This document shows, piece by piece, positions 1 through 25,621 of a DNA stretch of 25,621 nt. Position 1 is the stretch's first letter; every line of letters starts with the position of its first letter. Location of the stretch: positions 1 to 25,621 of IMG/VR virus record IMGVR_UViG_3300025449_000048. One strand, written 5' to 3'. The notes beneath the pieces were generated by a model. The model did no database searches. It saw only the letters and a list, made by a program, of their open reading frames with translations, and was not told where the DNA came from. A program made the position numbers and the translations under genes. This DNA comes from a virus.

Positions 1-251
1 GATATTATCCTGATTTTATTGTAACTAAAATAAATAAGGATAGTGTAAAAGAAACTGTTATAATTGAAGTCAAACCAGCTAAACAAGTAAACCCCCCTGT
101 TAGGCAACAAAAGATGACAAAAAGATATCTTACAGAAGTTAAAACATGGGGAATTAATGAAGCTAAGTGGAAAGCTGCATCCGAATATTGTAAAGATAGA
201 GGATGGAAGTTTGTTATTTTTACTGAAAAAGAATTAGGAATTACGTATTAA
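1..251 (+). CDS. 4: T4 gp4-like head completion nuclease, 3' part only
   Basis: The 3' end of a gene cut by the window edge, read in the frame that ends with TAA at 249-251. The visible 82 residues contain YYPDF near the start and IIEVKP about 20 residues later. These fit the Asp and Glu-x-Lys parts of a PD-(D/E)xK nuclease core. They are followed by conserved-looking KYLTEVKTW/NEAKW-type and RGWKFVIFTEKELG segments. T4 gp4 (gp50/65) completes filled heads before tail joining and has this nuclease-like fold. Its stop overlaps the next start as TAATG, so the two are translationally coupled. The N-terminus is outside the window. Family assignment is by recognition of this pattern. Confidence 0.8.
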   Translation, partial: YYPDFIVTKINKDSVKETVIIEVKPAKQVNPPVRQQKMTKRYLTEVKTWGINEAKWKAASEYCKDRGWKFVIFTEKELGITY

Positions 252-850
252 TGTATCTTTTCCAACAAATAAATCAGGCTGCTAAAAGCGTTTCTTTCAG
301 CGATACACAAGAAGCTCAAGCTTGGTATCGCGATCAGGCCATGAATATCAATAAAGATCAAGTTAATCAAGAACAAATAATGGAAACCGCCGACCCATTT
401 AAAATCTTTAAGAATGTTGGTGTCCCTCAAATCGGTAAAATGTTTATGTTTGTTTATGACCCTAAGTTTAAAGCAACATTACCTTTTTATGATATGTTTC
501 CTCTTGTGTTTCCATTAGATTTCTCCACCAGTGGATTTCTAGCAATTAACCTTCATTATTTACCACCACAAGCGCGAGCTGGTTTGATGAACGCTTTACA
601 TACTATCGCAAATAATGATAAATACAATAATTCGACCAAACTTAATATTTCGTATAATGTTCTAAAACAATCTTCTACGAAATTCTCTGGGTTTGAAAAT
701 TGTGTTAAAAGATACCTATATGGTCATGTAAAAAGTGCATTTCAATATGTTAACCCAAAGGACTGGGATAAAGCATTGCTATTACCAATGCAAATGTGGA
801 AAATAAATCCAGATAGAAGATATTCTTCTAAAGCATCGCCACCTTACTAG
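251..850 (+). CDS. Conserved T4-superfamily virion-region protein, function unassigned
   Basis: A 199-residue protein between the gene 4 homologue and a tail-tube-type gene. The centre carries a strongly patterned stretch, GKMFMFVYDPK...LPFYDMFPLVFPLD, followed by a Leu-His-Tyr-Leu-Pro-Pro segment and a Tyr-rich C-terminal half. I associate this pattern with proteins at the same place in far-T4 phages, but I cannot give it a T4 gene number. It does not resemble T4 gp53 or gp5, which occupy this position in T4. No signal peptide or membrane segment is seen. The start overlaps the gene 4 stop (TAATG), with AGGA about 11 nt upstream. A baseplate or head-completion role is inference from position only. 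Confidence 0.7.
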   Translation: MYLFQQINQAAKSVSFSDTQEAQAWYRDQAMNINKDQVNQEQIMETADPFKIFKNVGVPQIGKMFMFVYDPKFKATLPFYDMFPLVFPLDFSTSGFLAINLHYLPPQARAGLMNALHTIANNDKYNNSTKLNISYNVLKQSSTKFSGFENCVKRYLYGHVKSAFQYVNPKDWDKALLLPMQMWKINPDRRYSSKASPPY

Positions 851-858
851 GAATAGAA

Positions 859-1563
859 ATGCCATTTAATATAGTTAATTTTAAAACTAATATTTCAGCG
901 AGCGGTTATTTAACAAATAACCGTTTTAAAGTTGTTCTCAACCCACCGCCGATTCTATTCAATTCCTTTATTAATAATACTGGATCTAGTACTTCGATCA
1001 ATAATATAGCAGCAGATATATCATTCAGAGCAGAATCTATAAGAACTCCTGGCATAACATTAATCAATGCAGACGTTAACCACTATGGCGTTGGTCCAAC
1101 CCAGAAACAACCTATGAATGCTCAATTTTCAGAAACAAGTATTTCTTTGATCTCTGACGGCTACGGTAATATGTGGCAGTTTTGGCACAATTGGTTAAGA
1201 GGAATATATGAATTTACTGGAACTTCTTCTGCCCGTTCTGGCGGTAGAGCCAACAAAATACCATCATATACTGCAGAATATAAAGATCAATATTCTACAA
1301 CCATTCAAATTATAATGTATGATATTTTTGGTAAAAAAATTCAAGAAATTAATCTATTTGAAGCATTCCCGACTTCAATGAGAGAAGTAAATTTAAATTG
1401 GGCAGATCAAGGAAATCTTTTAAGATTAAATCTTGGCATTGCATACACAGAATATACAATTGAAAGTTCGGAGGTTACAACACCTTCTGCTAGTCAACAA
1501 TCATCAATATCACAAGAAGCAATAGATAATTTATCACTTTCGACAGGTTTAATAAACTATTAA
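859..1563 (+). CDS. Tail tube / baseplate tube-initiator-like protein (gp54/gp19 type)
   Basis: A 234-residue protein. The middle and C-terminal parts read like the tail-tube fold shared by T4 gp19, gp48 and gp54. There is a FRAESIRTPGITL strand, then NHYGVGPTQKQP, a WQFWHNWL segment, a YKDQYSTTIQIIMYD strand, a LFEAFPTSMREVNLNWADQ segment and a final LGIAYTEYTIE strand. The order 'EAFP...L.WAD....RL...F/Y..Y' is the signature I used. The Ser/Thr/Gln-rich tail (about residues 205-225) is poorly conserved-looking. AGGA sits 7 nt before the ATG. Position beside a hub chaperone favours a tube initiator (gp54) over the major tube protein gp19, but this is inference. Confidence 0.72.
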   Translation: MPFNIVNFKTNISASGYLTNNRFKVVLNPPPILFNSFINNTGSSTSINNIAADISFRAESIRTPGITLINADVNHYGVGPTQKQPMNAQFSETSISLISDGYGNMWQFWHNWLRGIYEFTGTSSARSGGRANKIPSYTAEYKDQYSTTIQIIMYDIFGKKIQEINLFEAFPTSMREVNLNWADQGNLLRLNLGIAYTEYTIESSEVTTPSASQQSSISQEAIDNLSLSTGLINY

Positions 1564-1582
1564 TTCATAATGGAGTTACAAT

Positions 1583-2290
1583 ATGTTACCTAAAATTGAA
1601 TACCCTTTATATAATATCAAAATACCTTCTCTGAAAAAGGTTTATAAATTTAGACCATTTTTAGTCAAAGAAGAAAAACTACTTCTCATGGCTAGAGAAA
1701 GCGAAAGTCAAGCTGAGATTTTATCAGCAATCAAACAGATTGTTAATAATTGCTGCACAGATGATAAGTTAGACATTAACAAATTAGCCGTTTTTGATTT
1801 AGAATATATCTTTCTAAAGCTCAGAGCTGTTTCTGTAGATAACATAGCAAAGCTAACATATAAAGATTTTGAAGACGAAGAAACTTATACATTTACTGTA
1901 GATTTAAATGATATAGAAATTATATACCCTAAAAATTTAGAAAATAATATTAAAATAACAGATAAATCTGGTATTGTTATGAAGTATCCTCCAGCATCTT
2001 TATATGATGATGAAGAATTTCTTAAATTAGATAAAAACTATATGTTTGAATTGATCATCAGATGTATTGATAAAATGTATTATGGTGATAGTGTTTATGA
2101 ATCTAAAAACTATAAGAAGCAAGAATTAGAAGATTTCTTAGAAAATCTAGATATGAAAACTTTTGAATCTATTCAGAATTTTCTACTATCTGTTCCTAAA
2201 CTAGAACACACTATCAATTACACAAATAAAAAAGGTAATGAAAGAAAAATCGTATTAAATTCGTTAAATGATTTTTTTACTTGGCGCTGA
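1583..2290 (+). CDS. gp26/gp51-family baseplate hub protein/chaperone (0-frame product)
   Basis: 235 residues. The N-terminus (PKIEYPLYNIKIPS...KVYKFRPFLVKEEKLLLMA) is the hallmark of the T4 baseplate hub family containing gp26 and gp51, which take part in assembling the central baseplate hub. The rest is acidic and lacks membrane segments. GGAG lies 8-9 nt before the ATG. The last codons are Asp-Phe-Phe-Thr-Trp-Arg-stop. The two Phe codons sit in a seven-T run. Reading on in the -1 frame adds 63 residues that look like a conserved continuation (see the frameshift entry). The 0-frame protein and a 295-residue fusion may therefore both be made, as for tail-assembly chaperones of other long-tailed phages. 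Confidence 0.85.
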   Translation: MLPKIEYPLYNIKIPSLKKVYKFRPFLVKEEKLLLMARESESQAEILSAIKQIVNNCCTDDKLDINKLAVFDLEYIFLKLRAVSVDNIAKLTYKDFEDEETYTFTVDLNDIEIIYPKNLENNIKITDKSGIVMKYPPASLYDDEEFLKLDKNYMFELIIRCIDKMYYGDSVYESKNYKKQELEDFLENLDMKTFESIQNFLLSVPKLEHTINYTNKKGNERKIVLNSLNDFFTWR

Positions 2291-2313
2291 GTCATAATTC
2301 TTTACAGAATTAT
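2272..2313 (+). promoter_or_regulatory. Candidate programmed -1 ribosomal frameshift site
   Basis: A T TTT TTT heptamer at 2272-2278 is in exactly the phase needed for -1 slippage (0 frame: GAT TTT TTT ACT TGG CGC TGA). A perfect 7-bp stem (ATAATTC / GAATTAT) with a 6-nt loop lies at 2294-2313, 15 nt downstream. The 0-frame stop follows at 2288-2290. Slippage would join residue Phe232 to Tyr-Leu-Ala-Leu-Ser-His and the 63-residue extension. The stem is AT-rich and farther away than usual, so the heptamer is the stronger evidence. Confidence 0.65.
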
Positions 2314-2469
2314 TTTACAACAATTTTTTCAATGGCTCAGCATCATAAATATTCCATTAGTGAAATTGAAAATTTAATGCCTTTTGAAAGAGACATTTAT
2401 ATCGAAATGTTAATGAATTATCTAAGAGAAGTAGAAGAAGCGAAACAAAGACAGCAAAATGGTAATTAG
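2278..2469 (+). CDS. -1 frame extension of the hub chaperone
   Basis: Open frame of 63 residues entered by -1 slippage at the seven-T run. It has no ATG before residue 19 of the extension and no ribosome binding site of its own. The sequence (SHNSLQNYFTTIFSMAQHH, then KYSISEIENLMPFERDIYIE) is a well-ordered helical segment with the 'QxHKYSxxEIExMxPFERxIY' pattern seen after hub proteins in other T4-type phages. It ends in a charged Lys/Gln-rich tail. The frame overlaps the holin start by 11 nt. Alternatives are an independent protein from the TTG at 2281 or the internal ATG at 2332. Neither has a Shine-Dalgarno sequence. Confidence 0.6.
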   Translation, partial: YLALSHNSLQNYFTTIFSMAQHHKYSISEIENLMPFERDIYIEMLMNYLREVEEAKQRQQNGN

Positions 2470-2989
2470 AGCAGACCCTAACGCTCCTCCTCCATCATCG
2501 CCTGATATCAGCAATGTGGCTGTTCCAACACCCACACCTGTAGCTCCTCCACCTTCTGTCGTAGTTATTGATAATAACAATAATAATGGTGGGAACAATA
2601 ACTACAATAATCAAAACAACCAAACAATGCAGATGGCCACTGCACAAGCTCAAGCTTCTGTTGGGCTTGCACAAACTTCTATTGATAAAGAAGTTGTTGA
2701 TGAACAATTAAAAGAATCAGAAGAGCATTGGATAAAAGCATATTGGAGACCAGCGATGGGCTGGCTTTATATGGCTATTTGTTTTATGGATTTTATTGGA
2801 TTTCCTGGAATTACAATATTTTTACCAGTAATATATAAAGGACTTGGTGTTCAATTTACTTATTCGCCATGGGTTCCTTTAACATTATCAAATGGTGGAT
2901 TAATACATCTTTCGTTTGCAGCAATTCTCGGTGTAGCTGCCTGGACTAGAGGTCAAGAGAAACTAGCAAAAATGAACGGTAGCAGTTAA
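2459..2989 (+). CDS. Holin, 3-TM gene-transfer-release family (PF11351-like)
   Basis: 176 residues. Residues 1-95 are soluble: a Pro-rich start, an Asn-rich low-complexity linker (about 37-56), then an amphipathic Ala/Gln segment. Residues 95-176 form the holin domain, W-I-K-A-Y-W-R-P-A-M-G-W followed by hydrophobic stretches at about 98-117, 119-131 and 145-162, ending AAWTRGQEK. The RPAMGW and G-x-x-AAWTRGQ landmarks fit the three-TM holin family common in alphaproteobacterial prophages and gene transfer agents. Such proteins permeabilise the inner membrane at lysis. The start overlaps the preceding frame and the stop overlaps the lysin start (TAATG). The long Asn-rich linker is unusual for the family. 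Confidence 0.82.
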   Translation: MVIRADPNAPPPSSPDISNVAVPTPTPVAPPPSVVVIDNNNNNGGNNNYNNQNNQTMQMATAQAQASVGLAQTSIDKEVVDEQLKESEEHWIKAYWRPAMGWLYMAICFMDFIGFPGITIFLPVIYKGLGVQFTYSPWVPLTLSNGGLIHLSFAAILGVAAWTRGQEKLAKMNGSS

Positions 2990-5178
2990 TGGCAAATGAA
3001 CTAAGTCAAATAGCAAAAGCAGCAAGCGGTATGAATGCCGCAACAAATAATTTCAGAGAAGCTGCAGATGAACACAATGAAAATATGTCTCGAATTCTTA
3101 AAGACGTACACAATGTATTTGCTTCTCAAAAACAACAAATATCAAGTATTGGCCCACAAATACAGCAAGCTCTTTCTGATAGTCAACAAGGTGTTACTTC
3201 ACAATTAAGTCAAACAAATAGTATATTGAATGCTTCTTTACAAGCGCAATATCAAGTAATAACACAATTACAACATCTTGCTGTTGCTATACAATCATTA
3301 GGTAATCAAAATTCTAATGTAGGAAATAGTAGTGGCAGTTTATTCCAAAAAATTGGTGGTTTAGCTACTGGTGGTAAATTAAATATTTCTAATACTGCAA
3401 AAGTTGGTCTAGGTGCTTTAGGTATTAGCACAGTTGCTGGCGATATGGTAGCTAAAGAAAATAAAATGCAAACTGGCTTCGAAAACATGCCAGGAGCGAC
3501 AATACCTAAAGGTGGTGCGCCAGCTGGTGAAACTGCAAAATCTAATAAACCTGCATCTGCAGAACAAAAAGAATATTATGATAAAATGTATAGTTCTTTA
3601 TTGAAAGCAGCAAAAGAAAAAGGTGTTCCAAATCCAGAAGTTATTGCCAAATTAGGGGCTACACAAACTTCGCTTGAAACTGGTTATGGCCAACATATGG
3701 TTGGTAATAATGCTTTTGGTATCAAAGCTGGAAAAAATGATACAGATAGTGTTAGTGCAGGAACACAAGAATTTGTCAACGGTAAAATGGTTGACACAAA
3801 ACAAAATTTCAAATCATATAAAGATTCTTCAGAATCAGCTGGAGATTATATTGATTTTTTAATGAAGAATCCAAGATATAAAGATGTTCTGGCTGCTAAA
3901 AGTATAGATGAAGCAATAGCTGCTCAATCTAAAAGTGGTTATGCTACAGATCCCGATTATGGTTCTAAATTAGCTTCGATAGACTCAAAGATGTCTGGTG
4001 GCGCCACGCAAACTCAAGTTGCTAGTGCAGTAACACCTCAACCTAATACAGCTGTTCCTCCATCGCCTTCACAACAAGGTGGCAATACACCATCAGTTAA
4101 TGGTTCTGATACAACTCCTATTTCTGGCGGTAACAATAGAGAAAGTGGTGGAGAACAAGTAAGTGCACCAAATCCTATGATGGGCAGAGGTGGTGGTGAA
4201 TTATCACAAGGTGGCGATCAAGGTGGAAATGGTAATTTACCTGATGCGGAATTAGTATCTATCGGTGAAGGTAATCATAGATTAAAACCAGAAGCCGCTG
4301 ATGCATATAAGAAAATGTTAGATGCTGCCAAATCTGAAGGTATATCTTGGAGTGTTACAGATTCATATAGAACTTATGATGAGCAACTCAGACTTGCAAA
4401 ACAAAAAGGTTTATATTCTCAAGGCGGATTGGCTGCAACTCCTGGAACATCAAATCATGGTTGGGGTCTGGCTGTTGATTTAGGTGGCGGTGCAAATCAA
4501 GAAGGCAGCAAACAAAATAAATGGCTACAAGAAAATGCAGGAAAATTCGGATTCAGTAATATTCCAAGAGAACCATGGCATTGGCAGTATGCAGGAGGTG
4601 GCGGTGGCGCTGCCTCAGAGGGTCATGGTCCAAGACAAAATGAAGGTAGTTTTGGATTCGCTAACCAAGGTCAAGGTGGCGGTGGCGGTGGACCATTCCC
4701 AGAACTTGGTAATGTAGGAAAAATTAGTCAGGGCGAAATAGGTCACGGTGTATTAGGTACTGCTGGATTTGCTCAATCTGGTCCTATGGGTATGATGGAA
4801 AGTATGCTTGGTGGTAGAGGTGGAGCTGGCGGTCTTATAGGTGCTGGTGTTAATATACTTTCATCGCTACTTGGTGGTGGTAATAATGAAGAAAGCGGAT
4901 ATCGTGTTGATACCCGCCATGATCGTGGTGAAAATTTATCAAGAAGAGGTGTAGAGCAAACAGCAATGTCTGAACTTGCTAGAGAAGCTTCTATGAAATC
5001 TACTGGAGGTAATGAAGGTTCAAGACCACCAGATGATTATAGACAACCTCCATCAAGATCTGCAGTTGGCATGGATCATAATACTGAAAAATTCTTTGGT
5101 AATGAATTTGCTCCATCATGGTATGCTGAATTAAAAGGTGCATATCCACACGATCTTAAGAACGTAAAATTCTCATAA
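2989..5178 (+). CDS. Two-domain peptidoglycan hydrolase (glucosaminidase + M15 peptidase)
   Basis: 729 residues. Residues 30-110 are a Gln-rich coiled-coil-like region resembling part of a tail tape measure. Residues about 195-330 form a glucosaminidase-type domain (GH73/FlgJ-like) with the candidate catalytic Glu230 in SLETGYGQ and a GNNAFGIKAG motif. Residues about 420-535 form a VanY/M15 D,D- or L,D-peptidase domain. It shows SYRTYDEQ, the zinc motif SNHGWGLAVD (His490, Asp497) and EPWHWQY (Glu528, His531). Long Gly-rich linkers surround both domains. The C-terminal about 190 residues are unrecognised. Coupled to the holin by TAATG. The coiled-coil start and size suggest a virion-associated, hub-linked lysin rather than a simple endolysin, though it could act as both. 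It ends at a strong hairpin. Confidence 0.85.
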   Translation: MANELSQIAKAASGMNAATNNFREAADEHNENMSRILKDVHNVFASQKQQISSIGPQIQQALSDSQQGVTSQLSQTNSILNASLQAQYQVITQLQHLAVAIQSLGNQNSNVGNSSGSLFQKIGGLATGGKLNISNTAKVGLGALGISTVAGDMVAKENKMQTGFENMPGATIPKGGAPAGETAKSNKPASAEQKEYYDKMYSSLLKAAKEKGVPNPEVIAKLGATQTSLETGYGQHMVGNNAFGIKAGKNDTDSVSAGTQEFVNGKMVDTKQNFKSYKDSSESAGDYIDFLMKNPRYKDVLAAKSIDEAIAAQSKSGYATDPDYGSKLASIDSKMSGGATQTQVASAVTPQPNTAVPPSPSQQGGNTPSVNGSDTTPISGGNNRESGGEQVSAPNPMMGRGGGELSQGGDQGGNGNLPDAELVSIGEGNHRLKPEAADAYKKMLDAAKSEGISWSVTDSYRTYDEQLRLAKQKGLYSQGGLAATPGTSNHGWGLAVDLGGGANQEGSKQNKWLQENAGKFGFSNIPREPWHWQYAGGGGGAASEGHGPRQNEGSFGFANQGQGGGGGGPFPELGNVGKISQGEIGHGVLGTAGFAQSGPMGMMESMLGGRGGAGGLIGAGVNILSSLLGGGNNEESGYRVDTRHDRGENLSRRGVEQTAMSELAREASMKSTGGNEGSRPPDDYRQPPSRSAVGMDHNTEKFFGNEFAPSWYAELKGAYPHDLKNVKFS

Positions 5179-5204
5179 AAAAAGGGGAGCGGAAGCCCCC
5201 CTTT
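5177..5204 (-). terminator. Rho-independent terminator between convergent blocks
   Basis: Inverted repeat AAAGGGG (5181-5187) / CCCCTTT (5198-5204) with a further G-C/C-G pair and a GGAA loop. Read on the minus strand the stem is followed by seven U, which makes it a strong terminator for gene 32. Read on the plus strand it follows the lysin stop directly but has only three U, so it is weaker in that direction. Confidence 0.85.
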
Positions 5205-5229
5205 ACATCACCAAAAATTAGTCCAAATA

Positions 5230-6150
5230 TTACCGTGCCAGACTTTTAAAGTGGGCCATCAAATCATCATCTTCATCATCATCTGTAGATGCAGAGACCT
5301 TTGGTGCAGCTGATTCTTTAAACTTAGGAGCAGCATCTTCGCGAGCCCATGGAAGATCTTCTTCCTCTGCGCGAGCAACCTTATTCTTAGGTGTCTGTGC
5401 ATCATCAAGAACCTTCAAAAGACGACCCTGAAGTTCTTCAAAAGACTTGAAGTTAGAAGGATCAAGGAACGACTTCAAAGAGTGTTCGCCCTTCCAAACA
5501 TTTTCCAAATCTTCATCATCTTCAAGAAGTGGCTTAGACTTATCGAACTCTGACTTATCATAATTACGATAACCTTCGACCTGACGAATCTTCAACTTAA
5601 AGTTTGCACCAGCCCAAAGATCGAATGGGTTCATCGCCTGTTCATCTTCGAACTGAGGATTCATCGCTTCGTTGAGCTTGTCGAAGATCTTCTTGCCGTA
5701 CTTAAACAAGAATACCTTACCTTCATTTGCAGGATTACCCTGATCGCTAACTACATAAATGTTAGAAACAAAGTGAAGACGACGTTTCTGCTTACGAGCC
5801 TGAGCACGTTCAGGAGACTTATCGTCAGTGCTTGAATTCCACAACTTCGAGTTATACTCAGAAACAGGATCCTGCTTACCAAGAGTTGTCAAAGAATTTT
5901 CAATGTACCACAAACCAGTTGGACCTTGAAAACCATGGTCGAACATGCGAATAAATGGGACATCTTCATTTGGGGGAGCAGGGAGAAAACGGATAACAGC
6001 ATAGCCATTGCCAGCTTTATCAACCGTAGGTGTCCAGAAACGATCGTCTGCACCCTTTGATTCTTGGTTTCCACTAAGCTTAGTTAGTTCTGCGCTAAGA
6101 GCTTCGAGAGACTTCTTGCCAGATTGTGCCTTGAGACTTGAAAAGTTCAT
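5230..6150 (-). CDS. 32: Single-stranded DNA-binding protein gp32
   Basis: 306 residues. It shows the gp32 order: a basic N-terminal part (cooperativity region), then YAVIRFLPAPP, FDHGF...LWYIENS, the basic KQKRRLHFVSNIYVV segment, ENEGKVFLFKYGKKIFDK, FDLWAGANFKLKIRQVEGYRNYDKS, FKSFEEL, and a very acidic C-terminal tail (DDDEDDD) for binding partner proteins. It coats ssDNA in replication, recombination and repair. The protein has no cysteine at all. The T4 zinc site (His plus three Cys after the HGF segment) keeps only His72. GGAG precedes the ATG. Its promoter lies inside the end of gene 59, and an about 70-nt leader could hold an autoregulatory site. Confidence 0.95.
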   Translation of the reverse strand: MNFSSLKAQSGKKSLEALSAELTKLSGNQESKGADDRFWTPTVDKAGNGYAVIRFLPAPPNEDVPFIRMFDHGFQGPTGLWYIENSLTTLGKQDPVSEYNSKLWNSSTDDKSPERAQARKQKRRLHFVSNIYVVSDQGNPANEGKVFLFKYGKKIFDKLNEAMNPQFEDEQAMNPFDLWAGANFKLKIRQVEGYRNYDKSEFDKSKPLLEDDEDLENVWKGEHSLKSFLDPSNFKSFEELQGRLLKVLDDAQTPKNKVARAEEEDLPWAREDAAPKFKESAAPKVSASTDDDEDDDLMAHFKSLAR

Positions 6151-6221
6151 GTGTATTCTCCGTATGTTTAATATCAGTATGACAGTTTATTGAGCGATAA
6201 TATTCACTCGCAACATTATTT

Positions 6222-6250
6222 AGTATACCGTTATTCATCAAAAAAGTCAA
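6222..6250 (-). promoter_or_regulatory. Promoter for gene 32
   Basis: TTGACT (6250-6245), 17-nt spacer ending GG, TATACT (6227-6222). It sits within the last codons of gene 59, giving gene 32 its own transcript with an about 70-nt AT-rich leader. Confidence 0.75.
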
Positions 6251-6812
6251 GCGCAATTTTAACTATTTTGTCTTTATCATATTTGATGAAAGGGGTATAT
6301 TTTTCAATTTTGGTTTTAAGAGATTCCCAAACCAAATCGTACTCCATTCTAGAATCCCATTTTTGTTTAACACCTGAGAATTCTAATAAGAGACATAGTG
6401 TTTCTAAAGAAATTTCTTTCCCTAGATATAACCTCAAAAGAAGTGGATGTTCGCCTTCTTTACAATTGAAGTTATTTTTTAATACAGGGTCAAGTTTTGT
6501 TAGATCCTGTTTAAAAACATAAGACAAAGACTGTTGGCGTTTCGACCAATCTTTGTATACTTTTTCAGCAACTTCAGAATATGCTAATTCTTTAATCCAT
6601 GTTTTTTCATTTTCAGAAAGATTAGCAATTAAGAAACTATGAACGTCTGGATGTTTGGCTAGTTTCTGAAAGAACAATTTGTCTTTACGAGCATCGAATG
6701 TTTTTGCATTAACTCTTACCTTACCATTATATTTAAAATAATCATAAGAAGGTTTACTGAAGTGATTCTTCAGAGCGAGGTATTCCTGATAACATTCAAG
6801 TGCTGACATCAT
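6231..6812 (-). CDS. 59: gp59-like loader of the gp41 helicase
   Basis: 193 residues. The first half carries YDYFKYNGKVRVNAKTFDARKDK followed by LFFQKLAK and FLIANLSENEKTWI, the order seen in T4 gp59 ('DVIKYN...RRDKYFFQKL...ISNL...W'). The C-terminal half is all-helical, as in gp59. The family places the replicative helicase on gp32-coated forks, and the gene lies beside gene 32 as in T4. The start overlaps the upstream stop (ATGATG over TGA), so it is translationally coupled. The first or second ATG (6812 or 6809) could be used. No membrane segment. Confidence 0.85.
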   Translation of the reverse strand: MMSALECYQEYLALKNHFSKPSYDYFKYNGKVRVNAKTFDARKDKLFFQKLAKHPDVHSFLIANLSENEKTWIKELAYSEVAEKVYKDWSKRQQSLSYVFKQDLTKLDPVLKNNFNCKEGEHPLLLRLYLGKEISLETLCLLLEFSGVKQKWDSRMEYDLVWESLKTKIEKYTPFIKYDKDKIVKIALDFFDE

Positions 6813-7036
6813 CTCACATATACATTTAGATTTTCATTAAAGAACTTCTTCAGTTCTTTCTCAAAGAACTCAGGAGACATTGTCATGTATGTAGTGTAAA
6901 GGTTTCCAATATTAAGCTTATCGCCAGGATTACTAACTTCAAACCCACGACTCTTGAGTTCATCGATCAACTCTTCATCATCACAATCTTCAATATCGAG
7001 ATCGTCCACCCAAACATCTGTAGTCACATAAGGCAT
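6809..7036 (-). CDS. Small acidic protein between genes 59 and 33
   Basis: 75 residues, not recognised. The N-terminal third is highly acidic (DDLDIEDCDDEELIDEL). The rest is mixed charged/aromatic and ends FFNENLNVYVR. AGGAG precedes the ATG by about 7 nt, and the end overlaps gene 59 by 4 nt. Cotranscription with genes 33 and 59 suggests a role in replication or late transcription, but nothing in the sequence shows it. Confidence 0.75.
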   Translation of the reverse strand: MPYVTTDVWVDDLDIEDCDDEELIDELKSRGFEVSNPGDKLNIGNLYTTYMTMSPEFFEKELKKFFNENLNVYVR

Positions 7037-7045
7037 AATATACTC

Positions 7046-7273
7046 CTAGATTGGTAATCGAGCACCACGTTTAAGAACATTAAGATTCTCGGCTTCTGCT
7101 TGAATCTTCGCTTTCATTGCTGGGTCTTTCTTAATCCAATAAGCTGCAGTTTCTACTTCCAACTTATTTTTCTCACACCAAAGAACAACAGCATCAATAT
7201 ATTCTAAATTTTTAGTTTTACAAAGCTTTTCGATATCTTCGATAAAGGTATTTGTCTTCAATTCTAAAACCAT
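7046..7273 (-). CDS. 33: gp33-like late transcription co-activator
   Basis: 75 residues from the ATG at 7273 (MVLELKTNTF). An upstream in-frame ATG at 7330 is less likely, because the preceding gene's stop is only 4 nt before 7273. The core FIEDIEKLCKTKNLEYIDAV followed by VLWCEKNKLEVE and IKAEAENLNVLKR-like residues fits the short gp33 proteins of far-T4 phages. In T4, gp33 bridges RNA polymerase and the sliding clamp at late promoters. The C-terminus here ends ARLPI and lacks the hydrophobic/acidic clamp-binding tail of T4 gp33. Gene order 33-x-59-32 supports the call. Confidence 0.72.
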   Translation of the reverse strand: MVLELKTNTFIEDIEKLCKTKNLEYIDAVVLWCEKNKLEVETAAYWIKKDPAMKAKIQAEAENLNVLKRGARLPI

Positions 7274-7277
7274 TTTT

Positions 7278-7451
7278 TCACTTTTTATATTTCTTGTCAA
7301 TGTGTGCAATTCTTTTCTCAATATATTCAATTATGGGATTATTTTTATCTTTATCTTCAGGTGGAAGAATATTCAAATAATTATTCAGTTCGTCAATAAA
7401 TGCGTATTTTTTCATCATATCTACAGAATAGTTAAGAGATAATTCTTCCAT
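7278..7451 (-). CDS. Small protein upstream of gene 33
   Basis: 57 residues (MEELSLNYSVDMMKKYAF...), helical and charged, ending DKKYKK. The ATG at 7451 is chosen because GGAG lies 6 nt upstream. The ATG at 7463 is part of that ribosome binding region and touches the tRNA end. No family recognised. It is the first protein gene after the tRNA pair, 4 nt before gene 33. Confidence 0.7.
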   Translation of the reverse strand: MEELSLNYSVDMMKKYAFIDELNNYLNILPPEDKDKNNPIIEYIEKRIAHIDKKYKK

Positions 7452-7466
7452 TTGAATCTCCATTGG

Positions 7467-7558
7467 TGGTAGGGGTGCAAGGATTTGAACCCTGTCGAGA
7501 ACGGTAATCTGCCGCTGAAAGCCTTATAAGGACTCCCTGTGTACCAACACCCACCCCC
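7467..7558 (-). tRNA. Class II tRNA, Leu-like body, anticodon loop reads CTTATAA (UAU)
   Basis: 92 nt. Acceptor GGGGGTG pairs with CACCCCT (G1-U72, as in E. coli tRNA-Leu), then A73 and an encoded CCA. The T-arm CAGGG-TTCAAAT-CCTTG is canonical. A long variable region with stem AGCGG/CCGTT makes it class II, which fits Leu or Ser; A73 favours Leu. A 5-bp anticodon stem GAGTC/GGCTT with two wobbles encloses a 7-nt loop whose bases 34-36 are TAT. That would read AUA (Ile), which conflicts with the class II body. The D-loop is also short. A second CCA follows the first. Confidence 0.75.
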
Positions 7559-7564
7559 AAAAAT

Positions 7565-7641
7565 TGGCGACCTCGGAGCGATTCGAACGCCCGACCTGTG
7601 GAGTAGAAATCCATTGCTCTGTCCAGCTGAGCTACGAGGCC
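7565..7641 (-). tRNA. tRNA-Arg (UCU anticodon)
   Basis: 77 nt with encoded CCA. Acceptor GGCCTCG/CGAGGTC, D-arm GCTC...GAGC with the AGCTGG loop, anticodon arm ATGGA-TTTCTAC-TCCAC (anticodon TCT), T-arm GGGCG-TTCGAAT-CGCTC, G73. It reads AGA, which is common in this AT-rich sequence and rare in GC-rich hosts. Confidence 0.95.
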
Positions 7642-7654
7642 AATAAAATTAGGT

Positions 7655-7682
7655 GGGAGGCTTCTGTTGCCAAGTGCCTCCC
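7655..7682 (-). other. Hairpin between the 70-aa gene and the tRNAs
   Basis: Perfect 7-bp stem GGGAGGC/GCCTCCC with a 14-nt loop, about 13 nt upstream of the tRNA-Arg 5' end in transcript direction. No U-run follows. It could be a processing signal or a remnant of a structured RNA. Confidence 0.5.
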
Positions 7683-7689
7683 GAACTCC

Positions 7690-7704
7690 GATCAAGCCGC
7701 TAGG
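7690..7704 (-). repeat. Second copy of a tmRNA tag-end sequence
   Basis: On the minus strand CCTAGCGGCTTGATC. It matches CCTAGCGGCTTAATC at 8021-8007, the Leu-Ala-Ala-stop end of the tmRNA tag, in 14 of 15 positions. Here it also reads Leu-Ala-Ala-TGA but has no tag upstream. Confidence 0.6.
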
Positions 7705-7716
7705 TGACCAATTATA

Positions 7717-7929
7717 TTACTTATTGTCGACAAACTTTTTAATTTCTTCAGCAAGATTAATAATATCCGATTTTGTTGGATATTTAAGAGCAGAAATTAA
7801 TTTTGTTTTTTCTTCGGAAGCTTCTGGATATGATAATATAATCTTTTCCAGAGCAGCCTGATATTCAGCGTTAAGTTGATCTCTTGCGAAATGAACAAGA
7901 TTAAATCTTAAATCGTATGGTGTACTCAT
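7717..7929 (-). CDS. Small conserved phage protein (YDLRF-type)
   Basis: 70 residues starting MSTPYDLRFNLVHFARDQLN. It is helical, with Ala/Glu/Lys-rich sequence and no membrane segment. The start 'YDLRF' followed by an amphipathic helix recurs in small proteins of T4-type phages, with no function known to me. GGAG lies 8 nt before the ATG. It sits between the tmRNA and the tRNAs, so the RNA genes probably share its primary transcript. Confidence 0.72.
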   Translation of the reverse strand: MSTPYDLRFNLVHFARDQLNAEYQAALEKIILSYPEASEEKTKLISALKYPTKSDIINLAEEIKKFVDNK

Positions 7930-7960
7930 TTGTAGTCTCCTTTGTGTGTGTTTTGTGTGT

Positions 7961-8190
7961 TATAAAGTGAGCCCGTTCTGTTTCGAGGTGGAACTCATAC
8001 CCAAGAGATTAAGCCGCTAGGCGCATCTCAAGAAGTGAATTATCGTTTGCAGATAATTTTATCTTACGTTAACGTAGTTTGCACACGATGTCTAAAAAAA
8101 TACTCCATACCATGTCGATCCCTTTCATCCCCGTATAAATTGGTGGAGATGTCGGCATCCGAGAGCCGAGTCCATAGCTATTTTGTATAT
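7961..8190 (-). ncRNA. ssrA: Circularly permuted (two-piece) tmRNA, tag ANDNSLLEMRLAA
   Basis: The acceptor piece comes first: T-arm-like TCGGC/GCCGA, then CATCTCC-A-CCA ending at 8141. After only 8 nt the coding piece begins with GGGGATG (8132-8126). GGGGATG pairs with CATCTCC (one G-U) to make the 7-bp acceptor stem. It is followed by GGGATCGACATGG, the tmRNA D-domain pattern. A P2-like helix joins CATGG (8114-8110) to CTATG (8177-8173), with TATTTT/AAAATA beyond it. The resume codon GCA at 8050 opens a 13-codon tag ending Leu-Ala-Ala-TAA (8011-8009), with GAGAT/ATCTC around the stop as in helix P5. A further stem TGAGTTC/GAAC..CTCA closes the 3' part. tmRNA rescues stalled ribosomes and tags nascent proteins. 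The T-loop has 8 nt (TCTCGGAT), not the usual 7. The outer ends are approximate. Confidence 0.9.
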
Positions 8191-8193
8191 TTT

Positions 8194-8745
8194 CTAATAA
8201 TTATCAGCCGACATTTTCTGATAATAACCTGTTAATCTTCTTTGCTCTTCTCTTTTTATTGAAGCAATTTTTATTTTTTCTTTATGCTCATTAGTAAGAC
8301 CATTTTTTTTCCTATTTTCATTTGCTTTTTTAGACATTTCAATAGTTCTTGGATCATCTTTAGCAAACGAAGATTTACCCCAATTTGGATGTAATTTACC
8401 TGTAGAGTTCATTGCACCTTTTTTTGATCGCTCTTTATGTGCTTTACTGCCATCATTTAAATGCGCAAATCCTCCGTGTCCACCTTCATGCATGTTATAA
8501 GACATATTAGTATTGATAGCTTGTTTTGTTACTAATGTTTTCTCTAAATTAGCGGCTTCATCATTAGTATCAAAAATTTGTAATATTTCTTTAATAAAAT
8601 TATCTACACCATATTTGACAATAGCAGCTTTAATTAGTTTACCACTACCCATGTAAGAATCATTAAGCGGCGACATATGCTTGCGTTTACCTATATACCA
8701 TTTACTGTTTATTTTATTTGTAATTTTATATACATAATAAGCCAT
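8194..8745 (-). CDS. GIY-YIG homing endonuclease
   Basis: 183 residues. The GIY-YIG module is at the N-terminus: YYVYKITN (residues 3-10), WYIGKR (16-21), YMGSGKLIKAAIVKYG, and LEKTLV with the likely catalytic Glu. The C-terminal part carries NWGKSS, then KKANENRKKNGLTNEHKEKIK, a NUMOD3-like DNA-binding helix pattern. Such free-standing enzymes cut intronless alleles and spread by repair. The stop codon lies only a few nt before the tmRNA acceptor piece, so the tmRNA region is the likely home site. A T4-type late promoter sequence lies 20 nt upstream, and AAGGA precedes the ATG. Confidence 0.88.
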   Translation of the reverse strand: MAYYVYKITNKINSKWYIGKRKHMSPLNDSYMGSGKLIKAAIVKYGVDNFIKEILQIFDTNDEAANLEKTLVTKQAINTNMSYNMHEGGHGGFAHLNDGSKAHKERSKKGAMNSTGKLHPNWGKSSFAKDDPRTIEMSKKANENRKKNGLTNEHKEKIKIASIKREEQRRLTGYYQKMSADNY

Positions 8746-8764
8746 AAAGATGTCCTTTTTAACT

Positions 8765-8772
8765 TATTTATA
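8765..8772 (-). promoter_or_regulatory. T4-type late promoter box for the homing endonuclease
   Basis: TATAAATA on the minus strand, identical to the T4 late -10 consensus, about 20 nt before the ATG at 8745. It fits the presence of a gp33 homologue. There is no -35 requirement in this promoter class. Confidence 0.6.
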
Positions 8773-8784
8773 TAAAATTAATTT

Positions 8785-8815
8785 TGAGGCGGCGGGTACC
8801 GCCCCCGCGTCCTCA
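8785..8815 (-). other. GC-rich hairpin upstream of the homing endonuclease
   Basis: TGAGG/CCTCA (outer 5 bp) and GCGGG/CCCGC (inner 5 bp) separated by a 2x2 internal loop, with a 7-nt loop. The stem sequence closely resembles the T-arm and acceptor end of bacterial tmRNA, but the loop is not a T-loop and no CCA follows. It lies between the early promoter (8858-8885) and the late box. It may block early readthrough, or be a fragment of an older tmRNA copy. Confidence 0.55.
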
Positions 8816-8857
8816 GTGTCTATTCCACTAGATGTCATCAACATCAGCAATATATTT

Positions 8858-8885
8858 ATTATACCTTATTAGAGAGAAAAGTCAA
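8858..8885 (-). promoter_or_regulatory. Promoter for the RNA island
   Basis: TTGACT (8885-8880), 16-nt spacer ending GG, TATAAT (8863-8858). A near-consensus sigma70 promoter. The -35 box overlaps the stop codon of the gene ending at 8882. It would transcribe the hairpin, the endonuclease, the tmRNA and onward. Confidence 0.8.
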
Positions 8886-9109
8886 ACTTTATCTTTCCAA
8901 TTAGCACCAATATAATATTCCATCATGATCCCTATACCTGAAAGCCAACGATCTGTATCATTAAGATCTTCAAGCTCGTATTGGTGCAATGACACTGTTG
9001 TCAGTTTTTCAGTAAGCTCTTGTTTCTGTTTTAACAGCATACGATAATCTTGAATCAAAGTATTTTGAAAAATCTTATCAATTGTCTCAGCATCGATATC
9101 AATCAGCAT
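8882..9109 (-). CDS. Small helical phage protein
   Basis: 75 residues from the ATG at 9109 (MLIDIDAETIDK...), preceded by GGAG. A longer form starting at 9142 would overlap the upstream gene more and lacks a binding site. It has charged helices with a C-terminal WLSGIGIMMEYYIGANW segment. No family name known to me. It overlaps the end of the upstream gene by 11 nt. Confidence 0.72.
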   Translation of the reverse strand: MLIDIDAETIDKIFQNTLIQDYRMLLKQKQELTEKLTTVSLHQYELEDLNDTDRWLSGIGIMMEYYIGANWKDKV

Positions 9110-9575
9110 TTTTAAACTCCAATTTATCTTTATTAACCACAAACTCTACAATGTTATAATCATCGAATTGATCACCACCATATCGGAAATAATCTCTTCC
9201 ACCATCAACGAAAGCTCCATTACCAGCATCTCGATAATCATGACGGTAACGAGAATAGATAACAGTGCCTTCCGTTTCTAAACCTTTAAACACAACATCC
9301 TCTACTGCAGACAAACCATTGGCAATCATCAGCTGCCTATCTTCGGTAACATACAATGCAAAATAGTTTGAACCTTCTGGGTGAGCTGTTTCCGTATAGA
9401 AGATAGCTGCTGGAAAGTTAGCCCAACCACCGTTACGATCCTTAGCGCACGTTTCAAGGAGATAGGTAGCCTTGTAATGCTTTTCAATGTTCTTGATATT
9501 TTCTTCAGTAAGAAAAGAAGATTTAGTATTGACAGTCAAACTGTTTCTATCAGTAACTAACTTACGCTTGTTCAT
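9099..9575 (-). CDS. Hypothetical phage protein, 158 aa
   Basis: Mixed alpha/beta sequence rich in Tyr, Gly and Asp, with GGWANFPAAIFYTETAHPEG and a glycine/aspartate-rich RHDYRDAGNGAFVDGGRDYF stretch. No signal peptide, membrane segment or catalytic motif that I can name. The start overlaps the end of the preceding coiled-coil gene by 14 nt. It is part of a tightly overlapping run from 11321 to 8882. Confidence 0.75.
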   Translation of the reverse strand: MNKRKLVTDRNSLTVNTKSSFLTEENIKNIEKHYKATYLLETCAKDRNGGWANFPAAIFYTETAHPEGSNYFALYVTEDRQLMIANGLSAVEDVVFKGLETEGTVIYSRYRHDYRDAGNGAFVDGGRDYFRYGGDQFDDYNIVEFVVNKDKLEFKNAD

Positions 9576-9846
9576 TTTTAGTATTCCTATGCCCTAGCTC
9601 TTCATCAGTAAATCCAGTATCAGGTTCATTTTGATATATCAGCTTACCAGCAGTTTGCTGCCAGTGATTATATTGACTCGGTAGTTTATGGTGACTTAGC
9701 TCCATTGGTTCATAGTAAAATGACATTACGAAGTTACGATACTTTTGTAGGCGAGCAATCTCAGCTTCCTTATTGGCAATCGTCTGCTTCATTTCCATAA
9801 TGCCGCCTGGACCTTCAGTAAGAAGTTTTATTCTAGCATCAGTCAT
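9562..9846 (-). CDS. Coiled-coil protein, paralogue of the 13569-13841 gene
   Basis: 94 residues from the ATG at 9846. The centre reads GPGGIMEMKQTIANKEAEIA then RLQKY, a heptad-like helix, followed by an EPMELSHHKLPSQYNHW segment and a helix ending GKLI. The same order occurs in the 13569-13841 gene, so the two are duplicates or recombined copies. The start overlaps the upstream stop as TGATG. Function unknown. Confidence 0.75.
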   Translation of the reverse strand: MTDARIKLLTEGPGGIMEMKQTIANKEAEIARLQKYRNFVMSFYYEPMELSHHKLPSQYNHWQQTAGKLIYQNEPDTGFTDEELGHRNTKNEQA

Positions 9847-10007
9847 CACATATACCTTTTTACAAAAATAGGACCAATTCTCCAATACGTATAAGGTGCG
9901 GCGCCAAACATATAACCACCACCATTAAATCTAGTACGATTCCATACGAATATTTCGCCATACCTTGGCCAAATCCAACTTACAAACCACCTATCACTCA
10001 GTCTCAT
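9846..10007 (-). CDS. Small Trp/Tyr-rich protein, 53 aa
   Basis: A short gene (MRLSDRWFVSWIWPRYGEIF...) filling an otherwise empty gap. Its ATG lies inside the end of the 9994-10221 gene, and its stop overlaps the next start as TGATG. It has five Trp and six Tyr in 53 residues, and a GGGYMFGAAPYTYW stretch. It is not hydrophobic enough for a clear membrane helix. Kept because it is exactly framed by coupled starts and stops. Confidence 0.6.
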   Translation of the reverse strand: MRLSDRWFVSWIWPRYGEIFVWNRTRFNGGGYMFGAAPYTYWRIGPIFVKRYM

Positions 10008-10221
10008 TTTTGACCTTTACATACGTTTCGATTCGGCGATCAATATATTCATCTAAATGAAATTTAAAGTTCTCTTTAGCCAATGGCAAAACATTAGCAC
10101 GGATATTGTCTGCCATTCTCCATTCACCTTCATTATTATGATGCCATTCATCATCAAGAGTATCAATAAGTTTTTCTAATGATTCGATAACATCTTTAAT
10201 AATCTCTGAACTTTTTCTCAT
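9994..10221 (-). CDS. Small charged helical protein, 75 aa
   Basis: MRKSSEIIKDVIESLEKLID... predicted nearly all helix, with a DDEWHHNNEGEW centre. The ATG overlaps the upstream stop as ATGA, and AAGG lies 7-8 nt before it. No family recognised. Confidence 0.72.
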   Translation of the reverse strand: MRKSSEIIKDVIESLEKLIDTLDDEWHHNNEGEWRMADNIRANVLPLAKENFKFHLDEYIDRRIETYVKVKNETE

Positions 10222-11321
10222 TTCGTCACCTTCAACAAAATAATATTTTCATTAAGACGGCCATTGGCTGGTGTTTCCATTTCTTCAACCAATCGCTTAA
10301 GAACGATTTTACCACCCTTCAAAACAGTTTCCAAACGCTCATTAGTTTTACGACCAATTTTAATAGATCGAGAAGTTGACTCGTCAAAATCAACAATGGT
10401 AGTGCCCCGAATATTAAGACCACTGGGACCCATAGCATTAAAAACGCTGAGAGTATTATACTTCGTATTAAAAGTCCAAAGACTTTGAGCACCGATGATA
10501 GAGTTAGGTGTAACCGAGGCAATTTTATGTTCATTGCTTTCTTTTTGATACTTAACATTTTTAACTAGTTTATCAGTTGATACTGGCTTTGGTTTACGAG
10601 TGGCTCGAGTTTTCTTAGCAACAGAACCGTATTTTGCTGCATCTTCTAGCAGTTTAGCAAAGAAAGTAATACGAGCCTTCAGCTGTTTTTTCGCGAAATT
10701 CGTATATCCTTCAATCTTGCCTTCATAGGCTTCAATCAATTCATTGAGCCATGGACCATAATATTCAATGATTTTTGACGAATACATGGCAGGAATTTCG
10801 TGTTTCTTTAGCCAATCATATAGAGAAAACTCTTCCTCAGTATCAATCATCTGCTCAATATCGCCGATAATATCATCGCCACGATCTTTGATACGGTCTT
10901 GAATAGAAGGTTTTGGAGTGGTAGTTACTTTCTTCTCAGGCTCTAGATGACCAAATGCTTCTTTGAGATAATGATCGATAGAAGATTGCCAGTTATTTTT
11001 CTTGGCAGTTTCTGGAGAAATGATCGACATTCTCGCCAACCAGCAAGCAGAAAGAGGTAGCCATGTATCGGAGATTTTCGCCACCTTCTTTACTTCAGAA
11101 GGACGATTGTGTGCAGCAAGGTAAGAAGCTAGATACTCGCGAGCCTCATCCTTGCTGCACATGGCATTGTACCAGTTGATTGATCGAATCGTACTTTTCT
11201 CGATCTGCACAGCACTAGGTTCATCACCAAGATACTTCACATTCACAAGATACTGTTCGCTACGAGTTTTGCGAACAGGCTTCGGCTTGCTGCGCTTAAT
11301 CAACTTTGGTCGCTGTGCCAT
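10218..11321 (-). CDS. Conserved T4-superfamily hypothetical protein, 367 aa
   Basis: The N-terminus is basic (KLIKRSKPKPVRKTRSEQ). Residues 40-130 hold a compact domain with NWYNAMCSKDEAREYLASYL. The middle is helical, with PWLNELIEAYEGKIEGYTNFAKKQ. A second basic linker (RATRKPKPVS) leads to a C-terminal domain with VKNVKYQKE, IIGAQSLWTFNTKYNTLSVF, GLNIRGTTIVDFDE and GRLNENIILLKV. I recognise that last domain as recurring in cyanophage and other far-T4 proteins of unknown role. Two basic linkers suggest nucleic-acid contact, but this is inference. Starts 20 nt after the DUF932 gene. Confidence 0.75.
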   Translation of the reverse strand: MAQRPKLIKRSKPKPVRKTRSEQYLVNVKYLGDEPSAVQIEKSTIRSINWYNAMCSKDEAREYLASYLAAHNRPSEVKKVAKISDTWLPLSACWLARMSIISPETAKKNNWQSSIDHYLKEAFGHLEPEKKVTTTPKPSIQDRIKDRGDDIIGDIEQMIDTEEEFSLYDWLKKHEIPAMYSSKIIEYYGPWLNELIEAYEGKIEGYTNFAKKQLKARITFFAKLLEDAAKYGSVAKKTRATRKPKPVSTDKLVKNVKYQKESNEHKIASVTPNSIIGAQSLWTFNTKYNTLSVFNAMGPSGLNIRGTTIVDFDESTSRSIKIGRKTNERLETVLKGGKIVLKRLVEEMETPANGRLNENIILLKVTK

Positions 11322-11341
11322 TTTTAAATCCCTATTTACTA

Positions 11342-12301
11342 TTATACTGCTTCAGCCATTTCGATAGCAACTTCGAGAGCCTTAGTTTTAACACCCTTGT
11401 TATAGCCGTACCATGCAGAGGTAAGACGAGTGTCAGCCGAACGACCGATAAGATGATCGGTCAAGTAAGTAACGGCATTGAACGGCTGCCACCAAGTACC
11501 TTCAGCGTATTCAGATCCTGGCTGAGTATGAAGAATGTCCATCGCGATTTGTGCATTCTTAGAAACTTCCTTCTTCTTAATTTCAGAAGAACCAGTTACA
11601 GGGAAAATACGGCAGAAGTATTCGACGATATCTTCGTCCTTGGCTTTCTTAGAACCGAGGAACTGAGCCATTTCCTTATACTTGGCGAGCTTATCGGTTG
11701 CAATGCCAAGCATTTCCTTGACGTTACCTGGATCGAAAACCTTACGATGAGAGATCTTCGCCATACGCTCAACCTTAGAATTAAGCGAAAGAGTAAGCGT
11801 GTTATTGCAGACTACACGGATCGGAGTGAACCGAACGTCCGTCGAGAAGCCATACTTGTGGAAGTTAGAGAACAAAAGGTAGGAATCGATCTGATCGCCC
11901 TTGAAGAGTTCGAAGGATTCCTTAACCTTAGCCAAGCCCCAGACGATCTGGCCTTGCTTGAGCGAACCAGCAGTGTGCATTTCCATGTCACCTGCAGCAA
12001 CAAACTCATTGAAGAAGTCAAAAGCTTCTTCGTTCTGAACTGGATTCCAGTCATCAGAAACAACATCTAGAATGCTGTCGTCCATAGAGCGAACCAGCGC
12101 AGACTGGCCGATAGCGACCTGATTGCCAGCGATAGTGGCATATGCAGGAACCTTAGATACGTTCCAATTAAGACCTGCAGCCTCAAGCATCTGAGTTGGA
12201 GTCAGGTCATTAGGAACCTTCGTGCCAAGACCATGCCAAGGAACAGCCCCTGCATAAGCCATTTGAGCAACGCCATTTACTTCTTCAATTTCGTGAGCCA
12301 T
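11342..12301 (-). CDS. DUF932 / TIGR03299-type phage-plasmid protein
   Basis: 319 residues. The start (MAHEIEEVNGVAQMAYAGAV, then PWHGLGTKV, LTPTQMLEAAGLNW) is typical of the DUF932 family shared by phages and plasmids. Further landmarks are VSDDWNPVQNEEAFDFF, the FTPIRVVCNNTLTLSL segment and a C-terminal GTWWQPFNAVTYLTDH..GR..DTRL..AWYG..... The function is not established. Its frequent presence beside replication genes is the only hint. It is the first gene after its own promoter, which sits in a perfect inverted repeat. Confidence 0.88.
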   Translation of the reverse strand: MAHEIEEVNGVAQMAYAGAVPWHGLGTKVPNDLTPTQMLEAAGLNWNVSKVPAYATIAGNQVAIGQSALVRSMDDSILDVVSDDWNPVQNEEAFDFFNEFVAAGDMEMHTAGSLKQGQIVWGLAKVKESFELFKGDQIDSYLLFSNFHKYGFSTDVRFTPIRVVCNNTLTLSLNSKVERMAKISHRKVFDPGNVKEMLGIATDKLAKYKEMAQFLGSKKAKDEDIVEYFCRIFPVTGSSEIKKKEVSKNAQIAMDILHTQPGSEYAEGTWWQPFNAVTYLTDHLIGRSADTRLTSAWYGYNKGVKTKALEVAIEMAEAV

Positions 12302-12346
12302 AATATAAAATCCTTTTTTTCACCGCAGCACCAACGCTACAAATAT

Positions 12347-12375
12347 ATAATACCCTATTTTTAAAAATAAGTCAA
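12347..12375 (-). promoter_or_regulatory. Promoter for the DUF932 gene and downstream run
   Basis: TTGACT (12375-12370), 17-nt spacer, TATTAT (12352-12347). The -35 box overlaps the centre of a 15-bp inverted repeat. With no other promoter visible, it may serve genes down to 8882. Confidence 0.75.
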
Positions 12376-12391
12376 CACTTATTTTTAAAAA
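12358..12391. repeat. Perfect 15-bp inverted repeat over the promoter
   Basis: TTTTTAAAAATAAGT (12358-12372) and its exact complement (12377-12391), separated by CAAC. It begins one base after the SGNH gene stop and covers the -35 box and spacer of the DUF932 promoter. Each arm contains TTTTTAAAAA, itself a palindrome. Confidence 0.85.
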
Positions 12392-12778
12392 TTAATTACC
12401 AGTCACCGCTTGAATCGAACCTGCAAGAGCGGTATAATTTGCAGGATGGATACCATCTGGACCTGTAGTAATCGTAACACTCTTATCACTGTTAGAAGTA
12501 GCCAATGTCTTAACAGTCTTAGCTGCCGTAGGGTCAACTGGAATGATCCAGACATAAACCTTACATGAAGACATATTACGGATGTGTTCTAAATTACTGG
12601 CTAGTTTAGAGCTATTTGGATCATTAGTACCAGCAGAGACAACGCAGTAGGTGTGGAATTTACCACCTGCAATTGTTGTTATCTTAGAGCTAGTATAATC
12701 TGATACTGCTCTTACCTCACAAGAAAGAGGGGTGGCTACACCTATGGCGATATAATCACCAATTGCTACACAATCCAT
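12392..12778 (-). CDS. SGNH-hydrolase homologue lacking the catalytic Ser
   Basis: 128 residues with SGNH blocks in order: block I as AIGDYIAIG (residues 5-13), block III as SAGTNDPNS (Asn52 present) and block V as PDGIHP (Asp108, His111). The nucleophile position of GDS is Tyr9 (codon TAT; a Ser TCT is one base away). So the fold and the Asp/His pair remain but hydrolysis by the usual mechanism looks impossible. It is shorter than most SGNH enzymes. The start overlaps the stop of the secreted glycine-zipper gene (TAATG). It may be a binding protein or decoy, or a Tyr-shifted enzyme. Confidence 0.75.
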   Translation of the reverse strand: MDCVAIGDYIAIGVATPLSCEVRAVSDYTSSKITTIAGGKFHTYCVVSAGTNDPNSSKLASNLEHIRNMSSCKVYVWIIPVDPTAAKTVKTLATSNSDKSVTITTGPDGIHPANYTALAGSIQAVTGN

Positions 12779-13065
12779 TAGTTATCTCCGTAATTGCATA
12801 CTTCTCGGACGAAAACACGTCCATAATTGTCAACGAAACGCTGACGCCAGCATTGTGGTTCGGGCTGGTAATATTGAGGTTCAGGCTGATAGTATTGTTG
12901 TCGAGGCTGAGCGAGAATACCTCCAAGAATCATGCCACCGATTAGGCCACCGATAAGAGCTCCGCCATTACCACCGCCATGGTGATTATATCTACGCCAT
13001 TCATCGGCATGTGCAGAGGTTGTAAAAGTAAGAACAGCTGTGGTAATGAGGAGTAATTTTTTCAT
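12778..13065 (-). CDS. Secreted glycine-zipper protein
   Basis: 95 residues. Residues 1-20 form a Sec signal peptide (MKKLLLITTAVLTFTTSAHA, cleavage likely after AHA). Then comes a His/Gly stretch, a glycine zipper GGALIGGLIGGMILGGILA (about residues 34-52), and two YYQPEPQ repeats. The tail has a Cys pair in CWRQRF...EVCNYG that could form a disulphide. The mature protein would be periplasmic, possibly membrane-associated through the zipper. It is coupled to the SGNH-like gene. A host-envelope effect such as exclusion is inference. Confidence 0.78.
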   Translation of the reverse strand: MKKLLLITTAVLTFTTSAHADEWRRYNHHGGGNGGALIGGLIGGMILGGILAQPRQQYYQPEPQYYQPEPQCWRQRFVDNYGRVFVREVCNYGDN

Positions 13066-13083
13066 GTGTCACCTTTAAGTTAT

Positions 13084-13287
13084 TTATGCAGCAATCATTT
13101 CTTGTTGAACGACACGAAGGTAGTGATATGCTTCATTCTTCGCTTCGTCACTATCATTAATATCCCGAAGGAAAGAATCAACTACAACCCATTCATCGGT
13201 ATGTCTTTGGTATAGCACATCGAACTTCTCACTGCCATCCCATACAATCTTAAGATCTAGAAATGTATCAAAGCCTACGACACTCAT
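13084..13287 (-). CDS. Hypothetical protein, 67 aa
   Basis: MSVVGFDTFLDLKIVWDGSE... an acidic alpha/beta-looking sequence ending in a helix (AKNEAYHYLRVVQQEM). AAGG lies upstream of the ATG, just after a small GC-rich hairpin. No family recognised. Confidence 0.7.
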   Translation of the reverse strand: MSVVGFDTFLDLKIVWDGSEKFDVLYQRHTDEWVVVDSFLRDINDSDEAKNEAYHYLRVVQQEMIAA

Positions 13288-13301
13288 TAAATACCTTCCC
13301 T

Positions 13302-13314
13302 GCGGCGAAGCCGC
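13302..13314 (-). other. Short GC hairpin upstream of the 67-aa gene
   Basis: GCGGC/GCCGC with a 3-nt loop, between two minus-strand genes. No U-run follows, so it is not a clear terminator. It may stabilise or punctuate the transcript. Confidence 0.4.
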
Positions 13315-13323
13315 TAATGATTT

Positions 13324-13569
13324 TTACGCATCCATATTGAAATAGTGATCGACCAAGTTCTTTAGCACGGGATCTAGATCATCATAATACTCTCTATCCA
13401 TGATACCAAGAATAACCTCTTCATAGTCGTTACGATCAAGAAACTGTTTCATGATCAGCTGATAGTCGTAAGGTGTTTTCGGTTTCGGAACTGCGACACC
13501 ATTGATCGTCCCTGTATCCTCATGATACTCAATGGTTCTCGTACGAGTAAAAGAAACTACCTCACCCAT
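13324..13569 (-). CDS. Hypothetical protein, 81 aa
   Basis: MGEVVSFTRTRTIEYHED... followed by a helical acidic half (YDYQLIMKQFLDRNDYEEV, LDPVLKNLVDHYF). The start overlaps the upstream stop (TGATG). It is unrelated to the neighbours by eye. Confidence 0.7.
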   Translation of the reverse strand: MGEVVSFTRTRTIEYHEDTGTINGVAVPKPKTPYDYQLIMKQFLDRNDYEEVILGIMDREYYDDLDPVLKNLVDHYFNMDA

Positions 13570-13841
13570 CAGTCAACTTCCACTTCATCCAGCAATTTAC
13601 GAGCCAGTTTTGACCACCAATTGCGTTGATTCTCAATCTTTTCATAACTGAGTTCCCATGGCTCATTTGCTATCATGGCAACAAAGACCTTATATTTCTG
13701 CAACCGATCAATCTCAGTTTCCTTGTTAGAGATCGTCTGCTTCATCTCCATGATACCACCTGGACCACGCTGTAACTTTCGCAAATGATTCTTATATGCA
13801 TCTAGAGTTTCTTGGTCGATTATATTCTTATCATTAATCAT
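13569..13841 (-). CDS. Coiled-coil protein, paralogue of the 9562-9846 gene
   Basis: 90 residues from the ATG at 13841 (MINDKNIIDQE...), chosen for AGGAG 7 nt upstream. Residues about 28-55 read GPGGIMEMKQTISNKETEID then RLQKYK, nearly identical to the other copy. The following EPWELSYEKIENQRNWWSKLARKLL matches it more loosely. The same frame stays open upstream through a HAD-phosphatase start, so a longer fusion from 13964 is also possible. Confidence 0.72.
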   Translation of the reverse strand: MINDKNIIDQETLDAYKNHLRKLQRGPGGIMEMKQTISNKETEIDRLQKYKVFVAMIANEPWELSYEKIENQRNWWSKLARKLLDEVEVD

Positions 13842-13964
13842 TAAAAGTCTCCTGGAGCTACCTGCATTGTACGAATCCCAGTTCTTCCTATCTCCCATTA
13901 GATGGTGCTGACGATGTGTGTTATCAGCAATCGTTCCATCAATATCAAACACTACAATATCCAT
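13842..13964 (-). pseudogene. HAD-phosphatase N-terminal fragment, fused in frame
   Basis: 41 residues beginning MDIVVFDIDGTIADNTHRQ, with the HAD motif I DxDGT (Asp7, Asp9) and GDRKNWDSYN. This is the start of a nucleotide-phosphatase/PseT-like HAD domain. After SYNAGSSRRLL the frame runs into the coiled-coil gene, whose Shine-Dalgarno is encoded by the Arg-Arg codons. HAD motifs II-IV are missing, so no active enzyme can be made. It has its own promoter and AAGGA, so a 131-residue fusion may be expressed. A recombination junction lies near 13845-13870. Confidence 0.7.
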
Positions 13965-13996
13965 TTATATAATCCTTATCAATCATCACATTACTG

Positions 13997-14025
13997 ATTA
14001 TACTACTGTTTAGCAGATAAGACAA
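13997..14025 (-). promoter_or_regulatory. Promoter for the HAD fragment / coiled-coil operon
   Basis: TTGTCT (14025-14020), 17-nt spacer, TATAAT (14002-13997). It would serve the run from 13964 down to the SGNH-like gene. Confidence 0.65.
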
Positions 14026-14054
14026 CACTTATCTGAACCTAGAGAGAATTATTT

Positions 14055-14112
14055 TTGTCCGGAGAAAAAAATTAAATTCACGTTGTCCGAGAAAAAAGGG
14101 GGGGAGGGGGGA
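14055..14112. repeat. Tandem-like repeat and purine tract in a gene-free stretch
   Basis: TTGTCCGGAGAAAAAA (14055-14070) recurs as TTGTCCGAGAAAAAA (14083-14097). The second copy runs into a 24-nt all-purine tract (14089-14112) with G7 and G6 blocks. The gene-free interval 13965-14272 otherwise holds the promoter above and a GC-rich segment with a TCGGCA/TGCCGA hairpin near 14220. No convincing gene is seen in it. Confidence 0.65.
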
Positions 14113-14272
14113 TAGGGCTTCGGCTACCAATGAGTTTTAAGACGTGCTGATGTGTGCCGAATGGAGCAAGGCGTTCGGGTCCCCCTAGCTTCCGCAGTGG
14201 AACCTCTACAGGCGGACCCCTCGGCAGAACAATGCCGACCATGGCAAAGTTCAGCCGAGTAAATGCAAAGTA

Positions 14273-14563
14273 TTATTCCCCGAAGAAGGAGAGTCGCTCC
14301 TCCTCCGAGAGATTATCGTATGCGACAGCGAATAGATCTCCGTCCTGATGCAAAGTGTACGTCTTACCGTCCGCTTTATACTCTGCACTCGACAGGATAT
14401 TCTGCCACGCATCCCAGTAATACTCGTTCTCTGGACCATCTGCTATCGTAGCGATGTCGTCTTCATCGATGTTATTCCACAGCGAAAGATCGTAGTTCTC
14501 TGTGAATACTTTCGGTACGTAGATGCCATGTGCGTCGGAAACGAGGATGCTGATGTTGTTCAT
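14273..14563 (-). CDS. Small acidic phage protein, 96 aa
   Basis: From the ATG at 14563 (MNNISILVSDAHGIYVPKVF), preceded by AAGGA and overlapping the stop of the upstream TM gene (ATGA). The pattern 'ILVSDxHGIYxP' followed by a run of Asp/Glu (NIDEDDIATIADGPENEYYW) is familiar from small phage proteins of unknown role. No membrane segment. Confidence 0.75.
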   Translation of the reverse strand: MNNISILVSDAHGIYVPKVFTENYDLSLWNNIDEDDIATIADGPENEYYWDAWQNILSSAEYKADGKTYTLHQDGDLFAVAYDNLSEEERLSFFGE

Positions 14564-14682
14564 TGGTTTTGGTCCTTGGTCATGAAGAAACACTCGTAGA
14601 TTGCAGTTACTACTCCTGCTCCCAAGAGTAGACTGATCACTGGTAGGTAGGCCATAGTAACAGTCTCGATGTCGTGTAGCAT
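14560..14682 (-). CDS. 40-aa single-pass membrane protein
   Basis: MLHDIETVTMAYLPVISLLL then GAGVVTAIYECFF and a polar tail (MTKDQNQ). One hydrophobic helix (about residues 10-34). GAGGAG lies 7 nt before the ATG. The stop overlaps the next start. No family recognised, but the binding site and tight packing support it as a gene. Confidence 0.7.
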   Translation of the reverse strand: MLHDIETVTMAYLPVISLLLGAGVVTAIYECFFMTKDQNQ

Positions 14683-14692
14683 AAGTTGCTCC

Positions 14693-14854
14693 TCAGAGAA
14701 GATCAGTGTTCCAACGGTCGTCTATGTCGAGTATAAAGAACTGACACGAGCTAGGTGTCGCACCATGCGTTCGGTTGTGATAGATGACCGAGGCGAAGTT
14801 GCAGCCTGGGATGTGAGGCTGGAAGCCATCATAGACAATGCGGTAACGATTCAT
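14693..14854 (-). CDS. 53-aa hypothetical protein, first gene after a promoter
   Basis: MNRYRIVYDGFQPHIPGCNF..., ending FFILDIDDRWNTDLL. A strong AAGGAG sits 6 nt before the ATG, and the start is about 26 nt from the -10 box. It is followed after 10 nt by the 40-aa membrane protein. Function unknown. Confidence 0.72.
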   Translation of the reverse strand: MNRYRIVYDGFQPHIPGCNFASVIYHNRTHGATPSSCQFFILDIDDRWNTDLL

Positions 14855-14879
14855 GTGATTCTCCTTAATCGATAATACC

Positions 14880-14907
14880 AGTATACGCTCTTTTCAGAAG
14901 AAGTCAA
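14880..14907 (-). promoter_or_regulatory. Promoter for the 53-aa / 40-aa / 96-aa gene run
   Basis: GTTGTTGACT with TTGACT at 14907-14902, 16-nt spacer beginning TCTTCTGA, TATACT (14885-14880). The spacer start matches the promoters at 22348, 22730 and 23782. Confidence 0.75.
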
Positions 14908-14914
14908 CAACTGA

Positions 14915-15403
14915 TTACACGAGTGCGTTCAGCTGTGCCTTGCTCAGGAATTTCGGCACGGCGAACGAGTCCAACTCGGCTTCATACGCTGCCAACTCTT
15001 CCCGCTGAACTTTGGGGTCTAACTTTGCGCCACGAGCACCATCGAACGAACGCTTATTCTTCGCAGCGACCTCTTTCATCCGCTTCAAATTCGCTTCCTT
15101 GATGGCTTTCACAGCGTCTGTCTTTGTCGCTACTGGCTTGGCTTCCTTTGCCTTCTTGGCAGCGAATGCCTTGCCAGCTTTCTTGACGACCGTTGCGATT
15201 TTGACGGTCTTTTGCTTCACGGTCTTTTCGACCGTACCCTTGGCCAGACCCTTGCGGACAGCCCAAAGATAATAGTTCTTGGCGAGCCGAAGATCAACGC
15301 CAGAAGCTGCGGCGATCAACGGGATAACATCAGCCATTGGCTTCTTCGCGTTCGCGTTCATGGTTTCGATCGCGAGCGAGGTCTTCGTAGGTGCTTTAGA
15401 CAT
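14915..15403 (-). CDS. Basic protein with histone H1-like Lys/Ala tail, 162 aa
   Basis: From the ATG at 15403 (MSKAPTKTSLAIETMNANAK), with AAGGA upstream. Residues about 7-55 look like a small helical DNA-binding domain (PMADVIPLIAAASGVDLRLA then KNYYLWAVRKGLA). Residues 60-125 are almost only Lys, Ala, Val, Thr and Glu. The C-terminal 35 residues are mixed. The layout (globular head plus Lys/Ala tail) suggests DNA or RNA coating or host-nucleoid interaction, but no family is named. The GC content here is visibly higher than in the left part of the window. Confidence 0.75.
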   Translation of the reverse strand: MSKAPTKTSLAIETMNANAKKPMADVIPLIAAASGVDLRLAKNYYLWAVRKGLAKGTVEKTVKQKTVKIATVVKKAGKAFAAKKAKEAKPVATKTDAVKAIKEANLKRMKEVAAKNKRSFDGARGAKLDPKVQREELAAYEAELDSFAVPKFLSKAQLNALV

Positions 15404-15429
15404 TTCAGTTCCTTTCCAATTTATAATTA

Positions 15430-15457
15430 AGTATACCGCAAATTCGGGAGAAGTCAA
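15430..15457 (-). promoter_or_regulatory. Promoter for the Lys/Ala-tail gene
   Basis: AAGTGTTGACT with TTGACT at 15457-15452, 16-nt spacer ending GCGG, TATACT (15435-15430). It begins right after the stop of the 48-aa gene. Confidence 0.75.
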
Positions 15458-15460
15458 CAC

Positions 15461-15607
15461 TTATTTGCGGATGAACTTCTTTTTCTTCAGACCGTGTGCA
15501 ACGCCAGTTTCGACCTGCACGACCGATCCGCCAGCAGCTTGGAACGCAGCAATCATCTCGGCGACCGAGGCGGATTGGGCAGCTTTAGTGGCAGAGGATA
15601 AAAGCAT
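15461..15607 (-). CDS. 48-aa Ala-rich protein with basic tail
   Basis: MLLSSATKAAQSASVAEMIA then AFQAAGGSVVQVETGVAHGL and KKKKFIRK. An amphipathic Ala-rich helix, a short strand and a Lys-rich tail. GGAG lies 6 nt before the ATG and a promoter directly upstream. The layout resembles the small nucleic-acid-binding peptides of phage early regions, but the function is unknown. Confidence 0.7.
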   Translation of the reverse strand: MLLSSATKAAQSASVAEMIAAFQAAGGSVVQVETGVAHGLKKKKFIRK

Positions 15608-15634
15608 AGGAGTCTCCGTTTCAATTTATAAGAT

Positions 15635-15663
15635 ATTCTACCGCAAAACGAGGGAAAAGTCAA
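15635..15663 (-). promoter_or_regulatory. Promoter for the 48-aa gene
   Basis: TTGACT (15663-15658), 17-nt spacer ending GCGG, TAGAAT (15640-15635). The leader reads TATAAATTGAAACGGAG, shared with the leaders at 15961 and 18172. Confidence 0.7.
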
Positions 15664-15666
15664 CAA

Positions 15667-15933
15667 CTAAATTTCTTTCAACTTAAATTGCTGACCGCCA
15701 AATTTGTCGCTTTCGCGAACGAAGAGAATTGTGTCGCCGTCAATGACAATCGTGTACAAATCCTCGCCGATATAAATGTCGGAGTCGCTTTCCCCGAAGG
15801 AAACTTCCTCGGCAATCAATGGCTTTTTAGTTTCGCAGTTCCCGAATGCGTACCAGTCTTCATTACGGAACGGGCGAAATTGGGCTTTCGCGAGCAGAAC
15901 GAGGGCTTCAGCGCGGGATAAATCGGTTTCCAT
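15667..15933 (-). CDS. DWYAF-family small protein, copy 1
   Basis: 88 residues from the ATG at 15933, with GGAG 6 nt upstream; that GGAG is inside the first possible ATG codon context at 15945. The core EALVLLAKAQFRPFRNEDWY then AFGNCET, two short linkers and IVIDGDTILFV strands matches the protein at 23130-23345. The two are paralogues. Mixed alpha/beta fold, no catalytic motif seen. Confidence 0.75.
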   Translation of the reverse strand: METDLSRAEALVLLAKAQFRPFRNEDWYAFGNCETKKPLIAEEVSFGESDSDIYIGEDLYTIVIDGDTILFVRESDKFGGQQFKLKEI

Positions 15934-15960
15934 CAAACTCTCCATTTCAACTTATAATTA

Positions 15961-15988
15961 AATATACCGCATTTTCGGGAAAAGTCAA
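15961..15988 (-). promoter_or_regulatory. Promoter for DWYAF copy 1
   Basis: TTGACT (15988-15983), 16-nt spacer ending GCGG, TATATT (15966-15961). It is divergent from the plus-strand promoter at 16033, leaving about 44 nt between the two -35 boxes. Confidence 0.72.
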
Positions 15989-16032
15989 GCGATATCTCAT
16001 CGAAAAAAGATTTAATTTCGCAAAGATTCTTG

Positions 16033-16060
16033 TTGACTTTTGGGGGATATACGGTATATT
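16033..16060 (+). promoter_or_regulatory. Plus-strand promoter 1 of the gene-free locus
   Basis: TTGACT (16033-16038), 16-nt spacer ending ACGG, TATATT (16055-16060). It faces into a stretch without ORFs. Confidence 0.7.
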
Positions 16061-16062
16061 AA

Positions 16063-16150
16063 TAAGTGATTCCCCGATTAGAGCGGGTAGAAGAGATTCT
16101 AAGTGCACCCGAACTTTTGATGGGTAACGGAATCCGCAGCGGAAACCCAA
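16063..16150 (+). ncRNA. Candidate structured RNA between two plus promoters
   Basis: Downstream of the first promoter, two hairpins can form. CGGGT (16084-16088) pairs with ACCCG (16107-16111) around an inner AGAA/TTCT stem. TGGGT (16121-16125) pairs with ACCCA (16145-16149) around TCCG/CGGA (in TCCGCAGCGGA). No start codon with a binding site is present. No known RNA family recognised. Confidence 0.45.
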
Positions 16151-16159
16151 AATGAGGGG

Positions 16160-16188
16160 TTGACTTTTTGATTCGTTGGGGGTATACT
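16160..16188 (+). promoter_or_regulatory. Plus-strand promoter 2 of the gene-free locus
   Basis: TTGACT (16160-16165), 17-nt spacer ending GGGGG, TATACT (16183-16188). Confidence 0.7.
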
Positions 16189-16194
16189 TATATT

Positions 16195-16390
16195 TGGTTG
16201 TCAGAAACTATCCGCGAAGCATCGATGTATAGTTTAATGTGTAGCACAGTATAGAATAGTATAGCACAGTAGTAATAGTGCGATGACGCAAAGTAACACG
16301 ATGTAGAGCACAAGCATCGACACCGATCGACGAGCATCGACACCGCATCTACCTCGTTTTCGTCGATTTATGACGATCAAACAACGCTCA
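16195..16390 (+). ncRNA. Candidate second RNA or repeat-rich non-coding stretch
   Basis: No ORF of useful length on either strand. AAACTAT/ATAGTTT makes a 7-bp hairpin (about 16206-16236) enclosing the palindrome CATCGATG. TAGCACAGTA occurs twice (near 16241 and 16263). AGCATCGACACCG occurs twice (near 16312 and 16334), with further CGTCGAT/CGATC variants. It could be a non-coding RNA or a binding-site array. The plus-strand end is not defined by a U-run. Confidence 0.35.
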
Positions 16391-16394
16391 CATT

Positions 16395-16420
16395 AAAAAA
16401 AGAGGGATTTAAATCCCCCT
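16395..16420 (-). terminator. Terminator at the end of the 18143-16489 gene run
   Basis: Perfect palindrome GGGATTTAAATCCC (16404-16417). On the minus strand it is followed by TC and seven U. It lies 70 nt beyond the stop of the last minus gene, and also marks the right border of the ORF-less locus. Confidence 0.75.
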
Positions 16421-16488
16421 ATAAATCCCCCACATTTTAGTGAATACCACGACGAAACACTCCGTTACTAGGGGAAAACACTATTGTG

Positions 16489-16710
16489 TTATGCTCCAGT
16501 AGTAATGTATTGATCCCATTCTTCTACTGTCATACCAGTCTTAATAAACTCTCTTGCATTGGCAGAGGTATCTTCGAATGCATCTTGTAGTAGTATTTTA
16601 CCTTCTCTCCATAGAATATACCTATTATCGAATTCTTCCTGTGTATACTGAGGTATTTCCATAGTCCTTACTACTCCAGAGATCATTGACTTTTTTGTTA
16701 CTCTCGCCAT
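16489..16710 (-). CDS. Hypothetical protein, 73 aa
   Basis: MARVTKKSMISGVVRTMEIP... with a basic start and an acidic second half (FIKTGMTVEEWDQYITTGA). The start overlaps the stop of the Thr/Pro-rich gene (TAATG). Last gene before the terminator. Confidence 0.7.
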   Translation of the reverse strand: MARVTKKSMISGVVRTMEIPQYTQEEFDNRYILWREGKILLQDAFEDTSANAREFIKTGMTVEEWDQYITTGA

Positions 16711-16829
16711 TATATTTGGTCTCTAGCTTGGTCATGGGAGTTGGTCGGAGTAGTGGTCGGAGGGCTGATAGTAGTGGTCTCAGGGTTGGTATTAGAGTTG
16801 GTCTCGGGATTGGAGATGGTTTCTTCCAT
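16710..16829 (-). CDS. 39-aa Thr/Pro/Asn-rich peptide
   Basis: MEETISNPETNSNTNPETTT followed by ISPPTTTPTNSHDQARDQI. AAAGGAAG lies 6 nt before the ATG, and the stop is coupled to the next start. The underlying DNA is a degenerate repeat of ACCNACTC-like units. It overlaps the end of the upstream gene in another frame. The peptide would be disordered. A real gene is likely from its signals, but its function is unknown. Confidence 0.5.
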   Translation of the reverse strand: MEETISNPETNSNTNPETTTISPPTTTPTNSHDQARDQI

Positions 16830-17049
16830 TTGTTTCTTCCTTTGTATATGCATTAGTTGTATCATACTTAGCATACTCTGTAGTATTATTCCATGGCTTG
16901 CTATGTTCTTCCCAGAACTTCTTCTCTTTCTCTCTCTGATAGTAGTAGTTCTCTACTATAGAGTAATCATTATTCTCTATGATCTTAACTAGGATTTCTA
17001 TCTGTGTTTCCGTCAGTGAATCGATTTTCTCTATTAATTTACTCTTCAT
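16792..17049 (-). CDS. Hypothetical helical protein, 85 aa
   Basis: MKSKLIEKIDSLTETQIEIL... an N-terminal helix, then KFWEEHSKPWNNTTEYAKYD with several Trp and Tyr, and a polar tail. The start lies in the end of the upstream gene (11-nt overlap). Function unknown. Confidence 0.68.
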   Translation of the reverse strand: MKSKLIEKIDSLTETQIEILVKIIENNDYSIVENYYYQREKEKKFWEEHSKPWNNTTEYAKYDTTNAYTKEETNGRNHLQSRDQL

Positions 17050-17227
17050 TTTCTATAACCTCTACCTGCATTGGCAATAATATATACTGCTCTTTATTCT
17101 CTCTATGCTGTAAGAATGCATATGGGCGAAATGTTATCGGGTGTGATGCTTCCCCCCGATGTATAAACTCATCGAGGGGGATAGAACGTAGTTCCTGCTC
17201 CGTCTCTATTACATTCCAGACCTTCAT
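17039..17227 (-). CDS. Hypothetical protein, 62 aa
   Basis: MKVWNVIETEQELRSIPLDE... alpha/beta with a FRPYAFLQHRENKEQY segment. The ATG at 17227 overlaps the upstream stop as ATGA. A start at 17236 adds three residues and is equally open. Confidence 0.68.
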   Translation of the reverse strand: MKVWNVIETEQELRSIPLDEFIHRGEASHPITFRPYAFLQHRENKEQYILLPMQVEVIENEE

Positions 17228-17397
17228 TCGTCCCATGGATCCTTCTTCGGCAGACTCAATACAATGTACAGATCAGCAACCATTAACATAATTACCGTAC
17301 CATAACATGATACCATTGCAGCAATATTATTCGCAAAGAGATAATTGATTACCATACTACTACAAAATATAACAATTGCAGAAAATATCTTACTCAT
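17224..17397 (-). CDS. 57-aa membrane protein
   Basis: MSKIFSAIVIFCSSMVINYL then FANNIAAMVSCYGTVIMLMV and a polar end KKDPWDE. Two hydrophobic helices. The ATG at 17397 is chosen because it overlaps the upstream stop (TAATG). Confidence 0.7.
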   Translation of the reverse strand: MSKIFSAIVIFCSSMVINYLFANNIAAMVSCYGTVIMLMVADLYIVLSLPKKDPWDE

Positions 17398-17608
17398 TAT
17401 TCGGTTCCACAAAGAACATCCTAGAAGAAAATACTGCAAATACTCCCGATACTACTACTGCGAAAAGGAAAAACTCTCCTACCTCTCCACCATACTGATG
17501 TACATAATCCATAGTATACTTCAATGCAACAATAAATCCTGCAATTACCATAACAATGGAGAATACAGTTGCAAATACCTTAAAGAAATTACTCACCCGA
17601 TTCATCAT
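17390..17608 (-). CDS. 72-aa membrane protein
   Basis: Two hydrophobic helices (about residues 9-30 and 45-62) with a short charged loop HQYGGEVGE between, and the acidic end FVEPNNE. GGGAG lies upstream of the ATG pair at 17608/17605, inside the end of the YubB-like gene. Together with the next gene it forms a pair of small inner-membrane proteins of unknown role. Confidence 0.72.
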   Translation of the reverse strand: MMNRVSNFFKVFATVFSIVMVIAGFIVALKYTMDYVHQYGGEVGEFFLFAVVVSGVFAVFSSRMFFVEPNNE

Positions 17609-18143
17609 TTTGATTCTCCCGAAACTCTAACCATGACTCATATTCCGACTCTAACAACTCCAATACCTCTGGATCGTCAATGTCTTCACGCCAGTTCTCC
17701 TCGTCGAAGTCAATCTCATAATAGTCATCTCCGCTAATACTCTGGTATCGGCCAGCAAATGCCATACTCTCCTCGGTATAAGTCGCGTCAATAACAAATC
17801 CAAGTTTTTTCAAATTTTCATATGCCTGAATTGGAGGACTCCATGCTGTCTCGAAGTATCCACTACCTGATAACTTATCCTCGTCAAGGTCAAATGACCC
17901 ATTCGATACATCCCACTTCGTACCCCAGTTCTTCCAATTCCAGTCATACCAGTTATCGGATCCGTAGAGGCGGAGTAAATCCTCGTTCGTTTCCGTCGAT
18001 GGGGCTGTAGTGTTCACTAATGCAGCGGGGATAGGGATAAATGTCTCGAGGAGATTACCTTCCTCAACGCCCTGACGGAATTTCTCCATCATCTCTGGAT
18101 CGGTGTGGGATATTGTTACTGAATTATACGCCCAATTTGGCAT
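17589..18143 (-). CDS. YubB/DUF1281 (Api92-like) family protein
   Basis: 184 residues from the ATG at 18143, with GGAG upstream. It has the family start MPNWAYNSVTI, then LLETFIPIP, a NWGTKWDV motif, FETAWSPPIQAYENL, and YTEESMAFAGRY. These are the landmarks of the ferredoxin-like DUF1281 proteins found on plasmids and phages. Their function is not established. The C-terminal about 45 residues are very acidic. First gene of a seven-gene overlapping run ending at the terminator near 16400. Confidence 0.85.
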   Translation of the reverse strand: MPNWAYNSVTISHTDPEMMEKFRQGVEEGNLLETFIPIPAALVNTTAPSTETNEDLLRLYGSDNWYDWNWKNWGTKWDVSNGSFDLDEDKLSGSGYFETAWSPPIQAYENLKKLGFVIDATYTEESMAFAGRYQSISGDDYYEIDFDEENWREDIDDPEVLELLESEYESWLEFRENQNDESGE

Positions 18144-18171
18144 TTTCGTTCTCCGTTTCAATTTATAATAT

Positions 18172-18200
18172 AGTATAGCCCAGAAAGAAGTAAAAGTCAA
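18172..18200 (-). promoter_or_regulatory. Promoter for the YubB-like operon
   Basis: TTGACT (18200-18195), 17-nt spacer, TATACT (18177-18172), leader with TATAAATTGAAACGGAG. Confidence 0.75.
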
Positions 18201-18207
18201 CAGGAGA

Positions 18208-18684
18208 TTATTCTTCGTCCTCGTCACCAATGAAGACAATCTTCGCGGCGATTACTTCGCCCTCAATATTCTTTGCAACGTAACATTTGTATTCACCATC
18301 TCCGTAGCCTGTCGAAGAAGCAATGCCAAATGGAACTACTGCATATTGATCCTCGCTGAGAGTACCCTTACAAATAGTATCATAGAAATTATTCTCCTCG
18401 GACCACTCTGGATACAGAGCAGCATCGAAGAAACCAGCCTGACCTGAGTCAACCACAACGGAAAAACCAGCTGATTCCCACATCTTACTTGCCGTAGTAT
18501 AATTCTCCTGCACTACCTGCAGTTCAGCTACTCTACTTTGCATTCCCCATGGAGAAGTAACGACACCCTTCCACTTACCCTTCCGTGCATTATTAATAAT
18601 GCCGATGATTCCAGATGTCCAATACAATCCATCATAGCATGGATCTGTTACACGAAATGTTCCCGAAGTAAGCGTAAATTCCAT
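18208..18684 (-). CDS. Conserved 'DPCY...VDSGQAGFFD...SSTGYGDG' protein
   Basis: 158 residues. It starts with FRVTDPCYDG, then WGMQSRVAELQVV, VVVDSGQAGFFDAALY, FYDTICKGTL, VPFGIASSTGYGDGEYKC and IAAKIVFIGDEDEE. This order recurs in phage and bacterial proteins (I think of DUF4241-like proteins). The Asp/Gly-rich motifs look like a ligand or metal site, but no activity is known to me. The ATG overlaps the upstream stop (TAATG), with GAGG before it. Confidence 0.75.
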   Translation of the reverse strand: MEFTLTSGTFRVTDPCYDGLYWTSGIIGIINNARKGKWKGVVTSPWGMQSRVAELQVVQENYTTASKMWESAGFSVVVDSGQAGFFDAALYPEWSEENNFYDTICKGTLSEDQYAVVPFGIASSTGYGDGEYKCYVAKNIEGEVIAAKIVFIGDEDEE

Positions 18685-18956
18685 TACCGTTTCCTCTGTT
18701 TGAGTTTAATGATACGAATCAGTTTTTCTTTCTCTGGGTGTTTGTGAATCCACATCCCCGTCGATAAATCAAATTGCTGCATAAAGAATTTATCCATTTT
18801 CTTATTACCTGTTTTCAGCTTAGGGTCAATCTTCAACGACAAAGCATCAAAGTCAGCATCCGACATAATGGACGTATTCATATACTCGTAGGCATAGGCT
18901 GCAGCCGCCAAATCGATTCGATTTTTGACTTCCACTTCAATCTCACTACCCCACAT
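18684..18956 (-). CDS. Small protein resembling the Ia region of NAD-dependent DNA ligase
   Basis: 90 residues. AAAAYAYEYMNTSIMSDADF followed by DALSLKID resembles the 'YYxxxxPxMSDAEYDxLxxEL' helix of LigA domain Ia, which closes over NAD+. The adenylation domain is absent. The rest (KKMDKFFMQQFDLSTGMWI then HKHPEKEKL) is a second small motif found with it in similar phage proteins. A stand-alone domain cannot ligate. It may modulate a ligase or merely reuse the fold. GAGGG precedes the ATG. Confidence 0.6.
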   Translation of the reverse strand: MWGSEIEVEVKNRIDLAAAAYAYEYMNTSIMSDADFDALSLKIDPKLKTGNKKMDKFFMQQFDLSTGMWIHKHPEKEKLIRIIKLKQRKR

Positions 18957-18985
18957 ATCAATCCCTCTTTTTCAACCGTAAAGAT

Positions 18986-19014
18986 ATTATACCGCTCTTT
19001 TGATATAAAATCAA
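18986..19014 (-). promoter_or_regulatory. Promoter for the LigA-Ia-like gene
   Basis: TTGATT (19014-19009), 17-nt spacer ending GCGG, TATAAT (18991-18986). Divergent from the plus promoter at 19048. Confidence 0.72.
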
Positions 19015-19047
19015 CCATAAATATGCTGTTGGCACATACTATTCTAC

Positions 19048-19076
19048 TTGACTTTTATTATCTTTCATAGTTTAAT
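19048..19076 (+). promoter_or_regulatory. Promoter for the coiled-coil membrane protein
   Basis: TTGACT (19048-19053), 17-nt spacer, TTTAAT (19071-19076). About 34 nt from the opposing -35 box. Confidence 0.7.
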
Positions 19077-19095
19077 ATTAAGTTAGGAGAATGAT

Positions 19096-19596
19096 ATGAT
19101 TCCATTAGATCCAGATAAAGCTGCAAAACTCGGCGAGTCTTACGGTAAAGGCGTAACAGATGCAGTATTCGGCATCGTAGATGTAGTAAGAAATGCTCCT
19201 GCACAAAAAGATGCTAATAACAAAAAGATATTAGCACAGAATAGAATCACTGAAATTAATAATCAAATCGTCCGTAATAATAATACATTACGCGAACAAG
19301 CAATGCGCGAGATCGCGGCTGAACAAGAAGCCCAAATGATTGCTCGTATGAGCCCAGCCCAGCGTCAGGAATTCTATAAAGCAAGAGCAGAGGCTGCAAA
19401 GGAAGCGCATAGATTAAGAGTACAAGCAGAAAGAAAAAGAGAAGAGATGTGGGAACTATTCTGGGCTCTATTCTGTATCTTTATAGTATTACCTACTTTT
19501 GTTTGGATTGGACTTATCATATGGGGTGTTTCCGACTATATCGCATGTCATTCTATGCGAAGCTTCATCCCCCTTATGTCCTCCATCTGTAATTAA
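19096..19596 (+). CDS. Coiled-coil protein with C-terminal membrane anchor
   Basis: 166 residues. Residues 1-35 include a Gly/Val segment, 40-115 a long charged Gln/Arg/Ala coiled coil, and 117-147 a hydrophobic segment (LFWALFCIFIVLPTFVWIGL then IIWGVSDYIA). The tail has two Cys. The coil would be cytoplasmic and anchored to the inner membrane. It is the only plus-strand gene inside a long minus block, has its own promoter and AGGAG, and its stop overlaps the opposing gene. Membrane-linked exclusion or lysis timing is possible but unsupported. Confidence 0.75.
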   Translation: MIPLDPDKAAKLGESYGKGVTDAVFGIVDVVRNAPAQKDANNKKILAQNRITEINNQIVRNNNTLREQAMREIAAEQEAQMIARMSPAQRQEFYKARAEAAKEAHRLRVQAERKREEMWELFWALFCIFIVLPTFVWIGLIIWGVSDYIACHSMRSFIPLMSSICN

Positions 19597-19811
19597 GCAG
19601 ACAATAACAACCCATCAACAACATCGTCCTTCGATATAATACGGAATTTAAACTTCCGTTCGCCTGTCGATAAACAAAATGAATCATCACCGACCCACTT
19701 CGGACGAGGAACTACTGTCCCTGTATATGTGTTAGTCTCTGGGATATACGAGCCATAGAGTGCTCGTTTTTCCCAGAGACTATTCTTAACTCTTACAGTT
19801 ATTTGCAACAT
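19593..19811 (-). CDS. Hypothetical beta-rich protein, 72 aa
   Basis: From the ATG at 19811 (MLQITVRVKNSLWEKRALYG) with GAGG upstream, overlapping the end of the AAA ATPase gene by 13 nt. The alternation of hydrophobic and charged residues suggests a small beta barrel. Function unknown. Translation is probably coupled to the ATPase. Confidence 0.7.
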   Translation of the reverse strand: MLQITVRVKNSLWEKRALYGSYIPETNTYTGTVVPRPKWVGDDSFCLSTGERKFKFRIISKDDVVDGLLLSA

Positions 19812-20653
19812 GTAATCCTCGCAATCTTTTCCCAATTCTTATTGCTCTTACGAATGTTACCAACCTTAAGAGCCATACGCAGCGACAATTCGCGAAGCTG
19901 TGGATGATTCTTCTCAATGAAAGCAATGACGTCATTACGCTCATCGGTCTTAAGATCAGAAAGCAACCCCTGCTTAATTACCTGACGAATACGGATCAGA
20001 TAATCGCGCCGAGTGTGCATAGCCAAATCAATATAGTGGCTACGGGAAACCAACGCCTGAAGATGCGGAGCCAGCTTATGACCGCGATCAATCATGGCAT
20101 CGAAGTCATAGTTCGTGATGAAGATGATAGTACCGTTGAAGTCAAACGTGCGTGGAATACGCTCGGCTGACTCTTCATCAATAAGAGCGCCCTCGGACAA
20201 CCAAGAAACGCGACGACGTTCGGTTGTATCGCAAACTGCCTTAAGAAGGTTAAGAGAAATATCGTCGAAGAAAATCGCATCGGCGTCATCGAATACAATG
20301 ACCTGACCATCTTCGCGATACTGATAAAGCATTTTGACCAAGCCAGTAGCGCGGACATAACCCTTAACGACCGTATGATTGATAGCATTAGGATCCCAGT
20401 GATTGAGCGCAGCCTCGACCGTGTGAGACTTACCGAGGCCAGCGGGACCAGAAACGATAAGCGCACGGGCATTACCGACGATACAAGCCTCGGTCAATAC
20501 CTCGAGAATGTCGAAACGCTCAGCCAAACGAGCCTCGACTTCTGCGTCGGTCTCATTGGACTGTACATCATAATTGACTTTTATAGCTGACATCTTTTCA
20601 GCAACGGAAGTACGCTTCGCACGGAAGCCAGCCTTGGGAACACCTCTCGCCAT
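19799..20653 (-). CDS. AAA-type ATPase
   Basis: 284 residues. Walker A GPAGLGKS (69-76), Walker B VIVFDDAD (118-125), sensor-1-like TIIFITNYD with Asn181, followed by an Arg-rich SHYIDLAMHTRRDYLIRIRQ segment and a helical lid. The N-terminal 45 residues are basic then acidic. It is shorter than most helicases and resembles stand-alone AAA proteins of T4-type phages whose partner is unknown (a loader or remodelling factor). The sequence is clearly more GC-rich than neighbouring genes. AGAGG precedes the ATG. Confidence 0.85.
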   Translation of the reverse strand: MARGVPKAGFRAKRTSVAEKMSAIKVNYDVQSNETDAEVEARLAERFDILEVLTEACIVGNARALIVSGPAGLGKSHTVEAALNHWDPNAINHTVVKGYVRATGLVKMLYQYREDGQVIVFDDADAIFFDDISLNLLKAVCDTTERRRVSWLSEGALIDEESAERIPRTFDFNGTIIFITNYDFDAMIDRGHKLAPHLQALVSRSHYIDLAMHTRRDYLIRIRQVIKQGLLSDLKTDERNDVIAFIEKNHPQLRELSLRMALKVGNIRKSNKNWEKIARITCCK

Positions 20654-20687
20654 AATTTAAATCCTCTTTGTTACAAACTATAAGATT

Positions 20688-20716
20688 ATCTTACTATAAG
20701 ATAGAGAGAAAGTCAA
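20688..20716 (-). promoter_or_regulatory. Promoter for the AAA ATPase
   Basis: TTGACT (20716-20711), 17-nt spacer, TAAGAT (20693-20688), in ATAGTAAGATAATCTTAT. The -35 box overlaps the end of the upstream gene. Confidence 0.68.
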
Positions 20717-20907
20717 GCGTTATTTGAACGAAATACATCGCCAAATTTCTTTTCAATATGAACAATCTCTTCGTTCATACGTTCCTCGGAAGGATTAGTA
20801 ATGCTTTCAATTCGCTGTGCTGTTTCGTATGCTTCATCCATATCATTGGCATCAAACTCGAATACCTTGTATCCAGTATATTCAATCTTCACAACGAATT
20901 TAGCCAT
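20713..20907 (-). CDS. Small protein, 64 aa
   Basis: From the ATG at 20907 (MAKFVVKIEYTGYKVFEFDA) with GGAG upstream. The in-frame ATG at 20931 lies in the leader module. One beta hairpin followed by helices (MDEAYETAQRIES...EEIVHIEKKFG). The pattern 'YTGYKVFEFDANDMDEAYETA' recurs in small phage proteins. Function unknown. Confidence 0.72.
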   Translation of the reverse strand: MAKFVVKIEYTGYKVFEFDANDMDEAYETAQRIESITNPSEERMNEEIVHIEKKFGDVFRSNNA

Positions 20908-20937
20908 CTTTTTCTCTCCACAACCAACCATAAGATA

Positions 20938-20966
20938 ATCTTACTACAATAAGAGTAAGAAGTCAA
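20938..20966 (-). promoter_or_regulatory. Promoter for the 64-aa gene
   Basis: TTGACT (20966-20961), 17-nt spacer, TAAGAT (20943-20938), leader ATCTTATGGTTG. Confidence 0.7.
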
Positions 20967-20986
20967 CAAGAATTGCGACACCGCAA

Positions 20987-21211
20987 TTACTGATAGTCCG
21001 CCCAAATCGTGCCATTTGACATGTAATGCAAGAAAATGTTAGAGGAACCGAATTCGTCGACGATATCGTCGTGCCAGAGCATTTTGTATATAACCTGATC
21101 GCGATCATTTGTCCGAAGATATTCTACGTCTAAAATACCGTCGGAATTATACCCGTTCGCTTCGAGAATTTCAGCAATTTCAACTTCGTTCAGCTTCGTA
21201 AGATTCAACAT
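20987..21211 (-). CDS. Small acidic protein, 74 aa
   Basis: From the ATG at 21211 (MLNLTKLNEVEIAEILEANG), with GGAG 6 nt upstream; the ATG at 21217 is within that site. The N-terminal helix is followed by DVEYLRTNDRDQVIYKMLWH and a beta-rich end. Not recognised. Confidence 0.72.
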   Translation of the reverse strand: MLNLTKLNEVEIAEILEANGYNSDGILDVEYLRTNDRDQVIYKMLWHDDIVDEFGSSNIFLHYMSNGTIWADYQ

Positions 21212-21238
21212 TTTCATCTCCGTTTCAACCGTAAGATT

Positions 21239-21267
21239 AGTATACTTTGTAATTGAAATAAAATCAA
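21239..21267 (-). promoter_or_regulatory. Promoter for the 74-aa gene
   Basis: TTGATT (21267-21262), 17-nt spacer, TATACT (21244-21239), leader ATCTTACGGTTGAAACGGAG. Confidence 0.72.
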
Positions 21268-21273
21268 CACTTA

Positions 21274-21555
21274 TTATGCAGCTAGTTTCTTTTCTTTTGA
21301 TTGAACATATCGCAATGCGGTATAAGCCGAAACTGACGCCACGACATATTTCCTGTCAGTATCATTTGACGACGGAGAAAACGACAACTGAAACCCACCA
21401 GTAGAAAAAGATGTTACATTACGCGCATATTGATATGCCATAGAAATCATGAAAGAACGAAGATCTTCCCAAGAGTGATATTGCTCTTGCGCCGAGGGAT
21501 TCATAATATAAACAGCTTGTGCAGTTTGTTCAAAAGAGTGATAATCCAAACGCAT
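21274..21555 (-). CDS. Hypothetical protein, 93 aa
   Basis: MRLDYHSFEQTAQAVYIMNP... with FMISMAYQYARNV, a Ser/Gly-rich middle (SFSTGGFQLSFSPSSND) and the end KEKKLAA. The start overlaps the upstream stop (TAATG). The Leu-Ala-Ala end resembles an ssrA-type degron, perhaps by chance. Confidence 0.68.
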   Translation of the reverse strand: MRLDYHSFEQTAQAVYIMNPSAQEQYHSWEDLRSFMISMAYQYARNVTSFSTGGFQLSFSPSSNDTDRKYVVASVSAYTALRYVQSKEKKLAA

Positions 21556-21737
21556 TATTGTGCTTCCTTCAGCTTTTTCGAAATTGTATTAGCAACGACC
21601 ATTATTGCGGACATAACTGCTGCGGGATTATCGCTCGCTCTGGCAATTTGCTCAGCATATTCAAACGCTTCTTGAAGAGTTTCGCGATCACCAAAAAAAC
21701 CACTGCGGATCTGAGCCGCGATTTCGTTCACTGTCAT
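21555..21737 (-). CDS. Small Ala-rich helical protein, 60 aa
   Basis: From the ATG at 21737 (MTVNEIAAQIRSGFFGDRET) with AAGGAAA upstream. The ATGs at 21764 and 21758 lie in the leader module. Helical throughout (ASDNPAAVMSAIMVVANTIS). Coupled to the 93-aa gene. Confidence 0.72.
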   Translation of the reverse strand: MTVNEIAAQIRSGFFGDRETLQEAFEYAEQIARASDNPAAVMSAIMVVANTISKKLKEAQ

Positions 21738-21764
21738 TTTCTTTCCTTTTTCAACCATAGACAT

Positions 21765-21793
21765 ATTCTACCATACTTTTAAGAAAAAGTCAA
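21765..21793 (-). promoter_or_regulatory. Promoter for the 60-aa / 93-aa pair
   Basis: TTGACT (21793-21788), 17-nt spacer ending GG, TAGAAT (21770-21765), leader TCTATGGTTGAAAAAGGAAA. Confidence 0.75.
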
Positions 21794-21978
21794 GCAGTAT
21801 GTATCACGTATCCAGCATGATCCTGCAATCCCTGCATCAGATCAATATAGTCATTACTCATTGTACGAGTTTCCTCGGGGCCATCGCTGAATTGATATTC
21901 GGGCTGACCTAATACCGCACCCTCATATAAAGTTTCATCCGTCACTTCGCCTACGATTAACCAAACTTCTTTGAACAT
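21790..21978 (-). CDS. Small acidic protein, 62 aa
   Basis: From the ATG at 21978 (MFKEVWLIVGEVTDETLYEG), with AGGAAA 9 nt upstream. Third gene of a three-gene run. Its stop is inside the -35 region of the next promoter. Function unknown. Confidence 0.7.
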   Translation of the reverse strand: MFKEVWLIVGEVTDETLYEGAVLGQPEYQFSDGPEETRTMSNDYIDLMQGLQDHAGYVIHTA

Positions 21979-21980
21979 GT

Positions 21981-22103
21981 TCAATTTCCTAGTGGACGGT
22001 AAACTTCATTGGCAGAGTCATAATAGACCTCGATGTTATCGATATAAATTCGACCCGTATCGATATCATATTGAACGACAGTATTCCATTCCCAAACAGT
22101 CAT
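21981..22103 (-). CDS. 40-aa protein
   Basis: MTVWEWNTVVQYDIDTGRIY followed by IDNIEVYYDSANEVYRPLGN, a likely small beta sheet. It starts 1 nt after the upstream stop, with AAGGAG in that gene's last codons. Function unknown. Confidence 0.68.
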   Translation of the reverse strand: MTVWEWNTVVQYDIDTGRIYIDNIEVYYDSANEVYRPLGN

Positions 22104-22104
22104 A

Positions 22105-22320
22105 TCAGTTGGCTCCTTCGAAATAACGAACATCGGCATCAGTAGTCCATGGATCCTGCGTGCGCCGCTCGAGTTCAGCCTCGAATTCAGCCGCGAGATA
22201 AGCTGCACGACGAGCGGCATTGTGATCGGGGAAAACCTTGGTATAGTACGAAACATCGGCGAGGACGGCTGCAAGATCAGCCTGCAAATCTTCGGTGGGG
22301 AACGAGGCGAGATAATTCAT
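22105..22320 (-). CDS. Small helical protein, 71 aa
   Basis: From the ATG at 22320 (MNYLASFPTEDLQADLAAVL), with AAAGGAA upstream; the ATG at 22341 is in the leader. It continues YYTKVFPDHNAARRAAYLAA EFEAELERRT, a charged amphipathic helix. No family recognised. Confidence 0.72.
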   Translation of the reverse strand: MNYLASFPTEDLQADLAAVLADVSYYTKVFPDHNAARRAAYLAAEFEAELERRTQDPWTTDADVRYFEGAN

Positions 22321-22347
22321 TTCATTTCCTTTTTCAACCATAAGATT

Positions 22348-22375
22348 ATTATACCTTATTCTCAGAAGAAGTCAA
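22348..22375 (-). promoter_or_regulatory. Promoter for the 71-aa / 40-aa / 62-aa run
   Basis: TTGACT (22375-22370), spacer TCTTCTGAGAATAAGG, TATAAT (22353-22348), leader ATCTTATGGTTGAAAAAGG. Nearly identical over about 50 nt to the promoter at 22730. Confidence 0.85.
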
Positions 22376-22383
22376 CCCCTATC

Positions 22384-22701
22384 TTAGGCTGCCTCCAACA
22401 TATTCAGAGGAACAGTATAATTGATGGTAGGAGCAACCGAACGCATTTTCGAGTCGTAGGCACAGACAGCATTCGGGTGTTTGCATTCAACGACAGCTTT
22501 CTTCACCTTAATTGATTTGACAGTTCCGTTGTAATCTACGCCACGATGCGAGAATTTGACGGCGGAACCGACAGCGATGGCAAACCGATTAAGACGGGCC
22601 AGCTTATCCCGACGAAATTTAACAGCCTCCATAATGTTATTCAGCTGATCATTATTGGCATCGAGAGTTACGAACGAGAGAACGAGATTCATGTCAGTCA
22701 T
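22384..22701 (-). CDS. Hypothetical protein, 105 aa
   Basis: From the ATG at 22701 (MTDMNLVLSFVTLDANNDQL), with AAAGGAA upstream. A helix NIMEAVKFRRDKLARLNRF is followed by a small SH3/KOW-like stretch (VGSAVKFSHRGVDYNGTVKS then IKVKKAVVECKHP). That suggests a short beta barrel that could bind RNA or protein; this is inference. The tail is NYTVPLNMLEAA. Confidence 0.72.
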   Translation of the reverse strand: MTDMNLVLSFVTLDANNDQLNNIMEAVKFRRDKLARLNRFAIAVGSAVKFSHRGVDYNGTVKSIKVKKAVVECKHPNAVCAYDSKMRSVAPTINYTVPLNMLEAA

Positions 22702-22729
22702 TTGTTTTTCCTTTTTCAACCGTAAGATT

Positions 22730-22757
22730 ATTATACCATATTCTCAGAAGAAGTCAA
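22730..22757 (-). promoter_or_regulatory. Promoter for the 105-aa gene
   Basis: TTGACT (22757-22752), spacer TCTTCTGAGAATATGG, TATAAT (22735-22730), leader ATCTTACGGTTGAAAAAGG. Confidence 0.85.
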
Positions 22758-22763
22758 CACCTA

Positions 22764-23117
22764 TTACGCGAATGCCTCGCTGAAAGGAATAAGCCGATTA
22801 TGATCCCTCATGGTGTAAGCCCATTCATTACCGTCGAATACGTAAAGATATTCAGCATCAGATGTTTCAAAATCAGCAATCAGTTCTTTGATGTTACTAT
22901 GAACCACTGGACGTTCATTTGGATTGTTTGGCATATACTCTATCGCTGTTTCCAATGAAGATACATATCCACATTCCATCAGATCTTCTACTTTGTCTAC
23001 AGTAGTATAGTGATTGAGCAAAGTATGACCTACTCCAGTTAAATATCCATCGAAGTGAACTCGCATAGAAACTACTTCAGAAGTATTATCGAAAGCGACC
23101 ATTGAACGTGTTGACAT
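22764..23117 (-). CDS. Conserved phage protein, STRSMVAF family
   Basis: 117 residues. MSTRSMVAFDNTSEVVSMRV then HFDGYLTGVGHTLLNHY, VEDLMECGYVSSLE... The pattern 'STRSxIxxxN...Y.H.DGYxxxVGxxLxxHY' is widespread in phage accessory regions, with no function known to me. GAGG precedes the ATG, 12 nt after the DWYAF copy 2 stop. Confidence 0.78.
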   Translation of the reverse strand: MSTRSMVAFDNTSEVVSMRVHFDGYLTGVGHTLLNHYTTVDKVEDLMECGYVSSLETAIEYMPNNPNERPVVHSNIKELIADFETSDAEYLYVFDGNEWAYTMRDHNRLIPFSEAFA

Positions 23118-23129
23118 AATATATAATCC

Positions 23130-23345
23130 TCAGTTAGTTATCAATTTAAGAATATTAACAGATTCACCTTCATCGTCGATGAAATCGATAGTATTTCCGT
23201 CAATAATAATAGTAAGACCGAGGTCTTCATCATAGGCTATTTTTGGATCAGCTGTTTCACACCCACTGAATGCATACCAGTCGGCGTCTGTAAATGGCTT
23301 AAATTCCGATGCAGCGATCAATCCTAATGCTTCGACCAGAGTCAT
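23130..23345 (-). CDS. DWYAF-family small protein, copy 2
   Basis: 71 residues from the ATG at 23345 (MTLVEALGLIAASEFKPFTD), with GGAAAAAG upstream; the ATGs at 23366/23363 lie too near the -10 box. ADWYAFSGCETADPKIAYDE and IIIDGNTIDFID match copy 1 at 15667-15933 in order and spacing. The middle loop is shorter. Confidence 0.75.
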   Translation of the reverse strand: MTLVEALGLIAASEFKPFTDADWYAFSGCETADPKIAYDEDLGLTIIIDGNTIDFIDDEGESVNILKLITN

Positions 23346-23372
23346 CTCTTTTTCCTTTTCCATCATATTACC

Positions 23373-23401
23373 ATTATACCATACAATTGGAATTAAATCA
23401 A
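23373..23401 (-). promoter_or_regulatory. Promoter for DWYAF copy 2 and the STRSMVAF gene
   Basis: TTGATT (23401-23396), 17-nt spacer ending TGG, TATAAT (23378-23373). Confidence 0.75.
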
Positions 23402-23406
23402 ACGAT

Positions 23407-23751
23407 TTATGCGGCTACCTCTTCCTCTTCATTTTCCTCTTCATCTTCTCCTTTTTCTTTCATCTCCAAATACAGATCGATGCATTCGGAAACACGACTT
23501 GACTCGCTGGAGTAGAAGGTGAATTCACCGAGGGCGAATACTTCGTCTTTATTGACGTATTCAAACCCACCGTAGTATTCGATCATTCGTTTGCCGTAGC
23601 TACCTTTGACTGCGATGCAGTCCTCGCCGATCCAGATGCTGCCACAGCGGGGATCAAGTCCAGCCTTGTCGGCGGTCACTAAATCCATTTGTTCAACGTA
23701 GTCGATGGCAAGGTCGTTGGCCTTGTCGATAAGATCAGAGATATTATTCAT
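23407..23751 (-). CDS. Acidic-tailed protein, 114 aa
   Basis: From the ATG at 23751 (MNNISDLIDKANDLAIDYVE), with AAAGGAAA upstream. The middle is a beta domain (CGSIWIGEDCIAVKGSYGKR then MIEYYGGFEYV). The last 20 residues are mostly Glu. An acidic tail can mimic DNA or bind polymerase; this is inference only. Confidence 0.72.
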   Translation of the reverse strand: MNNISDLIDKANDLAIDYVEQMDLVTADKAGLDPRCGSIWIGEDCIAVKGSYGKRMIEYYGGFEYVNKDEVFALGEFTFYSSESSRVSECIDLYLEMKEKGEDEEENEEEEVAA

Positions 23752-23781
23752 GGAGATTTCCTTTGTTTTCATCATAGTATC

Positions 23782-23809
23782 ATTATACCTTATTCTCAGA
23801 AGAAGTCAA
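23782..23809 (-). promoter_or_regulatory. Promoter for the acidic-tailed gene
   Basis: TTGACT (23809-23804), spacer TCTTCTGAGAATAAGG identical to that at 22354-22369, TATAAT (23787-23782). Confidence 0.82.
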
Positions 23810-23817
23810 CAATTATC

Positions 23818-24066
23818 TCAGGCTTGCAATTCCATGCTCGTGTCGTACCATTCCATACCCCAATCGCGACCTTCGTCCTCATCTTCTTCGTCTTCATCCT
23901 CGGACTCCGAATAGATGTCGTTGGCCTGACAGAATTCTTTGACGTCTTTTTCGCTCATCCAGTTAAGGAGATCACGGATAAGATTATCTTTGTCAAACAT
24001 TCCCTCGGAAACGTCGGACAAAAGGCTTCTGGTATATGCTCGTTGAGTCATTTCAAACATTTTCAT
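23818..24066 (-). CDS. Small acidic protein, 82 aa
   Basis: MKMFEMTQRAYTRSLLSDVS... two helices with LLNWMSEKDVKEFCQANDIY, then a block of Asp/Glu (SEDEDEEDEDEGRDWGMEWY). GGAG 8 nt before the ATG. The helical part with an EKDVKEFCQ segment resembles small SAP-like or end-domain folds only weakly. Confidence 0.72.
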   Translation of the reverse strand: MKMFEMTQRAYTRSLLSDVSEGMFDKDNLIRDLLNWMSEKDVKEFCQANDIYSESEDEDEEDEDEGRDWGMEWYDTSMELQA

Positions 24067-24095
24067 CTTTTCATCTCCATTTCAACCTTAAGATA

Positions 24096-24123
24096 AGTAT
24101 ACCTCATTATAAAAAGAAATCAA
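24096..24123 (-). promoter_or_regulatory. Promoter for the 82-aa acidic gene
   Basis: TTGATT (24123-24118), 16-nt spacer ending AGG, TATACT (24101-24096), leader ATCTTAAGGTTGAAATGGAG. It is divergent from the plus promoter at 24157 and marks the strand switch. Confidence 0.75.
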
Positions 24124-24156
24124 CAACTATCTTCCAAAAAACGACCAAGAAAAGTG

Positions 24157-24184
24157 TTGACTTCCTCGGCCATTACGGTATAAT
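24157..24184 (+). promoter_or_regulatory. Promoter for the right-hand plus-strand gene set
   Basis: AAGTGTTGACT with TTGACT at 24157-24162, 16-nt spacer ending ACGG, TATAAT (24179-24184). Confidence 0.82.
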
Positions 24185-24214
24185 CAGTAATGTCGTCTTG
24201 GAAAGGATTAAACG

Positions 24215-24325
24215 ATGTCCAGAAGTGTCTATGCCAAAGAGTTGTCGTCGCGGAAATATGCTCAGCGTATTGTTCGGCCGAAGAAGGGGAAAGGGTCGTA
24301 TACCCGTAAGAGTAAGAGCAAATGA
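24215..24325 (+). CDS. 36-aa highly basic protein
   Basis: MSRSVYAKELSSRKYAQRIV then RPKKGKGSYTRKSKSK: 14 of 36 residues are Lys or Arg. GGAAAGGA lies 6 nt before the ATG, about 30 nt after the -10 box. The pattern resembles ribosomal or nucleic-acid-binding tails. Its stop overlaps the next start. Function unknown. Confidence 0.72.
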   Translation: MSRSVYAKELSSRKYAQRIVRPKKGKGSYTRKSKSK

Positions 24326-24417
24326 TGTTCATACTCGGTTTCCTATTCGGAGCAGCGACCTCCGTTGCTTTTTGTGTTTTTCTTTGGATATATATCAAAG
24401 GTGTTGACTTTTTATAA
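24322..24417 (+). CDS. 31-aa single-pass membrane peptide
   Basis: MMFILGFLFGAATSVAFCVF then LWIYIKGVDFL: one hydrophobic helix through most of its length. The first ATG overlaps the stop of the basic peptide (ATGA). Its last codons encode the -35 box of the next promoter, so coding and promoter functions share DNA. Confidence 0.68.
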   Translation: MMFILGFLFGAATSVAFCVFLWIYIKGVDFL

Positions 24418-24432
24418 GAATCAAGGTATGTT
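24404..24432 (+). promoter_or_regulatory. Promoter overlapping the 31-aa gene
   Basis: TTGACT (24404-24409), 17-nt spacer ending AAGG, TATGTT (24427-24432). Confidence 0.65.
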
Positions 24433-24459
24433 TGTTAAATGATGTTGAAAGGAACTACC

Positions 24460-24633
24460 ATGTCGGACGGATTTAAAGTAACGTATACGTTCAAGCAATT
24501 AGATAAGGGTGGGCTACTCATTGACCGCACGAAGAAGTTCTCTTCGTTTATTGATGCTGTTCGTTATGTACGTACACTCTCGAACACACATGTTGGTCAG
24601 ATAGTTGGTAAACCTGTCGTTGAAAGGATTTAA
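24460..24633 (+). CDS. Small protein, 57 aa
   Basis: From the ATG at 24460 (MSDGFKVTYTFKQLDKGGLL) with AAAGGA upstream; the ATG at 24439 is in the leader. A beta hairpin then a helix with SFIDAVRYVRTLSNTHV. It ends HVGQIVGKPVVERI. A similar SLIGQIVGKI occurs in the next protein, which may be chance. Confidence 0.72.
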   Translation: MSDGFKVTYTFKQLDKGGLLIDRTKKFSSFIDAVRYVRTLSNTHVGQIVGKPVVERI

Positions 24634-24635
24634 TA

Positions 24636-24884
24636 ATGGATAACTCTTTTGTTCGCGAACTTGGCTATGAGTTTGGCATTCTTCCTGTAATGACTGAGGA
24701 TGATGATCAGTATTTTACTGCTGACATCAATGAACTACGTATGTATACGGAATCACTTATTGGTCAGATAGTAGGTAAAATTTCTAAATGGGAACAAGTG
24801 CACATCGATGAAGATGGTAAGAAGCACGTTTCTATTATCACACAGAGTATCGTTGACGACATTAAAAAACACTTTGGAGTTTAA
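24636..24884 (+). CDS. Small acidic protein, 82 aa
   Basis: MDNSFVRELGYEFGILPVMT... with an acidic stretch EDDDQYF, a SLIGQIVGKISKWEQVH segment and a helical end. AAAGGA lies 9 nt before the ATG, within the last codons of the previous gene. Not recognised. Confidence 0.72.
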   Translation: MDNSFVRELGYEFGILPVMTEDDDQYFTADINELRMYTESLIGQIVGKISKWEQVHIDEDGKKHVSIITQSIVDDIKKHFGV

Positions 24885-24886
24885 TC

Positions 24887-25165
24887 ATGAAGTATATTAA
24901 AAAGCCTATTCCCGTCGATGCTTGGCAGATTGATCTGTTGGAGTTGGTCAATCAAGGAAACTATCCTGACTGGGTAGAAACAGCACGTGTTCAAAATCAA
25001 ATTACAATTAATTCATACGCTGCGGACAAATTATCCATATATACATTGGAAGGCAAAATGGTCGCGGCGGAGGGAGATTACCTCATCAAAGGACCAGAAG
25101 GAGAATATTGGTTCAACAAAAAGGACATCTTTGAGAAGATGTACGAAATTTACACAGGAGATTAA
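24887..25165 (+). CDS. Widespread small phage protein (MKYxKKPxxxxAWQ type)
   Basis: 92 residues. MKYIKKPIPVDAWQIDLLEL, PDWVETA, then IYTLEGKMVAAEGDYLIKGP and EGEYWFNKKDIFEKMYEI. The sequence order 'KYxKKPxxIxAWQ...PDWV...TLEG...AxxGDYxIxGxxGExxxxKxDIFExxYE' is common in phage genomes, with no function known to me. GGAG upstream. Probably a single beta-rich domain. Confidence 0.82.
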   Translation: MKYIKKPIPVDAWQIDLLELVNQGNYPDWVETARVQNQITINSYAADKLSIYTLEGKMVAAEGDYLIKGPEGEYWFNKKDIFEKMYEIYTGD

Positions 25166-25166
25166 A

Positions 25167-25250
25167 ATGGTCATTCAATTTGTATTAATTGGTCTTTTCA
25201 TTATTACTGCATGTTTAGGATATGTGGCTTACGAAGGTAGACGCATCTAA
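25167..25250 (+). CDS. 27-aa membrane peptide
   Basis: MVIQFVLIGLFIITACLGYV then AYEGRRI: one hydrophobic helix with a basic end. AGGAG lies 7 nt before the ATG, and the gene follows the previous stop by 1 nt. One of several tiny membrane peptides in this region. Confidence 0.68.
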   Translation: MVIQFVLIGLFIITACLGYVAYEGRRI

Positions 25251-25258
25251 GAAATGGC

Positions 25259-25286
25259 TTGACTTATTCTTAGAATATGGTATAAT
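25259..25286 (+). promoter_or_regulatory. Promoter for the last plus-strand pair
   Basis: TTGACT (25259-25264), 16-nt spacer ending ATGG, TATAAT (25281-25286). Confidence 0.82.
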
Positions 25287-25316
25287 GTTAATATGATGTT
25301 GGTACAGAGATTGGTC

Positions 25317-25493
25317 ATGAAAAAGAGTAAGTTTGTAGGTAGTAAGATTGAGTTGGACGTATCACAGGATGTTGCTGGTGCGTTCAACTTGGTCCATGAA
25401 TTTCTTACCAATGAAGATTGGGAAGAACTAGATGATAGTATTCTCAATTTCTTCGAGAAAATGAATTACAAATACTGCATCGAGGTCAAGTGA
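25317..25493 (+). CDS. Small protein, 58 aa
   Basis: From the ATG at 25317 (MKKSKFVGSKIELDVSQDVA), about 30 nt after the -10 box. The ATGs at 25293/25296 are too close to the promoter to carry a binding site. AGAG before 25317 is a weak site. A basic start is followed by an amphipathic helix (AFNLVHEFLTNEDWEELDDS). Function unknown. Confidence 0.65.
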   Translation: MKKSKFVGSKIELDVSQDVAGAFNLVHEFLTNEDWEELDDSILNFFEKMNYKYCIEVK

Positions 25494-25621
25494 TGCTGCG
25501 ATGGATATGGGACCTGCTGTTCACTCGCTCTAAGTGGAAGATCATCAAGGAGATACCTGTATACGATAGGAAGTATCCAGAAAAGCCCATGCATGTCATG
25601 TTCATTCTCCAAGATCAGAAT
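25493..25621 (+). CDS. Hypothetical protein, 5' part only
   Basis: Starts MLRWIWDLLFTRSKWKIIKE with the ATG overlapping the upstream stop (TGATG) and stays open to the window edge (43 codons). The N-terminus is Trp-rich and amphipathic and may associate with the membrane. The rest (IPVYDRKYPEKPMHVMFILQ) is beta-like. Truncated by the window. Confidence 0.65.
   Translation, partial: MLRWIWDLLFTRSKWKIIKEIPVYDRKYPEKPMHVMFILQDQN

Follow-up and report, generated by a model that had tools for sequence, protein, structure and literature searches.

Does the gene at 1583-2290 of this phage DNA encode one tail protein, or two proteins that differ by a -1 ribosomal frameshift just before the stop codon? 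The window analyzed here is the whole of IMGVR_UViG_3300025449_000048, a virus record of 25,621 nt, and the parts of the locus and the upstream tail tube gene lie on its plus strand. A sequence-only reading of this DNA had proposed a programmed -1 frameshift in a gp26/gp51-family baseplate hub gene. The proposal was examined by comparison with related phages, by RNA structure analysis and by structure prediction.

Reading frames at the locus

ORF1 (1583..2290, ATG to TGA) encodes a 235-aa protein of the T4 gp26/gp51 family, here called the short form (TAC-N). Its match to the PF12322 profile (T4_baseplate; E = 1.3e-55, residues 10-232) scored 189 bits against a gathering cut-off of 24.5, placing the protein within the gp26/gp51 family, and phrog_150 ("baseplate hub") matched it with an E-value of 4e-59. 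The 3' end of ORF1 reads GAT TTT TTT ACT TGG CGC TGA. It contains the slippery heptamer T TTT TTT at 2272..2278 (GA-T TTT TTT-AC), whose phase fits the X XXY YYZ pattern of -1 slippage, and 9 nt separate the end of the heptamer from the 0-frame stop TGA at 2288..2290.

An overlapping -1 frame was open from 2272 to 2469. Entered at codon 2278-2280, it encodes 63 residues (YLALSHNS...QQNGN) and a stop (2278..2469), forming the C-terminal domain of the long form. This extension matched phrog_634 ("baseplate hub assembly catalyst"; E = 3.6e-25) and the C-terminal part of T4 gp51, and tblastn with it matched 538 phage records. A Pfam search of the domain returned nothing meaningful. The junction of the two frames lacked both a nearby ATG and a ribosome-binding site. 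The closest candidate start for the -1 part was a TTG at 2281, without a Shine-Dalgarno sequence, and the next ATG was internal, at 2332. The sequence-only reading was thus borne out on the in-phase heptamer, the 63-residue frame and the missing binding site, while its "no start codon" was nearly, not strictly, right. Conservation suggests that ORF1 up to Phe232 would be joined to the -1 frame in a long form (TAC-NC) of 295 aa (1583..2469).

Conservation of the slippery site and the -1 frame

Relatives were collected in two scans of viral contigs with peptide patterns placed outside the slippery site. The survey set contained 86 non-redundant, untruncated one-gene relatives, including KVP40, S-PM2 and P-SSM2, with protein identity falling to approximately 30% in the most distant members. 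The second scan supplied the best 80 of 590 relatives, those closest to the query, so members on the window's side of the family are over-represented.

An in-phase T TTT TT[T/C] was present just before the stop in all 86 relatives (T TTT TTT in 40 and T TTT TTC in 46). The -1 frame was open at the slip in each of them and extended 51-74 codons beyond the stop. In total, 11 named phages carried both the heptamer and the -1 frame: the three named above and eight further phages from distant groups with the same site (Cr30, phiN3, Aeromonas 65.2, Ah1, HTVC008M, pf16, C48C1, and S-CAM9).

The first Phe codon of the heptamer was TTT in 86 of 86 relatives, whereas at other Phe positions of these genes TTT made up 68% and TTC 32%, and the codon before the Phe pair ended in T in all 86, counts that are inflated by the relatedness of the sequences, though their divergence is large. 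This apparent synonymous constraint at the slippery site counts for frameshifting. Differences among the relatives in the -1 frame fell at codon positions 1:2:3 in the numbers 14503:8136:25344, and the third-position excess indicates coding constraint on this frame. In 32 of the 86 relatives the -1 part had no ATG, GTG or TTG among its first 15 codons, and a start codon together with a Shine-Dalgarno sequence was found in only two. Conservation of the slippery site, the check that the sequence-only reading had called for, strongly supports its programmed -1 frameshift in a gp26/gp51-family gene. That reading would have been contradicted by relatives with both parts in one frame and no slippery site; the one-gene relatives keep the different frames and the site, and T4 and its near relatives have two genes.

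Two loci showed the short/-1 arrangement without a canonical heptamer: phage fGh-Ecl02 of the Ackermannviridae (L108, 2340-2513) and Vibrio phage K361 (L109, 2200-2400). Both end in TTC-NNN-TAATG, and a non-canonical slip or stop-start coupling may operate there.

Candidate stimulatory elements

All 40 T TTT TTT sequences, the window's clade, were examined for a downstream stem in an ungapped alignment (A3), with no selection by pairing. A long-range stem was recovered with its 5' arm at 2286..2294 (GCTGAGTCA) and its 3' arm at 2333..2341 (TGGCTCAGC), so that the 0-frame stop lies within the stem. In the window it comprises 9 bp, eight Watson-Crick and one G-U. Across the 40 sequences the stem was paired in 92.2% of cells, with 11 compensatory cells; sliding the partner by 1-3 bases reduced pairing to only 21-36%. 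Covariation was 0.249 compared with 0.178 ± 0.014 in shuffled alignments, and 0 of 500 shuffles reached the observed value. RNAalifold recovered the inner eight pairs unaided. Compensated versions of the stem included CTGAGTTA/TAACTCAG in survey loci L049 and L050, CTGAATCA/TGATTCAG in L028, CTGCGTTA/TAATGCAG in L026, and ATGAGTCA/TGACTCAT in L037. Folding energy in this clade was low relative to a synonymous null (mean z -2.3), with z near zero over the next 60 nt. The spacer between heptamer and stem is 7 nt (2279..2285), with the same spacing throughout A3. A 7-nt spacer is within the usual range for -1 sites. In its position 3' of the heptamer and its covariation, the stem has the properties of a stimulatory element and is a putative stimulator of the slip.

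The perfect 7-bp stem described from the sequence alone is probably the inner hairpin of the minimum free energy fold at 2295..2312 (arms 2295-2301/2306-2312). The hairpin exists in the window, but it is not shared by most relatives and was rejected as the stimulator; the conserved stem is the long-range one. The idea that all 86 sequences share one downstream structure was also rejected.

The T TTT TTC group differed. RNAalifold found no common structure in this group, and the proximal stem tested there was weak (58.7% paired, near its slid controls). Individual members had strong proximal hairpins, of 14 bp in S-PM2 and approximately 11 bp in P-SSM2. Upstream of the slip, the group carried a Shine-Dalgarno-like GAG-GGN element above codon-usage expectation: the Glu codon of the E-G motif was GAG in 24 of 28 cases against 30% elsewhere, and anti-Shine-Dalgarno energy was -6.1 against -4.6 for the synonymous null. 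An upstream Shine-Dalgarno-like element is also found in dnaX. The GAG-GGN element was absent from the window sequence.

Identity of the products and genomic neighbors

The AlphaFold2 model of the short form had a pLDDT of 92.9. Residues 1-94 of the model matched 3fgx (Z 8.1), 2ob9, the HK97 tail assembly chaperone (Z 7.4), and 3klu, YqbN (Z 6.8); Z-scores near 7-8 can by themselves reflect a common arrangement, and the support lies in these three standing far above the next row (2.8). Foldseek E-values for the short-form model were not significant on their own, and a PDB sequence search with the family profiles gave no relevant match. The C-terminal domain was modeled with moderate confidence (pLDDT 73, pTM 0.43).

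In relatives the chaperone pair sits between the tail tube and tape-measure genes; Cr30 and HTVC008M have a tape-measure gene after the pair. The window has a tail tube gene upstream (859..1563; phrog_45, E = 1.8e-19, and a weak Phage_T4_gp19 match), and a holin followed by a 729-aa hydrolase-bearing protein downstream. Based on the predicted fold match to the HK97 chaperone and the tail tube/tape-measure setting in relatives, tail assembly chaperone appears to be a better name for the ORF1 product than the hub protein first suggested.

The holin-like ORF (2459-2989; GTA_holin_3TM, phrog_3427) starts within the last codons of the -1 ORF. The 729-aa protein (2989-5178), two genes past the chaperone, contains glucosaminidase and VanY/M15 peptidase domains; it may be a tape measure with cell-wall hydrolases or a lysis enzyme.

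Alternative explanations

The GenBank label "baseplate hub assembly catalyst" implies a separate gene, and every named GenBank record examined either annotates the parts as two genes or omits the second. The second part could accordingly be a small gene of its own, translated through coupling or by ribosomes that reinitiate at the 0-frame stop or beyond it, and the TTG at 2281 is a possible start. TAATG or TGATG overlaps do occur in KVP40 and in survey loci L013, L014 and L026, and the Ackermannviridae phage and Vibrio K361 have an overlap ATG and no canonical heptamer. Such coupling is nonetheless improbable for the window, whose junction offers neither an ATG nor a ribosome-binding site, and it fits poorly with the startless -1 parts among the surveyed relatives and the near absence there of starts with a Shine-Dalgarno sequence. 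It would also leave the invariant in-phase heptamer and the conserved stem unexplained, and in T4 gp51 the two parts are fused.

Slippage could instead occur during transcription, with polymerase yielding a -1 mRNA on the T run. The T7-T8 runs in the window's clade would suit this, but 46 of the 86 relatives have only T6 followed by C. A T6 run is short for efficient polymerase slippage. The phase requirement, the spaced covarying stem and the Shine-Dalgarno-like element are features of ribosomal frameshifting, and transcriptional slippage is considered highly improbable, less likely still than coupling. A sequencing error or pseudogene hiding a single-frame gene is favored by the homopolymer run, a common error site; the same architecture at 86 of 86 loci and in 11 named phages, with covariation, refutes it, and its probability is negligible.

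Proposed mechanism

Programmed -1 ribosomal frameshifting of a gp26/gp51-family tail assembly chaperone gene is thus very likely the means of expression at this locus; we infer the slippage itself and its efficiency from comparative sequence. Under this model, most ribosomes would read 1583-2290 and produce the 235-aa, gp26-like short form. A fraction would pause at the stem (2286-2294/2333-2341) while Phe codons occupy the P and A sites; the two tRNAs would then shift back by one base on T TTT TTT and pair again, and these ribosomes would translate on to 2469. The slip would yield the 295-aa, gp51-like long form, extended by a helical domain at its C-terminus. If the two products act as lambda gpG and gpGT do, the tape measure may be coated by short forms, and the scarcer long forms may recruit tail tube subunits.

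Relation to T4 gp26 and gp51

T4 gp26 and gp51 both matched PF12322 over nearly the whole profile, and the extra C-terminal part was present in gp51 only. A long-form profile aligned colinearly with T4 gp51 across the frame junction, whereas its alignment with T4 gp26 stopped where the short form ends. T4 (Tevenvirinae) therefore has as two separate, paralogous genes, encoding homologous short and long proteins, what the window phage appears to make from one. The two proteins of T4 are given as hub assembly chaperones in PMC3004832.

Two separate genes were found in T4, 44RR, an Acinetobacter phage, and EC-F2. No in-phase slippery heptamer lay near the gp26 or gp51 gene ends of the two-gene phages. 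In T4 and 44RR the gp26 and gp51 genes lie on opposite strands, and in EC-F2 they are in tandem. In Enterobacter phage EC-F2 (L113, 2501-3794), gp51-like and gp26-like genes overlap by 8 nt and are followed by gp25; the T4 genes are divergent. The one-gene arrangement also occurs within the Straboviridae, in KVP40, Aeromonas 65.2 and Ah1.

In a tree of 23 proteins, unrooted and with long branches, gp26 and gp51 from phages with two genes fell together on one side of a branch with 93/95 support. This grouping is as expected from a duplication in the two-gene line and does not prove which arrangement is ancestral. A broader account, in which one-gene -1 frameshifting is widespread in the T4 superfamily with lineage-specific stimulators (the covarying long-range stem for the window's clade, the Shine-Dalgarno-like element for cyanophages), and T4 gp26/gp51 arose by a duplication that replaced recoding, has about an even chance of being correct.

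Relation to known frameshifting systems

The window locus is a predicted -1 frameshift of the lambda G/GT type, making short and long tail assembly chaperones. Lambda gpG/gpGT (and likewise P2 E/E') comprises a short chaperone and a rarer -1 long form, as proposed for the window; in lambda the slip is near the end of the short ORF and the genes lie between tail tube and tape measure, as in the window's relatives. The window's family differs in its T TTT TT[T/C] heptamer, its larger N-terminal part with an extra domain, and its occurrence in T4-superfamily myoviruses. We know of no sequence relation between the two families.

Closest to the window are the gp26/gp51 pairs of S-PM2, P-SSM2, KVP40, Cr30 and others, with the same gene, slippery site and -1 extension. 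The cyanophage/KVP40/Cr30 group has mostly T TTT TTC with the upstream Shine-Dalgarno-like element and varied proximal hairpins, whereas the window's clade has the long-range stem. A poly-T -1 frameshift is also described for the tail assembly chaperone gene of the Vandenendeviridae and Andersonviridae (PMC12846349), other phage families in which the motif is GTTTTT; the likeness to the window noted here is one of motif and strategy.

The sequence-only reading held that this strategy was undescribed for T4-type phages, a view that is out of date. T4-like tail assembly chaperones were identified by Vladimirov, Gautam and Davidson (Virology 2022, 566:9-15), as cited in PMC10885494, which reports from that work that some T4-like phages have one short chaperone gene and one long, fused one in place of frameshifting. 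PMC12846349 credits the same authors with poly-T signals for -1 frameshifting in the TAC-N genes of T4-like phages. On the account of these citing papers, the window locus joins an already known kind and the argument for novelty fails. Three details are possibly new: the conserved, clade-specific stem, the alternative Shine-Dalgarno-like elements of the cyanophage-like relatives, and how widely the arrangement is conserved. The literature searched described none of them, which is weak evidence of novelty.

Consequences for annotation

The records of S-PM2 (L019), P-SSM2 (L020), KVP40 (L018), phiN3 (L103), and S-CAM9 (L111) list the -1 extension as an independent gene, named gp51 or "baseplate hub assembly catalyst", and this is probably a systematic misannotation. 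The -1 part is present in hundreds of phage records, where it is commonly given as a separate "baseplate hub assembly catalyst" gene. Those annotations are probably wrong, and the -1 part is probably the C-terminal domain of a longer chaperone, not a gene of its own.

Follow-up and report, generated by a model that had tools for sequence, protein, structure and literature searches.

A short stretch facing backward amid the early genes of an uncultivated T4-like phage is probably transcribed early in infection, as judged from its promoters, and it runs into a block of about 45 nt that is a previously unrecorded sequence. According to a sequence-only model, 18 of 49 related records carry the block, each in exactly one copy (Table 1); a nineteenth match, at E 0.1, was left out of this count. 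A replication start site and a noncoding RNA are our leading guesses for the role of the element. Under either reading, a phage element left blank by gene-based annotation is now visible and testable. Should it prove to be an origin, replication starts across a large group of uncultivated T4-like phages could be recognised by a sequence signature; the origins of T4 itself have no motif in common (PMC3016281). Should it prove to be an RNA, it would be an early noncoding product with a searchable motif.

The window, by which we mean the whole stretch of DNA analysed, is an IMG/VR viral fragment complete at 25,621 bases. It encodes T4-type proteins, including gp32 single-strand binding protein, gp59 helicase loader, DNA end protector, tail tube and baseplate hub, as well as a permuted tmRNA of the alphaproteobacterial type, and the isolates matched by its proteins include Caulobacter phage Cr30 and Sinorhizobium phages phiM12 and phiN3. 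INPHARED contained no nucleotide match to the window, nor to the locus itself by blastn. In IMG/VR, an 18-mer from RNA1 was found only in one near-identical contig, and an exact 16-mer from RNA2 was found in 21 stretches, among which only that contig shares other sequence with the window. Protein searches with the two flanking genes likewise returned only the near-identical contig or phages with distant homologues. A search with the NrdC.10-like ATPase (19799-20653) gathered 72 related phages.

Table 1. Features of the backward-facing unit and its flanks, in window coordinates
Feature	Position	Strand	Details
Divergent small early gene	15667..15945	-	92 aa; unassigned function
Early promoter of the divergent gene	15961..15988	-	matrix score 26.6, rank 12
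Early promoter P1	16033..16060	+	TTGACT-16-TATATT; held-out matrix 28.9 bits, rank 8 in window
RNA1 segment (P1-only transcript)	16066..16159	+	start inferred from -10 box; no ORF with ribosome site; fold z about -1.4
Possible leaderless GTG frame	16066..16155	+	29 aa, VIPRLERVEEILSAPELLMGNGIRSGNPK; GTG at expected transcription start
Weak terminator-like hairpin between P1 and P2	16144..16161	+	
Early promoter P2	16160..16188	+	TTGACT-17-TATACT; held-out matrix 30.0 bits, rank 5 in window
RNA2 (ORF-less spacer from P2)	16195..16365	+	differs between relatives
10-nt tandem array	16242..16271	+	3 units of TAGCACAGTA, 80% matches
10-nt tandem array	16316..16345	+	3 units of ATCGACACCG, 72% matches
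Conserved block	16366..16427	+	consensus GACCnAAcAACGCnTnnATTTCTAAAACGGGATTTAAATCCCC; E 3e-18 to 6e-4 in 18/49 related records
Intrinsic-terminator-like hairpin	16401..16420	-	closes convergent minus operon; overlaps block
Convergent small early gene	16489..16710	-	73 aa; phrog_20898; adjoins block in several relatives

The original prediction placed two strong plus-strand promoters of the early-gene class at this locus, and both stood up to scoring with a two-block matrix for which 22 other window promoters, and neither P1 nor P2, served as the training set. Their ranks (eighth and fifth) corresponded to scores far above the maximum of 18.4 bits reached when the window was Markov-shuffled 20 times. 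Almost every other promoter of this class has a ribosome site and an ORF within about 25-45 nt behind it; those that do not are P1, P2 and a promoter at 8885 (-) that reads into the region of the tmRNA gene. The sole other plus-strand promoter between 9 and 24 kb is at 19048 (15.6 bits), before the plus-strand gene 19096-19596. Early transcription of the ORF-less stretch, as the original prediction had proposed, is well supported at the level of sequence by these promoters and by the same layout in relatives; host-factor binding by the RNAs, which it also suggested, is a hypothetical role. The predicted transcript length of about 350 nt is unproven, as neither RNA1 nor RNA2 has a clear plus-strand intrinsic terminator and the only candidate is the weak hairpin between the promoters.

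We found no credible ORF behind either promoter, in line with the earlier reading. The longest frames are 29 aa (GTG at 16066) and 28 aa (TTG at 16168, within P2), and no frame of at least 10 aa behind P1 or P2 is preceded by a convincing ribosome site. Alphaproteobacteria commonly have leaderless mRNAs, and the GTG sits at the expected +1, such that the P1 transcript could begin at this codon and encode a leaderless micropeptide of 29 aa. We consider this very improbable, however: a frame of 29 codons can readily arise by chance, no homologue was seen, an equivalent frame was not recognised in relatives and there is nothing comparable behind P2. With just two differences across the locus, the near-identical contig is uninformative overall; its one change in this frame, A16138T, is a replacement that would turn Ser25 into Cys, which also counts against the micropeptide.

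The hairpins and repeats described earlier for the two RNAs were also compared with predicted folds. The CGGGT/ACCCG stem is present in the predicted fold of RNA1, the TGGGT/ACCCA stem falls outside its minimum-energy fold, and RNA2 contains AAACTAT/ATAGTTT. RNA1 was no more stable than shuffled sequences (z -1.3 to -1.45), and RNA2 was modestly more stable (z -2.2; 5 of 200 shuffles as good). The repeats are real, consisting of exact pairs of TAGCACAGTA (16242 and 16262) and AGCATCGACACCG (16313 and 16333), the copies of each lying 20 nt apart. No Rfam covariance model reached its gathering threshold over 15900-16500, and at permissive thresholds matches in this interval were at chance level only. 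Two further candidate features were dropped: the clustering of GANTC (CcrM-type) sites, five in 155 bp, was not significant window-wide (p 0.13), and a vague similarity by eye between the RNA1 5' end and a type I-E CRISPR repeat was set aside, the stem being weak.

The block emerged from comparison with relatives. A first profile search with the locus revealed weak similarity to its 3' end in several relatives, always in the same relative orientation, and a profile of five sequences then found further lineages out of sample. Lineages recovered outside the then-current seed were L097 (2.6e-7), L072 (1.3e-5), L071 (3.6e-5), L112 (1.8e-4) and L131 (1.1e-13). A strict DNA pattern of the block matched eight IMG/VR stretches, all from this clade and including one new contig, and none of 84,980 GTDB species genomes; the consensus had no blastn match in INPHARED, and the block is absent from Rfam. 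When 80 loci around the phrog_20898 gene family were searched, the block was found in the known clade only. This family is itself common in phages far outside the clade; it has a conserved tail (REFIKTGMT..EWD) and a weak HTH_ParB match below the cut-off.

We also considered what kind of sequence the block might be. A coding motif (frame TTxxFLKRD in several lineages) was rejected, as third codon positions show, by eye, as much conservation in the alignment as first and second ones, and the frame is broken by stops in L062, L073, L129 and L060. A structured terminator was rejected as well, there being no consensus hairpin; the T-run hairpin at the block belongs to the minus strand and does not form an intrinsic terminator for the plus transcript. 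Covariation in relatives, named in the original prediction as a check on its noncoding RNAs, lent no support: RNAalifold predicted no pair in the block across 13 sequences, and spacers from different lineages do not align.

The same layout, a lone plus-strand unit within minus-strand early genes, recurs in about a dozen uncultivated T4-like phage lineages. In all of these loci the block closes the unit and the upstream neighbours are on the minus strand. Of the 15 loci examined, 12 also have minus-strand genes downstream; in the other three, the block is followed by a plus-strand gene (L065), no called ORF (L060) or a contig end (L010). With the window excluded, early promoters on the block's own strand were enriched among relatives in the 400 nt upstream of it (Fisher p 7e-6). 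Good promoters are present in the ORF-less loci L062, L073 and L112, whereas L071 and L072 have only a diverged promoter, seen by eye, and L010/G003 and L129 have no convincing plus-strand promoter by matrix. The divergent gene beside the unit has a paralogue in the window at 23130-23366 (-), the two small early genes sharing the motif KPF/RPF...DWYAF, and in L010 the divergent neighbour of the unit is a further relative.

The content of the unit varies across lineages. Eight loci have an ORF-less spacer (the window, L076, L062, L073, L071, L072, L112 and L060), while in L093, L097, L098/L131, L129 and L065 the slot holds an ORF of 58-70 aa and a short noncoding stretch. These ORFs had no Pfam match. 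One interpretation is that the unit is a slot for accessory genes, where small early plus-strand genes come and go before a shared 3' end or convergent-junction element, and that the window's clade has lost its gene, leaving promoters that fire into spacer. That four different ORFs (L093, L097, L098/L131 and L129), and another in L065, all have the block behind them fits this interpretation, as does the overlap of the minus-strand terminator with the block. We nevertheless judge it unlikely. In the ATPase tree, the eight ORF-less loci group together (support 94/88), which indicates that the ORF-less form did not arise by recent loss; the group also includes three block-less records, perhaps fragments. 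Strong promoters persist in several members of this clade of some depth, being near-consensus in the window itself, and the block is single-copy and not a structured terminator.

Alternatively, P1 and/or P2 could produce one or two trans-acting early noncoding RNAs that end near the block, fold into hairpins and bind an mRNA or a factor from host or phage, with the block serving as a single-stranded 3' recognition motif. The lack of an ORF in the window's unit is consistent with this, and the genome's other ORF-less early promoter leads into the region of a known RNA gene, that of the tmRNA. Folding offers some further support, from the stability of RNA2 and a mean plus-strand z of -1.9 over twelve units, and a hairpin of about 25 pairs lies directly before the block in L129 (L129:5922-6070, minus strand; z -5.1), with long hairpins in the same place in L093 and L097. 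However, the reverse strands fold almost equally well (mean z -1.7), which suggests inverted repeats in the DNA. The relatives argue at the sequence level against a conserved folded RNA, as the spacer is not conserved, the block has no consensus fold and a small ORF occupies the slot in some lineages; in addition, no Rfam match exceeded gathering. We regard this explanation as somewhat unlikely. Among known phage noncoding RNAs, the two-piece tmRNA of phage Melnitz is phage-encoded (PMC9004378); as in that case, an early promoter of an aquatic T4-like phage would here drive a noncoding RNA unit, but the present locus has no family match, no conserved fold and no conserved product. A Rho site in the C- and A-rich spacers was rejected, since base composition is inconsistent between relatives.

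Overall, a promoter in most lineages, a constant direction, a single copy and a block that is kept while the product varies favour a cis-acting role of transcription. Our tentative preference, held with less than even confidence, is that the locus is a cis-acting element most like T4 oriE, where an early opposite-strand transcript serves as replication primer. The locus would then be a single-copy, counter-strand early transcription unit, at which host RNA polymerase, without any phage factor, would start from P1 and P2 as infection begins. Transcription would proceed rightwards, against the flanking early genes, through the repeat-bearing spacer and into the block. Near the block the transcript may stay paired or be cut, and could prime leading-strand DNA synthesis, with the block as a putative site for holding the transcript or loading the replisome.

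This preference for a cis-acting origin is consistent with strongest-class promoters that have no gene behind them, a layout common to about a dozen lineages, the promoter enrichment upstream of the block in relatives, a single-copy block conserved in sequence but without a consensus fold, the grouping of the ORF-less loci in the ATPase tree, and an enrichment of tandem repeats in the units (2.45 vs 0.66 arrays per kb, p 0.006). Several observations count against it. There was no clear change in GC skew at the block in long contigs, where gene direction and early/late class dominate the skew; the T4 oriE region contains no counterpart of the block (best E 0.054); no initiator protein was identified; and L010/G003 and L129 are without a convincing promoter. 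The tandem repeats are not conserved, occurring in only 4 of 14 units and differing between relatives in unit and sequence. The second option of the original prediction, a putative replication-related element, fits the overall pattern somewhat better than a conserved folded RNA does. The broader possibility of a new, clade-wide class of replication start, in which a strong early promoter fires against the early operon into the ~45-nt block without a conserved product or T4-type middle promoters, we consider doubtful.

T4 oriE, the closest precedent within this virus family, combines an early-mode promoter, an opposite-strand transcript, small ORFs and repeats near a strand switch (PMC3016281). 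Like this repEA/repEB region, the present locus has a predicted early-mode promoter directed against the neighbouring genes, and direct repeats nearby. Small ORFs that might parallel repEA and repEB occupy the unit in some relatives and in none of the window's clade. In contrast to oriE, conserved, evenly spaced repeats were not found in relatives here, and the neighbours are early genes, while oriE lies inside late gene 5. We note that the 24-nt direct repeats near the annotated oriE (L172:1403-1570, from T4 78000-84500) lie inside gene 5 and may represent a protein repeat of that gene rather than replication iterons; given this overlap, the likeness in repeats may mean little. Under the cis-acting reading, the locus would share with oriF and oriG, the transcript-primed R-loop origins of T4, that transcription and not the product matters, but those origins use MotA middle-mode promoters (PMC3016281), compared with host-type early promoters here.

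Elsewhere in the window, a GIY-YIG homing endonuclease ORF (8194-8745) seems to interrupt or displace the tmRNA gene (7966-8885, minus strand), and a tmRNA-acceptor-like hairpin lies near 8815, upstream of that ORF. The tmRNA scores here are 82.2 and 60.5 bits, compared with 93-105 and 111-137 bits in relatives without the GIY-YIG ORF. Permuted tmRNAs are already known in phages (PMC9004378). An early promoter at 24157 (+) drives a 36-aa ORF (24215-24325), followed by a terminator-like hairpin (24349-24371), that matches the alternative ribosome-rescue factor ArfA above the curated cut-off (PF03889, E 2.2e-7), so this phage encodes parts of two ribosome-rescue systems. Finally, about 520 bp between two repeated promoter regions (21793-22317) are missing from the near-identical contig, a pattern suggestive of an early gene lost by recombination between the promoter repeats.
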